This document shows, piece after piece, positions 1 through 64,000 of a DNA stretch of 64,000 nucleotides (position 1 is the first letter of the stretch; every line of letters starts with the position of its first letter). The stretch is from Candidatus Azobacteroides pseudotrichonymphae (GTDB lineage: Bacteria; Bacteroidota; Bacteroidia; Bacteroidales; Azobacteroidaceae). Made by a program: the position numbers and the translations under genes. Where the stretch lies: assembly GCA_002091395.1 (NCBI GenBank), contig AP017913.1, positions 302,001 through 366,000 of the forward strand, written 5' to 3'. The notes beneath the pieces were generated by a model, which did not search any database, was not told the DNA's origin, and saw nothing but the letters and a program-made list of their open reading frames with translations.

Positions 1-264
1 CAATTTTTATTAATTAGTTGCGTGATAAATAATTAATTGTTAGATTAAAGGATTAAAATTGTTTGATTTTTTGTACAATTTTTGCTTTTTATTTAATTTT
101 TTAAATTAAACTCAATTTTGATACAATTTTGATGAAGATTGTTTATTAAAATGGTTTCTGTGGTGTCTATATTAATTAGTCATTATACTTTGCAAAAGAA
201 GTATTGTTTTTTAATTAAAAAAACTGACGACTTTAAACTAAAATGATTTTTATGCTGTAATAAT

Positions 265-1584
265 TTATTTTTCTCGTATAAAAATGTTTATAGGAGTTCC
301 TGTTAGTTTCCAATTTTTTCGTATTTGATTTTCTAGAAATTGTTTGTAAGTAGATTTAACCCATTGTGGAAGATTACAAAAAAAAACGAAACTTGGTATT
401 TTTGTATTAGCAAGTTGTGTAATATATTTTATACGTACTATTTTCCCTTTGTTAATAGGAGGTGGTGTTTGCGATATAATTGGAAGTAAAATTTTATCTA
501 ATTGATGTGTAGGTATTTTTGTTTTACAGATGTCATATGTGTCTTTAGCAGTTTGTAATATTTTGTATATTCTCTGTTTTGTTGTTGTTGAAGAAAAAAT
601 AATAGGGACGTCTGTGAAAGGGGCTATCCGTTGACGTATATTCACTTCAAAAAAATGCATACTTTTTGAGTTTTTATTTTTTATTAAATCCCATTTATTA
701 ACTACTATTACTATTCCTTTTTTGTTTTTTTGTATTAAAGAAAAAATGCTAATGTCCTGAGATTCGATTCCTCTAGTTGCATCAATCATCAAAATACAGA
801 CATCTGAATTTTCAATAGAACGAATAGATCTTACAATAGAGTAATATTCAGAATTTTTTTTCGTTTTTTTTTTTCTGATTCCTGCAGTGTCAACTAAATA
901 AAATTTTAATCCAAATTTGTCATAAAGCGTGTAAGTAGAGTCTCGTGTTGTCCCTGCAATATTTGTGACAATGCTTCGTTCTTCGTCTATAAGAGCATTA
1001 ATAAGTGAAGATTTTCCAACGTTAGGTCTTCCAACAATCGCAATAGCAGGAATTGCGATTGTTAAGTTATTATCAATCTTTGATGTGAATTTAGTAGTTT
1101 TAGAAATAATATGATCCAGTAGTTCACCTGTTCCCATCCCGTTAATTGATGATACATTGTAAGCTTCGCCTAATCCAAGTGCGTAAAATTCATCTGATTG
1201 AGGATAAAGTTTGTAGTTGTCAGCTTTGTTAGCGACAAGAACGATTGGTTTACTTTCTTTTCGTAGTAAGGTTGTTATTTGTTGATCTAAGTATGTTATA
1301 CCCTTTGTTATATCGACTAAAAATAAAATTATATCTGCATCTTTAATAGCAATTCGAATCTGTGTATTAATTTCTTTTATAAAAAAATCATCCGAACGTA
1401 ACATCCATCCACCTGTATCGATAATAGAAAACTCTTGTCCACACCACTCAACTTTTCCATACTGGCGATCTCTGGTTGTCCCTTCTTCTTCATCTACAAT
1501 GGCTTGATGGGTTTGTGTCAATCGATTGAATAAAGTTGATTTTCCAACATTTGGACGACCAATAATTACTACTATGTTATTCAT
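265..1584 (-). CDS. der: Ribosome biogenesis GTPase Der (EngA)
   Basis: Double-GTPase protein needed for maturation of the 50S ribosomal subunit. Two complete G domains in tandem are visible: GRPNVGKS at residues 9-16 with DTGG at 56-59 and NKAD at 119-122, then GRPNVGKS at 185-192 with DTAG at 232-235 and NKWD at 296-299. The remaining C-terminal ~100 residues correspond to the KH-like domain of the family. At 439 residues it has the usual length, and all nucleotide-binding motifs are intact. It is transcribed away from ispH, whose start lies 119 bases upstream of the der start. It appears to be a single-gene unit within the window. The identification is secure. Confidence 0.97.
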
Positions 1585-1703
1585 AAGTATGTATTGATAA
1601 TAAAGAAATATATCGTACTTTTTGCAAAAGTGCTTTTTTTATTATAAACTTAAAAATTTTTTTAATGTAAATTTTTTCTAATGTCTGTATTAGACAATTA
1701 TTA

Positions 1704-2569
1704 ATGAAAGCAGTTGAAATAGATCACAATTCAGGATTTTGTTATGGTGTAAGAAAATCTATTGAAAAAATAGAGGAAGAGCTTATAAACAATAATGATG
1801 ACTTGTATTGTTTGGGTGATATTATTCATAATACACTTGAGATGGATCGACTAAGGAGAATGGGATTGAAAATAATTGAGCATGATGAATTAAGAAGAGT
1901 ATGTAACAAAAAAGTCTTATTTCGTACTCATGGTGAACCCCCATCAACTTATGAAATAGCTAATCAAAATAATATTCATGTTATAGATACAACCTGCCCA
2001 ACAATTTTGAGACTAAAAAAAAAATTCAAGTGATACATAAATATTCTTGTATAAAAGATTCTCAAATTTTGATATTTGGAGATCGTAACCATGCTGAAAT
2101 GGCTACTCTTGTTGGACAAACAAATGGAAGGGCGATTGTTATTACTTCTAAAAATGATCTACAACAAGTAAATTTTAGTAAAAAAATTTATTTATTCTCG
2201 CAGACAACTATGTCTGTGAATGATTTTAAAAAAATTATTATGGAAATAAAAAACAGAATGGTTTCTTCTATAATGTTTTTCCCATTTAATACAATTTGTC
2301 GACAAATACTTAATCGATTACATAATCTTTGTAAGTTTGCTTCGCAGCATAATCTTATCTTATTTGTGGCTGGAGAGAAAAGTTCTAATGGAAGAGTATT
2401 ACTAAATGAATGTAAAAGAATTAACCCAAACACTTATTTTGTATCAAATGAAAATGATATTCAGTCTAAATGGATTGATGGTATGGAATCAATTGGGATC
2501 TGTGGATCTACTTCTACCCCTAAATGGTTAATGGAAAAGGTTGCATTGTCGTTAATTTCGTATTATTGA
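1704..2569 (+). pseudogene. ispH: IspH (LytB), 4-hydroxy-3-methylbut-2-enyl diphosphate reductase, split by a -1 frameshift
   Basis: Iron-sulfur enzyme for the last step of the MEP isoprenoid pathway, making IPP and DMAPP. The 5' part (1704-2033) carries Cys13, the HN of LGDIIHN, FRTHGE and the cluster Cys98 in DTTCP. The 3' part, open in the other frame through 2569, carries GDRNHAE, the third cluster Cys in NTICRQ and the KSSNG active-site stretch. The frames meet at a run of ten A (2015-2024), where the first frame ends as KKKFK-stop. Eleven A would give KKKIQVIHK, restoring a continuous protein of about 288 residues, the normal family length. All catalytic residues survive, so decay is recent or the product is rescued by slippage on the A tract. 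ispD, from the same pathway, is intact in this window. Confidence 0.9.
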
Positions 2570-2631
2570 GAAAATTCATTTCTGTATGAAATTATTTAAT
2601 GTTGAAATTTTTAGTGTATTATTTTTGCTAT

Positions 2632-2676
2632 TTGAATTCAATATTTAGATTTAGTAAACTATTGAATTCAATTTTT
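2632..2676 (+). terminator. Possible terminator hairpin downstream of ispH
   Basis: A 12-bp inverted repeat (2632-2643 with 2660-2671, arm TTGAATTCAATA) encloses a 16-base loop and is followed directly by TTTTT. It lies 63 bases after the ispH stop and before rpmB, so it could end ispH transcripts. Each arm also contains the self-complementary 10-mer TTGAATTCAA, the two copies being exactly 30 bp apart, so a protein-binding role is an alternative. Confidence 0.4.
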
Positions 2677-2808
2677 GTTAACAAAATTATTTAACGATAA
2701 TTTAAAATTATATAATTTTTTCAAAAAAATGCATATATTTACGTTGTGATATTGATATATGTTTATATTTACTCTAGCAATAATTTATTTTAGACGTTTG
2801 GTTGGAAT

Positions 2809-3078
2809 ATGTCAAAAATTTGTCAAATCACTGATAAGAGAGTGATAATTGGGAATAGTGTTGCACACTCTAATCATAAAACAAAGAGAAAGTTTAATAT
2901 TAATTTTTCTTATAAAAGGTTGTATTGGGCTGAAAAAGATTGTTGGATAAATATTGGGGTTTCCTCTAGTGGATTACGCACAATAAACAAAATTGGATTA
3001 AATGAGGCCATAAAAAAATCTAAACAAAAAGTGATTACTTTATCAGTAGAAAATGACAAAAAAAGTAAAAGGAAATAG
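2809..3078 (+). CDS. rpmB: 50S ribosomal protein L28
   Basis: Large-subunit ribosomal protein. The start [11 protein letters not shown], the stretch [18 protein letters not shown] and the middle RLYWAEKD are characteristic of L28, and [15 protein letters not shown] matches the conserved C-terminal part. The length of 89 residues is slightly above the usual bacteroidete size. Its last 26 bases overlap the start of rpmG in a different frame, so the lysine-rich C-terminal tail is encoded by the same DNA as the beginning of L33. It heads the cluster rpmB-rpmG-DUF4295-ftsY, an arrangement typical of Bacteroidetes. Confidence 0.95.
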
Positions 3079-3241
3079 GGTCCAAGTGATTTTGGAATGT
3101 ACGGAGCATAAAGAAAGTGGTCTAGCAGGAACTTCTCGTTACATTACTACCAAGAATAGAAAAAACACAACGGAGAGATTAGAACTTAGAAAGTTTAATC
3201 CAATTCTGAAGAGAGTTACTGTCCACAAAGAAATAAAATAA
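3053..3241 (+). CDS. rpmG: 50S ribosomal protein L33
   Basis: Large-subunit ribosomal protein of 62 residues. The sequence is nearly that of Bacteroides L33: [35 protein letters not shown] and [14 protein letters not shown] are visible. The start at 3053 gives the standard length and N-terminus (MTKKVKGNR), which places it inside the 3' end of rpmB with a 26-base overlap. The zinc-binding CxxC pairs of some L33 paralogues are absent, as in other cysteine-poor versions. Translation is probably coupled to rpmB. Confidence 0.95.
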
Positions 3242-3257
3242 AATTAAAGCGTGAAGT

Positions 3258-3419
3258 ATGGCAAAAAAATCTGTTGCAGGGTATCGTGAAAAAATTGGAG
3301 GTAAATTGTACTCAAAAGTAATTAAGATGTTTAAATCGACCGAAACTGGATCTTACATTTTTAAAGAAAAAATGGTTCTCAACGAGAGTGTAAACGATTT
3401 TTTTGAAAATGATAATTAA
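3258..3419 (+). CDS. DUF4295 family small basic protein
   Basis: A 53-residue basic protein starting MAKKSVAGYREKIGGK, with SKVIKMFKSTETGSYIFKEK in the middle and ending VNDFFENDN. This is the pattern of the DUF4295 family, short Bacteroidetes proteins encoded directly after L33 and before ftsY. It begins 16 bases after the rpmG stop. Position between ribosomal protein genes and a lysine-rich composition suggest a ribosome-associated role, which is inference; no function is established that I know of. The ATG at 3258 is the only plausible start. Confidence 0.85.
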   Translation: MAKKSVAGYREKIGGKLYSKVIKMFKSTETGSYIFKEKMVLNESVNDFFENDN

Positions 3420-3509
3420 AAAATAAGTTGGTTTAATTCTTTGCATAGTGATCTGCATAGTGTTAAGTGGTTGTTTTTGTGTTTAGTAGATTACATTTAT
3501 TGTGTTTCT

Positions 3510-4490
3510 ATGGGAATTTTTGATTTTCTTTCTAATTCTAACTTTAGAGATGAAAAAAAATTTTTGTCTAAAAGCTTGTCGAAAACTAGAAGAAGTTTTT
3601 TTGATAAACTAGCAAGGTTTGTTATTGGTGAATCTAAGATAAGTGATGGTATTATTGATAGTTTGGAAGAAATACTGATAACTTCTGATGTGGGTGTGGA
3701 GACAACTTTGAAAATCATTAAGCGGGTAGAAAGTAAAGTATTACAGTGTAAATGTATCGATCCAAACAAGGTAGTAGTTTTTCTTAAAGAAGAAATTGTT
3801 TCTATATTTCAAGATAGTGTTACGGAGAATAGTGAGAATTTTTTGCCTTTTCATGGTATAAAACCATATATTATAATGGTTGTTGGGGTTAATGGTGTAG
3901 GAAAAACAACTACTGTTGCGAAGTTAGCTTATTTTTTCAAGAAAAAGGGGGCGAAAGTTTTTTTGGGTGCTGCTGATACATTTCGAGCTGCTGCTGTTGA
4001 ACAGTTGGTTCTCTGGAATGAACGCATAGGTGCTTCTCTTGTAAAACGTAATATGGGTGTTGCTCCTTCTTCTGTAGCGTATGCCACGTTGACATCAGCT
4101 GTTACTAATGACGCTGATGTGGTTATTATTGATACAGCAGGTCGTCTTCATAATAAAATTAATTTGATGAACGAGTTAGCTAGTATAAAAAATGCTATGA
4201 AAAAAGTAATTTTTAATGCTCCTCACGAAATATTATTAACATTGGATGCTTCGATTGGACAAAATGCATATAACCAGGCACTTGGGTTTTCTAAAGCAAC
4301 TGAAATAACAGCTTTGGCAATTACTAAATTAGATGGGACGGCTAGAGGTGGAGTAGTTATAGGCATTTCAGATCAGTTAAAAGTACCTGTAAAGTATATT
4401 GGAATCGGAGAAGGATTATGTGATTTACAAATCTTTAGAGGCAAAGAATTTGTTGATTCATTATTTGAAAATATAATAACAGTTCAATAA
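3510..4490 (+). CDS. ftsY: Signal recognition particle receptor FtsY
   Basis: Membrane-associated SRP receptor GTPase that docks ribosome-nascent chain complexes at the inner membrane. The N-terminal helical bundle is followed by the NG domain: GVNGVGKT at 126-133, the ADTFRAAAVEQL insertion-box region, DTAGR at 208-212, TKLD at 272-275 and the closing GIGEGLCDLQIF. I chose the ATG at 3510, giving MGIFDFLSNS and 326 residues. The frame extends 69 bases further to a TTG at 3441, but that stretch encodes an unrelated hydrophobic segment. The acidic A domain of enterobacterial FtsY is essentially missing, as is usual in Bacteroidetes. It is the last gene of the rpmB cluster. Confidence 0.96.
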   Translation: MGIFDFLSNSNFRDEKKFLSKSLSKTRRSFFDKLARFVIGESKISDGIIDSLEEILITSDVGVETTLKIIKRVESKVLQCKCIDPNKVVVFLKEEIVSIFQDSVTENSENFLPFHGIKPYIIMVVGVNGVGKTTTVAKLAYFFKKKGAKVFLGAADTFRAAAVEQLVLWNERIGASLVKRNMGVAPSSVAYATLTSAVTNDADVVIIDTAGRLHNKINLMNELASIKNAMKKVIFNAPHEILLTLDASIGQNAYNQALGFSKATEITALAITKLDGTARGGVVIGISDQLKVPVKYIGIGEGLCDLQIFRGKEFVDSLFENIITVQ

Positions 4491-4906
4491 ACTTTTAATT
4501 TTATACGAAAAAGCAATTATAGAATTTATTTTAATGTTGTTTATTAAAATAATTTTATTAAAATAATTTTGTTGAAAAATGTTACAATGCATGAATGGTT
4601 TTGTACTTTTGTTTAAGTATTAATTGAATTAATTTTTTATTGAAAAATTGCATTATTGTACATATAAGTTTTATTAAAAATTTTTAATAAAGTTGAGTTT
4701 CTTCTTGGTATTTATTATATACCCTTAATAATTTTTAATTTAATATTGTTTCGAATATTTTTAATAGTTAGTAAAAAGTTTAATATTATTAATAATGTAT
4801 GTAAAGTTATATTTTGTTTTTAGTAACAACTCAATTTTTATATACATTGTCTAATTATTTTTTTTAAGCGAGGTGTCATTTTATAATGTGATTGTGTTAA
4901 TATTTT
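4491..4906. other. Gene-free AT-rich spacer between ftsY and alr
   Basis: No open frame or RNA gene is recognisable. The only structure seen is a perfect tandem pair of the 14-mer ATTAAAATAATTTT at 4543-4570. The remainder is low-complexity AT-rich sequence; it presumably holds the alr promoter, but no convincing motif stands out. Confidence 0.6.
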
Positions 4907-6055
4907 ATGTTTTCTAAAAATAGAATAAATCCTACTATTCTCGAGGTCAATCTTAGTGCTTTAGTAAGCAATTTCAATTATTTTCGTTCTATATTAAATC
5001 CTAGCACAAGAATTATTTGTGTAGTTAAAGCTAATGCTTACGGAATGGGAGCATATAGATTATCGAAGACTTTGCAAAATAATGGAGTCAGTGCTTTAGC
5101 AGTAGCTTATATAGGTGAAGGAATTTTTCTTCGTGAAAAAGGAATTTATTTACCAATATTTGTGATGAATGTAGAAAAATATTCTTTACATGAAATATTT
5201 AAGTATAATCTTTCACCTTGTATATATGATAAAAATATACTTGACTTAATTATTATTGAGGCCAGGAAACAAAATATTTTAAACTATCCAATCCATTTAA
5301 AAATAGATACTGGGATGCATCGTTTAGGTTTTTGTTCTGAGTGCATTCCAAGTTTAATTAATATTCTTAAGAATCAAAATAATGTTTTTGTTCAGTCAGT
5401 GTTTTCTCATCTTGCAGCAACTAATAATCCAATTTTTGATGATTTTACTAATAAACAAATAAAATTGTTTATTTGTTTATCTAAACAATTGGAACAGTCA
5501 CTTAAGTATTCATTTCAACGACATATTCTTAATTCTGTAGGAATAGAACGTTTTCCTAATGCCCAATTTGATATGGTACGTTTGGGGATTGGGTTGTATG
5601 GAATTTATACTACCACCTTATGTAAAAAAATAGCAGAAAAAACAAAATATTCTATAAAACCTGTTGCTGTACTCAAAGCTCGAATACTTCAAATAAAAAA
5701 ATTAAAAAAAGGGGAGACTGTTGGGTATAATTGTAATGGAGTATTAAATAGAAATTCATATATTGCTTGTATCTCTATTGGTTATGCTGATGGATTAAAT
5801 CGCCGATTTAGTAATCAGTGTGGGAGTGTTTTTATACATGGTCATTCATGCCATATTATTGGAGATATTTGTATGGATACTTGTATGGTTGATATTACTG
5901 ACATTAAAAATATAGAAGTAATGGAAGGCGATGAAGTTGAAATTTTCGGAGAAAATATAATGATTGAGTCTTTGGCCAAAAAACTTCAAACTGTTCCTTA
6001 TGAAGTATTGACTTCTGTTTCTAATACGGTAAAGCGAGTATATGTCGAAAATTAG
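4907..6055 (+). CDS. alr: Alanine racemase
   Basis: PLP enzyme interconverting L- and D-alanine for peptidoglycan; it supplies the substrate of Ddl (encoded on the minus strand at 11.5-12.4 kb). The PLP lysine is K41 in VVKANAYGMG, the second catalytic residue is Y293 in ISIGYADGL, and TVGYN and ICMDTCMVDIT are the expected conserved blocks. At 382 residues it is a stand-alone racemase; in many Bacteroidales the enzyme is fused behind a MurF-like domain, and no such domain is present here. The 3' end overlaps the downstream dihydrouridine synthase gene by 14 bases, so the two are likely cotranscribed. Confidence 0.95.
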   Translation: MFSKNRINPTILEVNLSALVSNFNYFRSILNPSTRIICVVKANAYGMGAYRLSKTLQNNGVSALAVAYIGEGIFLREKGIYLPIFVMNVEKYSLHEIFKYNLSPCIYDKNILDLIIIEARKQNILNYPIHLKIDTGMHRLGFCSECIPSLINILKNQNNVFVQSVFSHLAATNNPIFDDFTNKQIKLFICLSKQLEQSLKYSFQRHILNSVGIERFPNAQFDMVRLGIGLYGIYTTTLCKKIAEKTKYSIKPVAVLKARILQIKKLKKGETVGYNCNGVLNRNSYIACISIGYADGLNRRFSNQCGSVFIHGHSCHIIGDICMDTCMVDITDIKNIEVMEGDEVEIFGENIMIESLAKKLQTVPYEVLTSVSNTVKRVYVEN

Positions 6056-7034
6056 TTATTCATTACCTTTTGATTTTCATTCTTTTTTCAATTCAAAGCC
6101 AATATTTCTTGCACCAATGGAAGCTATTACTAACGTTACTTTTCGATCATTTTGTAAATCATTTGGAGCAGATATGGTTTATACGGAGTTTATTTCGGCA
6201 AATGCTTTGGTACGACATGCTAAAAAAGCACATGAAAAATTGAAAATTGTTGATATTGAACGACCTGTTTCGGTACAAATTTATGGAAATGATCAAGATG
6301 AGATAATTGAAGCTGCTCAAATTTGTGAAGAAATACATCCTGATTTTTTAGATTTAAATTTTGGATGTCCAGTGAAGAAAATAGTAAAAAAAGGTGCTGG
6401 TTCTGGAATTCTTTGTGACCCTAAAAAAATGATTGAAATAACAAAACATGTTGTTCGTTCTGTAAATATTTCTGTGACAGTAAAAACTCGTATTGGATGG
6501 GATGAAAGTAGTAAAATTATTGTTGATTTAGCAGAAAGATTACAGGATACAGGAATTGCTTTATTGACTATTCATGGAAGAACTCGTTCACAGATGTATA
6601 CAGGCATATCTGATTGGAATTTAATTAGTGATGTAAAAAATAATCCACGTATGTATATTCCAATTTGTGGTAATGGAGATATTAAATCTCCACAACAATG
6701 TAAACAAGCATTTGACCGTTATGGAATAGATGCAATTATGATAGGTAGAGCAGCAATAGGTGCTCCTTGGCTTTTTCGAGAAATAAAATATTATTTACAG
6801 CATGGCAATTGTGAAAGTAAAAAGCCATTTGAATACTATTTATCTATTTTAAAACAATTTTTTTTACAAAATATATATCAATTAGGGGAAAGACGAGGCA
6901 TTCTAAATAATAGAAGGCATATTGTTTTAAGTCCTATATTCAAAAAAATACCTAATTTTAAATCAAAAAAGACAGCAATGCTTAAAGCATCAACAGTGTC
7001 TTCATTGATTGATGTAATAGATAATATTTTTTAG
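6042..7034 (+). CDS. dusB: tRNA-dihydrouridine synthase (DusB-like)
   Basis: FMN-dependent enzyme reducing uridine to dihydrouridine in the tRNA D-loop. It shows the TIM-barrel start IFLAPMEAITNVTFR, the active-site Cys109 in NFGCPVKKIVKKGAG, KTRIGWD, the HGRTRSQMY block and NGDI / IMIGRAAIGAPW, all typical of the DusB group. The 330-residue length is normal, and the C-terminal helical RNA-binding part (RRGILNNRRH) is present. The start overlaps the alr 3' end by 14 bases. Which tRNA positions it modifies cannot be told from sequence; in many genomes with one Dus enzyme the DusB type is the one kept. Confidence 0.92.
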   Translation: MSKISYSLPFDFHSFFNSKPIFLAPMEAITNVTFRSFCKSFGADMVYTEFISANALVRHAKKAHEKLKIVDIERPVSVQIYGNDQDEIIEAAQICEEIHPDFLDLNFGCPVKKIVKKGAGSGILCDPKKMIEITKHVVRSVNISVTVKTRIGWDESSKIIVDLAERLQDTGIALLTIHGRTRSQMYTGISDWNLISDVKNNPRMYIPICGNGDIKSPQQCKQAFDRYGIDAIMIGRAAIGAPWLFREIKYYLQHGNCESKKPFEYYLSILKQFFLQNIYQLGERRGILNNRRHIVLSPIFKKIPNFKSKKTAMLKASTVSSLIDVIDNIF

Positions 7035-7428
7035 ATATAATCTGTAATTTTACTATGAGATCACAAATTAATTTATTTTCTATATAATATCTATTAAAAT
7101 TGATATGTGTTAAAATATAATATAAAATGTAATTAATGAAAGAAGTTGATTTTTATAGTATGATGGGAAATAATAATTGATTTTATTGAAAATAAACGGT
7201 TATAATTGTGAATGTCTATTTACTGATAAATAATTGTATGGTGATTTAAGATAATATTTTTATCTTTGTATCTGAGTTGATATTTTTTGCATAGTTGTGT
7301 TATACGATAGCGTACTTGATATGTTTCACAACTTATTTCTTTCGTGATGGTGTATCTGTATGATTATGTAGTAATATGTTCTGGGTTGAATGTGATTGCA
7401 AATTGATGTTTAATGTAGAAAATTTTTG
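7035..7428. other. Gene-free spacer upstream of the M23 peptidase gene
   Basis: About 390 bases with no convincing open frame, RNA gene or strong hairpin. TATCTTTG at 7261-7268 resembles the -7 element (TAnnTTTG) of Bacteroides promoters, but no upstream TTTG lies at the expected distance, so I do not call a promoter. Confidence 0.5.
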
Positions 7429-8211
7429 ATGAATTTGATTAAATTTTTTATTATATCTTTTCTTGTTGCGTTGTCTTTTTTTATTTTTTCAGTAGATGTG
7501 CGTGCTGAAGATCTTTTGATTAATAATAATAATAAGAAGCAAGATTTTGTAAACAAAAATATAAATGTAAAAAATTTGACTTCTAGTGTGTTTAATCCTA
7601 CTTTTAATAGTTTTATTTTTTTAAAAAAAAATCAAGAAAATGAATTACCTGCATCTGAATTATATGAAGAAAGTTGGAATACTAATTTTTTAAAAGCATA
7701 CTCAAATATTACTGTTCCTGATTCATTTTCTATAGATGTTTCAGGATTTGTGGTCCCAATTAGTGGAAAAGTAACTTCTCCTTATGGATTTCGTAAAAAC
7801 CATTTTCATTATGGAATTGATATTAAACTTAAGGAAGGTGATACTATACGTGCAGCATTTGATGGTAAGGTAAGAGTAATGAAGTTTGATCACAAAGGAT
7901 ATGGGTATTTTCTCGTATTGAGACATTATAATGGGTTGGAAACCGTTTATGGTCATCTTTCTGAATTTCTAGTGACTCAAAATGGAAATGTAAAGGCTGG
8001 ACAGCCAATAGCTTTGGGTGGTATAACAGGACATTCTTGTGGAGCACATCTTCATTTTGAGTTTCGTTTTTTAGGTGATGCTATTAATCCAGCTGAGATA
8101 ATTTATTTGGATGGATTATCTTTGAAGGATAACAAATTTGTTTACATAAAAAATAAATATGAGAATCAGTGTCATTTTGAAATGTCATCATTGAAAAATA
8201 GCAAATCTTAG
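7429..8211 (+). CDS. M23 family metallopeptidase (LytM-type peptidoglycan endopeptidase)
   Basis: Secreted or membrane-anchored cell-wall peptidase, or a degenerate activator of amidases. Residues 4-22 form a hydrophobic signal segment ending near VRAED. After a low-complexity linker comes the LytM domain (about residues 105-220). Zinc ligands are visible as H127 and D131 in HYGID and as H207 and H209 in HLHFEF, with GHLS at 175-178, so the site looks catalytically complete. The ATG at 7429 is preferred over the TTG one codon earlier. There are no LysM or coiled-coil domains. It stands alone, convergent with nadE. Confidence 0.88.
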   Translation: MNLIKFFIISFLVALSFFIFSVDVRAEDLLINNNNKKQDFVNKNINVKNLTSSVFNPTFNSFIFLKKNQENELPASELYEESWNTNFLKAYSNITVPDSFSIDVSGFVVPISGKVTSPYGFRKNHFHYGIDIKLKEGDTIRAAFDGKVRVMKFDHKGYGYFLVLRHYNGLETVYGHLSEFLVTQNGNVKAGQPIALGGITGHSCGAHLHFEFRFLGDAINPAEIIYLDGLSLKDNKFVYIKNKYENQCHFEMSSLKNSKS

Positions 8212-8320
8212 TATAACTGAAACTTTGTGTTAAAAATATACTAGTGTGATAAATAGATATAATAGCAGTTTTAGATTTCAATGAATCATTGATAAAGTCT
8301 GTTTATTGTTTTGACGATGT

Positions 8321-10276
8321 TTAAGGTGACTCGTGAAGTTCATTTTTTATTAATAAATTTATTTCTTCTGTCCATAGTGTTGCTATTGCATCGCTTGGCA
8401 TTCGCCAACTGCTTCGTGGTGATAATCCTATTGACCCTATTTTAGGGCCATCTGGTATGCAATTTCTTTTGAATTGACTTTCAAAAAATCTCTTATAAAA
8501 TATTTTCATCCATTTTAGAATTGTATTGTTTGTATATATACTAAAAAAAGCATGTTTTGCTAGAAAATATATTTTTTTTGGACTGAATCCATAACGTAGA
8601 GTATGGTACATAAAAAAATCGTGTAATTCGTATGGACCAATTATATCTTCAGTAAGATGAGTTATTCTTTTTTTATTGTTTGTTGGCAACAATTCTGGAC
8701 TAATAGGAGTGTTAATAATATTTGATAATATAATTTTATCAAATTCGCTTGATTGTGTATTTGCCACCCATTTAATTAAATGCCTGATTAAAGTCTTAGG
8801 TAGCCCTGTATTTATTCCGTACATTGACATATGATCTCCGTTGTAAGTAGTCCATCCCAATGCTAATTCTGACATGTTACTCGTTCCTATTACAATGCCT
8901 TCTAATTGATTTGCTAAATCCATTAAAATTTGGGTGCGTTCTCGTGCTTGTGCGTTCTCATAAGTTACATCATATACATTGGTATCATGACCAATGTCTT
9001 TAAAATGTTGTGTACAAGCTGTGGTAATATCAATTTTTTTGGAATTTATATCAAGAGATTTCATTAAAGACCAGGCATTTTGGTATGTTTTCTGTGAAGT
9101 TCCTATTCCTGGCATAGTTATTCCATAAATCATTTTTCTAGATAAATTTAGTTTATCTATTGTTTTAATACAAACTAATAAAGCCAAAGTAGAGTCAAGT
9201 CCGCCAGATATTCCAATAATTAAAGATTTAGCATTTGTATGTATTATTCTTTTTGCTAACCCAAATATTTGGATTGAAAAAATTTCTTTGCAGTTTTCAT
9301 TATATTTTTTTGATGATGGGATAAATGGAGCAGAATTTATAATTCGTTCTAGTTTAGATAAATTTGGACTTAAATTTTGTTTAATAATTATATGTTTATA
9401 CTTATTAGATGTGGATTTCCCAATAAAACTTGTATTTTTTCTTCTTTCTGAATTCAATAAATCTATATCAATTTCGCAAATTAACAATTGTTCATGTAGA
9501 TGAAATCTTTTTGCTTCCATTAATAGTTTGCCATTTTCATAAATATAAGCATTGCCAGAATATACTAAATTGCTAGTAGATTCACCATAATTTGATGATG
9601 AGTATGCATAAGCTACATGACAACGTGCTGATTGTTGAGCAATTAAAGATTTTATATAGCGCTGTTTTCCTACTAGTTCATTGCTAGCTGAGAGGTTGAA
9701 AATTAATTGAGCACCAGCTATGGCATGACTGGAAGAAGGTGGAATGACTGCCCAAAGGTCTTCGCAAATTTCAGTGGAAAATTTTATTGATCCTGAACCA
9801 AAGCTAAATAATAAATTTTGACCAAAAGGAATAGTATTGTTAGCATAAGTAATAACTGTATGTTCATCATCAATATATGGTTCAAACCATCGTTTTTCAT
9901 AGAATTCGCAATAATTAGGAAGATACATTTTGGGGACGATTCCTTTTATTTCACCATTTTGACAAATAACAGCACAATTATACAATTTAGAATTGTATTC
10001 TACAGGAGTGCCAACAATGAAGCAAATTGGCATTTTTTTTGTTTTATCTAATAATTTTAATAAAGCTTCTTTTGTTCCTTCAATTAGTGCTTTTTGTAAA
10101 AATAAATCTTCACAAGTATATGATGAAATAGATAGTTCAGGGAAACAGACAATTTTAACTTTTCTGTTATTGGCTTCAATTACAAGTTTTGCTATTTGTT
10201 GAATATTGAAATTACAATCAGCAACTTTTAATTGTGGGATTGACACTGCTATTTTTAAAAATCCAAAATTTTCCAT
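8321..10276 (-). CDS. nadE: Glutamine-dependent NAD(+) synthetase
   Basis: Makes NAD from deamido-NAD and ATP, using ammonia drawn from glutamine. The N-terminal nitrilase-type glutaminase domain (to about residue 280) has the catalytic triad E47 (FPELSIS), K116 (VPKMYLPNYCEF) and C171 (STEICED). The C-terminal synthetase domain carries the PP-loop GISGGLDS at 355-362 and the GTSNMSELALGW block. The length of 651 residues matches the two-domain Bacteroidetes form. It is the last gene of a minus-strand run and follows the acyltransferase gene by 3 bases, suggesting cotranscription, although the functions are unrelated. Confidence 0.96.
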   Translation of the reverse strand: MENFGFLKIAVSIPQLKVADCNFNIQQIAKLVIEANNRKVKIVCFPELSISSYTCEDLFLQKALIEGTKEALLKLLDKTKKMPICFIVGTPVEYNSKLYNCAVICQNGEIKGIVPKMYLPNYCEFYEKRWFEPYIDDEHTVITYANNTIPFGQNLLFSFGSGSIKFSTEICEDLWAVIPPSSSHAIAGAQLIFNLSASNELVGKQRYIKSLIAQQSARCHVAYAYSSSNYGESTSNLVYSGNAYIYENGKLLMEAKRFHLHEQLLICEIDIDLLNSERRKNTSFIGKSTSNKYKHIIIKQNLSPNLSKLERIINSAPFIPSSKKYNENCKEIFSIQIFGLAKRIIHTNAKSLIIGISGGLDSTLALLVCIKTIDKLNLSRKMIYGITMPGIGTSQKTYQNAWSLMKSLDINSKKIDITTACTQHFKDIGHDTNVYDVTYENAQARERTQILMDLANQLEGIVIGTSNMSELALGWTTYNGDHMSMYGINTGLPKTLIRHLIKWVANTQSSEFDKIILSNIINTPISPELLPTNNKKRITHLTEDIIGPYELHDFFMYHTLRYGFSPKKIYFLAKHAFFSIYTNNTILKWMKIFYKRFFESQFKRNCIPDGPKIGSIGLSPRSSWRMPSDAIATLWTEEINLLIKNELHESP

Positions 10277-10279
10277 TTT

Positions 10280-11440
10280 TTATTTTTTTACTGATATTTG
10301 ATTTTTAAGTGGATAAGCGTACATTTCTAATATTTTTTCTTTTAAAAAAAAAATATCTTTATTCTTCAACTTTATTTTATTTAATTGCTGATTCAAGTAT
10401 TTTTTAAAAATTTTTAAATCGTTATTTGTGTACTTTTTAATAAAACAATTTTTTTTACCAAAAAGTTTTTCGTAAGCAATATAATTAATTGGGAAAAATT
10501 TGTAATTCAAAAATATTTCTTTATCAATCATGCGAGCTAATGTTGGCACTAGTTTGTCTTCAGTTTGTTTAATATTTGCGTTTTTCAATTCTAGTAATAA
10601 AGAATTAATTGATTTTCCTAATTGAATGTGAACATTTCCTTTATATCCTAATAATCCAGTTTTCATACTTATAAAATCGTCTTTTTGTATTTTTTTAAAT
10701 TTAGGATTATCTCGTTTTTGTTGTGCCTCTTTAGCTTTCAAAAAATCACATGGGTCGTATTCATAAGATATAGAAACTGGAATCAAATTCAACTCTTTAA
10801 TATTCTCTTCTGGAGAGATTGTATTATCATTTCTGATAAGCATTTTCAAAATTGATTCTTGTGTTCTATCATCAGAGTTTTTAGCTCGACCTTCTCGTTG
10901 TGCGATCCAAAGAGATTCTTTTTTCTCATTAATAATAAAGTGAATATATTTGGAGAGATGTGTAGTTACGTTTAGTAGTTGGTGAAAATCTGGAGTGCGT
11001 TTGACAATAAAACTTTTATTTAATCGTACTATATCTTCAATCCATTGATATATTAATAAGTTATCTCCAATAGCTATTTCTACTGTTTCATAGTTCTTTT
11101 TAACAAGAAAAATACAAAGTATACTTGCATCTAGCAATATATCTCTATGGTTAGAGATAAATGTGTAAGATTTATTTTTTTCTAAAGTTTCTATACCGTA
11201 ACTACTTATATTTTTTGTTGTTCTATTAATTAGATCACTAATAGTTTTTATAATAACGTTATGTTGAAATTCTTTTATTGTTTTACAATTTTTCATTATA
11301 ATTTTTATTTCATCCCATTTTTTTTGAGGGAAAAAATTTTTTACTATTTGTTTAAAGTGTAAATTTTCCATTAGACGATTAATTGTTGGTACAACATCTT
11401 CATCACAATAAGCTCGTATATCATCAAATTCATTCACCAT
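10280..11440 (-). CDS. Glycerolipid acyltransferase (PlsC/PlsB-like domain)
   Basis: Predicted membrane-associated acyltransferase of phospholipid synthesis. The sequence FISNHRDILLD at 94-104 is the catalytic histidine-aspartate motif, here with five residues between His98 and Asp104, and IAQREGRAKN further on is the glycerol-phosphate-binding block. The large helical N-terminal part (about 90 residues) before the motif is typical of a Bacteroidetes family usually annotated as 1-acyl-glycerol-3-phosphate acyltransferase. The exact acyl acceptor cannot be told. It follows ddl by 12 bases within the PASTA-rluD-ddl-acyltransferase series, which is conserved in Bacteroidales. Confidence 0.82.
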   Translation of the reverse strand: MVNEFDDIRAYCDEDVVPTINRLMENLHFKQIVKNFFPQKKWDEIKIIMKNCKTIKEFQHNVIIKTISDLINRTTKNISSYGIETLEKNKSYTFISNHRDILLDASILCIFLVKKNYETVEIAIGDNLLIYQWIEDIVRLNKSFIVKRTPDFHQLLNVTTHLSKYIHFIINEKKESLWIAQREGRAKNSDDRTQESILKMLIRNDNTISPEENIKELNLIPVSISYEYDPCDFLKAKEAQQKRDNPKFKKIQKDDFISMKTGLLGYKGNVHIQLGKSINSLLLELKNANIKQTEDKLVPTLARMIDKEIFLNYKFFPINYIAYEKLFGKKNCFIKKYTNNDLKIFKKYLNQQLNKIKLKNKDIFFLKEKILEMYAYPLKNQISVKK

Positions 11441-11452
11441 GTAGGTAATATT

Positions 11453-12424
11453 TTATGTAAATTCTATAATATCTGTTAATATTTCTTTAAGTGTTAGTCC
11501 AGCAGCATCTATTTGTTGAGGTATAAAACTTCTTTCAGTCATCCCAGGAATAGTATTTATTTCTAACATTTTTATTTCTTTTTCTGGAGTAATAATGTAA
11601 TCTACACGAATAATTCCTTTTGCTTCTATATAATCATAAATACGTGTTGTTAATGTTTGTATTTTATTAGTAATTTTTTTAGAAAGACGTGCCGGGGTAA
11701 TTTCTTCTGATTTATCGTAATTATATTTAGCATCAAAATCAAAAAAATCATTTTTACTTATTATTTCTGTAATTGGGAAAATTATTTGTTTGTTTTTTGT
11801 TTTATAACATCCACACGTAACTTCTATCCCATATATTGAACTTTCAATGAGTACTTCTGTACAATTATCAAAAGCAGTAGAAATTGCTAACGGCAATTGA
11901 TTTATATTTATCACTTTTGTTACGCCTATACTTGATCCACCTCTATTTGGTTTTACAAATAAAGGAAGCCCTAATTTAGCAATTATTGTTTTGAACAGTA
12001 GTTGATCTCCTTTTTTTATAAAAATAGACTTTGCTGTTTTTATTCCGATTTTTTTTAAAAAATTATTACAATAATACTTATTAAATGTAAGTGAAGATGC
12101 AAAAAGTCCACAGCATGAATATGGAATGTTTAACATATCTAAATAACCTTGTAATAAACCATCTTCCCCTGGTGTTCCATGAATAGTGATGTACGCAAAA
12201 TCGAATTTAATTTTTTCATAATTATAAACAAAACTAAAATCATTTTTATCAATAAAGAGTTCAGTTTTATCTTTATACTGTACAATCCATTTACTTTTTG
12301 TTAGCAAAACAATATATGGATTGTATTTTATTTTATCTATAGACGAATAAATTTTTTCCATACTCTTTAAAGAAATCATATACTCTGCAGAATAGCCACC
12401 GCAAATTATTGCAATATTTTTCAT
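11453..12424 (-). CDS. ddl: D-alanine--D-alanine ligase
   Basis: ATP-grasp ligase that joins two D-alanines for the peptidoglycan pentapeptide. The N-terminal IICGGYSAEYMISLKS, the central HGTPGEDGLLQGYLD and NIPYSCCG stretch, the ATP-grasp KPNRGGSSIGV, and the C-terminal MLEINTIPGMTERSFIPQ are the expected blocks. At 323 residues it has normal size. The start is the ATG giving MKNIAIICGG. It lies 10 bases after rluD. The racemase that supplies D-alanine is encoded at 4.9-6.1 kb. Confidence 0.96.
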   Translation of the reverse strand: MKNIAIICGGYSAEYMISLKSMEKIYSSIDKIKYNPYIVLLTKSKWIVQYKDKTELFIDKNDFSFVYNYEKIKFDFAYITIHGTPGEDGLLQGYLDMLNIPYSCCGLFASSLTFNKYYCNNFLKKIGIKTAKSIFIKKGDQLLFKTIIAKLGLPLFVKPNRGGSSIGVTKVININQLPLAISTAFDNCTEVLIESSIYGIEVTCGCYKTKNKQIIFPITEIISKNDFFDFDAKYNYDKSEEITPARLSKKITNKIQTLTTRIYDYIEAKGIIRVDYIITPEKEIKMLEINTIPGMTERSFIPQQIDAAGLTLKEILTDIIEFT

Positions 12425-12434
12425 TTTAAATTAT

Positions 12435-13457
12435 TTATATTTTTTTTGAAAAGTTTCTCCATTTTTTTATGAGTAGTTCTATATCCTTTGGCAAAGGGCT
12501 TTTTAGAGAAATTTTTTTATATGTTTTAGGGTGAGTAAATTTTAGTGTTACTGCATGCAAAGCATGACGTGGACATGCTATAAAACAATTTTGAATAAAC
12601 TGTTTATATTTTGTATTATTATTTCCTTTTAATATTTTATTGCCTCCATAACATTTATCATTAAATAATATATGACCTACATATTTCATATGTACACGAA
12701 TTTGATGCGTACGTCCAGTTTCCAGTTTACATTCGATCAAAGTTGTATACCCAAATCGTTCTAATACTCTGTAATGTGTAATTGCTTGTTTCCCATAGTT
12801 TTTATTTGGGAAAGTTGTCATTGATACTCTATTATGTATATTACGTCCGATATTACATTTAATAGTTCCTTTTTCTTTTTTAACATCACCCCAAACTAAT
12901 GCCAAATATATTCTTTGTGCAGTTTTTTTAAAAAATTGCATACTCAAATTTGTTTTAGCATTAAAATTTTTAGCAATTATTAATAAACCAGAGGTATTTT
13001 TATCCATTCTATGAACTAATCCTAATCTATTATCTATACTACCCAAAACAGATAGTGTTTTATCATTAGTTGACATGTAATGCCAAGCAATAGCATTGAT
13101 TAGTGTTCCAGTATAATTTCCATTTCCTGGATGCACAACTAGCCCTGCTGGCTTATCAATTGCCATTATATAACTATCTTCATAAATAATATTTAATGGA
13201 ATATTTTCTGGAATAATTTTTAAATCTTTACTTTCATCGGTATTAATTATAAAAATAGAGATTTCATCTCTGTATTTTATTTTGTAACTCGATTTTACCG
13301 GACAATTATTTGCAAGAATATAGCCTAAATTACTCATTTGTTGAATATAATTACGAGAAACATTTATAATTTTGTTAGTTAAAAATTTATCTACTCGTAA
13401 TAATTCATCTTCTTTATTTACTACAACTTTAATGTGTTTATATGATTCGTTTTTCAT
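12435..13457 (-). CDS. rluD: Ribosomal large subunit pseudouridine synthase (RluD family)
   Basis: Converts uridines to pseudouridine in 23S rRNA. An S4 RNA-binding domain (about residues 18-75, LLRVDKFLTNKI) precedes the catalytic domain. The catalytic aspartate is D152 in GLVHRMDKNTSGLLI, and GRTHQIRVHMKYVGHIL is the second conserved block. The length of 340 residues is normal for the RluA/RluD family, and the S4 domain with the gene position favours RluD. It lies in the PASTA-rluD-ddl series, 59 bases after the PASTA gene. Confidence 0.93.
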   Translation of the reverse strand: MKNESYKHIKVVVNKEDELLRVDKFLTNKIINVSRNYIQQMSNLGYILANNCPVKSSYKIKYRDEISIFIINTDESKDLKIIPENIPLNIIYEDSYIMAIDKPAGLVVHPGNGNYTGTLINAIAWHYMSTNDKTLSVLGSIDNRLGLVHRMDKNTSGLLIIAKNFNAKTNLSMQFFKKTAQRIYLALVWGDVKKEKGTIKCNIGRNIHNRVSMTTFPNKNYGKQAITHYRVLERFGYTTLIECKLETGRTHQIRVHMKYVGHILFNDKCYGGNKILKGNNNTKYKQFIQNCFIACPRHALHAVTLKFTHPKTYKKISLKSPLPKDIELLIKKWRNFSKKI

Positions 13458-13516
13458 AAGATTTTTCAGATAATTGATTAATAGGAGAATGTTTATATCA
13501 TTTAAAATATTTTAAT

Positions 13517-14122
13517 CTAAAATAAAAATTCTTCCGATCTACTATCTATATCTGATATACTGTCACTGTCCATTGAAAATGGTTTTTCATTGTCACCTGA
13601 ACTTACCAAAATAATTAATGTAGTACTAGCTGTTATACGGTCTCCTGCATTTAATTTGTTTCCATTTTTAGTTTCTAATCCTACAACTAAATTTTTATGC
13701 GGTCCACATTCTGTTCGTATTTGTACATTCTTAAATCCAATAGATTGTAGTAATAATTGTGCTTCCTGATGAGGTATGTATTTTATTTCTGGAATAGATA
13801 ATAGCGGTTGGTTAATAGAGTTTATTGTAAGGTAAATTGTTCTATTGGGCTTTACTTTAGTTCCTGCAGGTGGTATAGTTTCCAAAATACTTCCAGGAGT
13901 ATTTTCAGGGATAAAAACAGAATCTATTATACTGTAGTGTAATTTTTTTTTTTTTAGAATATTTTCTACTGTTTTTACTTGAAATCCTATTATATTGGGA
14001 ATTTTTACATATTGTCCATGTTGTGTATAAATTTCTAAATATTTCGCGACTGAAATAATAATAGAAAAAGAAAATAACAGTATCAGTCCACATTTAACGT
14101 AATATTTCGAAAATATACTCAT
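13517..14122 (-). CDS. PASTA domain membrane protein
   Basis: A 201-residue protein with one N-terminal membrane helix (about residues 8-28) followed by two PASTA repeats: the first begins at KIPNIIGFQ and ends near TIYLTIN, the second runs from LSIPEIKYIP to TLIILVSSG. PASTA domains bind peptidoglycan fragments or beta-lactams in other proteins. There is no kinase or transpeptidase domain, as in the Bacteroidetes family encoded just before rluD. The tail is short and rich in Ser and Asp. The reading frame crosses a run of thirteen A (plus-strand T at 13943-13955, encoding LKKKK) without breaking, which makes it a likely site of slippage. Confidence 0.85.
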   Translation of the reverse strand: MSIFSKYYVKCGLILLFSFSIIISVAKYLEIYTQHGQYVKIPNIIGFQVKTVENILKKKKLHYSIIDSVFIPENTPGSILETIPPAGTKVKPNRTIYLTINSINQPLLSIPEIKYIPHQEAQLLLQSIGFKNVQIRTECGPHKNLVVGLETKNGNKLNAGDRITASTTLIILVSSGDNEKPFSMDSDSISDIDSRSEEFLF

Positions 14123-14207
14123 ACTATAATTAAATATTAAACAGTAAAATCTGAAAAACGAATCTAAGATTAGTTTTTTAAATTCTTTTGTTTCCAGATT
14201 TTTTATT

Positions 14208-14366
14208 TTATTTTATTTTGTTATACTCATCAGATATAGTTAATCTTTTTCTATTTTTCGCTCTACGCGAAGATAATATTCTGCGCCCATTAGTAGTTTT
14301 CATTCGACTACGAAATCCATGTTTATTTTTTCTTTTTTTATTAGATGGCTGGTATGTTCGCTTCAT
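14208..14366 (-). CDS. rpmH: 50S ribosomal protein L34
   Basis: A 52-residue, very basic protein reading [18 protein letters not shown] at the start, then [20 protein letters not shown], then [14 protein letters not shown]. The first half is the near-invariant L34 signature (KRTYQPS, HGFRSRM). It is located 110 bases downstream of the recG stop and 85 bases upstream of the PASTA gene on the same strand. In many bacteria rpmH lies beside dnaA and rnpA; neither is present here. The identification is secure despite the short length. Confidence 0.95.
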
Positions 14367-14476
14367 AAAAATTTTTTAGTATACTTAAACTTTTCGGAGA
14401 TGTTTTAAAAGTAAAATTATTTTTTGAAATGGCCAAAAAATATATTAATAGTCTGAATTTGTTAGAGCTAGCTTGT

Positions 14477-16567
14477 TTAGCTAATTCTGGCTAGTTCAGT
14501 TTGATATTTTAGATTTTGTTGATCTAATTGTTGTTTTAATAAAATGTTTTGTGGGTTTTCTAGAGTAGGATCGGAGTTTAATATTTTAATTGCTAAATTG
14601 CGAGCACGAATTAATATTTGTTCGTCTTGAGAAAGATTCGCTATTTTCATGTGTAATATATAGCCGCTTTGTTTAGTTCCATCTATGCTGCCTGAACCAC
14701 GAAGTTTTAAATCTTCTTCTGCAATAACAAATCCATTATTAATTTTAGTTATTACATTAAGTCGTTTATAAGCATTATTTGATAATTTTGAAGGTGTTAC
14801 TAAAAAACATAATGATTGTTCACTACTGCGTCCTACTCTTCCTCTTAATTGGTGTAATTGTGATAATCCAAATCGATCTGCATTTTCAATAATTATAATT
14901 GAAGCATTCGGTATATTTATTCCAACTTCTATAACAGAAGTTGCAACCATTATTTGCGTAGAACCTGAAATAAATTTTTTTATTTCTGTGTTTTTTTCTT
15001 CCTGTTTCATTTTCCCATGAATCATACAAATATTGTATTCAGGAAATATATTTTTTATAGTATTAAACCCTTCTTTTACATTGTTTAAATCAATTTTTTC
15101 ACTATTTTCAATAATAGGGTAAACAATATATATTTGCTTGCCTATTTGTAATTGTTTTCTAATAAAATTGTATAATTCATGTTTTTTTTTTTCATAAATA
15201 TGAAAAGTTTTTACTGGTTTCCTTCCATATGGAAGTTCATCTATTATAGATATGTTTAAATCTCCATAAATTGTCATTGCTAGTGTACGAGGAATTGGAG
15301 TTGCAGTCATAACTAGTATATGTGGAGAAATTTTGTTTTTATCCCATAATTTAGATCTCTGTATTACTCCAAAACGGTGTTGTTCGTCTATTACAACCAA
15401 TCCTAAATTGTCAAATTTAACTTTGTCTTCAATTAGTGTATGTGTTCCAATTAAAATTTGTATTTCTCCGTTTTTTAATTTTTGTAAAATTTCTTCTCGA
15501 TTTTTTCTCTTTGTAGATCCGGTAAGCAAAGCTACTTTTATGTTTAAGTTTTTTACCAAGTGACTAATAGATTCGTAATGTTGTAGTGCTAAAATTTCCG
15601 TTGGAACCATAATTGAACCTTGAAATCCATTATCTATTGCTAAAAGAATAGATAGTAATGCTACCAAAGTTTTTCCACTTCCAACGTCTCCCTGTAATAG
15701 ACGGTTCATTTGTTTCCCTTTGTTTGTGTCATGTCTAATTTCTCGAATTACTTTTTTTTGTGCATTAGTAAGCTCAAAAGGAAGATTTTTTTTGTAAAAA
15801 TTATTAAAATAGTTTCCTACTCTTTTAAAAAAAAAACCACTAAGATGTTTTTCTCTATTTTTTGTAACAGATAAAATGTTTAGTTGTAGATAAAAAAGTT
15901 CTTCAAATTTTAAACGATATTTTGCTTTTTCTAATAAGTCATTAGATTTTGGGAAATGAATATTTCGAATTGCTTCATCTAAGTTTATTAAATTATAGTC
16001 GTTTATAATTTCGTTATTTAGTGTTTCTTGTATTTTAGTACTGTCTAATATTTGTATAATAATTTGTTTTATAGCGTGAGAGTGCAAAGTGACTTTTTTC
16101 ATTTTTTCTGTTGTATTGTATTGTCCGTGTATTCCAAGCTTTTTTTCATGAAATTTATTTTTTAGTTCTAATTTTGGATGAATAATTGTAATTTGTTTTT
16201 TAAACAAATTTTGTTTGCCGAACAAAATATATTCTATTCCTATTTTATATAAATATGGAATATGTGAAAATTTTTTGAACCAAATCAATTTTATGTTTCC
16301 TGTATTGTCATTAAAAATAGCAGTTAATCGTTTAGAATTTCCTTTTCCTTCATATTTATAATGGAGTATTTTCCCTTTTAATTGAATATAAGTCGTTTTA
16401 TTTTTAATATCACTTATTTTGAAAATTTTACTTCTGTCTATATACTTGTATGGAAAGTAATAAATCATGTCTTTAAGAGAAATTACGTTAATTTCTCTTC
16501 TAAGAATTTCGGCTTTTTGTGATCCAATGCCATGTAAATGTGTTATTTTTATATGATTTATTTCCAT
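14477..16567 (-). CDS. recG: ATP-dependent DNA helicase RecG
   Basis: Branch-migrating helicase that regresses stalled forks and processes recombination intermediates. The N-terminal wedge and OB-fold region (to about 250) is followed by the helicase core: GDVGSGKT at 293-300, DEQH at 394-397, VMTATPIPRTLAMT, and motif VI LRGRVGRSSEQS. The length of 696 residues is normal. The frame crosses a run of eleven A (plus-strand T at 15182-15192, encoding EKKKH) and stays intact. The start overlaps the ispD 3' end by 10 bases, so the two genes are translationally coupled. ruvA, of the partner recombination pathway, is at 33.4-34.0 kb. Confidence 0.97.
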   Translation of the reverse strand: MEINHIKITHLHGIGSQKAEILRREINVISLKDMIYYFPYKYIDRSKIFKISDIKNKTTYIQLKGKILHYKYEGKGNSKRLTAIFNDNTGNIKLIWFKKFSHIPYLYKIGIEYILFGKQNLFKKQITIIHPKLELKNKFHEKKLGIHGQYNTTEKMKKVTLHSHAIKQIIIQILDSTKIQETLNNEIINDYNLINLDEAIRNIHFPKSNDLLEKAKYRLKFEELFYLQLNILSVTKNREKHLSGFFFKRVGNYFNNFYKKNLPFELTNAQKKVIREIRHDTNKGKQMNRLLQGDVGSGKTLVALLSILLAIDNGFQGSIMVPTEILALQHYESISHLVKNLNIKVALLTGSTKRKNREEILQKLKNGEIQILIGTHTLIEDKVKFDNLGLVVIDEQHRFGVIQRSKLWDKNKISPHILVMTATPIPRTLAMTIYGDLNISIIDELPYGRKPVKTFHIYEKKKHELYNFIRKQLQIGKQIYIVYPIIENSEKIDLNNVKEGFNTIKNIFPEYNICMIHGKMKQEEKNTEIKKFISGSTQIMVATSVIEVGINIPNASIIIIENADRFGLSQLHQLRGRVGRSSEQSLCFLVTPSKLSNNAYKRLNVITKINNGFVIAEEDLKLRGSGSIDGTKQSGYILHMKIANLSQDEQILIRARNLAIKILNSDPTLENPQNILLKQQLDQQNLKYQTELARIS

Positions 16568-17238
16568 AGAGAAGTAATTAGTGTTTCTGCAATTATTAAA
16601 TCAATTGATGTAGTTATTTTTATATTTCTTTTACTCCCTTTAATCATTATTGGAATGCATGTTTTTTTTGGTTTCACTACAGAAATGTCGTCAGTAAAAT
16701 GACAAGAAAACGCTGTTGTTTTATAAGCATTGATCACTATATCAGATAAAAAAACTTGTGGGGTTTGAACTAAAAAAAAATTGGATCGATTTGCTAATAT
16801 AGTACTTTTGTATTTTTTTTGTACTAAAGTGTCTGTTACAGGAATCGCCGGATAAACTGCCTGTGCTTTTTTTGCGATTTTAAAAGCGTTTGTAATCAGT
16901 TTTTTACTAGTTAACGGACGAACTCCATCATGTATTGCCACTAAACATTTTTTTTTTACTAAAAATAATCCGTTTTTTACAGAATAAAATCGGTTTATTC
17001 CTCCTTCAACTATGTGGTGATCTATTTTGAAATTATATTGTTTGCAAAGATAATGCCAATATGTTTTTCGCTCTTTTGATAACACTAATATAATGTATAT
17101 TTCAGGATCATAATGGTAAAACGCTTCGATTGTATGCATTAATACAGGTTTCCCATTTAGTAAAAGAAATTGTTTAGGAATTGTTGTTTTCATTCGTACA
17201 CCTTTTCCACCTGCTACTATAATAACATATTTTTTCAC
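16558..17238 (-). CDS. ispD: 2-C-methyl-D-erythritol 4-phosphate cytidylyltransferase
   Basis: Third enzyme of the MEP isoprenoid pathway, forming CDP-methylerythritol from CTP. The CTP-binding N-terminus IIVAGGKGVRM with IPKQF (K22), the block AIHDGVRPLT at 101-110, TDTLVQ and TPQVF are all typical. At 226 residues it matches the family. It begins a minus-strand run (ispD-recG) and is preceded by a 1.8-kb gene-free region. Its intact state argues that the MEP pathway is still in use, which bears on the frameshifted ispH. Confidence 0.95.
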   Translation of the reverse strand: MKKYVIIVAGGKGVRMKTTIPKQFLLLNGKPVLMHTIEAFYHYDPEIYIILVLSKERKTYWHYLCKQYNFKIDHHIVEGGINRFYSVKNGLFLVKKKCLVAIHDGVRPLTSKKLITNAFKIAKKAQAVYPAIPVTDTLVQKKYKSTILANRSNFFLVQTPQVFLSDIVINAYKTTAFSCHFTDDISVVKPKKTCIPIMIKGSKRNIKITTSIDLIIAETLITSLWK

Positions 17239-19061
17239 AATTTTTATTAAAATTTTTATAAAGACATTTTTAATATTAAAATTAAAATGAAAATGAAAAT
17301 ATGAAAAACTATTAATTATATCTGCATATAATTTTTAAAATTCAAAATAAAAAACAAATTATTAACAAATAATTGTATGAGTTTTAAAATGTACTTACAT
17401 TATAAGTTCAATTATATTTTACATCAGTTCGAATTTATAGTTCTAATTCTATTATCTATATTTTAATAATTGTATATCTTTAATGAAAAGAAAGATTTGA
17501 TGTTTTTATTTTGAATTTTAAAAATTTTGTTAAAAAATTATACAAAGCGACATAATTAATTTTCATTAAGATGAAAATTAAAGATATAGAGTAGAATTTA
17601 CTTATTAAATCTTGAATATTTTATATTATGAGTGTAATTTTTGTTCCATTGTAGTAGTAAAAATAAAAATATTAAAAATGTAACTATTCAAATTATGTAC
17701 AATATTATTGTACGTATGCTGTATTAAGCAAAATATGTTTTAAAGTATTTTACATTATTTTTAACGTTGTGTTAATTTATTCAAAAATCAAGTTTTTTTG
17801 AAAAAAATTAAGGCAATAGTTATTTTTTAATAGATAGATATTGCGTTTATAGTAAAGAGAGTTAAAGAATATCACAAACAAAAAATGTTAATAAATTTTA
17901 AATTTAACAATAAAAAATTATGATTTTAAAATGATTTTTCAGTGTATACTAAATTTAATTTTTTGTTGAGAATTAAAATATATATTCGTTGATTTAATCA
18001 GAAATCTAAAAGTTATGAGTGCAAGTAATCAATATTTTAATTTTCAAATTAATTTTGATTACTATTAATATTCAAGGTGTTTTTATGAAAATTATTTGTA
18101 CTACATAAACTTTTTAGTTTGTGATAATTATTTAATAACAAAATGGGAAAATTTTAAAATTAAAATAACATCATATTAATGATTACGATAAAGATTAAAA
18201 TTTCATTGATCTTAGAAAATGTTAAAACACATATATTTTATAGTAAATTAAGTAAATAAGTGAATGTTAATTTTAAATTGAAAAATATTAAAATTTTTAT
18301 TTTGTTGATTTTGATGTATGGTAAATATTACAAATTTTTGAAAAAATTTGATTAGTAGTTCTTTTTCTATAGTAAATTATGATTTGCTTTTCAATATTTG
18401 TTGTGAAAAAATATTATTTGTTATAATTGTCGTTTTATTGCTATGTTAACACATGCTTTTTAGAAACATCATCTTAATATTAAGTATAGATTTTTTATCG
18501 TTTGGTTCAAATATTATATTATTTAATATTGGGGTGATGTGTTGATGTGTTAAATGAATCTACACTCATTATTATGATATTAATAATTTATGTTTTAATT
18601 GAGTTTGTTATTAAATTTAATGTGATGGCTGGGGCATGTAACTAATCAAAATTTTTGTTATAAATCTAAAATAATAGTTGCTAATTTGTGATTTAAGATG
18701 TGAAATAAAAACATAAATTTTTGATTTCACTTTATTATGTGTCAGGGATTATATAATTAGTTAAATTGAAGTTTGTGATTTTTAGTTTTGAGTGTTTATA
18801 AAATGATTGTAATGTAATGTTGATTTGTGAATTGTAGAGAAATCAAATGTTTACTTATGTTATAAGTTAGATTGCGTTATTAAAGTATTAATCCCATTTC
18901 AATAGATAATATTGTTATAATTTTTTAATGTAAAAAATATAAAATAAGATTCTTTTGAAGAAATTTGTTGATTTACTTAAGAATTTTGATTTTTGTTTTT
19001 AGATTAAATGATGATTTATATGGGAGTAAATTTCGTCATAAATTAATGATATTGAAAATGT
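17239..19061. other. Long gene-free region between divergent ispD and speA
   Basis: About 1.8 kb of very AT-rich DNA without an open frame that I can credit. Structures seen are a hairpin at 17556-17581 (11-bp stem, arm TTAATTTTCAT, loop TAAG) and an interrupted stem at 18026-18061. A short G-rich patch near 18625-18640 stands out from its surroundings but matches no RNA I recognise. The region probably holds decayed genes plus the promoters of ispD and speA. Confidence 0.55.
17556..17581. repeat. Inverted repeat (11-bp stem, 4-base loop)
   Basis: TTAATTTTCAT and its exact reverse complement flank the loop TAAG. It lies about 320 bases upstream of the ispD start, with no gene on either side for hundreds of bases and no long T run following. 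It could be a relict terminator of a lost gene or a regulatory site. Confidence 0.4.
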
Positions 19062-20960
19062 ATGGCAATGAGGAAATGGAAAATAGAGGATTCACTAGAA
19101 TTATATAATATACATGGTTGGGGGTTGAATTATTTTTCTATTAATAAGGAAGGGCATATTATAGTTTCTCCAAAAAAAAATTGTATACCAGTCGATTTAA
19201 AAGAATTGATAGATAAGTTATATTTGCGCAATATAGAAGCTCCTTTGTTAATACGATTTTCAGATATATTGGATAATCGAATTGAAAAAATTTCTGCATG
19301 CTTTAAACTTTCTGCTAAAGAGTATGCTTACAAAGCACAAAGTTTTATAATTTATCCTATTAAAGTTAATCAAATGCGCCAAGTAGTAGAAGAAATTGTT
19401 AATTATGGTAAAAAATTCAATATTGGATTAGAAGTTGGTTCTAAACCAGAATTGCATGCTGTGTTAGCAATTAATACTTGTCCTAATTCTTTGATTATCT
19501 GTAACGGGTATAAAGATAAAAATTATATACGCTTGGCGTTGTTAGCACAAAAAATTGGGAAAAATATTTTTATAGTTATAGAAAAATTAAATGAGTTAAA
19601 GTTAGTTTCTGAATTAGTAAAAAAAATAAATATTCGTCCTAATATTGGAATACGAATTAAACTTACAAGTGATGGGAGTGGGAAATGGGAAGAATCAGGA
19701 GGTGATGGAAGTAAATTTGGTCTTTCGTCTAGTGAATTATTGGAAGCCAATGATTTTATAATAAAAAACAATTTGGTTGATTGTATAAAATTGATTCACT
19801 TCCATATTGGAAGCCAGATTACTAAGATTCGTAGAATAAAAAATGCGTTACGTGAAGCTTCACAATTTTATGTTCAGCTAAGAAATTTAGGGTATAATAT
19901 TGAATTTGTAGATATTGGAGGTGGATTGGGTGTAGATTATGACGGAACTCGTAATGATCATTGTGGAAATTCAATGAATTATTCTATACAGGAGTATGTT
20001 AATGATTCGATTTCTACCTTGGTTGATGTTTGCGTTAAAAATCAAATTCCACAACCTAATATTATTGCAGAATGTGGCAGATCTCTTACTGCGCATCATT
20101 CTGTTTTAGTATTTCAAGTATTAGAAACTGCAACACTTCCAGAATGGAAAGAAGATGATAAACTTCCTGAAAATGCTCATGAATTAGTACAAGAATTGTA
20201 TATACTATGGGATAGAATGAATTATCAAAGGTTAATAGAAATTTGGCATGATGCTCAACAAATACGAGAAGAATCACTTGATTTATTTAATTTGGGAATG
20301 TTAGATCTTATGACTCGTGCACAAGTAGAGAAATTATATTGGTCGATCGCTCGCGAAGTGCAACAAATGGCTTTAGATATGAAACATATACCAGAAGAAC
20401 TTCGAAAGATATCAAGAATGCTTCATGATAAATATTTTTGTAATTTTTCATTGTTCCGTTCTTTGCCTGATTCATGGGCAATAGATCAGGTGTTTCCTAT
20501 TGTTCCAATTTCTTATTTAGATGAAAAACCCGATCGTACAGCTACTCTGCAAGATATGACATGTGACTCAGATGGGAAAATAGATAATTTTATTAATGTG
20601 AGGTATTCCACTTGTCATTTGCCGGTGCATTCAATAACTAAAAAAGAACCTTATTATATTGGCGTATTTTTAGTTGGAGCTTATCAAGAGATACTTGGTG
20701 ATTTACACAATTTATTTGGAGAAACAAATGTTGTGCATATATCAGTTAGTAAAGACAATTACACAATAGAACAGGTTATTAATGGAGAAAAAATCACTGA
20801 TGTACTAGAATATGTACAGTATAACATGAAATACTTGATAGCTATGGTTGAAAAATTGGTAATGGAATCGATAAAAAAAGGGAAAGTAACAGAGGAAGAA
20901 GGAAGTGAATTTTTATTTAATTATCGTTCAGGACTATACGGATATACTTATTTAGAATGA
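19062..20960 (+). CDS. speA: Biosynthetic arginine decarboxylase
   Basis: PLP enzyme turning arginine into agmatine, the first step of polyamine synthesis by the agmatine route. The PLP lysine is K101 in YPIKVNQMRQVVEE; further blocks are GLEVGSKPELHAVL, HFHIGSQI, DIGGGLGVDYDGT and, near the C-terminus, TCDSDGKID with the cysteine and aspartate that bind substrate. The length of 632 residues matches the SpeA family and differs from the inducible fold-I enzyme. Its stop overlaps the start of xth by 4 bases. In Bacteroidales this enzyme leads to spermidine through the carboxyspermidine route; those later genes are not in the window. Confidence 0.95.
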   Translation: MAMRKWKIEDSLELYNIHGWGLNYFSINKEGHIIVSPKKNCIPVDLKELIDKLYLRNIEAPLLIRFSDILDNRIEKISACFKLSAKEYAYKAQSFIIYPIKVNQMRQVVEEIVNYGKKFNIGLEVGSKPELHAVLAINTCPNSLIICNGYKDKNYIRLALLAQKIGKNIFIVIEKLNELKLVSELVKKINIRPNIGIRIKLTSDGSGKWEESGGDGSKFGLSSSELLEANDFIIKNNLVDCIKLIHFHIGSQITKIRRIKNALREASQFYVQLRNLGYNIEFVDIGGGLGVDYDGTRNDHCGNSMNYSIQEYVNDSISTLVDVCVKNQIPQPNIIAECGRSLTAHHSVLVFQVLETATLPEWKEDDKLPENAHELVQELYILWDRMNYQRLIEIWHDAQQIREESLDLFNLGMLDLMTRAQVEKLYWSIAREVQQMALDMKHIPEELRKISRMLHDKYFCNFSLFRSLPDSWAIDQVFPIVPISYLDEKPDRTATLQDMTCDSDGKIDNFINVRYSTCHLPVHSITKKEPYYIGVFLVGAYQEILGDLHNLFGETNVVHISVSKDNYTIEQVINGEKITDVLEYVQYNMKYLIAMVEKLVMESIKKGKVTEEEGSEFLFNYRSGLYGYTYLE

Positions 20961-21736
20961 TTATGAAAATAATATCATTTAATGTAAATGGTATACGATC
21001 TGCTATAAATAAAGGATTGTTTGAATGGATTTATAAAGAAAATCCAGATATACTTTGTATGCAAGAAATAAAAGCATGTTTTAATCAGATAGACACTACG
21101 TCATTTAGAATTTTAGGTTATAATTGTCAATTAATTTATTCTGCACAAAAAAAAGGGTATAGTGGAGTCGCAATATTTAGTAAAAAATATCCAAATATTT
21201 ATTCTTTTGGAATAAATGATTCATTATTTGATAATGAAGGGAGAGTTATTCGTGCTGATTTTGGTGATTTGACAATAATATGTGTATATGTTCCTTCAGG
21301 ATCATCAGGAATAGTAAGACAGACGATCAAGATGAACTTTTTGAATGCATTTATAACTTACATACTAAATTTACAATTTGAACGCTCTTATCTTTTAATT
21401 TGTGGAGATTATAATATTTGTAGACAAAGTATAGATATTAATCATCCGGAACGACATATTGGAGTTTCTGGATTTTTGCCAGAAGAAAGGGAATGGTTTG
21501 AGCAATTTATTCAGTGTGGTTTTGTAGATTCATTTCGTGAATTTAATAAAGAAATAAATCAGTATACTTGGTGGAGCTATCGTTTCAACGCGAGAATTAA
21601 AAATTTAGGATGGCGCATAGATTATCATATTATCACAAATAATTTAAAAAGTAGATTAAAATCTGCAAAAATTTTGCAAGAAGTAGAAATGTCTGATCAT
21701 TGTCCAATTGTCGTAGAATTTTTAAGTAATATTTAA
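20957..21736 (+). CDS. xth: Exodeoxyribonuclease III (AP endonuclease)
   Basis: Base-excision repair enzyme of the EEP fold that cuts at abasic sites and trims 3' ends. Conserved blocks are FNVNGIRSA (about residues 8-16), MQEIKA with the metal-binding Glu, YVPSG, GDYNIC, and the C-terminal WRIDYHI and MSDHCPIV. It is 259 residues from the ATG at 20957, which overlaps the speA stop; the ATG at 20963 is an equally good start. It is likely cotranscribed with speA without a functional link. It is one of few DNA repair genes seen here, with recG and ruvA. Confidence 0.95.
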   Translation: MIMKIISFNVNGIRSAINKGLFEWIYKENPDILCMQEIKACFNQIDTTSFRILGYNCQLIYSAQKKGYSGVAIFSKKYPNIYSFGINDSLFDNEGRVIRADFGDLTIICVYVPSGSSGIVRQTIKMNFLNAFITYILNLQFERSYLLICGDYNICRQSIDINHPERHIGVSGFLPEEREWFEQFIQCGFVDSFREFNKEINQYTWWSYRFNARIKNLGWRIDYHIITNNLKSRLKSAKILQEVEMSDHCPIVVEFLSNI

Positions 21737-21956
21737 AAGCATACATAGGTAAATCTATATATAAATTATTATTATTAATTAATGAATAAGTTTTTTAGTT
21801 ATTTTACATAATATAAAATATGAAAAATGTTAAATGATTTGTTACTAATTGAATGATTTTTTATATCAATATTTTCAACTAAGTCTATTAATAGTTTTTT
21901 GTAATATTTTTAATATAATTGTTTTTGTTATTTTAGTTTTAAAATGACGTGATATT

Positions 21957-22958
21957 ATGAATTTGATGCGCCAAATTCTAGCTAAAGCTAGAAGTAAAAA
22001 ACAAAGAATTGTCTTACCAGAAGGCACTGAAAAACGTACGCTACATGCTGCAGATAAGGCGATTGCAGATGGAATTGCTGATATAATTTTACTTGGAGAT
22101 ATAAATGAGATCAAGTTTATAGCTGATAAGTATAATTTGCAAAATATAGTTCGCGCAAAAATTGTAGATCCAAATCAAAATGAAAAGAAGAATACCTATA
22201 TTTCTTTGCTGATAAGATTAAGAAAAAATAATGGGATGACTATTGAATTAGCACAAAAATTGGTAGAAAATCCATTATACTTAGGTTGTTTAATGATTAA
22301 AAATGGTGATGCTGATGGAGAAATTGCTGGAGCGAGAAATTTCACAAGTGATGTTTTGCGCCCAGCTTTGCAAATAGTTAAAACCACTCATGGTGTTAGT
22401 GTTGTTTCTGGAGCATTTTTAATGTCCATGCAAAATAAAAAATATAAATCTGATAAAGTGTTAGTTTTTGCAGATTGTGCTGTAGTACCTAACCCAACAG
22501 CAAAAGAGTTAGCAGAAATAGCAATTTCTACAGCTATGACTGCAAAAGCTCTTGTAGGGGTAGATCCATATGTTGCTTTATTAAGTTTTTCTACTAAAGG
22601 AAGTGCTTCGCATGAGTTAGTGGATAAAATAATAGAAGCTACCAATATTGCGAAATCACTTGCTCCTGAATTAACAATTGATGGAGAATTACAAGCAGAT
22701 GCTGCTTTAGTACCTTTTATTGGGGAATATAAAGCTCCTGGAAGTTTAGTGGCTGGTAAAGCTAATGTACTAATATTTCCTAATTTAGAATGTGGTAATA
22801 TTGCTTATAAATTGTTACAGCGATTAGGAGAGTTTCAGGCTATAGGACCAATTTTACAAGGTATAAATGCTCCTATTAATGACCTTTCGCGTGGCTGTTC
22901 AGTAGAAGATATATATAATATGATAGCTATTTGTGCGAATCAAGTTACAAATAAATAG
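21957..22958 (+). CDS. pta: Phosphate acetyltransferase
   Basis: Interconverts acetyl-CoA and acetyl phosphate in fermentative acetate metabolism. The N-terminus MRQILAKARSKKQRIVLPEGTEKRTL and the later SFSTKGSA, NVLIFPNLECGNIAYKL and GPILQGINAPINDLSRGC blocks are diagnostic of the Pta catalytic domain. At 333 residues it is the short, single-domain form without the N-terminal regulatory region of enterobacterial Pta. The usual partner ackA is not adjacent: the next gene, 32 bases on, is a 3-hydroxyacyl-CoA dehydrogenase. Confidence 0.95.
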   Translation: MNLMRQILAKARSKKQRIVLPEGTEKRTLHAADKAIADGIADIILLGDINEIKFIADKYNLQNIVRAKIVDPNQNEKKNTYISLLIRLRKNNGMTIELAQKLVENPLYLGCLMIKNGDADGEIAGARNFTSDVLRPALQIVKTTHGVSVVSGAFLMSMQNKKYKSDKVLVFADCAVVPNPTAKELAEIAISTAMTAKALVGVDPYVALLSFSTKGSASHELVDKIIEATNIAKSLAPELTIDGELQADAALVPFIGEYKAPGSLVAGKANVLIFPNLECGNIAYKLLQRLGEFQAIGPILQGINAPINDLSRGCSVEDIYNMIAICANQVTNK

Positions 22959-22990
22959 TTTTGTAAAAAGATTTTTTAAAATTTAAATTT

Positions 22991-23956
22991 ATGTCAAAAG
23001 TTTTAGTTGGCTCAATCGAGTCTTTTAGTCTTTTCAAAAAAAAAAAGAGAAAATCTCTTTTTTCTAAAATAGGAGTGGTTGGTGCTGGTAGAGACGGTAG
23101 AAATATTATTTGTTTGACATCATCTTCAGGGTTAGAAGTTGTTTTCGTAGAGGTTAGCAAAAAAAGAGTTGATTTTGCTTTTAGAAAAATTAGCGATGAA
23201 TTAGATAATAAAATAGAGAATTGGGGATTAACAGAAACGGAAAAACGAACTATACTAGGAAGAATTAAAGGTTCTATAAATTATACTGATTTAAAGGATT
23301 GTGATTTTGTTATAGAGTGTATTCGTTATGATGATGAGACTGGTAAAAGAAGTACTGAATTACGAAAAGATGCTTTTAAAAAAATAGAACAGGTTGTTCG
23401 TGCTGATGCTATTATTGCAACTAATGCTACAACTGTCATTATTAGCGAACTTGCTTCTGAATTAATACATAAAGGGCGTTGTGTAAGTTTTCATTTCCCT
23501 ATTGCTCATGCTGATGCACGTATATTAGAAGTTGTAAAAGGCATGTATACTTCTGAAGAAGTGTACAATAAAATACTTTTATTTGCAAAATTGATAAATT
23601 ATAAAATAATTGAAGTAAGTGAGAGTAATGGGTTGGTTAGTTTACGCTTAATGGTTGTTTTGCTAAACGAGGCATGTCAGATGGTTCTAGAAAATGCTTC
23701 TTCTATGAAAAATATAGATTATTTGACAGAAATTGTTTACGGAATGAGAATTGGAATTTTTAAAATGGCTGACACAATTGGTATAGAAAAAATAGTTCCG
23801 CTTATGGAAAGTATGTTTGATGAGTATGGAGATAAAAAATACAAACCTTCGTCTCTTTTGTGGAGACTTTATAGAACACAACAATTAGGAATGCATAGTG
23901 AGAAAGGTTTTTATATTTATGAAAATGGTAAAATAGTAAAGCCTAATATTGAATAA
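22991..23956 (+). CDS. 3-hydroxyacyl-CoA / 3-hydroxybutyryl-CoA dehydrogenase family protein
   Basis: Predicted NAD-dependent oxidoreductase acting on 3-hydroxyacyl-CoA. A lysine-rich leader is followed by the Rossmann motif [12 protein letters not shown] (about residues 27-38), the FVIECIR segment, [14 protein letters not shown], and the SFHFPIAHA block that corresponds to the catalytic His region. The C-terminal helical dimerisation domain ends with [11 protein letters not shown]. The 321-residue size and lysine-rich leader resemble a Bacteroidetes subgroup usually annotated as 3-hydroxybutyryl-CoA dehydrogenase. The true substrate is unknown, and no thiolase or crotonase gene is nearby. 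It overlaps no gene in practice, since coaD starts 10 bases after it. Confidence 0.82.
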
Positions 23957-23966
23957 ATTCTTTTTT

Positions 23967-24413
23967 ATGAAGAAAATTGCTGTTTTTACAGGGACGTTTG
24001 ATCCGTTCACAATTGGTCATTTATCCTTAGTAAAACGTGGATTACAATTAGTTGATGAAATTATTATAGCTATTGGAATAAATTTGAACAAAAAAACGTT
24101 CTTTCCTTTGAATCAGCGTATAGAAATTATAACTAAACTTTTTAGAAAAAATTCTAGAATAGAAGTAAAGTATTATGATTGTTTAACTGTAGATTTTGCT
24201 AAATCAGTTGGAGCACAATTTATCCTACGCGGTATTCGTTCTGTTTATGATTTTGAATATGAAAAAAATATAGCAGATATTAATAGAAAAATATCTGGAA
24301 TTGAGACGTTTGTTTTATTTACTGAACCTGAACATACACATATTAGTTCTACTATTGTAAGAGAATTATTAACTTATGGGAAAGATGTATCTGAATTTGT
24401 TCCAATGTTGTAG
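23967..24413 (+). CDS. coaD: Phosphopantetheine adenylyltransferase
   Basis: Transfers AMP to 4'-phosphopantetheine, the penultimate step of coenzyme A synthesis. The nucleotidyltransferase motif appears as TIGH at residues 15-18 within [26 protein letters not shown] and ISSTIVREL follow as expected. The ATG at 23967 gives 148 residues and the canonical start [17 protein letters not shown] further upstream would add six unconserved residues and overlap the previous gene. It lies in a plus-strand run ahead of the S41 protease. Confidence 0.95.
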
Positions 24414-24425
24414 TTAAAATTAAAA

Positions 24426-26114
24426 ATGAAAAATAGATTTATTTCATGTTTTTTTGTTTTTTACTTTATTTCTTGTTCTTATAAGTATAGTAAAGTGTCT
24501 AGAGACTTTACTATACAAAAATTAAATACAATTATTAAATCTATTGAAAATTTATATGTAGATACAATTGATAGTGGCAAATTAATTGAAAATGTTATTA
24601 GTTCTTTATTTCAAAAACTCGATCCTTATTCTAATTACATGAATTCAGAAGAAGCTAAAGATATGAATAACTTTTTACAAGGAAATTTTGATGGAATAGG
24701 TATACAGTTTAGTCCATTAGTTAATAGTTTGTATGTTGTTCAAGTTATTCATGGATCTCCATCTGAGAAAGTAGGTATTATGGCTGGGGATCGTATTATT
24801 GCAATAAATGATACTTTAATTTCTGAAATGAAAGATGTAAATGTTGCTAGACAAATGCGATGCCATAATAGTCCAACTATTAATTTGAAAATTATGCGCA
24901 TCAATAATTGTGACCCAATTACATTTAAAATTATTCGTGATAAAGTTCCAATTTCTAGTTTAGATGCTTTTTATATGATTAATAAAAAAACTGGTTATGT
25001 AAAACTAACCAGTTTTGCATCTACAACATATAATGAATTCAAGATTATTTTAAAAAATTTACAATTGAATGGATTAAAAAACTTAATTTTAGATTTACAA
25101 GATAATGGAGGTGGATATTTACAATCTGCGATAGATATCGCTAGTCAATTTTTGAAGAAGAATGATTTAATTGTTTATACTAAAGGATTTCATCAAAAAC
25201 AAAAAAATATTTATACACAAATTGATGGCAGTTTTTTGAATGGAAAGATTATTGTGCTTATAAATGAAACTACAGCATCATCTAGTGAAATTGTTGCTGG
25301 GGCTTTGCAAGATTGGGATCGTGCAGTTATTGTTGGAAGGAAATCTTTTGGAAAAGGATTAGTGCAATGTCCAGTATTTTTTTTAGATGGTTCAATGATA
25401 AAATTGACTACAGCACGTTACTATACACCAACAGGACGTTTCATTCAAAAAAAATATGACAATAGAAAATTTTGTAATAAAGATTCAATTAATTATTATA
25501 ATTCTATACGGAGATCGCATTTAGATAGTACCTACTTCGATAATTTGGTGAAATATAGTACATTACTAAACAAAAGAGTAGTGTATGGTGGCGGTGGGAT
25601 TATGCCTGATTGTTCAATTTCTGCTGACACAAGTCAACATGCAGATATATACAATTACATATTTACCTCAAAAAGTTTCAATGAATGTATAGCAGATTAC
25701 ATTGATAAATATAGAAATTTTATTCGTAAAAACTATAATATTAATACATATAAATCACAGTTTAATGTATCTAATACTTTATTGAATAGTTTATTTGAGA
25801 AATTTCAAAAAGAAAAATTTGAAATGCTAAATAATAAAAATTTTTTAAGTTATAACTCATTTAATGGTAGTAATAGAGTAAAAAATAAAAAAAAAATAAT
25901 TTTAGATTTACTATCGACTGAGTATATGATAAAACAATTTAAAAAGTCAAAATTTTTAATAAAGCTTAAAATCAAAGCATTGATAGCTCGTAATATTTGG
26001 GGTATGAATGGATATTATAAAATCATTAATGATAAAAATGATGCTTTAAAAAAAGCTATTGAAATAATGAACAATAATGAAATGTATGATAAATTACTCG
26101 GAAAACAAAAATGA
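24426..26114 (+). CDS. S41 family carboxy-terminal processing protease
   Basis: Periplasmic or membrane-anchored serine protease of the CtpA/Prc type. The N-terminus MKNRFISCFFVFYFISC is a hydrophobic signal ending in a cysteine that may serve as a lipobox. A PDZ domain follows (about residues 88-170, GIGIQFSP and GDRIIAIND), then the catalytic domain with TASSSE at 283-288 (probable nucleophile Ser287) and the general base K310 in SFGKGL. The tail of about 150 residues after the catalytic core is lysine-rich and helical. The length of 562 residues is normal for Bacteroidetes. The stop overlaps the permease start by 4 bases. Confidence 0.93.
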   Translation: MKNRFISCFFVFYFISCSYKYSKVSRDFTIQKLNTIIKSIENLYVDTIDSGKLIENVISSLFQKLDPYSNYMNSEEAKDMNNFLQGNFDGIGIQFSPLVNSLYVVQVIHGSPSEKVGIMAGDRIIAINDTLISEMKDVNVARQMRCHNSPTINLKIMRINNCDPITFKIIRDKVPISSLDAFYMINKKTGYVKLTSFASTTYNEFKIILKNLQLNGLKNLILDLQDNGGGYLQSAIDIASQFLKKNDLIVYTKGFHQKQKNIYTQIDGSFLNGKIIVLINETTASSSEIVAGALQDWDRAVIVGRKSFGKGLVQCPVFFLDGSMIKLTTARYYTPTGRFIQKKYDNRKFCNKDSINYYNSIRRSHLDSTYFDNLVKYSTLLNKRVVYGGGGIMPDCSISADTSQHADIYNYIFTSKSFNECIADYIDKYRNFIRKNYNINTYKSQFNVSNTLLNSLFEKFQKEKFEMLNNKNFLSYNSFNGSNRVKNKKKIILDLLSTEYMIKQFKKSKFLIKLKIKALIARNIWGMNGYYKIINDKNDALKKAIEIMNNNEMYDKLLGKQK

Positions 26115-27202
26115 ATGAACGAAAATTCCCGAAAATTATAGATTTGTACATTTTTCGTAAATTTATTTGTACTTATTTTTTTTCAATTAGTATAATTATT
26201 GTTATCGTAGTAATATTTGATTTTAATGAAAAATTAGATAGATTTGTGGATGCTGCTGTGCCGGTGCGTAAAATTATTTTAGATTATTATTTAAATTTTA
26301 TTCCATATATTGCTGGGTTACTTAGTCCGTTGTTTGTTTTTATATCTGTTATATTTTTTACTTGTAAATTGACTTACAATTCTGAAATTATAGCTATACT
26401 TTCAAGTGGAATTAGTTTTGGGCGGTTAATGTTACCGTATATGATATCTGCAGCTATGATAGCTTCGATCAGTTTTTTATTTAGTAGTTATGTTATACCT
26501 TTGTCAAATATTAAACGAATCAATTTTTGTGATTTTTATATATCTGATAAGAATACTACTTATTTAAGTAATATTCAACTGGAAATAAAACCTGATGTAA
26601 TTGCTCATTTCGAATATTTTGATCCAGCAACTAGTACTGGATACAGATTTTCACTAGAAAAATTTAATGGCAAAGATCTTGTTTCTCGTGTAATCTCACA
26701 ACAAATTGTTTGGAAGGAAGGATATCATTGGACATTGAGAGATTATATGATACGTGATTTCATAGGCATGAAAGAAAGAATTTCAATTGGGAAATCAATT
26801 GATACAATATTAGAGATTATTCCGTCAGATTTTGCAATAACTTCTTCTGATTATGACAAAATGATTACTCCTAAGTTGAAAACTTATATAAAAAGAAGTA
26901 AAAGACGAGGAGTTGGGAATATGCAATTTTTTGAAATAGAATACTACAAAAGGTATGCTATGATATTGACATCTTTTATTCTTACTATTATTGGGGTTTC
27001 TCTTTCTTCTCAAAAGATAAAAGAAGGCATTGGAATGAATATAGGTATTGGATTATTATTAAGTTTTTCCTATATATTATTTATTCAAATATCATCTTCT
27101 TTTTCTGTATCTGGGTTAGTTAGCCCTTTAATTTCTGTTTGGATTCCTAATGTTATTTATGTTATTATTGCTATTTTTCTATATAATAAGGTTGTGAAAT
27201 AG
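26111..27202 (+). CDS. LptF/LptG family lipopolysaccharide export permease
   Basis: Inner-membrane subunit of the LPS transporter LptB2FG. The protein begins with [16 protein letters not shown] leading into the first helix, has three hydrophobic segments in the first ~125 residues, a periplasmic beta-rich domain in the middle (about 130-270), and three helices at the end, as in the YjgP/YjgQ family. Size (363 residues) is normal. Whether it is LptF or LptG cannot be decided. The ATPase partner lptB is in this window at 43.7 kb. It is coupled to the S41 protease gene by a 4-base overlap. Confidence 0.88.
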
Positions 27203-27245
27203 ATTTTTTGGAACAATTAATTATATTTGTATAATTTGTGTTTTG

Positions 27246-29204
27246 ATGATGAAAATAGCATTATCTTCTACTTCTGTACGTGACTATCCTAATGGGGTAA
27301 CACCAATGCAAATAGCTGAAAGTATTGATACTTGCTTGGCGAAAGAAGTTTTTTCAGCAAGTGTTAATGGCAAAATGTGGGATTTATTGCGTCCTATTTA
27401 TAATGATTCAAGTGTTAGATTTTATAAATGGAAAGATATTGAGGGGAAACATACTTATTGGCATTCATCAGCACATTTATTAGCAGGGGCTTTACATAGT
27501 CTTTACCCTAACATTAGATTTGGTACAGGTCCAGCTATTGAAAATGGATTTTATTATGATGTTGATTTAGGGGATAAATTTGTTATTAAAGATGCTGATT
27601 TTGTATTTATTGAAAATAAAATGCGGGAATTAGCACGTAAGAAAATACCAATTTGTCGTAGAAATATTACTAAACAAAATGCATTAAAATTGTTTAAAGA
27701 AAGAGGTGAAATCTATAAGGTTGAATTAATTAATAAATTAGAAAACTGTGAAATTGTTATTTATACTCAGGGTGATTTTATTGATTTATGTTTGGGGCCA
27801 CATTTGCCAAATACATCCTATATTAGATCGTTTAAATTAACTGCTGTCGCAGGTGCCTATTGGAATAAAGATAAAAAGCAAAAGCAATTAACTCGTATTT
27901 ATGGAGTTTCTTTTCCAAGTGATAAAGAATTGAATGAATATTTTGCTTTAATAGATGAAGTAAAAAAGAGAGATCATCGTAGAATTGGTAAGGAAATGGA
28001 ATTGTTTACATTTTCTTCTAAAGTTGGGCAAGGACTTCCTTTGTGGCTTCCTAAAGGAACACAATTACGGTTAAAATTAGAAGATTTTTTAAAAAAAATA
28101 CAACAAAAATATAATTATCAACAAGTAATAACACCTCATATTGGTAATAAAATGTTGTATGAAATCTCAGGGCATTATGCTAAATATGGAGAAAATTCTT
28201 TCAAGCCAATTAATACTCCAGAAGAAGGTGAAGAATTTTTACTCAGACCAATGAATTGTCCTCATCATTGTGAAATTTATAAAGCTTTTTTGCGTTCATA
28301 TAAAGAATTGCCTATTCGCTTAGCAGAATTTGGAACAGTTTATCGTTATGAACAGAGTGGTGAATTGCATGGATTGACTCGTGTAAGAGGGTTTACGCAG
28401 GATGATGCGCATATTTTTTGTTCTCCAGAACAAATAAAAGAAGAATTTGTTAAAGTAATAAATATTGTGCATGTTGTTTTGCATGCTTTAAATTTTAATA
28501 ATTATGAAACTCAAATTTCTTTGCGAAATCCCAATGATAAATTAAAATATATTGGGTCAGAAGAAAATTGGAAAAATGCTGAAATGGCAATTCTTGAAGT
28601 TTGTCAAGAGAAAAAAATTAAAGCTGAAATAAAATTGGGAGAAGCTGCTTTTTATGGTCCGAAGCTTGATTTTTTAATAAAAGATTCTTTAGGTAGAAAA
28701 TGGCAATTGGGAACTATTCAGGTAGATTATAATCTACCTGAACGGTTTGAATTGGAATATATTGGAAATGATAATCAAAAACATCGGCCTGTGATGATTC
28801 ATCGAGCACTGTTTGGTTCTATAGAACGTTTTGTTGCGATATTGATTGAACATAGTGGAGGAAAATTTCCATTATGGTTAGTTCCATCCCAAGTAGTTAT
28901 TATACCTGTTAGTGAAAAATATAATCAATATGCAGAAAAAATTGCTAAAAAACTTTATAGTCAAAATATTCGGGTTGTTGTTGATAATAGTAATGAAAAA
29001 ATTGGTAAGAAAATACGTAATAATGAATTAAGAAAAATTCCTTATTTATTAATTGTAGGGAAGAAAGAAGAAAACAATAGTAAATTAGTTGTTTCTGTAA
29101 GAAAACATGGAGTAGGTAATGTAGGGGTTGTAGAAGTCACTAATTTTGTTGGTGATTTCAATAATGAATTAGAAAAACAAATAAAATATAATAGTGAAAT
29201 ATAA
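27246..29204 (+). CDS. thrS: Threonyl-tRNA synthetase
   Basis: Class II synthetase charging tRNA-Thr. The N-terminal TGS domain is followed by the editing domain with HSSAH (about residues 73-77), then the catalytic core with [13 protein letters not shown], motif 2 [26 protein letters not shown] region, motif 3 [11 protein letters not shown], and the C-terminal anticodon-binding domain (from about [11 protein letters not shown]). It is 652 residues from the ATG at 27246; the next ATG at 27249 is equally possible, while the TTG at 27243 is unlikely. It heads thrS-infC-rpmI-rplT, an order conserved across bacteria. No T-box or thrS-like leader structure is evident in the 40 bases before it. Confidence 0.97.
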
Positions 29205-29221
29205 TTTGTATTACAATTTGA

Positions 29222-29758
29222 ATGTTGAAAAATAGTATAAAAGTTCGTTATAAGATTAATGAAGAAATTCGAGCAAATGAAGTTCGTATTGTTGGTGAAA
29301 ACGTTACACAAGGAATTTATTCTATTTTAGAAGCATTGAGGATGGCAAATAAATTAGAGTTGGATTTGATCGAAATTTCACCAAATGCTGTTCCTCCTGT
29401 TTGTAAAATATTTAATTATCAAAAATTTATTTATCAACAAAAAAAACATCAAAAGGAACAAAAATCCAAATTAGCTAGGGTTGTTGTAAAAGAAATACGT
29501 TTTGGTCCGCAGACTAATGAACATGATTATAATTTTAAATTAAAACATGCTAAGAATTTTCTTGAAGGAGGAGATAAGGTTAGAGCTTACGTGTTTTTTA
29601 AAGGACGTTCTATTCTTTTTAAAGAACAAGGGGAAGCGTTGTTATTTCGACTTTCTCATGATTTAGAAAATTATGGGAAAGTCGAACAAATGCCTACTTT
29701 AGAAGGAAAAAAAATGATTATTATATTTTCTCCTAAGAGATCAAAATTAAAAAAATGA
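29222..29758 (+). CDS. infC: Translation initiation factor IF-3
   Basis: Keeps ribosomal subunits apart and checks the start codon and initiator tRNA. The N-terminal domain carries [18 protein letters not shown] and [17 protein letters not shown]; the C-terminal domain has [19 protein letters not shown] and the typical [17 protein letters not shown] region. The length of 178 residues is normal. It begins with ATG 17 bases after thrS. In enterobacteria infC starts at AUU for autoregulation; here an ordinary ATG is used. Confidence 0.96.
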
Positions 29759-29854
29759 AATTGAGGTATGTGTAAAAAGTAATAAAAATTATATAATTGT
29801 TTAATCATAGTTAGCTAAAGATTTGTTATGGATAAAATCAAAAAAATAATATAA

Positions 29855-30052
29855 ATGCCAAAAATGAAAACAAATTCCGGTGCAAAAAAAAGATTTATTG
29901 TCACAGGAAATGGTAAAATTAAAAGAAAACATGCTTACAAAAGTCATCTTCTTACGAAAAAGAATAAAAAACAAAAAAGAAGATTAACACACTTTTCTAT
30001 TCTTAATCGATCTAATGTTAATAGCGTAAAGGAATTGTTAGGAATGAAATAG
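29855..30052 (+). CDS. rpmI: 50S ribosomal protein L35
   Basis: A 65-residue basic ribosomal protein beginning [14 protein letters not shown], followed by [20 protein letters not shown], both diagnostic of L35. It lies between infC and rplT as in most bacteria. The 96-base gap after infC could hold the L20-responsive leader known from other bacteria, but I cannot see a convincing structure there. Confidence 0.96.
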
Positions 30053-30117
30053 TTTTATTAACGAAAAAATAGTTTAGAAAAATTCACAATTAATAATTAT
30101 TATTTTAGCAAAATATC

Positions 30118-30465
30118 ATGTCTAGATCAGTTAATCATGCGGCTTCAAGGGCTAAAAGGAAAAGAATTCTTAAATTGACGAAAGGGTACTATGGAGCGAG
30201 AAAAAATGTATGGACTGTTGCAAAAAATACTTTGGAAAAAGGATTAACATATGCTTTCCGAGATAGAAGAAATAAAAAACGAAGTTTCCGTTCCTTATGG
30301 ATTCAACGTATTAATGCTGCATCTCGTTTAGATGGGTTGTCTTATTCAAAATTAATGGGTATTTTACGTAAAAAAAACATTGAAATTAATCGTAAAGTGC
30401 TTGCTGATTTTGCAATGAATCATCCAAAAATATTTAGAGAGATTCTATGTGAAGTTAAAAAATAA
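30118..30465 (+). CDS. rplT: 50S ribosomal protein L20
   Basis: Assembly-initiating large-subunit protein that in other bacteria also represses its own operon. The basic N-terminus [19 protein letters not shown], the block [11 protein letters not shown], and [18 protein letters not shown] are the L20 signature. The length of 115 residues is normal. It is the last gene of the thrS-infC-rpmI-rplT unit and is followed by a 0.9-kb spacer with several strong hairpins. Confidence 0.97.
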
Positions 30466-30616
30466 ATAAATAAATAGATGTTACGAAAAGTGCATAGTAA
30501 CTACTTTTGTATTTTTTGTTTAGTAATTTGTTATAGTTGTTTATTGTTTTTTATTTTGTTAGTTTGTCATTAATTCCCATTTTTGAGAGTTAATTATCGA
30601 GTCTTTTTAGTTTTTG

Positions 30617-30638
30617 ATTAGTTTTTATAAAAACTAAT
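30617..30638 (+). terminator. Perfect 22-bp palindrome, possible terminator of the rplT operon
   Basis: ATTAGTTTTTA is followed immediately by its exact reverse complement; in RNA it would fold as a stem with a loop of a few bases. It lies 151 bases after the rplT stop in a T-rich setting but without a long T run directly behind it, so a regulatory site is an alternative. Confidence 0.4.
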
Positions 30639-30898
30639 TATTCAGTTTAACTACAAAACATCCATATGTTTTATTAAAAAATTATGTAACTCTGTTAATA
30701 ATACGTGGTATTATAAAGTTTTTAATAATTTTGCGTCTTTAAATTGTAGTGTTTTATTTTTTTTGAGTGATGTTAATATTATCATGTAATATTTTGTTAT
30801 ATTTTATTTTTTAGTTTAAATTTTGTACGCTGATTTTCAATTACTTTTTAAGTAGTATTTAATGAATCATTTTAAATGAAATAATATATATATATATA

Positions 30899-30932
30899 TT
30901 TTCTGTCCAAAGAAACATCTTTAGACAGAAAA
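30899..30932. repeat. Strong stem-loop (14 of 15 paired, 4-base loop)
   Basis: TTTTCTGTC pairs with GACAGAAAA; after one C/A mismatch, AAAGA pairs with TCTTT around the loop AACA. The stem is the most GC-bearing structure of this spacer. It follows an (AT)8 run and precedes a second hairpin by 16 bases. It could be a terminator or part of a structured RNA. Confidence 0.5.
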
Positions 30933-30948
30933 CGTAATTTTATTTATT

Positions 30949-30977
30949 TTTTTAGTAAAATACATTTTTACTAAAAA
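30949..30977. repeat. Stem-loop (12-bp perfect stem, 5-base loop)
   Basis: TTTTTAGTAAAA and its reverse complement TTTTACTAAAAA surround the loop TACAT. A-rich on one side and T-rich on the other, it could act as a bidirectional terminator or belong with the preceding stem-loop. Confidence 0.45.
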
Positions 30978-31296
30978 TTGTATTTTATATTTTATTATTG
31001 CATAATAAATAATTAATTTTTAAAATTCGTTGCGTTGGTATATATTTAAGCAAACTAAAATTGTAAGTGTTTTTAAAATTATTTAAAATATAGTAGTCTT
31101 GTTTGTACTTTATTTATTCAAGATATAAAAAAAAGAATAGAACACTAATTGCTATAGTATCCTAACGTGAATTGTATAATTTTGTTGTTTTTATCTGCAT
31201 ATTTTTACTTATTGTGTGTATTTATTTCTATACTTTAATAAAACGGATAAAAATATTTTGAATTTGCTATTTATATAAAAGATTTTTATCTTTAGG

Positions 31297-31328
31297 TTGC
31301 TTGTTGTGATAGTTTGACTGTAGTTTTG
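31297..31328 (+). promoter_or_regulatory. Possible Bacteroidetes-type promoter of greA
   Basis: TTG at 31297-31299 and TAGTTTTG at 31321-31328 are separated by 21 bases, fitting the Bacteroides primary sigma consensus (TTTG near -33, TAnnTTTG near -7). Transcription would start about 45-50 bases before the greA ATG. Such short motifs occur by chance in DNA this rich in T, so support is weak. Confidence 0.3.
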
Positions 31329-31381
31329 ATTGAGTGTTGGAGTCTGAATTTTTTATTTTTATAAGAAAAGTTTCATTATTT

Positions 31382-31852
31382 ATGAATGTAAATTATATTA
31401 CAAAGGAAGGGTATGACAACCTTATTAAAGAAGTGGAATATTTAGAATCTAAAGAAAGACCATTGGTTGTGAAGCAAATATCAGAAGCTAGAGAAAAAGG
31501 AGATTTATCTGAAAATGCTGAATATGATGCAGCTAGAGAGGCACAAAATATGCTTGAATCAAAAATTGTTCAATTGAGATTTTTGATTGCTAATTCTCGT
31601 TTAATAGATAGAGACAACGTTCAAACTGATTCTGTACAAATACTAAATAAGGTTACGTTACGCAATATTAAGGATAATCAGATTGTAATTTACACTCTTG
31701 TTTCAGATGCAGAAATTAATTTAAAAATTGGGAAGATATCTGTTAACACTCCAATTGGGCGTGGTTTAATTGGGAAAAAAGTTGGTGAAATTGCAGAAAT
31801 TAAAGTGCCATCAGGAATTGTTTTATTTGAAATAGTAAATATTTCAGTATGA
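31382..31852 (+). CDS. greA: Transcription elongation factor GreA
   Basis: Rescues backtracked RNA polymerase by stimulating transcript cleavage. The N-terminal coiled coil ends with the tip loop AREKGDLSENAEYDAAREAQ, which holds the two conserved acidic residues of the cleavage site; the C-terminal FKBP-like domain ends TPIGRGLIGKKVGE and IKVPSG. The ATG at 31382 gives 156 residues and the normal start MNVNYITKEGYDNL; the frame extends 16 codons further upstream without conserved sequence. It overlaps the HIT gene by 4 bases, a neighbourhood usual in Bacteroidetes. Confidence 0.96.
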   Translation: MNVNYITKEGYDNLIKEVEYLESKERPLVVKQISEAREKGDLSENAEYDAAREAQNMLESKIVQLRFLIANSRLIDRDNVQTDSVQILNKVTLRNIKDNQIVIYTLVSDAEINLKIGKISVNTPIGRGLIGKKVGEIAEIKVPSGIVLFEIVNISV

Positions 31853-32283
31853 GTACAATTTTTACAAAAATTATAGAAGGTAGTATTTTTTCTTACAAAG
31901 TAGCAGAAGATGTTAGATTTTATGCTTTTTTGGATATTAATCCACTAACTAAAGGTCATGTTTTGGTTGTTTCAAAAAAGGAAAAAGATTATATCTTTGA
32001 TTTGGATGATATGACTCTTGCTTATATGATAGTTTTTGCAAAAAAAGTGTCTAGGGCTATAGAAAAAGTAATAGATTGTAAAAGAGTTGGGTTAACAGTT
32101 ATTGGATTAGAAGTTCCACATGCTCACATTCACTTGATTCCAATTTCTAAAGAATCTGATATTTATTTTAGTAATCCTAAAAAACGGTTTACGTCTGCAC
32201 AATTTCAAACTACTGCAAGAGCAATAGCTTCATTTTTTAGAATTGAGCAAAAGCAACAAAAAGATTATAATTTGTTGTTATAA
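31849..32283 (+). CDS. HIT family nucleotide-binding protein
   Basis: Member of the histidine triad superfamily, small nucleotide hydrolases or transferases acting on purine nucleoside phosphoramidates or dinucleotides. The triad HAHIHLIP lies at residues 91-98, and the N-terminal half has the usual FYAFLDINPLTKGHVLVVSK with the conserved Asp and Asn. At 144 residues it is a normal size. It is translationally coupled to greA by a 4-base overlap, as in related genomes. Physiological substrate unknown. Confidence 0.92.
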   Translation: MSTIFTKIIEGSIFSYKVAEDVRFYAFLDINPLTKGHVLVVSKKEKDYIFDLDDMTLAYMIVFAKKVSRAIEKVIDCKRVGLTVIGLEVPHAHIHLIPISKESDIYFSNPKKRFTSAQFQTTARAIASFFRIEQKQQKDYNLLL

Positions 32284-32302
32284 CATAAAAATTTTGAGGG
32301 TA

Positions 32303-33361
32303 ATGCTAATGAGACAGCAGATTATTCGTTGTACAACAATAGAAAAAGAGTTAGCTTTATTATTAAAGACTTTAAGTTTTGATAATTTGTTTGTCTTGAT
32401 GGACAAAAACACACGAAAGTTTTGTTTCCCATTAATAGAACTAATTCCAGAAATAAAATTAGCTAAAAAAATAGTTATTCCAGATGGAGATGGTAGCAAG
32501 ACTATTACGTATTTGTTGAAAATTTGGAAATTTCTAAGTAAAAAAAATGCCACACGAAAGTCTATATTAATTAATTTAGGAGGTGGTATGATTACAGATA
32601 TCGGCGGATTTGCTTCTTCTACTTTTAAACGTGGAATTTCATTTATTAATATTCCAACCACGTTATTGGGAGCAGTAGATGCTGCTATAGGAGGTAAGAC
32701 AGGGATAAATGCAAATGGATTAAAAAATGAAATAGGAACTTTTACTCAAGCTATTGCAGTATTAATTGATTCTAATTTTTTCAAAACATTAAATAATATT
32801 AATTTTTTGTCTGGATTTTCAGAAATGATAAAGCATGCTTTGTTAGATAGTTCTGAAGCATTAGAAGAAGTTCTTTGCTTTAATATAAATAATCTAGATT
32901 ATAAAAAATTGAATAGTTTACTATTCAAATCAATATTGGTGAAAGAAAAAATTGTTATGGAAGATCCTAAAGAAAAAAAAAATCGTAAGGCTTTAAATTT
33001 TGGACATACATTTGGACATGCATTTGAAAGTTTATCATATAAAATGCTAAAATTCATCCCTCATGGTTATGCAATCGCTTGGGGAATGATTTGTGAATTG
33101 TATTTGTCTTTTATTCTATTTGGATTTAGTGAAAAATATTTGATGAAAATTATCTCTTTTGTTAAAAATCATTATGGTGAATTTAATTTTGATTGTTCTC
33201 ATTATCGTCTATTACATGAATTTATGAGACATGACAAAAAAAATGTATCAGGAAATATAAATTTTACATTGTTAAAATCAGTTGGGGAAATTGTTATTGA
33301 CAAGAGTATTGATATGAAAAAAATTGATGAGGCATTAGATTTTTATAAAAAAAATTATTGA
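32303..33361 (+). CDS. aroB: 3-dehydroquinate synthase
   Basis: NAD- and metal-dependent cyclase, second step of the shikimate pathway to aromatic amino acids, folate and quinones. Visible blocks are PDGDGSKT, the nucleotide-binding NLGGGMITDIGGFASSTFKRG, the PTTLLGAVDAAIGGKTGIN stretch, the metal-ligand region SEMIKHALL, and FGHTFGHAFE with two more metal ligands. I chose ATG 32303 (352 residues), preceded by GAGGG; ATG 32309 is also possible, and the frame extends into the HIT gene without homology. Convergent with ruvA, with only 23 bases between the stops. No other aro gene is in the window. Confidence 0.95.
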   Translation: MLMRQQIIRCTTIEKELALLLKTLSFDNLFVLMDKNTRKFCFPLIELIPEIKLAKKIVIPDGDGSKTITYLLKIWKFLSKKNATRKSILINLGGGMITDIGGFASSTFKRGISFINIPTTLLGAVDAAIGGKTGINANGLKNEIGTFTQAIAVLIDSNFFKTLNNINFLSGFSEMIKHALLDSSEALEEVLCFNINNLDYKKLNSLLFKSILVKEKIVMEDPKEKKNRKALNFGHTFGHAFESLSYKMLKFIPHGYAIAWGMICELYLSFILFGFSEKYLMKIISFVKNHYGEFNFDCSHYRLLHEFMRHDKKNVSGNINFTLLKSVGEIVIDKSIDMKKIDEALDFYKKNY

Positions 33362-33384
33362 ACATTGGATTAATTACTTAAAAA

Positions 33385-33981
33385 TTACAGAAATTTTAAA
33401 GCACTTTTAATAATTTGTTCTGCAGTAAGATTAGAATTATTGTTCATAATTTTACTAGCTGCTTGTTTTGAAGTTCTTTGACTAAATCCTAATGTAACTA
33501 ATGCAGAAACAACTTCATTAAGAATATTGTCTGAAGTGGTGTTATTATGATTGGTTGGATCCAGGTGATTTTGTTCATTAACCAATGTTATTTTATCTTT
33601 TAAATCAACAATAATTCTTTCTGCTGTTTTATTCCCGATACCTTTTATTGCTTTTAATGCTGACACATCACTAGAAAAAATAATTTTTTTTAATTCATAA
33701 ACTGATAAAGATGATAAAATCATGCGTGCAGTACATGAACCTATACCTGATACTGAAATAAGATAGATGAATAACTGTCTTTCTTGTTTATTTATAAATC
33801 CAAAAAGCTGGTGTGTGTCTTCTTTTATATGTTCATAAACATATAGTTTGCAACTATTACTTTTACTGAGTGAAGAATATGTATTTAATGAAATAGCAAG
33901 CATATATCCTATGTTACCAGTTTCAATTACTACAGAAGTAGGTGTTATTTCAATAATTTCCCCCTTAATAAAATCAATCAT
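33385..33981 (-). CDS. ruvA: Holliday junction branch migration protein RuvA
   Basis: Binds four-way junctions and loads the RuvB motor. The three RuvA domains are seen in order: OB-fold (residues 1-62, MIDFIKGEIIEITPTSVVIE), tandem helix-hairpin-helix (SVSGIGSCTARMIL and IKGIGNKTAERIIVDLKDK), and a C-terminal three-helix domain (VVSALVTLGFSQRTSKQAA) that contacts RuvB. The length of 198 residues is normal. It starts 2 bases after the metH stop on the same strand; ruvB and ruvC are not in the window. Confidence 0.96.
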   Translation of the reverse strand: MIDFIKGEIIEITPTSVVIETGNIGYMLAISLNTYSSLSKSNSCKLYVYEHIKEDTHQLFGFINKQERQLFIYLISVSGIGSCTARMILSSLSVYELKKIIFSSDVSALKAIKGIGNKTAERIIVDLKDKITLVNEQNHLDPTNHNNTTSDNILNEVVSALVTLGFSQRTSKQAASKIMNNNSNLTAEQIIKSALKFL

Positions 33982-33983
33982 GT

Positions 33984-36900
33984 TTAATTTATTTTAACTG
34001 TACATCCACCAAGCCATTTTTTAGCTTCATCTACAGAGATGTTTTTTTTTTTTGCATAGTAAGACAATTGAATACTATCTATTTCTCCAATATGAAAATA
34101 TTTTGCTTTTGGGTGAGCTATATACATGCCAGCAATAGATGCAGTAGGGCAAATTGCTCCATTAGGCGTTAGTTTTACTCCTATTTTCCACATTTTTAGT
34201 AAGTCGTCTATAATAAAATTAAACGAAATGTCCGGATTGGCTGCATAACCTGATGCTGGACGGATTCCTTGGTATGGAATTTTTAATAATTCTTTTGGAT
34301 GGAAAGATTCATTTGGAGCATATCCCCAATATTTTTTACGAACTTTTTCATGCAAATATTCAGCAGCTGCTTCTGCCATGTGATTTCGTAAAATTTGTTC
34401 TAACATACTTTTGTATGTATTTTCTGAAGAATTGATATTCGATCCTGCTGTTACAACAAAAAAACCTATATAATCACCAATAGGATTAATGAAATCAACC
34501 AAAGATTTATAAATATTATCTTCTCTTTTTTTTTGTTGTCTCAGTAAAGGAATGTTTCTATTTTTTATTATTAATGATTCGTTTTTTACTTTTACAGGGT
34601 AAAATCCAATAATTGCACGAATCATTTGTGGATCACTTTTGATCAACGTAGATAATAATTTTTTCGCTTCATTTATTAGATGAATTGCTTTTGTTAATTT
34701 ATTTTGCTGATCTACTTGTACTTGGTTTTCCACTAGTATAGGGAATGCATATTGTATTGGGAATTTCCATGTTGTCAGAAAAGCTCCCCAGTTAATGTAT
34801 GGTAGAATATTTTTTATTTGAATAAAATTCAAAATTTTTGTTCCTTCTATTATTGGTTTAGGAGTATTATATTCTGCATGATTTATTTTTAATGAATGTT
34901 TTCTGGCATAATCAAATGGAACAAGTTCATTTGAATTGTTTGCATTTTGTCGTAAAAAACTATATGTATCTTTTATTTCTTTTATGTAATTATTTTTATT
35001 TGATGAATGTAATAATTTATTAACAGTTAAAACTGCTTTTGAAGCATCTGTAACATGAACAACTGCTCCATTGTATAACGGAGCAATCTTTAAAGCAGTA
35101 TGCAGTTTAGAAGTGGTTGCTCCACCAATTAATAATGGGATAGACAATCCAGCCTTTTCCATTTCAGAGGCAACTACTGACATTTCTTTTAAACTTGGGG
35201 TAATTAATCCACTCAATGCTATTATATCTACTTGATATTTTTTTGCCTTTCTAATAATTTCTTCAGATGGGACCATTATTCCTGCATCTATAACTTCATA
35301 ATTATTACAAGATAAAATTGCACATACAATATTTTTTCCAATGTCATGTACATCACCTTTAACTGTGGCAAATAATATTTTACCTGATTTATTAAATACA
35401 TTTTTTTTATTTTCAATAATATAAGGTTGTAAAATAGTTACTGCTTTTTTCATTATACGGGCTGTTTTTACTAACTGTGGTAAAAATATTTTGCCCTCAC
35501 TGAATAGGTCACTTACCGTATTTATTCCGTCCATTAAAGGTTGATCTATAATATTTATTACCTGTGGAAATATTTTTATAGCTTCTTGCAGGTCTGTTTT
35601 TAAAAAATCGTCAATGCCATTAATAATAGAATATTTTAGTCGTTCTATTACAGAAAAAGTTCGCCATTCATTTTTATTTTCTTTTTTACTAGGCGAAATT
35701 GTTTTTTTTTGTATATATTTTATCAAATTTTCTACTGTAGATTGAGAACAATTAAATAACATATTTTCAATTAATTTGATTAATGATAATGGAATATCTT
35801 TTAAATCAAAATTTCTGTTTGGATTTAGAATTCCCATGTCCATTCCTGCATTAATTGCATGAGAAATGAATACAGAATGAATGGCTTCCCTTAAATAGTT
35901 GTTATTACGAAAAGAAAAAGATAAATTACTTATTCCTCCAGACACTTTAGCAAAAGGCAAATATTTTTTTATCCATTTAATTGTTCTAATAAAATCTGTA
36001 GTATAATTACAATCTACTTCCAATCCTGTAGCAATTGCTAATATATTTGGATCGAATATAATATCTGATGGTTGAAATCCAATTCCATTTGTTAATAATT
36101 TATACATGCGTTCACAAATAGTTATTTTTCTGTCGAAATCAACTGCTTGTCCTTTTTCATCAAAAGCCATAGCAACAACTGCTGCTCCATAGAATTTTAT
36201 TTTTTTTGCTTTGTTTAGAAAATCATTCTCTCCATTTTTTAAACTAATGGAATTAACAATAGATTTTCCTTGTAAGCATTTTAATGCTGTTTCTATGACA
36301 TTCCAATCTGAACTATCTATCATGATAGGTACTGATGCAGTAATTGGATCTGAAGTTATAAAATTTAAAAAAGTAGTTATTTCGTGAGCACTATTCAATA
36401 AGCTATCATCCACATTAATATCTAATATTTTTGCATTATTTTCCACTTGATTGCGTGCAATTTTTAAGGCTTCTTCATATTTTTTTTCTTGGATTAATCG
36501 CAAGAATTTTCGACTTCCAGCAACGTTACAGCATTCTCCGATAATGATAAAATTTGGATTTTTATTTGGTTTTTTACAATTCGAATTTGTAGTAGAAATC
36601 TGTAAAGTTTCTAGTCCAGAAAGTGTTAATTCATAATTTTTAATAAAAGGTGTACGTATAGGTTTTTTGCATTTTTTAACTAAATTAGCGATTGCGCTAA
36701 TATGTTCTGGTGTTGTTCCACAGCAACCACCGATAATATTTACTAAACTTTCGTTTATGTATTCATAAACCTGATCTGCCATCATTTTGGGACTTTCGTC
36801 ATATTCTCCTAGAGCATTTGGTAATCCTGCGTTAGGATAAGCACTTATATAACAATGTGCTATTTGTCCTAATTTTTTAAGAAATGGCTTCATAGATTTT

Positions 36901-37640
36901 GCACCAAAAGAACAATTCAACCCAATACTTAATAAATCTATATGTGAAATTGATGCAAAAGCAGCTTCTAAAGTTTGTCCAGAAAGAATACGGCCACTGT
37001 TTCCTGCCAATGTATATGAGACCATAAGTGGGAGTTTTTTATTTGCGATTTTCATTTCATTTTCTGCCGCCATTAAAGCAGCTTTAACATTTAGTGTGTC
37101 AAAAGCAGTTTCAATAAGTAATAGATCTACTCCGCCGAAGATTAAAGCGGCAATTTGTGTACAATAAGAGTTGTAAAGATCATCAAAAGTGATATCCCTA
37201 ACATTTGGATTATTTACATCAGGTGAAATAGAAAGAGCTTTATTTGTAGGACCAATTGAACCAGCTACAAAACGAGGTTTATTTGGGGTGAGTTTCGTAT
37301 ACTTTTCAGCCATTTCTTTAGCTATAGTAGCAGCAGCTTTATTCAAGGTTTCAACATAACTTTCTATTCCGTAATCAGCCATTGATATGGTTGTCATGTT
37401 CATGGAATTAGTTTCTATAATATCAGCTCCAGCTTCTAAATAGGCTCTGTGTATAGATTGTACAATGTCAGGACGAGTAATACACAATACATCGCCATTT
37501 CCATATATTTCGTTTTGTAAATTTGTAAAGTGTTTACCGCGGTAATCAGTATCTTTGAGATCATAACTTTGTATTATACTTCCCATTCCACCATCAAGAA
37601 TGAGAATACGTTCTTTTAAAAGTTTATATATAGAATCCAT
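33984..37640 (-). CDS. metH: Cobalamin-dependent methionine synthase
   Basis: Methylates homocysteine with methyl-cobalamin derived from methyltetrahydrofolate. All four modules are present: homocysteine domain with zinc cysteines C243 and C306/C307 (GLNCSFGA, IGGCCGTT); folate domain (about 363-640); cobalamin-binding domain with D763-V-H765 in GDVHDIGKN; and the C-terminal reactivation domain with GIRPASGYAANP and AICPTASIAG for S-adenosylmethionine. The length of 1218 residues is complete. A run of twelve A near the 3' end (plus-strand T at 34042-34053, encoding AKKKN) is in frame. No B12 riboswitch was recognised upstream. It implies cobalamin import or synthesis elsewhere. Confidence 0.97.
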   Translation of the reverse strand: MDSIYKLLKERILILDGGMGSIIQSYDLKDTDYRGKHFTNLQNEIYGNGDVLCITRPDIVQSIHRAYLEAGADIIETNSMNMTTISMADYGIESYVETLNKAAATIAKEMAEKYTKLTPNKPRFVAGSIGPTNKALSISPDVNNPNVRDITFDDLYNSYCTQIAALIFGGVDLLLIETAFDTLNVKAALMAAENEMKIANKKLPLMVSYTLAGNSGRILSGQTLEAAFASISHIDLLSIGLNCSFGAKSMKPFLKKLGQIAHCYISAYPNAGLPNALGEYDESPKMMADQVYEYINESLVNIIGGCCGTTPEHISAIANLVKKCKKPIRTPFIKNYELTLSGLETLQISTTNSNCKKPNKNPNFIIIGECCNVAGSRKFLRLIQEKKYEEALKIARNQVENNAKILDINVDDSLLNSAHEITTFLNFITSDPITASVPIMIDSSDWNVIETALKCLQGKSIVNSISLKNGENDFLNKAKKIKFYGAAVVAMAFDEKGQAVDFDRKITICERMYKLLTNGIGFQPSDIIFDPNILAIATGLEVDCNYTTDFIRTIKWIKKYLPFAKVSGGISNLSFSFRNNNYLREAIHSVFISHAINAGMDMGILNPNRNFDLKDIPLSLIKLIENMLFNCSQSTVENLIKYIQKKTISPSKKENKNEWRTFSVIERLKYSIINGIDDFLKTDLQEAIKIFPQVINIIDQPLMDGINTVSDLFSEGKIFLPQLVKTARIMKKAVTILQPYIIENKKNVFNKSGKILFATVKGDVHDIGKNIVCAILSCNNYEVIDAGIMVPSEEIIRKAKKYQVDIIALSGLITPSLKEMSVVASEMEKAGLSIPLLIGGATTSKLHTALKIAPLYNGAVVHVTDASKAVLTVNKLLHSSNKNNYIKEIKDTYSFLRQNANNSNELVPFDYARKHSLKINHAEYNTPKPIIEGTKILNFIQIKNILPYINWGAFLTTWKFPIQYAFPILVENQVQVDQQNKLTKAIHLINEAKKLLSTLIKSDPQMIRAIIGFYPVKVKNESLIIKNRNIPLLRQQKKREDNIYKSLVDFINPIGDYIGFFVVTAGSNINSSENTYKSMLEQILRNHMAEAAAEYLHEKVRKKYWGYAPNESFHPKELLKIPYQGIRPASGYAANPDISFNFIIDDLLKMWKIGVKLTPNGAICPTASIAGMYIAHPKAKYFHIGEIDSIQLSYYAKKKNISVDEAKKWLGGCTVKIN

Positions 37641-37788
37641 AAGTTTTTAAAAAAAGCTAAAAATTTAATTCTAGTATTATGTTTAGTAATATAATTTTAA
37701 TTTTAAAAAGCATGTTGTTAATTGAATAATTAATGAATTGAAGTTATTAATTATAAAGTTTATATAAGAATAAGGTTATGTCTAGCTA

Positions 37789-37812
37789 TAATAATAATAA
37801 TAATAATAATAA
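37789..37812. repeat. (TAA)8 microsatellite
   Basis: Eight uninterrupted copies of TAA, about 150 bases upstream of the metH start codon (metH is on the minus strand). Copy number could vary between cells. Confidence 0.85.
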
Positions 37813-39249
37813 ACATTTATATTAATATGAAAGGATTAGTTAAGTTATGCTAAGTACTTATAAATATGCTTTTCAATCAAAAATTGTTTCATAAATCCGA
37901 AACATATATTTCCTGATTTGTAATGAGTTTAATATTTTAAATACGAAGTTTTTTACTAAAAATTAAAATATATACCCAAATATAGATTTTGTTTGAACGA
38001 ATAGTCATTATCATTTTTAATTTTTTTTGTAAAAATGTGAATTTTATTTATCATGAAGATATATGTGAGCAAAAATAAAATTATAATTAATTACTACTAC
38101 TTTTATAAGTAGCAAAACTATAAAACAATTACAATAGCAATATTAATTTAAATTTTAGTGTATTATTTCATAAATATAGTTGAACTTATAATTAACATGA
38201 AAATGTTCCATTTAGTTTAGAATGATGCATACTAAAATTTAAAATTTTTTAGCTTTTTCTAACTAATGACAAAATAAAAGAAATAAAAAATATATTATCG
38301 TCAAATAATGTTATAAATATTATTTTTTATTAATATTTGCTATTTATCATATATGATTAATTTTTTGCTAAAAATTTAGATTTTTGATTATAAATTTTAG
38401 AAAAAATTAGTATGTAGTTAGTAAAATTTGTGTTCAATAATAAAAATAATTAAGAAACAATAAATTTGTGACGGTATAATGCATTGGTAAAATATATTTT
38501 GAGTTAATGAAATGTTAGTAATTAAAAAATAAGAAGTTTTTACTAATTTTTTAAAATTATTGTGTTGTGTCCTCAATATTGAGAAAAAATTAATATTTGT
38601 CGAATATTATTTTGTTTTTGTATTAGTGCTGTTTTTAAAGAAAGATCAATAAAATTTATTGAGTAATGTGTTATAAATGTTTCCAACATTATTAAATATG
38701 AACAGAGTAAAATATTGTAATGCATATTTTGAGAAAATAAATAAACAATACTAAGTGTATTTAGTCATATAATAATTTATTATGCAATATTTAGAATTAA
38801 AATTAATGTTATTTATACTTATCATGTAGTGTATTATTTTATAAAGAAAGAAAAGTTTGAAAGCATATAAAATATTTTAGATTTGAAAATCTATTTTGAG
38901 TTTCAAGAAGTTATTATACATGACGATTTTAAATAAACGATAGCATAAATTATTGTTAAATATTATTTAGTCTACTAAATAGTAAAAATAAAAATTGGCG
39001 TTACAAATTTTGTTCAATTTTAAAATTGATATCCTATAACTATTAAATATCTTGAAATAGATTTCCAAAAAAATATTAATTATGTTGCAGGTTATTATAA
39101 ATTGAGTATTCGGTGTTTTTAATTTTATATTAAAAAGGTTTTATTGAGTTTTTTAACCATTTTATTTTCTATAATATTGTATCATATTTTTAATATTCAT
39201 ATTAAACTTTTGTATAGTTTTGTTTTTTGATAAAATTTTACTTTAGTGG

Positions 39250-39270
39250 AGCATACTATGATAGTATGCT
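39250..39270. repeat. Operator-like 21-bp palindrome
   Basis: AGCATACTAT and its exact reverse complement ATAGTATGCT flank a single central G. It is richer in G and C than its surroundings and lies in a gene-free stretch, 317 bases beyond the 3' end of tRNA-Leu. It could be a regulator site left from a lost gene, or a short terminator stem. Confidence 0.4.
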
Positions 39271-39586
39271 ATTTAATTTTAATTTAATTACCCTTTTGTT
39301 TTAATTATATGTTATAAAATAGAATAATTATCATGGATAGAATTAAAATATATAATAAAGTTTTTAAATTTCTATTTTATAAATAATAATTTAAAAACTT
39401 GAAATTTTGTACAAAAATTGGTATAAACTAATTCTTACTTTTAAAATTCATAGAAATTTTAAACAAAGTATTTTATAGTTATATCAATTTAGTAATCTGA
39501 TGTTGTGTATAATAAAACAATTTATATTTATCAATTGTTACTATTTAATAGTTTTGTAATAAACAATATCTTGTTTATTAATTTTG

Positions 39587-39669
39587 TGCGGTTGGAGGGA
39601 CTCGAACCCTCACGCCTTTTAGGCCTCAGATTCTAAGTCTGAGACGGCTACCAATTACGTCACAACCGC
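39587..39669 (-). tRNA. tRNA-Leu, anticodon UAG
   Basis: An 83-base class II tRNA. Acceptor arms GCGGTTG and CAACCGC pair perfectly, with A as the discriminator base. The D-loop contains AATTGGTAG; the anticodon arm is TCAGA-CTTAGAA-TCTGA, giving anticodon TAG (plus-strand 39633-39635) for CUN codons. The long variable arm GCCTAAAAGGC and the T-arm GAGGG-TTCGAGT-CCCTC complete the fold. CCA is not encoded, so it must be added enzymatically, as is common in Bacteroidetes. It stands alone with gene-free DNA on both sides. Confidence 0.97.
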
Positions 39670-39923
39670 TTAATAATATTTCAAAAATTTTTTTTATAAA
39701 ATATTATGTATGTTTGTGTTCAGATCTTAGCTGTTTTTATACATTTTATTGTTGATATATACAAACAAAATAAATTAATTCGTTTTTATTTATGCTTTTA
39801 GATTACTATTAATTATGATACATGTGTAACAACATCTTCCACAATTATTAACATTCAAATAATAATATAAAATCAGCAATTATAATGATGTGCATTTTTT
39901 AAAAATCAAACTAAACAATGTAA

Positions 39924-39960
39924 AATAATTAGACATAAAAATTTTTTATGTCTAATTATT
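39924..39960. repeat. Inverted repeat with 18-bp perfect arms
   Basis: AATAATTAGACATAAAAA and its exact reverse complement are separated by one T. In RNA or cruciform form it would make a long hairpin. It is about 255 bases upstream of tRNA-Leu (minus strand) and has no gene close by. It could be a bidirectional terminator. Confidence 0.5.
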
Positions 39961-40091
39961 AGACTCCTAATTGTTAATCTTTACTTTTTTTAAGTAGACA
40001 TTTATATTTTGAATACTCAATTCAGACATTGTAGTAAAAAATTATAAGCATATTGTAAGTGAATAAGTTCCTATCAATTTATTGGTTTCTC

Positions 40092-40205
40092 ATGGTTTTT
40101 ATGGCAGAAAAAATAATTCTTGAAAGATTAGCCAAATCTGGTAGAAATAATATTTCTAATAACCACGAAATTTATGAGTTTTTAGTCATAAAAACAATAT
40201 TTTGA
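40092..40205 (+). other. Short open frame, possible gene remnant
   Basis: Thirty-seven codons, MVFMAEKIILERLAK followed by SGRNNISNNHEIYEF and a short tail. Compared with the surrounding DNA the composition looks protein-like (few runs, charged residues in a helical pattern), but I recognise no family. It may be the 5' remnant of a degraded gene or a chance frame. Confidence 0.2.
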
Positions 40206-40912
40206 TATTAAAATATAAAATTTATTTGTATTTAGTAATTAAATTTTTGAATTAAGACAAAAAATATTTAGTTCTTTAATAGAAGTATATTCGTTTAATA
40301 TCTTTAACTATTGATACGTATATAGTAGCTTATTTGACACTATCAATTAAAGCTATATCATGTTATTGATGTTTTATAACAATATAAATTACACTAAAAA
40401 TAGCGTCCAATGATATTATTTTTGACGTTAAATCATAATATTTAAAGATAGTATGAAATACTAGTAAAGTGTATGTATAGTAATATTTTGTGTTACAATA
40501 TTTTTCTAGAAAAATTAAAATAATGAATAAATAAATTCAAATACAAATATATGTAGTATATAAAAATGGTTTTTAGGTTAAACAACAATATTTTTCTTTT
40601 TAACAGTATATTGATATTAATCAAAAAATATGTTTTAATAAAAATCTTTTAGTATATTCATGTTATTATAGTTACTAACTCGTAGTTTTGATGTAGATGT
40701 TTTTGGTAAAAAAATTGTTAATAATTAGCTACAAATATTGTTACGTTATTTTCTATGTTAGTATTGTTTGTAGTACTTTAGATCAATCTGTTTAAGTGTT
40801 TTGTCAATTAATTTAAAAGTTTTTGATTTTTGTGTAAATTGCAATTGAATATGAAAGTTTTTACTGTATGTATTCTAAATACAGTTAACATGGTAATATA
40901 TATGATTTGGTC

Positions 40913-41512
40913 ATGATATCATCTATGGTATATAATACTAAGAAAAAGCCTTTGAATTTACCTGAATATGGAAGAAATATTCAAAATATGGTTAATTATT
41001 GCGTTTCTATTAAAGAAAAGGTGATTAGAGAAAAATATGCAAATAACATTGTTAATATTATGGGTAATATGTTTCCGCATTTTCGAAATGTAAATAATTT
41101 TAAACATATTTTATGGGATCATTTAGCAATTATGTCAGATTTTTTATTAGATATTGATTATCCATATGAAGTAATAAAGAAAGATGATTTATATATTAAA
41201 CCGTTGAAATTGCCTTATTTACAAAGTCATATTACTTATAAATATTATGGGAAAAATGTTGAAAAAATGATTTGTGAGGTTGCTAAATATGTAGAAGGCG
41301 CACGAAAAGATCGTATAATTAATCTTTTAGCAATTTATATGAAAAGGTCTTTTCTTATTTGGAATAAAGAAAAAACAGTTGAAGATTTTAAAATTTTTGA
41401 TGATATAAAATACATATCAAAAGGGAGTATTGTATTAGACAAGAATAAGTACAAATTAGTTGATGTAAAAAATATTTTTTTAAAAAAAATTAAAAATAAA
41501 AATATCATTTAG
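40913..41512 (+). CDS. DUF4290 family protein
   Basis: A Bacteroidetes-specific protein of unknown function. Family features visible are LPEYGRNIQNMVNYCV near the N-terminus, NIVNIMGNMFPHFRNVNNFKH, LWDHLAIMSDFLLDIDYPYE and the central NVEKMICEVAKYVEG. It is soluble and mostly helical, with no signal or membrane segment. From ATG 40913 it has 199 residues; ATG 40925 is equally possible and the TTG at 40907 is unlikely. In Bacteroides the family member sits beside murA, which is absent here. It is convergent with folA. Confidence 0.85.
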   Translation: MISSMVYNTKKKPLNLPEYGRNIQNMVNYCVSIKEKVIREKYANNIVNIMGNMFPHFRNVNNFKHILWDHLAIMSDFLLDIDYPYEVIKKDDLYIKPLKLPYLQSHITYKYYGKNVEKMICEVAKYVEGARKDRIINLLAIYMKRSFLIWNKEKTVEDFKIFDDIKYISKGSIVLDKNKYKLVDVKNIFLKKIKNKNII

Positions 41513-41540
41513 CTGCAAAATTCTGATAAAAATCTAAGAG

Positions 41541-42038
41541 TTAGTTTATTATTCTTTCGTATTTTAAGAATGAAATTGGATAAGGGGTTTTTTCATCAAT
41601 AGGGTGTTTTTCATGTTTTACTTCACGCCATTCTTTATAATTTATTGTTGGGAAAAATGAATCTGCTTCTGGGAAAGTAGAATGAATTTTTGTTAAGTAA
41701 AGACAATTTGCAATTGGTAATGTTTGTTTATAAATTTGATTTCCTCCAATAATAAAAATTTCTCCTAATTCTGATAAGATTGATAGAGCAGTTTCTAATG
41801 AAGTATAAATCTCAGCATTTTTTATTTTCAAATTTTGATTTCTACTAATTATAATATTTCTTCTACCAAAAAGTGGTCCGTTAGGCAAAGAATAGAATGT
41901 TTTTCTTCCCATAATTATTGTGTGTCCTAATGTTATTTCTCTAAAATGTTTTAAATCTTTAGGCAAATAGCATATTAAGTTATTTTTTTTCCCATTTTCA
42001 TTATTTTCACCTAAAGATGCAATTATAGATAATATCAT
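41541..42038 (-). CDS. folA: Dihydrofolate reductase
   Basis: Reduces dihydrofolate to tetrahydrofolate with NADPH, replenishing the folate oxidised by ThyA. The N-terminus ILSIIASLGENN, the LPKDLKHFREITLGHTIIMGRKTFYSLP block with the folate-binding acidic region replaced in the normal way by the first helix, and IFIIGGNQIYKQTLP are characteristic. At 165 residues it is complete. It lies 7 bases after thyA on the same strand, forming the standard thyA-folA pair. Confidence 0.95.
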   Translation of the reverse strand: MILSIIASLGENNENGKKNNLICYLPKDLKHFREITLGHTIIMGRKTFYSLPNGPLFGRRNIIISRNQNLKIKNAEIYTSLETALSILSELGEIFIIGGNQIYKQTLPIANCLYLTKIHSTFPEADSFFPTINYKEWREVKHEKHPIDEKTPYPISFLKYERIIN

Positions 42039-42045
42039 AAATTAA

Positions 42046-42828
42046 TTATACAGATATTTCTCCCTTAATATGTGGATGCGGATTATATCCAATAAGTTTG
42101 AAATCTTCGTATTGAAAATTAAAAATGTTTTTAATTTTTGGGTTAATTTTTACATAAGGCAGTTGGCGAGGTTTTCTAGACAACTGTAGTTTTACTTGTT
42201 CTATATGATTGGCATAAATATGCACGTCACCTAAAGTGTGAATAAAATCCCCTTCTAAGAGCCCTGTTACCTGTGCTATCATTTTTAATAATAAACTATA
42301 AGATGCTATATTAAATGGAAGTCCTAAAAAAAGATCAGCACTTCTTTGATATAATTGTAGCGATAATATATTATTTGATACATAAAATTGAAACAAACAA
42401 TGACATGGCGGCAGATTCATTTCTGAAAGTTCTGCTACATTCCATGCACTAACAATTATACGACGAGAATTTGGATCATTTAAAATTGTATCTATAATTT
42501 TTTTAATTTGATCAATATGACCATCCCAAGCACGCCATTGATGTCCATAAATCGGGCCTAAATCTCCATGTTCATTTGCCCATTTATTCCATATTTGAAT
42601 ATTATGTTCGTTTAAATATTTAATATTTGTTTCTCCTTTTAAAAACCAAAGTAATTCATATATAACTGATCTTAAATATATTTTTTTTGTAGTTAGTAAC
42701 GGAAATCCATCTTTGAGGTGAAATCTCATTTGATAACCAAATAAACTAATTGTTCCAGTTCCGGTACGATCATTTTTTTTAATTCCTTCAGTAAGAACTT
42801 TATTTATTAAATCTAAATATTGTTTCAT
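42046..42828 (-). CDS. thyA: Thymidylate synthase
   Basis: Methylates dUMP to dTMP with methylenetetrahydrofolate. The N-terminus [23 protein letters not shown], the catalytic C142 in [29 protein letters not shown] and the C-terminal [10 protein letters not shown] are the ThyA signature. The length of 260 residues is normal. It is the first gene of thyA-folA, preceded by a 0.9-kb divergent spacer that contains a 46-bp perfect palindrome. Confidence 0.97.
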
Positions 42829-43718
42829 AGATAACAGATATTATTTAATGTACCCACTTAACTAAGTGAATCGATATAATTCATAATATTCACAAATATA
42901 TTTATTAGAATAAAAATACTAGATTCTATTTGTAATTAGTGTAATTAAAAATGCTTTTTATAGAAAATATATTATTTATATGATATTTATTAATATTTTT
43001 TAAAGTTGTGAACATTACTGTTTTAATTCATTGATTTTTATATCACAAATTATGAAATTTGTATTTTTTGAAGGAGATCAGTTTATTTATTAAAGTTTTT
43101 TTGTAAGGTTAATGTTTTTATAAATCATTAATTTTTAGAGCATATATGTGATGTAAAATGAAGAGAATAACAAAAACTTAATTAATTGGTTGTTGTATTT
43201 CTTTAAAATATTCCAGTTGAGCTATTAAAATAATCGATTAATTCTTTTATCTTGACAAGATTTTGTAATCGATTTATTAAATAATGATTCTTATATAAGA
43301 ATCATTATTTAATAAATTTGATATTAAGGGATTAAATAGTTTTTTTGAATTCAGAAATTGAATTATTGCAAAGTAAGTGTGTATAAATACAAACAAAGAT
43401 GACAATTTATAAATTAACAAATGAAAAATTAATACGTTATAATTCACATATAAAAAATTTTTTATTCCAAAATTAGCATACAGTAGTGTGTTGCAGATAG
43501 ATTAAAAATCTAATAAATTGGAGAATTAAAGTTTTGTAATGTCCTTTTTGTAAAAGTTTGTAGTTTTTATAGAAAAGGTCTAAGATTTAGGAAAAATTTG
43601 TTTAATAACAAAAGAATATTTAAATAATTTTATAACAATTCGATTATTTAAAATATGTGTATATAACAATTATTATTAGTAATTATAACTATTTTCGCTT
43701 CAAATTTTGATTTTGTTC
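42829..43718. other. Gene-free spacer between divergent thyA and lptB
   Basis: About 890 bases with no credible gene. The dominant structure is the 46-bp perfect palindrome at 43272-43317, roughly midway. TTGACA at 43252-43257 and TATTAA at 43275-43280, 17 bases apart, look like a sigma-70 promoter of other phyla, with the palindrome covering the -10 and start region. Bacteroidetes promoters normally differ from that consensus. Confidence 0.5.
43272..43317. repeat. 46-bp perfect palindrome
   Basis: Two 23-base arms meet without spacer; the first arm begins ATTTATTAAATAATG and ends ATTCTTAT, and the second is its exact reverse complement. It lies 443 bases from the thyA start and 401 from the lptB start. 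No T run specific to one strand follows. It could form a cruciform, a long RNA hairpin or a binding site. Confidence 0.8.
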
Positions 43719-44450
43719 ATGAATAGAGCAGTATTTCGTACAGAAAGCTTAGTAAAAAAATATGGTAATAGAACGGTTGTAGATAATGTTTCTATCAATG
43801 TGAAACAAGGAGAAATAGTAGGATTGCTTGGACCTAATGGTGCTGGGAAGACTACAACTTTTCATATGGCGGCAGGATTAACAGTGCCAAATGAAGGGAA
43901 AATATTTCTTGATAAAAAGGAAATAACGTGCTTTCCAGTTTACAAGCGAGCTAGAAATGGTGTAACGTATTTATCACAAGAAGCTTCTATCTTTCGTAAG
44001 ATGTCAGTAGAAGATAATATTCGTTGTGTATTAGAAATGACAAATAAATTGTATGCATATCAAAAAGAAAAATTAGAATCTTTGATTTCAGAGTTTGGAC
44101 TAGAGAAAATACGTAAAAATAATGGAGATCAATTATCAGGTGGAGAGAGAAGAAGAACAGAAATTGCTCGATGTTTAGCTATTGAGCCTAAATTTATTAT
44201 GCTTGATGAACCATTCGCTGGTATAGATCCAATTGCAGTACAGGATATTCATCGAATTATAAAAGTACTTAAAGATAAAAATATAGGTGTATTAATTACT
44301 GATCATAATGTTCGTGAAACTCTTAGCATTACTGATCGGGCGTATCTTCTATTTGAAAGTAAAATTTTATTTCAAGGGACTGCCAGCGAATTAGCAACCG
44401 ACTCTATAGTTAGAGAAAAATATTTAGGGAAAAATTTTGAACTTGGATGA
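43719..44450 (+). CDS. lptB: LPS export ABC transporter ATP-binding protein LptB
   Basis: ATPase that powers the LptB2FG complex extracting lipopolysaccharide from the inner membrane. Walker A GPNGAGKT at 38-45, signature LSGGE at 139-143, Walker B FIMLDE at 159-164 and the switch His in ITDHNV are intact; the [16 protein letters not shown] region is typical of LptB. The ATG at 43719 gives 243 residues, the family length, with a normal start [17 protein letters not shown] membrane partner of the LptF/G family is encoded at 26.1-27.2 kb. Confidence 0.95.
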
Positions 44451-44574
44451 AAAATTTTTAAAAAATAGCTTGATGTATGTATTTAATTTTTAATTAAGTT
44501 AAAATATAATTACTTTAAAATGAAGTATGTACGTTATGTTTTTGTTGCCGATATTTGAATTAAAATAATTATTA

Positions 44575-46293
44575 ATGTTAACAAATTATAAATCAACTAA
44601 ATTACTATCTGGGTCTTATGTTTTAGTAGAATCTCTTTTGAATAAAGGGATGAATATAGTATTTGGTTACCCAGGAGGACAAGCTATTACTATTTATGAT
44701 GCTTTATATAGTTATAAAAATGAACTTTCACATATTCTTGTTCGTCATGAACAAGGTGCTATTCATGCAGCACAAGGTTATGCTCGAGTTTCTGGTAAAA
44801 TAGGAGTTGTGATAGTTACTTCAGGCCCTGGCATTGCAAACACAATTACAGGCATTGCTGATGCAATGATAGATTCTACTCCAATAGTTGTTATTTCTGG
44901 TCAAGTTTCTTCTGATTTATTAGGCACTGATGCTTTTCAAGAGATAGATGTTATAGGTATTACTCAACCTATTACTAAGTGGACATACCAAATACGTAAT
45001 GCTAATGAAATCACTTGGGCTATATCTCGTGCTTTTTATATTGCCAAAACAGGACGTCCAGGTCCAGTTGTATTGGATATTACTAAAAATGCACAAACAG
45101 AACAAATTTTTTACAATCCAGTAGATGTTAATAGTATTCGTTCTTATGTTCCAGTCCCAAAATTAAATAAAATCAGTTTGCAATCTGCAGCTGATCTTAT
45201 TAATTTGTCGAAAAAGCCTTTTGCTTTAGTAGGTCAGGGTGTAATTTTAGGGAATGCTGAAAAAGAGTTGTTAAATTTTTTAAAGTATAGTGATATTCCT
45301 GCCGCTACCACTATGCTTGGCCTTTCTGCTTTGCCAAGTAATGAGCCACTAAACGTCGGTATGCTTGGAATGCATGGTAATATTGCTGCAAATTTGAAAA
45401 CTAATGAGTGCGATGTGTTGATTGCTATTGGAATGAGATTTGATGATCGTGTAACAGGAAATTTGAATACATATGCAAAGCAAGCTAAAATTATACATTT
45501 TGATATAGATCCTTCAGAAATTAATAAAAATGTTAAAGTTGATATTGCTATTTTAGGTGATGTAAAAAAGACACTTCCTGCATTAATAAAACTTTTAACA
45601 AAGGCACTACATACTAATTGGAGAAATACATTTAAATCTTTATTAAAACAAGAGATAAAAGCAGTTATAAAAAAAGAAATTGAACCACAAGTTGGTCCTC
45701 TGAAAATGGGAGAAGTTGTACATAAGGTATCAGAAGCTACTGAAGGAAATGCAGTGCTTGTAACTGATGTTGGTCAAAATCAGATCATTGGTATTCGTTA
45801 TTTTAAATATAAACAAACACGCAGTTTAGTCACTTCAGGAGGATTAGGAACAATGGGATTTGGTTTACCAGCGGCTATAGGTGCGAAGTTTGCTGCTCCT
45901 AATCGTACAATTTGTCTTTTTGTAGGTGATGGTGGATTTCAAATGACTATTCAAGAGTTAGGAACAATTATGCAGTCAAATATTGACGTAAAAATTATTT
46001 TATTGAATAATAATTGTTTAGGCATGGTTCGTCAATGGCAAAAATTATTTTTTAAAGAACGTTATTCTGAAACTAATATGGATAATCCTAATTTTGTTCA
46101 AATAGCTGCTGCTTATGGTATTCCTGGTAAATCAGTTTCAAAAAGAGAAGAATTGGATGTAACTATTCATGAAATGTTAGAAAGAAAAGGACCTTATTTA
46201 CTAGAAACTAAATTATTACAAGAAACTATGGTTTATCCAATGATCCCTGTTGGTTCTTGTATAACAAATATATTACTAGGAAATGAAAAATAA
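44575..46293 (+). CDS. ilvB: Acetolactate synthase large subunit
   Basis: ThDP- and FAD-dependent enzyme, first common step of valine, leucine and isoleucine synthesis. The catalytic E59 is in VRHEQGAIHAAQGYAR; the middle FAD-binding domain has GMLGMHGN and IGMRFDDRVTG; the ThDP motif is GDGGFQMTIQELGT with the closing LLNNN, near residues 450-475. The length of 572 residues is complete. The stop overlaps ilvN by 11 bases. Other ilv and leu genes (ilvC, ilvD) that commonly flank this pair in Bacteroidales are not adjacent. Confidence 0.96.
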   Translation: MLTNYKSTKLLSGSYVLVESLLNKGMNIVFGYPGGQAITIYDALYSYKNELSHILVRHEQGAIHAAQGYARVSGKIGVVIVTSGPGIANTITGIADAMIDSTPIVVISGQVSSDLLGTDAFQEIDVIGITQPITKWTYQIRNANEITWAISRAFYIAKTGRPGPVVLDITKNAQTEQIFYNPVDVNSIRSYVPVPKLNKISLQSAADLINLSKKPFALVGQGVILGNAEKELLNFLKYSDIPAATTMLGLSALPSNEPLNVGMLGMHGNIAANLKTNECDVLIAIGMRFDDRVTGNLNTYAKQAKIIHFDIDPSEINKNVKVDIAILGDVKKTLPALIKLLTKALHTNWRNTFKSLLKQEIKAVIKKEIEPQVGPLKMGEVVHKVSEATEGNAVLVTDVGQNQIIGIRYFKYKQTRSLVTSGGLGTMGFGLPAAIGAKFAAPNRTICLFVGDGGFQMTIQELGTIMQSNIDVKIILLNNNCLGMVRQWQKLFFKERYSETNMDNPNFVQIAAAYGIPGKSVSKREELDVTIHEMLERKGPYLLETKLLQETMVYPMIPVGSCITNILLGNEK

Positions 46294-46816
46294 AATACTT
46301 TACACAATTACTATATTTTCAGAAAATACTGTCGGTTTATTAAATCAAGTAGCTATTATTTTTACCAGACGTGGATTAAATATAGAGACGCTATCTGTTT
46401 CTACATCTGCATTGAAAGGTATACATAAGTTTACAATTACTACATTTGCAGATGAAGAGATTATAGAAAATATAACAAAACAAATTGATAAACGAGTTGA
46501 TATACTAAAAACTTATTACAATACAGATAAAGATCTTATTTTTCAAGAAATTGCTCTATATAAAGTTTCTACACCTAATTTATTAATTTTAAAATCTACT
46601 GAAGATATTGTTCGAAAATATAATATTAGGATATTAGATATGACCGAAGTTTGGACTGTATTAGAAAAAACTGGGCACTATGATGAAACACAAGCTTTAT
46701 TTTCAGAATTGAGTGCACAAATAGGTGTTTTTCAATTTATTAGATCTGGGAGAATTGCCATTACAAAATCTAATATAGAAAGATTAAGTGATATGTTGGA
46801 CTCAAACAGAAACTAA
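46283..46816 (+). CDS. ilvN: Acetolactate synthase small (regulatory) subunit
   Basis: Regulatory partner of IlvB, binding branched-chain amino acids for feedback control. An N-terminal ACT domain is visible (TITIFSENTVGLLNQVAIIFTRRGLNIETL), followed by the C-terminal domain ending IRSGRIAITKS. The length of 177 residues resembles the longer IlvH form. It is coupled to ilvB by overlap and ended by a strong terminator whose stem begins inside the last codons. Confidence 0.93.
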   Translation: MKNKILYTITIFSENTVGLLNQVAIIFTRRGLNIETLSVSTSALKGIHKFTITTFADEEIIENITKQIDKRVDILKTYYNTDKDLIFQEIALYKVSTPNLLILKSTEDIVRKYNIRILDMTEVWTVLEKTGHYDETQALFSELSAQIGVFQFIRSGRIAITKSNIERLSDMLDSNRN

Positions 46817-46864
46817 GTATACAAATATTGTGATATTTGTATACTTAGTTGTATTTTTTTTTAT
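46811..46864 (+). terminator. Rho-independent terminator of ilvBN
   Basis: A perfect 18-bp stem (AACTAAGTATACAAATAT and its reverse complement, 46811-46828 and 46833-46850) with loop TGTG is followed by a T-rich tract. The ilvN stop codon lies in the left arm. This is the clearest terminator in the window. Confidence 0.85.
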
Positions 46865-46994
46865 TTAAAAAAAATTTTTACTCTTTTTGGGTGATAAAAT
46901 CATAAATATGTTTTGTATCTGAATAATTAGCTACTAGATGTGGATTTAAAATAATTTTAATTAATTATACACATATTTTCTAATTGAAAGTTAT

Positions 46995-47660
46995 TTATTT
47001 CAAATATGCAATAATAGTAGAGTTCCCTATTACTTTTTGATCAATATTTACTAATATTTTAGCAGTCAGAGGTAAAAGTAGATCTACACGTGATCCAAAT
47101 TTGATAAATCCTAATTGATCATTAATTTGACATTTTTGATTAATTTTAACATATGTAACAATTCGTTTTGCTAATGCTCCGGCAATTTGCCGTATCAATA
47201 TATGTTCTCCATTATGAGTTTCTATCACTATTGTTGAGCGTTCATTGTATATACTAGATTTAGGGAGGTAAGCAGCTTTATATTTCCCATTTTTATGTTT
47301 GTATTGTATTATTTTCCCATTTATTGGAATCCAGTTAACGTGTACATCACTAAGCCCCATAAATATGGAAATTTGTATTTTTTTTTCTGAAAATTCATGT
47401 TCAAAAATTTTTTTAATATCTAAGATTTTCCCGTCTGCTGGAGATACAATAATATTTTCAGAATCACCTATAAATATACGAGTTGGACTTCTAAAAAAAT
47501 TAACTATGATAAAAAAAATGCAAATAGAACCTATATGAATAAATAAATTGATGTATATATGGAATGATATAGAATTAAGTAAATAATATCCTATATTCAA
47601 CAATATTAAAAGGAAAAAGACATTAATGATAATGCTATGTCCCTCCTTATGTATTTTCAT
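46995..47660 (-). CDS. psd: Phosphatidylserine decarboxylase proenzyme
   Basis: Pyruvoyl enzyme making phosphatidylethanolamine in the inner membrane. Two hydrophobic segments near the N-terminus anchor it. The catalytic stretch [15 protein letters not shown] is present, and the self-cleavage site is GS at 189-190 within [13 protein letters not shown], from which the pyruvoyl group is formed. At 221 residues it belongs to the short Psd form typical of Bacteroidetes. The usual neighbour pssA (phosphatidylserine synthase) is not adjacent. It is convergent with ilvN. Confidence 0.93.
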
Positions 47661-48230
47661 AGTAAAAATAACACTTTTTAATTATGTAAATATGTGTTTC
47701 CATATATATATAGTCCCATGCAAATAATTTTTTATTAGTTTTATAAAAATATATAAAAACAATTACAGAATACAATGTATATTATAATAAGAATTTAATT
47801 CTTTAGTTTTAATCTGTGTTAAGTGTTTTTTATAAAAAATTATATGCGGTAAAAGATTGTTTTCAAGAACAGTATTGTGTATTCAATGTTTAGAATTTAA
47901 AATAGGTACAGATTCACAACACTCGCAAAGTTACAAAATAAAATTTATTTAGTTGATATCAAAAGTTATTATTTGTTATTTGTTTTTTTGTGATGTTATT
48001 TATAATTGTGGTGTAACAATAATAATAATTTTATTAGTGTAATTTTTAAATTATTATAAACATGTATAGTTGCAATATTGTTTATAATAAATCATTTTAA
48101 TGCATGAGAAGTCATTGTATTTCATGGAATATGAATTCCGTTAATTTTGTATTTTTCTATTTTTAGCAATGAAAATTTTTTATTAAACTGCAGATTTTTA
48201 TTGTATAACCATTTAAGTACGTTAATCTTT
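47661..48230. other. Gene-free spacer between serS and psd
   Basis: About 570 bases of AT-rich sequence with short AT and TAA runs; I see no gene, RNA or strong hairpin in it. It should contain the psd promoter. Confidence 0.5.
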
Positions 48231-49499
48231 CTAAGATATTGAATCAAATCTAGTATAAGGAATTAATACTTTAGGAATTTGAATTCCTTTTTTAGTTTGG
48301 TTATTTTCTATTATAGCAGCAACAATTCTTGGTAATGCTAGAGCACTTCCATTTAGTGTATGGCACAAGTGTATTTTTTTATCTTTTCCACGATAGCGAC
48401 ATTTTAATCTATTAGCTTGGTAACTCTCAAAATTAGAAACTGAACTAACTTCTAACCATTGTTTTTGTGCTGCTGAATACACTTCAAAATCAAAAGTTAA
48501 AGCAGAAGCAAAACTCATATCACCTCCACAAAGTCGTAAAATACGCCATGGCAATTCAAGTTTTTCTATTATATTCTGTATATAATTTAACATTTCTTGT
48601 AAAGATTTATAAGAATGTTCTTGAGTATCAATGTGGATAATTTCTACTTTATCAAATTGATGTAAACGATTCAGTCCACGCACATTTTTCCCGTATGAAC
48701 CAGCTTCCCTGCGAAAACAAGCAGAGTAAGCTGTATTTTTAATTGGCAAATCCTTTTCATCTAAAATTATATTTTGATAAATATTTGTTAATGGGACTTC
48801 AGATGTTGGTATTAAATAAAGCCCATCTGTTGTACAATACATTTGATTACTTTTATCTGGTAACTGTCCTGTTTTATACGCGGAATCCATATTTATCATG
48901 TAAGGCGGTTGAATTTCTACGTAATTAGCTTCACGAGCACTATCTAGAAAAAAATTGACTAAAGCTCGTTGTAACTGAGCCCCTTTTTGTTTATATACTG
49001 GGAATCCACTTCCAGTGATTTTAGCCCCTAGTTCAAAATCAATTAGATTATATTTTTTGACTAACTCCCAATGTGGTAATGAACCTGAAGACAATGAAGG
49101 GATATGTCCACCACTCTTTTCAATTATATTATCTTTTGAATGTTTCCCCTCTGGCACTTGTTCTGATGGAAGATTTGGAATTTGATAAAGTAACTCTGTT
49201 AGCTTACACTCTGCTTTTTTTATTTGAAATTCTAATTGTTTAGAGTGTTTCTTTATAGAAACTACTTGTTTAAGAATTAATTCTAATTTTTTTTTCTCTC
49301 CAATTGTTATTAATTGTCTGGTAATTTTTGAAAGTGTTTTTAACTTAGAAAAATTTTTATCTAACAAGTTTTTATCAAATTTGAGTTTTTTGTTAGTTTC
49401 AATTACTTCTATAATAATATCATTGTTATGAAAATTTTTTTTTTTTAATTTATTTATTACTGTTTGTGTTTCATCTGTAATAGTTTTTAGTGTAAGCAT
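48231..49499 (-). CDS. serS: Seryl-tRNA synthetase
   Basis: Class II synthetase charging tRNA-Ser and tRNA-Sec. A long N-terminal coiled coil (about residues 25-100) binds the tRNA variable arm; the catalytic core shows TSEVPLTN, motif 2 FRREAGSYGKNVRGLNRLHQ, and motif 3 HTLNGSALALPRIVAAI. I chose the ATG giving MLTLKTITDETQ (422 residues), which matches Bacteroidetes homologues; the frame runs 11 codons further upstream. A run of twelve A (plus-strand T at 49435-49446, encoding LKKKN) is in frame. It follows rpmA by 42 bases on the same strand. Confidence 0.96.
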   Translation of the reverse strand: MLTLKTITDETQTVINKLKKKNFHNNDIIIEVIETNKKLKFDKNLLDKNFSKLKTLSKITRQLITIGEKKKLELILKQVVSIKKHSKQLEFQIKKAECKLTELLYQIPNLPSEQVPEGKHSKDNIIEKSGGHIPSLSSGSLPHWELVKKYNLIDFELGAKITGSGFPVYKQKGAQLQRALVNFFLDSAREANYVEIQPPYMINMDSAYKTGQLPDKSNQMYCTTDGLYLIPTSEVPLTNIYQNIILDEKDLPIKNTAYSACFRREAGSYGKNVRGLNRLHQFDKVEIIHIDTQEHSYKSLQEMLNYIQNIIEKLELPWRILRLCGGDMSFASALTFDFEVYSAAQKQWLEVSSVSNFESYQANRLKCRYRGKDKKIHLCHTLNGSALALPRIVAAIIENNQTKKGIQIPKVLIPYTRFDSIS

Positions 49500-49541
49500 A
49501 CTGTGTATTTTAAAACGAATTAATGGCATCAAAAATTAGTT

Positions 49542-49799
49542 TTACGTAACTAATTCTATAGAAACATAGGACCTATTGTTTTGTTTTTTCTTAAAAACAA
49601 CTTTGCCTTCGATAAGGGCGTATAAAGTATGATCTCTGCCAATGCCTACATTATTTCCAGGATGATGACGAGTTCCCCTTTGCCTAACCAATATACTTCC
49701 TGCTTTACAAACTTCTCCTCCGAAAATTTTAACACCCAATCTTTTACTGTGGGATTCTCTTCCATTTTTTGAACTACCAACTCCTTTTTTATGTGCCAT
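49542..49799 (-). CDS. rpmA: 50S ribosomal protein L27
   Basis: Peptidyl-transferase-proximal ribosomal protein. The start [20 protein letters not shown], then [20 protein letters not shown], then [20 protein letters not shown], are near-invariant L27 sequence. The length is 85 residues. It has no N-terminal extension of the kind cleaved in Firmicutes. It is paired with rplU, 20 bases upstream, as in almost all bacteria. Confidence 0.97.
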
Positions 49800-49819
49800 T
49801 ATTTATAATAATTATAGTA

Positions 49820-50137
49820 TTAACTAATTAAAATATCTTTGATTATGATTTGAGAGAATTGTTGACGATGACCATTTAACTTGCGATATCCTTTTCTTCG
49901 TTTTTTATGAAAAACTAATATTTTATTTCCTTTTACTAAAGGTTGTAGAATTCTTGCTTTTACTTTAACCCCATTTATTACTGGAGTTCCAATTTTAATA
50001 ACATCATTATCGTTTATTAGGAGTACTTTATCAAAAACTACAGAAGAACCTTTCACACCGTTAAGACGGTAAACATATAATTTCTGATTTTTTTCAACTT
50101 TAAATTGCTTTCCTTGAATTTCTACAATTGTATACAT
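49820..50137 (-). CDS. rplU: 50S ribosomal protein L21
   Basis: Large-subunit protein of 105 residues. MYTIVEIQGKQFKVEKNQKL, KVLLINDNDVIKIGTPVING and the basic tail HKKRRKGYRKLNGHRQQFSQ are diagnostic. It is first of the pair rplU-rpmA and lies downstream of glnN on the same strand, separated by 194 bases. Confidence 0.97.
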   Translation of the reverse strand: MYTIVEIQGKQFKVEKNQKLYVYRLNGVKGSSVVFDKVLLINDNDVIKIGTPVINGVKVKARILQPLVKGNKILVFHKKRRKGYRKLNGHRQQFSQIIIKDILIS

Positions 50138-50331
50138 TTGTTATGATTGTGTAAGCTTTTCTCTTTCGTAATTTTCTCAAAATTATAACTATTACTTAGC
50201 AAAGTATTAAAACAAATTTTTGGAAAAGATTGACCTTAATAGTAAAACACTCCAATTAAAAAACACTTTTTAGTTACAAATTTCATGCAGTGAATTATCA
50301 AATATACTATTTTTCATAAATAAAACAAGAG

Positions 50332-52530
50332 TTACCTTATGAATAGTAACTCGCGATATTTAGGTAATGTCCACAATTCATCGTCGATCAGTAGTTCTAA
50401 TTTATCAACATGATAGCGGATATCATTAAAAAATGGCATTACCTTATTGTGATACTCAATTGCTTTCTCTCTTTCTCCTTTTATTATATTTGCTTTTTTC
50501 CTTATACTGATCAGATCTGCAATTTTTGACTTAATAATAGTAATTCTCTCGGAAATCTCCTCTATCACATTCATATTGTGTGCTGAAAGTCTAGAAGCTT
50601 TTTCTTTATCAAAAATTTGATCTGTCGTTAGAACATTTTCAAGTAAAGTAGACTGATATTTTGTTGCAACCGGGATAATTTGGTTCATCACTAAATCTCC
50701 CAGTACGCGAGCTTCAATTTGAATTTTTTTAGTATAAATTTCCCACTTTACTTCATTGCGAGCATGTAATTCCTTTTCATTAAATACATTTACGCTTTTA
50801 AATAATGCAATAGATTCTGGTTTTATATACGAATCGTAGATAACAGGTACGTTTGTTTCATCGTCTAATCCACGTTTTTTTGCTTCTACTTTCCATGCGT
50901 CACTATAACCGTTTCCATCAAAACAGATTGGCTTAGATTCTTTAACATATGTTTTTAGCACATTGAATATAGCCTTATGTTTGGTTAGTCCGGATGCAAT
51001 TTTTTTATCAACTGCTTCTTTGAATTTAATAAGTTGTGATGCAACAATAGAATTTAAAACAATCATAGCTGAAGAACAGTTTGCTGATGACCCTACTGCG
51101 CGAAATTCGAATCGATTGCCAGTAAAAGCAAATGGGGAAGTTCTATTCCGATCAGTATTATCCAAACATACTTCTGGAATTTTAGAAATGCCCAGCTTAA
51201 TTTCTTGTTTTGGATCCAATACAATAATATCTTCATAGTCATTACTGTTTTCTAATTTACTTAGCAATGACGAAATTTGACTGCCTAAAAATATTGAAAT
51301 AATGGCTGGAGGGGCTTCATTAGCTCCAAGACGATGAATGTTTTGAGCTGTCATGACAGATGCTTTTAACAGGGCGTTATGTTTGTATACTGCTAACAAA
51401 ACGTTTGCAACAAATGTAATAAATTGCAAGTTTTCTTCTGAAGTCTTTCCAGGAGTTAAAAGTCCAATACCAGTATCCGTTCCTAATGACCAGTTGCTAT
51501 GTTTTCCAGATCCATTAATGCCTGCAAATGGCTTTTCATGTAAAAGTAAACGAAACCCATGACGACGAGCAACTTTTTTCATAATAGACATAATTAGTAA
51601 GTTTTGATCAACTGCCAAATTTGTTTCTCCAAAAATAGGAGCTAATTCAAATTGGTTAGGAGCAACTTCATTATGCCTAGTTTTCAAAGGAATACTATAT
51701 TTATATCCTTCAAATTCTAAATCTTGCATATATGCTTGAACTCGTGTTGGGATAGAACCAAAATAATGATCTTCTAATTGTTGATTTTTTGCTGATTCGC
51801 GTCCTATCAAAGTGCGTCCTGTCAAAACTAGATCTGGGCGAGTAGCGTACAAGCCGTCATCTATTAAAAAATATTCTTGTTCCCATCCTAAATATGAAAA
51901 CACTTTCCTAACACTAGGATTAAAATATTGACAAACTTCTGTAGCTGCTTTATCTATTGCATTTAAAGATTTTAATAAAGGTGTCTTGTAATCTAAAGCT
52001 TCGCCAGTATACGAAATAAAAACAGTTGGTATGCATAGTGTATCGTCAATTACAAACGCTGGAGAAGAAGGGTCCCACGCCGTATATCCTCGTGCTTCAA
52101 ACGTATTGCGAATTCCTCCACTTGGAAAAGAAGAAGCGTCAGGTTCCTGCTGAGCTAATAATTTTCCGGAAAATTCTTCAATTATGCAACTACCAGGACC
52201 TTCTGAGTATTCAATAAATGAATCATGTTTTTGAGCTGTGCCTTCTGTTAATGGTTGAAACCAATGCGTATAATGAGTTGCGCCCATTTCAATTGCCCAC
52301 CTTTTCATCCCTGCTGCTACATGATCTGCCAGATTACGATTTAAAGTTGCCCCTTTTTCAATTACATTTGTGAGTTTTCTTAATGTTTCTCTAGAAAGAA
52401 ATTGAGCCATTCGATCCTTAGAAAACACGTATTTCCCATAGTAATTGGATGTTACTGGAGAAGGAGCTGAAACTTTCACTGCTTTTTTTTTAAAAGCTTC
52501 TTTTACTGCTTCAAATCTTAAGTTTGACAT
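50332..52530 (-). CDS. glnN: Glutamine synthetase type III
   Basis: Assimilates ammonia into glutamine; the large GSIII form is typical of Bacteroidetes and cyanobacteria. At 732 residues it is full length. Characteristic stretches are SFPSGGIRNTFEARGYTAWD, GWEQEYFLID, KTRHNEVAPNQFELAPIFGE, INGSGKHSNWSLGT for ATP and glutamate binding, and NRFEFRAVGSSANCS. The long helical C-terminal region unique to type III is present. Transcription runs from the divergent spacer at 52531-52966, which contains a 20-bp inverted repeat that may be regulatory. This supports active nitrogen assimilation, and it also provides the amide donor for NadE. Confidence 0.97.
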   Translation of the reverse strand: MSNLRFEAVKEAFKKKAVKVSAPSPVTSNYYGKYVFSKDRMAQFLSRETLRKLTNVIEKGATLNRNLADHVAAGMKRWAIEMGATHYTHWFQPLTEGTAQKHDSFIEYSEGPGSCIIEEFSGKLLAQQEPDASSFPSGGIRNTFEARGYTAWDPSSPAFVIDDTLCIPTVFISYTGEALDYKTPLLKSLNAIDKAATEVCQYFNPSVRKVFSYLGWEQEYFLIDDGLYATRPDLVLTGRTLIGRESAKNQQLEDHYFGSIPTRVQAYMQDLEFEGYKYSIPLKTRHNEVAPNQFELAPIFGETNLAVDQNLLIMSIMKKVARRHGFRLLLHEKPFAGINGSGKHSNWSLGTDTGIGLLTPGKTSEENLQFITFVANVLLAVYKHNALLKASVMTAQNIHRLGANEAPPAIISIFLGSQISSLLSKLENSNDYEDIIVLDPKQEIKLGISKIPEVCLDNTDRNRTSPFAFTGNRFEFRAVGSSANCSSAMIVLNSIVASQLIKFKEAVDKKIASGLTKHKAIFNVLKTYVKESKPICFDGNGYSDAWKVEAKKRGLDDETNVPVIYDSYIKPESIALFKSVNVFNEKELHARNEVKWEIYTKKIQIEARVLGDLVMNQIIPVATKYQSTLLENVLTTDQIFDKEKASRLSAHNMNVIEEISERITIIKSKIADLISIRKKANIIKGEREKAIEYHNKVMPFFNDIRYHVDKLELLIDDELWTLPKYRELLFIR

Positions 52531-52615
52531 AATAAAGGTCGACTATAAAGAAAGTTTAATTATTACAGAATTTAACGACTTAGAAATAGCTATAACGGTT
52601 CAAATATACGTTTTG

Positions 52616-52666
52616 TATTTATAAAAAACAAAAAATGTTTATTATGTTTTTTGTTTTTTATAAATA
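52616..52666. repeat. Inverted repeat with 20-bp perfect arms upstream of glnN
   Basis: The arm TATTTATAAAAAACAAAAAA (52616-52635) is matched exactly by its reverse complement at 52647-52666, around an 11-base loop. It lies about 85 bases upstream of the glnN start codon. It may be a leader hairpin, a terminator read from either side, or a binding site. Confidence 0.6.
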
Positions 52667-52686
52667 TTTTTAGACATTGTCTGTTG

Positions 52687-52797
52687 ATGTACTTTCAAAA
52701 GTATCTAATTTCAAAATTACTGTTAACCATAATCACAGTTCATTTGATTTTATGTGCCTGTCAATTTGCTTGTTTGAATTTTCTAAGCGATGAATGA
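52687..52797 (+). CDS. Possible small lipoprotein or membrane peptide
   Basis: Thirty-six codons: MYFQKYLISKLLLTIITVHL, then ILCACQFACLNFLSDE. A short basic start, a hydrophobic helix at residues 7-23 and LCAC at 22-25 resemble a lipoprotein signal, though cysteine at the -2 position of the box is unusual. No homologue is recognised. It begins 21 bases after a strong hairpin. It could be a real small protein, the 5' remnant of a decayed lipoprotein gene, or chance. Confidence 0.25.
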   Translation: MYFQKYLISKLLLTIITVHLILCACQFACLNFLSDE

Positions 52798-52966
52798 ATT
52801 ATAATCGTACTACATTCTAAAACAAATTGCAAATTTGTAAAAATTTTTTATGAAAAGCTATGTTAAGTATTTAAAGTTTTATTTTAAATAATGAATATTT
52901 TTGTAAAATACTGTACAAAAAAATTAAACCAAGATTGATATATAATCTATAATATTTAGTTGCTTT

Positions 52967-53770
52967 ATGATGTGTACTTGTTGTGGATTTTTAACTAATT
53001 TGCTTTTAAATTTTTTGATCATTTTTGCTTTATGCGGATGTGCTAGTATGGAAAGTGGCCCTTCAGGAGGGATGATTGATACGGAACCTCCTAAATTCAT
53101 CAGAAGCATACCTCCGCCAAACACAACTCATTTCAATAAAAAACAAATTACTTTATTTTTTGATAAATATATTTTTCTTAAAAATTCTCTTAATGATATA
53201 GTTGTTTCTCCACATCAAAAAATAGATCCCACAATTAAAGCAATAGGTAGTAAAATCATAATAGAATTGAAAGATACTTTAATTAGAGACATGACTTATA
53301 CTTTTAATTTTAATAATTGTATTGTAGATTGTAACGAAGAAAATGTATTAGAAAATTTCAATTTTGTTTTTTCTACCGGTGATATAGTGGATTCATTGAT
53401 AATTTTAGGACGTGTGTTGAATGTTGAAACACTTAAACCAGTAGCTAATGCTATAGTTGGAATTCGTTCTGATTTATCAGATATGGATTTTAGAAAAATT
53501 GATTTTTTACGTGTTTCAAGAACAAATGATAATGGGTATTTTCAAATTAAAAATCTAGCTCCTGGTATTTATCGTTTATTTGCAATAAAAGATTGTGTGT
53601 ATAAAAATTTTAAATTGTATTTGCAAAACGCAGATTTTGCTTTTGGGAATACTTTAGTAGTTCCTTCTCGTTATACAAATGTTAATATTGACACAACTGT
53701 TGTAAATGGAACTGAAATAACAAATGATAACCATTCTATTACGAACATTATATTTTTTAGAAAAAAATAA
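52967..53770 (+). CDS. Ig-like domain lipoprotein (SbsA Ig-like), short form
   Basis: Predicted outer-membrane or periplasmic lipoprotein of a Bacteroidetes family. The hydrophobic N-terminus (about residues 7-22) ends in LCGC, a plausible lipobox. The next part, SGPSGGMIDTEPPKFIRSIP and PPNTTHFNKKQITLFFDKYI, is the hallmark of the bacterial Ig-like domain at the N-terminus of these proteins. A carboxypeptidase-regulatory-like repeat follows (about residues 140-215, GYFQIKNLAPGIYRLFAIKD). It has 267 residues, while family members I know of are about twice as long, so the C-terminal part appears lost or reduced. Function unknown. ATG 52970 is an alternative start. Confidence 0.75.
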   Translation: MMCTCCGFLTNLLLNFLIIFALCGCASMESGPSGGMIDTEPPKFIRSIPPPNTTHFNKKQITLFFDKYIFLKNSLNDIVVSPHQKIDPTIKAIGSKIIIELKDTLIRDMTYTFNFNNCIVDCNEENVLENFNFVFSTGDIVDSLIILGRVLNVETLKPVANAIVGIRSDLSDMDFRKIDFLRVSRTNDNGYFQIKNLAPGIYRLFAIKDCVYKNFKLYLQNADFAFGNTLVVPSRYTNVNIDTTVVNGTEITNDNHSITNIIFFRKK

Positions 53771-54021
53771 AAATTTTGCTATTTTGAACATTTAAAAATA
53801 CAAATTTAATGAAAATATATGTATGTAATTGAAAAATATTGATACTGTATTGATTTATGTATTCTTTTAATTTTTTGATAATCATTTTGGACTAATTGTT
53901 TTGACTAAAAATTTAAGTAATGATAACCTGTTTTAATTGTGCATAAAAATTGGAATTTTTATATAAATCATGTCAAATGTGTTCAAAATGCATCGTGAAG
54001 GATAATAAAAATTTTGGAGTA

Positions 54022-55047
54022 TTAGAAATGTTTCTGTTTTATTTGCCATTTCCAGGCTGATTTAAGTGCATCTTCGATTTTTTCTTTTGTAGTCCATCCT
54101 AAAATTTTATTAGCCCGAATTGGATTTGCCCAAATTTGATCAACATCACCTTTACGTCGATCAACGATTTTGTAAGGAATTTTTATGCCAATAGATTTTT
54201 CAAAAATATTGATCATTTCTAATACAGATGTTCCATTTCCTGTCCCTAAATTGAAATATTCTAATTGCGAATCAGATTGATTATCTAGCATCCTTTTTAT
54301 TGACATTACATGTGCTTTAGCTAAATCCATTACATGAATATAGTCACGAATACAAGATCCATCAGGGGTATCATAGTCATTTCCAAAAACGAATAATTTA
54401 CTTCTTATTCCTATAGCTGTTTGAATGATAAATTGTACTAGACTTTGTGAATTACTGTTTGCCAATTCTCCTATTTCTGCCGACCAGTGTGCACCTATTG
54501 GGTTAAAATACCGTAAAATAATGCATTTGTATGGAGCTCCTGCCATAATGCTATCACGAATGATTTCTTCTCCAATTTGTTTTGTATTGCCATATGGAGA
54601 CAAAGCCGATTGAATAGTGCTCATTTCGTCTACAGGGGATTTCTTAGGTTGTCCATAAATAGTACAAGAAGATGAGAATACGATTCCTTTTATATCATAT
54701 TTAGTCATTAGATCTAGGATATTAATCAATGAAATAAGATTATTTTTGTAGTATAGTAATGGATTGCACATTGATTCATTTATGTTTTTTTTAGCTGCAA
54801 AATGAATGAGCCCTTTAATTTCAGAATGTTTTTTCAAAATTTTTTCTAAAAAATCCAAGTTGGTACAATCAACTTTTTCAAATATTGGATAAACACCTGT
54901 GATTTTTTTTATTTTGTTTATTATTTCTATACTGGAATTTGATAAGTCATCTACTATGATCACTTCATATCCTGCATTTTGTAATTCTACTGTAGTATGT
55001 GAACCTAGATATCCACTTCCTCCAGTGACTAGTATTTTTTCGTTCAT
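54022..55047 (-). CDS. galE: UDP-glucose 4-epimerase
   Basis: Short-chain dehydrogenase-type epimerase interconverting UDP-glucose and UDP-galactose, here probably for surface glycans or LPS. The NAD-binding ILVTGGSGYLGSHTTVEL, the catalytic serine region SSSCTIYG (125-132), and Y152-xxx-K156 in SPYGNTK are intact; RYFNPIGAHWSAEIGE and RDYIHVMDLAKAH are typical of GalE. Size (341 residues) is normal. It is convergent with the lipoprotein gene and divergent from purH. Specificity for N-acetylated sugars cannot be excluded. Confidence 0.95.
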   Translation of the reverse strand: MNEKILVTGGSGYLGSHTTVELQNAGYEVIIVDDLSNSSIEIINKIKKITGVYPIFEKVDCTNLDFLEKILKKHSEIKGLIHFAAKKNINESMCNPLLYYKNNLISLINILDLMTKYDIKGIVFSSSCTIYGQPKKSPVDEMSTIQSALSPYGNTKQIGEEIIRDSIMAGAPYKCIILRYFNPIGAHWSAEIGELANSNSQSLVQFIIQTAIGIRSKLFVFGNDYDTPDGSCIRDYIHVMDLAKAHVMSIKRMLDNQSDSQLEYFNLGTGNGTSVLEMINIFEKSIGIKIPYKIVDRRKGDVDQIWANPIRANKILGWTTKEKIEDALKSAWKWQIKQKHF

Positions 55048-55188
55048 ACATTGATTTTAATTGATAAGTTGAATATTTTAAAAAATCATGATTTAAATGA
55101 ATTATGAAAATATTATTGAACTAAATCTCAGAAAAAGAATTTTTTTACTAAATTCATAAAAAGTTATGTTATTTTAAATTAAAGTGTT

Positions 55189-56712
55189 ATGTCTGTTGTT
55201 AAAAAAATTAGAAATGCTTTTATTTCTACATACAATAAGGATGGACTAGATGAGATTCTAATAAAGTTAAATGAAGAAGGTGTTAGACTGTATTCTACCA
55301 GCGGAACACAAATTTTTATAGCTTCATTAGGGATACCTTGTTTTTCTGTGGAGAATTTAACTGGTTATCCTTCTATACTTGGTGGTCGCGTAAAAACTTT
55401 ACATCCAAAAGTGTTTGGTGGGATACTTGCTCGTCGTAATGATGATGAAGATATAGAACAAATGCATAAATATAATATTCCAGAAATAGATTTAGTTATA
55501 GTAGATTTATATCCTTTTCAAACGGTTATAACGTTAGATGCACAAGAACAAGAAATAATTGAAAAAATAGACATAGGTGGAATATCTCTCATTAGGGCAG
55601 CCGCTAAAAATTTTCAAGATGTAGTTGTTGTTGCATCTAAATTTCAATATACAACACTAATTAAATTGCTTAATAAGCAAGGAGCATGTTCTAGTATCGA
55701 AGAAAGAAAATGGTTTGCTAAAGAAGCTTTTGCTGTTTCGTCTGAATATGATTCAGCTATTTTCGATTACTTTGATGAAAGTAAAAATACATATTTTAGA
55801 AAGGCATATAATAGTACAAAGACACTTCGATATGGAGAAAATCCCCATCAAAATGGGGGTTTTTATGGAGATTTAGATAGTATAATTGATAAATTACATG
55901 GAAAAGAAGTTTCATACAATAATTTATTAGATATCGATGCTGCGATTGATTTAATTTCTGAATTTAATGAGTTAACGTTTGCCATATTAAAACATAACAA
56001 TGCCTGCGGTGTTGCTTCTCGTTTTTCATTATTAGATGCTTGGCAAGCTGCTTTAAGTGGAGATCCTATTTCGGCTTTTGGAGGAATTTTAATTTGTAAT
56101 AGACAAATTGATAAATTTGTTGCAACAGAAATTGATAAAATTTATTTTGAAGTGATAATTGCTCCATCTTATGAAAGTAAGGCTTTGGAAATTTTGAAAC
56201 AAAAGAAAAATCGTATTATACTGGTTCAAAAACAGAATTCAAAAATTACTGTGCAATTTCGTTCCATATTTAATGGTGTTTTGTTACAAGATAAAGATAT
56301 GAATATTCAAACAGAAAATGACTTGAAAGTAGTCACCTCAATAGTTCCTTCCAAAGAAGAAATTGAAGATTTGTTGTTTGCTAATAAATTGGTTAAGCAT
56401 ACTAAGTCTAACGCAATTGTATTGGCAAAAAATAAGCAACTTTATGCTAGCGGAGTGGGTCAAACTTCTCGTGTTGATGCTTTGAGGCATGCAATTAGAA
56501 AAGCTAATGATTTTCATTTTGATTTAAACGGTTCAGTAATGGCTTCTGATGCTTTTTTTCCTTTCCATGATTGTGTAAAAATTGCTAGTAAAGCTGGAAT
56601 TAAAGCAATTATACAACCAGGTGGATCAATAAATGATAATTCGTCTATAAAATATTGTAATCGATTTGAGGTATCAATGGTATTCACTGGCATCCGTCAT
56701 TTTAGGCATTAA
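55189..56712 (+). CDS. purH: Bifunctional AICAR transformylase / IMP cyclohydrolase
   Basis: Catalyses the last two steps of purine synthesis to IMP. The N-terminal cyclohydrolase domain shows LYSTSGTQIF and GRVKTLHPKVFGGILARR; the transformylase domain shows LRYGENPHQNGGFYG, the catalytic LKHNNACGVA, DPISAFGGIL, and SDAFFPFHDCVKIASKAGIK with IIQPGGSINDN. The length of 507 residues is normal. It stands directly upstream of mreB, an order conserved in Bacteroidales. Uses 10-formyltetrahydrofolate, linking it to the folate genes folA and thyA. Confidence 0.97.
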   Translation: MSVVKKIRNAFISTYNKDGLDEILIKLNEEGVRLYSTSGTQIFIASLGIPCFSVENLTGYPSILGGRVKTLHPKVFGGILARRNDDEDIEQMHKYNIPEIDLVIVDLYPFQTVITLDAQEQEIIEKIDIGGISLIRAAAKNFQDVVVVASKFQYTTLIKLLNKQGACSSIEERKWFAKEAFAVSSEYDSAIFDYFDESKNTYFRKAYNSTKTLRYGENPHQNGGFYGDLDSIIDKLHGKEVSYNNLLDIDAAIDLISEFNELTFAILKHNNACGVASRFSLLDAWQAALSGDPISAFGGILICNRQIDKFVATEIDKIYFEVIIAPSYESKALEILKQKKNRIILVQKQNSKITVQFRSIFNGVLLQDKDMNIQTENDLKVVTSIVPSKEEIEDLLFANKLVKHTKSNAIVLAKNKQLYASGVGQTSRVDALRHAIRKANDFHFDLNGSVMASDAFFPFHDCVKIASKAGIKAIIQPGGSINDNSSIKYCNRFEVSMVFTGIRHFRH

Positions 56713-56722
56713 ATTTTTGATT

Positions 56723-57748
56723 ATGTTGTTTAATTTATTTTCACTTACAAAAGAAATAGCGATAGATTTAGGGACAGCAAATACTGTCGTTATTCATAAC
56801 GACAAAATTGTAGTTGATGAACCATCAGTAGTTGCTTTTGATGGGCGCACTGGAAAGCTTTTGGCAATTGGATCTGAAGCACAAAAAATGCAAGGAAAAA
56901 CACATAGTGATATAAAGACTGTACGTCCGTTGCGTGACGGAGTGATTGCTGACTTTTACGCTACAGAGCAAATGATAAAAGGCATGATTAAAATGGCTAA
57001 TTGCAAAAACAACTTCTTCATGTCATCTCTACGTGTTGTAATATGTATTCCATCTGGGAGTACAGAAGTAGAAATTCGTGCAGTTAGAGACTCTGCTGAA
57101 CATGCAGGTGGGCGTGATATATATATGGTTTATGAGCCGATGGCAGCGGCTATAGGCATCGGATTGAACGTAGAAGCTGCAGAGGGCAGTATGATTGTAG
57201 ACATAGGTGGAGGAACTACTGAAATTGCTGTTATTTCTTTAGGTGGTATTGTTTCTAATAAATCTATTCGTATTGCAGGAGATGATTTAACTGACGATAT
57301 ATTAGAATATATGGGAAGGCATCACAATGTAAAAGTTGGAGAACGTACTGCTGAATTAATAAAAACTAATGTTGGATCAGCTTTAGTAGATTTAGAAAAT
57401 CCTCCAGAAGATTATATTGTATGTGGACCTAATCGTATAACCGCTCTCCCAATTGAAATTTCTGTTTCTTACAAGGAAATAGCTCAATGTTTAGATAAAT
57501 CAATTTCTAAAATTGAAATGGCGGTTCTTAGTGCATTAGAAAACACTCCTCCTGAATTGTACACTGATATTGTTCGTAGTGGAATTTATCTTACTGGTGG
57601 TGGGGCTCTTCTAAGGGGTTTAGATAAACGTCTTAATGATAAAATCAATATTCCTTGCCGTATTGCTGATGACCCTTTACATGCTGTCGCGAAAGGAACT
57701 GGTGTAGCTCTAAAGAATATTAATAAATTTAAATTTTTAATACGATAG
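56723..57748 (+). CDS. mreB: Rod shape-determining protein MreB
   Basis: Actin-like protein that guides lateral wall synthesis. The phosphate-binding IAIDLGTANTVV (about residues 12-23), DIGGGTTEIAVISLGG, and the C-terminal YLTGGGALLRGLDKRL are the MreB motifs. The ATG at 56723 gives 341 residues, the family length, with MLFNLFSLTKEIAIDLGT; the frame extends 19 codons into the purH 3' end without conservation. In Bacteroidales mreC and mreD normally follow; here only 197 bases separate it from mrdA. Confidence 0.96.
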   Translation: MLFNLFSLTKEIAIDLGTANTVVIHNDKIVVDEPSVVAFDGRTGKLLAIGSEAQKMQGKTHSDIKTVRPLRDGVIADFYATEQMIKGMIKMANCKNNFFMSSLRVVICIPSGSTEVEIRAVRDSAEHAGGRDIYMVYEPMAAAIGIGLNVEAAEGSMIVDIGGGTTEIAVISLGGIVSNKSIRIAGDDLTDDILEYMGRHHNVKVGERTAELIKTNVGSALVDLENPPEDYIVCGPNRITALPIEISVSYKEIAQCLDKSISKIEMAVLSALENTPPELYTDIVRSGIYLTGGGALLRGLDKRLNDKINIPCRIADDPLHAVAKGTGVALKNINKFKFLIR

Positions 57749-57945
57749 AAAATTTTGTACGAAATTTTTATTTTTTTAATTGGATTAACTTCGTTTGCTT
57801 TGCTGTAAATAAATTTATTTTATATTTATCTTATTGTTATTGATATAAAGTATCATACGTAATGATTAGTACTTAAATTAACAACTAAGATGCATACAGT
57901 ATTGTTTGTACTGTTTTTAATAAAAATTATTGACTGACACGATTG

Positions 57946-59796
57946 ATGAATAAAATTATAAATCGTTTTTCTTTTCGAAAGATATCTATTTTTGTAGTTA
58001 TTTATTTGGTTTTATTTATATACATCGCTAGACTTTTTAAGATACAAATATTAGATACAAAATATAAAGATTTAGCAGATAGCAATGCGTTTTTTAAAAA
58101 AATAAAATATCCATCACGTGGTATGATTTATGATAGAAAAAATAATTTACTAGCCTGTAATCAAGTTGAATCTAAACTTCGAATAGTCACTGAAGAGGTC
58201 AATAATTTAGATACAGTTGCTTTATGCAAAGTGGTAAATATTAGTTTGGATGATTGTAGAAAAAAACTAAACAACATTAATATTCATAGAAAATCAAAGC
58301 ATTATTCAAAAATTTTTTTAGATCGATTAGGAGAGCAAGAGTGTAGTAATTTTCGAAAAAATGAACATAAATTACCTGGATTTTATCTGGAAAATAAAAT
58401 TATTAGAAGATATATATATCCATGTGCTGCTCATGTGATAGGTTATGTTGCTGAGGTAACTAAGCAACATATTGCTAATAATCCTAATTATCAAATTGGA
58501 GATTATATTGGTCAAACAGGTGTTGAGTGTTCGTATGAAAAATATTTAAAGGGCAAAAAAGGGTTTGATTTTTTTTTACAAAATTCAAATGCTCATTTTG
58601 ATCATAGACAAAAATTAAAAATTCATAAGAATAATATTGTTCCATTGCCTGGGAAAGACGTAACTCTTTCAATTGATATTTCTTTGCAAGCTTACGGAGA
58701 AGAGTTGATAAAAAATAAATTAGGAACAATTATTATGATAGAGCCTAAAACAGGAGAAATTTTATGTATGCTTTCTTCTCCTACATATGATTTATCTTTT
58801 TTAGATTCTGAAAAACAACTTTATGAATCTATTTCTAGGTTAGCTAAAAATCCATATAAACCATTGTTTAACAGAGCTTTAAACGGAATTTATCCACCTG
58901 GTTCTATTTTTAAAATGGCACAAGGATTAGTGTTTCTGCAAGAGAAAATCATTACTCCTGGCACATTATATTCTTGCCGAAATGGATGGCCACTTGCTAA
59001 TGGGCATCCGTTATGTCATATTCATAAATCTCCTTTAACCTTAACATCAGCTATTGAACTAAGCTGTAATTCTTATTTTTGTTGGGGGTTTAAAAACATG
59101 ATTGAAAATAAAAAATATGGAACTATTCAAAATGCGTTGGATAAATGGAGAAATTTTATGTATGCGCAAGGGTTCGGAGAACAATTAGGTGTTGATCTTC
59201 CGTCAGAAAGAAAAGGAATGATACCAAATAGTCAATATTATGATAAATTATATAAAAAACGTTGGAATGCATTTTCAATCATTTCTATTGCTATCGGACA
59301 AGGAGAAATTGCACTTTCTCCTATTCAAATGTGTAATTTGGCGGCTTCTATTGCTAACAGAGGATATTTTTATATTCCTCATATTGCAAAAAAAATATCA
59401 AATTGTAGGTTGAATAGTTTGTATTTACATCCCAACTACACAGGTATAAATTCAAAATATTATGTGCCAATTATAGAAGGAATGCGTTTAGCTGTAACAT
59501 CTGGCACATGTAATTTAGCTAATATTCCTGATATAGCTGTGTGTGGAAAAACTGGTACTGCACAAAATAGTAAAAAAGATCATTCTATTTTCATGGGGTT
59601 TGCTCCAATGAATTCTCCGAAAATAGTTATTCTTGTGTTTATCGAAAATGGAGGATATGGGTCATCTTCTGCAGTTTTAATAGCGAGATTGATGATCCAA
59701 AAGTATTTTAAAAATACAATTCCAAATACTGACAAATGGATTGAAGATGACATTAAAAAATTAGTTATACTAAAATATGCTACTAAAAAAAACTAA
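57946..59796 (+). CDS. mrdA: Penicillin-binding protein 2 (transpeptidase)
   Basis: Class B PBP that cross-links peptidoglycan during elongation together with RodA. An N-terminal membrane helix (about residues 13-30) is followed by the PBP dimerisation domain and the transpeptidase domain with S320-x-x-K323 (PPGSIFKMA), SCN at 373-375 and KTG at 535-537, so the active site is complete. The length is 616 residues from ATG 57946. The 3' end overlaps rodA by 20 bases. It is separated from mreB only by a short spacer, mreC and mreD being absent. Confidence 0.95.
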   Translation: MNKIINRFSFRKISIFVVIYLVLFIYIARLFKIQILDTKYKDLADSNAFFKKIKYPSRGMIYDRKNNLLACNQVESKLRIVTEEVNNLDTVALCKVVNISLDDCRKKLNNINIHRKSKHYSKIFLDRLGEQECSNFRKNEHKLPGFYLENKIIRRYIYPCAAHVIGYVAEVTKQHIANNPNYQIGDYIGQTGVECSYEKYLKGKKGFDFFLQNSNAHFDHRQKLKIHKNNIVPLPGKDVTLSIDISLQAYGEELIKNKLGTIIMIEPKTGEILCMLSSPTYDLSFLDSEKQLYESISRLAKNPYKPLFNRALNGIYPPGSIFKMAQGLVFLQEKIITPGTLYSCRNGWPLANGHPLCHIHKSPLTLTSAIELSCNSYFCWGFKNMIENKKYGTIQNALDKWRNFMYAQGFGEQLGVDLPSERKGMIPNSQYYDKLYKKRWNAFSIISIAIGQGEIALSPIQMCNLAASIANRGYFYIPHIAKKISNCRLNSLYLHPNYTGINSKYYVPIIEGMRLAVTSGTCNLANIPDIAVCGKTGTAQNSKKDHSIFMGFAPMNSPKIVILVFIENGGYGSSSAVLIARLMIQKYFKNTIPNTDKWIEDDIKKLVILKYATKKN

Positions 59797-61246
59797 TTTA
59801 TTTAGAATTTTTGACTGGAGCATAATTACAGTTTATTTAGTATTAGTTTTAATTGGTTGGTTTTGTGTATACTCAACATCTTATTGTCCTAATGTTAATG
59901 TTAATTCATTCTTTTTTCATACACGACCTGGTCTGCAAATAATTTGGATATTTATATCTTTATGTATTGCTTTTTTATTGTTGTCAATAGATCGTAACTG
60001 GTATGAAACATTCGCTTTTGTTATATATATCGTTACTATAATACTATTAATAGTTACTATATTTTTTGCAAAACCAATTAAAGGTTCTTATTCGTGGCTT
60101 ACATTTGGAGGAGTGAAAATACAGCCTGTAGAATTTGCTAAATTTTCTACAGCCTTAGTTATTTCAAAGTTAATTAGTAAATATCAATTTAGCATGTCAG
60201 AAAAGCAAAATATATTTAATGTGTCTATCTTTGTGTTTTTGCCTGCTTTATTAGTTGTTTTACAAAAAGAATTAGGGTCTGCTTTAGTTTTTTTTTCCTT
60301 TTTTTTAGTTTTTTACCGTGAGGGAATGTCTACTAGGATAGTATTTGTTACAATTTTTATTATTTTTCTCTCTTTTTTAATTATACGTTATCCATATGTT
60401 GTAATATCAAATATTTCTTTAGGGAAATTGTTAGGAATGCTAAGTATTATTTTGTTTATCATTTTTTTTTCTTCAATACATAATCATAAAAAAAAATTGA
60501 AACATTTAAAATATTTATTTTGTTTTATCTATGTAATTTTGTCTGTTGCTATTTTTTTAATTTTATTCACTAGTTACAATGTAGAATGGATTATTTTCTT
60601 TTTATTTCTTTTTATTTTCTTTTATTTACTGATTTTTTTTATAAAAGTTAGAGTTTCTATTTATTTATTCAGTATTTCGTTTTTATGTGGATCCTTATCT
60701 TTTTTATATCTTACTGATTGTATTTTTGAAAAATTATTGAAGCCGTATCAAAAAAATCGCATTCAAGTAGCATTGGGGATGTTAAATGATCCAACTGGGG
60801 CTGGGTATAATGTGAAACAATCTATGATAGCTATTGGTGCAGGAGGTTTTTTTGGTAAAGGCTATATGAAAGGGACTCAAACTCAATTGAAGTATGTGCC
60901 AGAACAGGAAACAGATTTTATATTTTGTACAGTTGGTGAAGAAATTGGATTTATTGGATCTGTTTTAGTATTGATTTTGTTTATTATTTTGATTACTCGT
61001 ATAATAAATTTAGCAGAAAAACAAAAATTTGATTTTGCTCGTATATATGGATATGCGGTTGCAAGTATTATTTTTTTTCATTTTGTTGTTAATATTGGAA
61101 TGGCTATAGGTATACTGCCTATAGTTGGTATACCTTTGCCATTTTTTAGTTATGGAGGTTCTTCTATGTTATCTTTTACAATTCTATTATTTGTTTTTTT
61201 GGGATTAGATACTTCAAAAAGTGTAATAAAATTTACTAGAAAATAA
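59777..61246 (+). CDS. rodA: Rod shape-determining protein RodA (SEDS glycosyltransferase)
   Basis: Multi-pass peptidoglycan polymerase partnering PBP2. At least ten hydrophobic segments; conserved stretches are GSYSWLTFGGVKIQPVEFAK, LQKELGSALVFF, RIQVALGMLNDPTGAGYNVK, QTQLKYVPEQETDFIFCTVGEE and the terminal LPFFSYGGSSMLSF. The length of 489 residues is on the long side because of a hydrophobic middle segment, as in other Bacteroidetes RodA. The start overlaps mrdA by 20 bases, implying translational coupling. Confidence 0.95.
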   Translation: MLLKKTNLFRIFDWSIITVYLVLVLIGWFCVYSTSYCPNVNVNSFFFHTRPGLQIIWIFISLCIAFLLLSIDRNWYETFAFVIYIVTIILLIVTIFFAKPIKGSYSWLTFGGVKIQPVEFAKFSTALVISKLISKYQFSMSEKQNIFNVSIFVFLPALLVVLQKELGSALVFFSFFLVFYREGMSTRIVFVTIFIIFLSFLIIRYPYVVISNISLGKLLGMLSIILFIIFFSSIHNHKKKLKHLKYLFCFIYVILSVAIFLILFTSYNVEWIIFFLFLFIFFYLLIFFIKVRVSIYLFSISFLCGSLSFLYLTDCIFEKLLKPYQKNRIQVALGMLNDPTGAGYNVKQSMIAIGAGGFFGKGYMKGTQTQLKYVPEQETDFIFCTVGEEIGFIGSVLVLILFIILITRIINLAEKQKFDFARIYGYAVASIIFFHFVVNIGMAIGILPIVGIPLPFFSYGGSSMLSFTILLFVFLGLDTSKSVIKFTRK

Positions 61247-61377
61247 ATTTTGGTTATAATCCTTCAGTGCAAAATAACTAATTAAAAAATTAATTAAATT
61301 TTTTAGTATTGATATTAAATAGTAGATTTGTTGATTTCTATTTAAATCTACGTAACTAAAATCAATTGTTATATTTT

Positions 61378-61776
61378 ATGAATATTTCTCGGATTGAACA
61401 TATTGGAATTGCTGTAAAGAGTATTGAAAATGCTCTTTTTTTCTATGAAAAAATATTGGGATTGGATTGTTATAATATAGAAGAAATAACAGATCAAGGA
61501 GTAAAAACTGCTTTTTTTAGAATAGGAGATACAAAAATTGAGTTATTGGAACCATCTTCTGAAGGATCTGTTATTGCAAAATTTATTAAAAAAAGGGGGG
61601 AAGGAGTACATCATATTGCTTTTTCTGTTTCTAATATTAATGATGTATTGACAGAAATGAAATCAAAAGGTGTTCAATTGATAGATAAAATGCCACGTAG
61701 TGGTGCTGAAGGTTTGTTAATAGCCTTTTTGCATCCAAAAACAACAAATAATATTTTAATAGAATTATGTCAATAA
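61378..61776 (+). CDS. mce: Methylmalonyl-CoA epimerase
   Basis: Metal-dependent epimerase of the vicinal oxygen chelate family converting R- and S-methylmalonyl-CoA on the propionate route. Two VOC modules are seen, with metal-ligand candidates His in RIEHIGIAV, Glu in KIELLEP, His in GVHHIAFSV and Glu in ILIELCQ. The ATG at 61378 gives 132 residues, MNISRIEHIG. It is followed by mmdA after 76 bases, the usual bacteroidete pair. Methylmalonyl-CoA mutase must be encoded elsewhere. Confidence 0.93.
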   Translation: MNISRIEHIGIAVKSIENALFFYEKILGLDCYNIEEITDQGVKTAFFRIGDTKIELLEPSSEGSVIAKFIKKRGEGVHHIAFSVSNINDVLTEMKSKGVQLIDKMPRSGAEGLLIAFLHPKTTNNILIELCQ

Positions 61777-61852
61777 AAGTAAAAAATATGTTTTGTTAAT
61801 AATGTTAATGAATTATGGATTCAACAATCTATTTTAAATTGAAAATTTTTGT

Positions 61853-63406
61853 ATGAGTAATCAATTAGATAAAGTAATGGAGCTTATTGAATTAAGAACG
61901 AAAGCTCGTTTGGGAGGTGGAGAAAAAGCTATTGAAAAACAGCATTCACAAGGAAAATATACTGCGCGTGAACGAATTATGATGTTAGTAGATGAAGGCA
62001 GTTTTGAAGAGTTAGATATGTTTGTAGAGCATAGATGTGTTAATTTTGGTATGAAAGGAAAAATTTTTCTTGGCGATGGTGTAGTAACTGGATATGGGAC
62101 AGTTGCTGGTCGCTTGATATATATTTTTGCTCAAGATTTTACAGTTATCGGTGGTTCGCTTTCAGAAACAATGTCAAAGAAAATTTGTAAAGTGATGGAT
62201 TTGGCAATGCAAATGGGGGCTCCTATAGTTGGATTAAATGATTCAGGAGGAGCTCGTATACAGGAGGGGATTAATGCTTTAGCTGGTTATGCAGAAATAT
62301 TTCAGCGAAATATTCTTGCATCTGGTGTAATACCTCAAATTTCTGCTATACTTGGTCCATGTGCAGGTGGAGCTGTTTATTCTCCTGCTTTAACTGATTT
62401 TATAATTATGGCTCAAGGAACAAGTTATATGTTTTTGACTGGTCCAAAAGTTGTTAAAACTGTTACTGGAGAAAGTGTAACACAGGAGCAATTAGGTGGA
62501 GCAGATATTCATGCTAGTCGTTCAGGAGTAACCCATTTTGTTGTAAAAAGTTGTGAGGATGGAATTGTTCTTATACGTAAATTATTGAGCTTTCTTCCAC
62601 AGAATAATTTGGAAGAGCCTCCTATTATTCCAAATGATGATCCTATTGATCGTTTAGAAAATATTTTGAACGAAATTATTCCGGAAAGTCCTAGTAAGCC
62701 TTATGACATGTATGAAGTGATAGGTTCAATTGTGGATAATGGCGAATTTTTGGAGGTACATTCTGATTATGCGTGTAATATTATTATTGGGTTTGCTCAT
62801 TTTAATGGACGTTCAGTTGGCATTGTGGCAAATCAACCAAAAATATTGGCAGGTGTATTAGATATTAATGCGTCTAGAAAAGCTGCTCGTTTTGTACGTT
62901 TTTGTGATGCTTTTAATATCCCTATTGTAACATTAGTAGATGTGCCTGGATTCCTTCCTGGAACAACTCAAGAATACGGAGGAGTAATTATTCATGGAGC
63001 TAAGTTGCTTTATGCATACGGGGAAGCAACTGTCCCAAAAGTAACTGTTACTTTACGTAAATCTTATGGAGGAGCTCATATTGTAATGAGTTGTAAGCAA
63101 TTACGGGGAGACATGAATTATGCTTGGCCATGTGCAGAAATTGCTGTAATGGGCAGTGCAGGCGCTGTAGAGGTCCTTTATGCAAAGGAAGCTAGAGATT
63201 CAGCAAATCCAGAAGATGTATTGAAAAAGAAGGGAGACGAATATAAAAAATTTTTTGCTAATCCTTACAATGCAGCTAAATTTGGTTATATAGATGATGT
63301 TATTGAGCCAAGAAATACACGATTTCGTATAATACGTGCTTTACAGCAATTAGCTACAAAAAAACAAACTAATCCGGCGAAAAAACACGATAATTTGCCG
63401 TTATAA
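61853..63406 (+). CDS. mmdA: Methylmalonyl-CoA decarboxylase / acyl-CoA carboxylase alpha (carboxyltransferase) subunit
   Basis: Carboxyltransferase subunit that moves CO2 between methylmalonyl-CoA and biotin. In the decarboxylase complex this drives sodium export while making propionyl-CoA. The two crotonase-fold halves are visible: QHSQGKYTARERI, GLNDSGGARIQEG and GPCAGGAVYSPA in the first; VDVPGFLPGTTQEYGG, RKSYGGAHIVMSCKQ and YAWPCAEIAVMG in the second. It is 517 residues, the family length. The same family serves in propionyl-CoA carboxylase, so direction depends on the partner subunits, which lie beyond the window. Confidence 0.94.
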   Translation: MSNQLDKVMELIELRTKARLGGGEKAIEKQHSQGKYTARERIMMLVDEGSFEELDMFVEHRCVNFGMKGKIFLGDGVVTGYGTVAGRLIYIFAQDFTVIGGSLSETMSKKICKVMDLAMQMGAPIVGLNDSGGARIQEGINALAGYAEIFQRNILASGVIPQISAILGPCAGGAVYSPALTDFIIMAQGTSYMFLTGPKVVKTVTGESVTQEQLGGADIHASRSGVTHFVVKSCEDGIVLIRKLLSFLPQNNLEEPPIIPNDDPIDRLENILNEIIPESPSKPYDMYEVIGSIVDNGEFLEVHSDYACNIIIGFAHFNGRSVGIVANQPKILAGVLDINASRKAARFVRFCDAFNIPIVTLVDVPGFLPGTTQEYGGVIIHGAKLLYAYGEATVPKVTVTLRKSYGGAHIVMSCKQLRGDMNYAWPCAEIAVMGSAGAVEVLYAKEARDSANPEDVLKKKGDEYKKFFANPYNAAKFGYIDDVIEPRNTRFRIIRALQQLATKKQTNPAKKHDNLPL

Positions 63407-63907
63407 TTTTTTTTAACTAGATTTGACGGTTGTATAATATGTTTCGAAGTTTAATATAAAACAAATTACATATAATTAGTTGTGTTAATGGTTTAATATG
63501 AATATGAAAAACAGTTCATACTTACTTTTTCAATTTTTATGTTATAATTGTCAATAGAAATTTTATAACCATAATAAATCCTGTAAAGTGTGTTTTAAGC
63601 AAAGTTGTCCAGTTTTACAATTTAAATTAATATGAATAGTGTATAATTTGACTATACATGTGAATTTATTTAAAGATAATAAATGATTAAATGTAGGTTT
63701 GATCTTTATTCAGATTCTGTTTCAGTTTTTGGTTATTTATAAAATTAGTATTTTTAATTTTTGAAGATTAAGATTATCTCAGTTGTTATTGCTGTTAATA
63801 AAAATATGTGTATTTTTTCTAAAAAAATTTATTGAAATATAATTAAATTAGACAAAAAGCAATTTTTTGAGTTTGATTTTTGTGTAAATGGCAATTGTGT
63901 TACTCAA
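63407..63907. other. Gene-free spacer after mmdA
   Basis: About 500 bases of AT-rich sequence where related genomes usually continue at once with the next decarboxylase subunit. No strong hairpin or RNA was recognised. The 26-base block at 63872-63897 nearly repeats 40822-40847. Confidence 0.5.
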
Positions 63908-64000
63908 ATGACATTGATTTATATGATTGTAGCGTTTGGAGTTCTTATTTTGTTTTATTTTGTATTTAAATTTATAGGGGAAATAGCGATATTTTTAAGT
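63908..64000 (+). CDS. Partial membrane protein, possibly the small (OadG/MmdD-like) decarboxylase subunit
   Basis: The frame from ATG 63908 is open to the window end (31 codons), reading MTLIYMIVAFGVLILFYFVF then KFIGEIAIFLS. It is a single hydrophobic helix followed by a lysine, a layout shared with the small membrane subunit of sodium-pumping decarboxylases, which in Bacteroides follows mmdA. The same frame stays open upstream to 63836 without an ATG. Too little is visible to be sure; an unrelated membrane protein is possible. Confidence 0.35.
   Translation, partial: MTLIYMIVAFGVLILFYFVFKFIGEIAIFLS

Follow-up and report, generated by a model that had tools for sequence, protein, structure and literature searches.

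An ispH gene split at an A10 tract, with five companion genes broken in the same way, in a Bacteroidales symbiont of a termite gut protist: plausible candidates for slippage-tolerated frameshifts

The window (the whole stretch of 64,000 nucleotides analysed, contig 1 302001-366000) comes from 'Candidatus Azobacteroides pseudotrichonymphae' ProJPt-1 and is part of its chromosome 1; the bacterium lives as an endosymbiont in Pseudotrichonympha, a gut protist of the termite Prorhinotermes japonicus (PMC5478533). The ProJPt-1 assembly is 99%-complete and consists of 7 contigs, with a chromosome 1 of 774,998 bp and a chromosome 2 of 139,924 bp; the sister genome used for comparison is that of phylotype CfPt1-2, with a contig of 1,114,206 bp. 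Five features of the window concern the isoprenoid genes:

1704-2033, plus strand: 5' frame of ispH, 109 aa, from ATG at 1704 to TGA at 2031-2033, with the Fe-S cysteines C13 and C98, and H42 and H76
2015-2024, plus strand: A10 tract with the -1 slippery heptamer A_AAA_AAA inside it; one further A would put both halves in the same frame
2024-2569, plus strand: 3' frame of ispH, conserved from ATT at 2024, with the stop TGA at 2567-2569
2030-2033, plus strand: GTGA, read from the sequence as a possible restart codon overlapping the upstream stop
16558-17238, minus strand: ispD, of the same pathway as ispH, an intact open frame

The two ispH frames match positions 2-97 (6.7e-28) and 104-263 (1.3e-44) of the 267 positions of Pfam LYTB, as well as complementary halves of one NCBIfam IspH equivalog model. 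Since they are parts of a single IspH profile, a chance pair of open frames is ruled out. The 3' frame keeps the HAE (His, Glu), QTT, NTIC (cysteine), SSN and STSTP motifs, and alignment to the solved IspH chains 3dnf and 4h4c shows that all three Fe-S cysteines, together with HAE, QTT, SSN and STSTP, are retained across both frames. The break lies just 3' of the second cluster cysteine, within the conserved LQKKI segment, and puts the cluster cysteines on different pieces. The A10 is preceded by CT (context agactAAAAAAAAAAttcaagtgatac, 2015-2024); apart from this break, the gene contains no stop or indel. The initial annotation had described ispH as two abutting frames divided at this tract, to be joined by one extra A. 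The frames, profile matches and conserved landmarks confirm the first point, and a gap-free alignment to CfPt1-2 with one more base in the tract bears out the second. The whole-genome search that it had proposed for another ispH revealed none in ProJPt-1, where the gene is single copy.

In CfPt1-2, the only sister genome compared, ispH is one open frame without the frameshift and has CAAAAAAAG at the tract site (codons CTA CAA AAA AAG ATT CAG). In the alignment of other members of the genus, the site is interrupted or has a shorter run. IspH is uninterrupted in 32 of the 40 relatives searched; elsewhere it is a short fragment in one genome or partial at a contig edge, or was not found, mostly in incomplete drafts, and no split IspH was seen among the 40. 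ProJPt-1 appears to have acquired its uninterrupted run by substitution, and in its consensus the run is now one A below what the joined frame needs.

The rest of the pathway is open. One open copy each of dxs (on contig 2 in ProJPt-1), dxr, ispE, ispF, ispG and uppS is present in both ProJPt-1 and CfPt1-2, while HMG-CoA reductase, of the mevalonate route, was not found in either genome. IspH is therefore likely still needed by ProJPt-1, as loss of the last MEP step alone makes little biochemical sense. This agrees with the earlier statements that ispD is intact and that the MEP pathway remains in demand, and gives no support to the escape offered alongside them, a supply of isoprenoids from the host or from a second pathway.

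The gene had also been taken as a lone case. However, a survey of 578 kb of sampled ProJPt-1 stretches (57% of the genome) for A or T runs of at least 8, later at least 6, at which one long open frame gives way to another, gave at least six conserved genes with the same type and direction of lesion. The survey detects only splits without further lesions. Besides ispH, these are:

menA (1,4-dihydroxy-2-naphthoate prenyltransferase): A12 at L062 3435-3446, equal to contig 1 369436-369447, 3.4 kb past the window; intact in CfPt1-2
coaBC: A10 at L113 16427-16436, split exactly between the CoaC and CoaB domains; intact in CfPt1-2
TPR-protein gene: A10 (T8A10) at L114 3616-3625; orthologue uninterrupted in CfPt1-2
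glucosaminidase-LysM gene: A16 at L119 12231-12246, split before the last LysM domain; 3' part without a CfPt1-2 match
aroC: A12 at L121 11071-11082; intact in CfPt1-2

All six genes are one A short on the sense strand and require the same shift (6/6, p = 0.03). For ispH, menA, coaBC, TPR and aroC, the CfPt1-2 orthologues are uninterrupted and the alignments are free of gaps with one base more in the run. Searches of the ProJPt-1 genome for second copies of the five companions returned just the two pieces of each. Among runs spanned by frames of 150 codons or more, 6 of 83 tracts of A10 or longer are broken compared with none of 408 tracts of A8-A9 (Fisher p = 2e-5; the rate is approximate, as the 83 include some non-genic frames). 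The control of 174 kb from CfPt1-2 contains 8 tracts of at least A10, none of them broken, a sample too small to differ from 6/83. Four other frame changes at tracts were ordinary gene junctions and were left out of the count; named here from sequence, they are a penicillin-binding protein/rodA-like pair at 59785-59792 of the window, leuB/purC-like at L057 7559, hisC/hisB-like at L125 18032, and glycosyltransferase/dihydroorotase-like at L126 15028.

All ProJPt-1 tract lengths derive from one consensus sequence, and its origin is relevant to how the pattern is read. The DNA was amplified by MDA from bacteria of single protist cells and assembled with SPAdes from PCR-free MiSeq libraries, at a k-mer coverage of 250x on chromosome 1, PacBio serving only for assembly structure and a check of circularity (PMC5478533). 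The lengths could be wrong or mixed, either through undercalling during amplification or assembly, or through a population in which many cells have A11 under a consensus of A10. Homopolymer undercalling by MDA and SPAdes would be one-directional and length-dependent, and would thus yield the same one-short pattern as real deletions. However, the libraries were PCR-free and deeply covered, and 77 of the 83 tracts of A10 or longer are in frame, sense-strand A11 and A13 runs of the window among them. An Illumina consensus at A10 is, moreover, usually right. Erroneous or mixed lengths are thus considered rather unlikely.

If the lesions are real, the genes may be dead or alive. Pairwise comparison of ProJPt-1 with CfPt1-2 gives a dN/dS of 0.165 upstream and 0.186 downstream of the break in ispH, 0.36 and 0.31 in menA, 0.20 and 0.19 in coaBC, 0.30 and 0.31 in the TPR gene, and 0.11 and 0.16 in aroC, with synonymous sites near saturation (dS near 1), such that a very recent lesion would stay invisible. 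These values fall inside the range of collinear intact genes (0.09-0.42), and both halves of the five comparable split genes are similarly constrained. The extra stops, indels and relaxed constraint in both halves that mark old pseudogenes are not seen in ispH. Actual gene decay does occur in ProJPt-1, and looks unlike the clean splits: a glycoside hydrolase relic at L057 14323-14834 is full of stops, and its CfPt1-2 counterpart is a 568-codon open frame.

This eroded relic, a sign of ongoing genome reduction, lends some weight to the view that all six split genes, ispH included, became pseudogenes recently and that their function has been lost or is supplied externally. So does the N-terminal half of IspH (window 1704-2014), where 20 changes are specific to ProJPt-1 and only 1 to CfPt1-2, as opposed to 19 and 13 in the C-terminal half and 50 and 27 in Der. 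The two halves differ in this respect with Fisher p = 0.004, uncorrected for the several comparisons looked at. The ProJPt-1 changes include A75T and A96T, which adjoin active-site residues, and the acceleration, confined to ProJPt-1 and to this half of IspH, hints at altered constraint; as decay of a dead gene should strike both halves, it is not simply an argument for death. Against recent loss, the six genes show no second lesion across 2220 codons, in a search that demands clean frames. Were all six dead, the 95% upper bound would be ~0.008 substitutions per site since death, set against a dS near 1, although this bound is biased by the fact that only clean splits can be found. The retention of the remaining MEP genes and uppS also speaks against it, and to our knowledge no import of IPP or DMAPP has been established for such bacteria. 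Recent loss of function is accordingly regarded as improbable.

The explanation favored here, with a probability of roughly 0.6, is that ispH and the five others carry real one-A deletions that are tolerated via slippage, as in Buchnera and Blochmannia; the DNA consensus would then be correct, slippage would occur and enough IspH would be made. In this scheme, AT-biased substitutions would have removed interruptions such as CAAAAAAAG, as seen in CfPt1-2, leaving a long pure A run in ispH from which replication slippage next deleted one A. The gene would still be in use, with a fraction of IspH made at full length: RNA polymerase may add an A on the run, ribosomes may slip by -1 on A_AAA_AAA, or both, either of which would restore the frame. 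The same process would have struck at least five other conserved genes. Judged from sequence comparison, slippage rescue of ispH is a plausible reading and the one that appears best supported.

The direction of the lesions fits such a process. When transcription slips on an A run it mostly adds bases, and a -1 slip of the ribosome moves the frame likewise, so both would restore a lesion that is one short. Among transcription errors of Buchnera, homopolymer runs account for 151 of the 157 insertions, against only 16 of the 57 deletions (PMC5574713). Such an insertion bias predicts tolerated lesions that are one short, which matches all six. For specific frameshifted genes of aphid and ant endosymbionts, corrected transcripts are reported to make up 12-50% (PMC5009743, review). 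Against rescue, frame-restoring transcription errors were not found in Buchnera (PMC5574713), and the E. coli RNA polymerase slips more readily on T runs than on A runs (PMC6260861). A bolder reading, somewhat less likely than not, is that one-short genes are tolerated genome-wide in ProJPt-1: transcription or translation would be so strongly insertion-biased on long A runs that deletions in A10 or longer tracts of essential genes persist, insertions are purged and the set of split genes (ispH, menA, coaBC, aroC and others) becomes one-directional.

Two other ways of making a working enzyme were weighed against slippage tolerance. In the first, the frames would be translated separately through the GTGA restart at 2030 and the pieces would assemble into IspH. 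The overlap of GTG with the TGA stop suits this idea, as do the position of the break just beyond the second cluster cysteine and the division of coaBC between its two enzyme domains. However, no ATG, GTG or TTG is present at the corresponding place in the coaBC, TPR, aroC and menA junctions, so that the restart in ispH is probably accidental. Relatives show no split IspH, the cluster cysteines would be parted between the pieces, and the conserved LQKKI segment is interrupted; a split enzyme is highly improbable. The second is programmed -1 ribosomal frameshifting aided by dedicated stimulators, of the kind known from E. coli dnaX, for which the slippery A_AAA_AAA lies in the correct phase within 2015-2024. 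Here, the RNA 3' of the tract shows no significant structure (z -1.5 and +0.9), an upstream purine-rich SD-like element is not evident, and CfPt1-2 lacks the A run, which is not conserved in other relatives either. Furthermore, in E. coli A_AAA_AAA is far less shifty than A_AAA_AAG (PMC5009743). A dedicated signal of this kind would be very surprising.

Genes with poly(A) frameshifts that are rescued by transcription slippage have been described in Buchnera and Blochmannia (Tamas et al., 2008; Wernegreen et al., 2010; as cited in PMC3017870 and PMC5009743), and in Blochmannia vafer dxs, of the same pathway as ispH, is frameshifted (PMC3017870). ProJPt-1 shares with these insect symbionts an obligate endosymbiotic life, an AT-rich reduced genome and a gene that carries a one-base lesion within a long run of A but is otherwise intact and without accelerated decay. 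In contrast, it is a Bacteroidales symbiont of a protist and not of an insect bacteriocyte, its lesions are all six in one direction, rescue is putative, and the ispH frameshift is not common to the sister species. The parallel with insect endosymbionts drawn by the initial annotation plausibly holds for the class of gene, by tract, orthologues and constraint, but not for the host, a gut protist in place of an insect cell. Like the slippage-tolerated genes, ispH is single copy, has its sole lesion in an A run of at least about nine, has uninterrupted orthologues and is normally constrained downstream. It is plausibly a further example of this already known class, a placement strengthened by its five companions.

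Similarly, homopolymer-frameshifted genes of the flavobacterial (Bacteroidota) endosymbiont Candidatus Walczuchella monophlebidarum are possibly still functional (PMC3971599); that report only raises the possibility, whereas for ProJPt-1 there are figures for the direction of the lesions, the tract length and the constraint. In dnaX of Thermus thermophilus, transcription slippage on an A9 run generates transcripts mixed in length and frame (PMC1088944). Both products are useful there, whereas only the corrected frame of ProJPt-1 ispH appears to be, and its run is not conserved. If the favored explanation is true, a protist-dwelling Bacteroidales symbiont has independently reached the state of insect symbionts, in which infidelity of the polymerase or ribosome keeps damaged essential genes working, and its one-directional lesions make it possible to test whether a slippage bias influences which mutations survive. 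It would also be a warning that, under automatic annotation, the MEP, shikimate, CoA and menaquinone pathways of ProJPt-1 come out as broken.

Elsewhere in the window, no conserved frames were recognized in the intergenic gaps, mostly of ~18-20% GC, with the exception of a short ribosomal-protein ORF in the gap at 49533-49819. Two of the gaps, long, non-coding and of ~18% GC, are possibly relics (17239-19061 and 37641-40906, the second with a tRNA-Leu at 39586-39669). Intact frames with coding-strand runs of A11-A13, at 864-874, 13943-13955, 23036-23046, 34042-34053 and 49435-49446, are candidate slippage sites; der and the gene at 13517-14122 are examples of in-frame genes that carry runs of 11-13 A.
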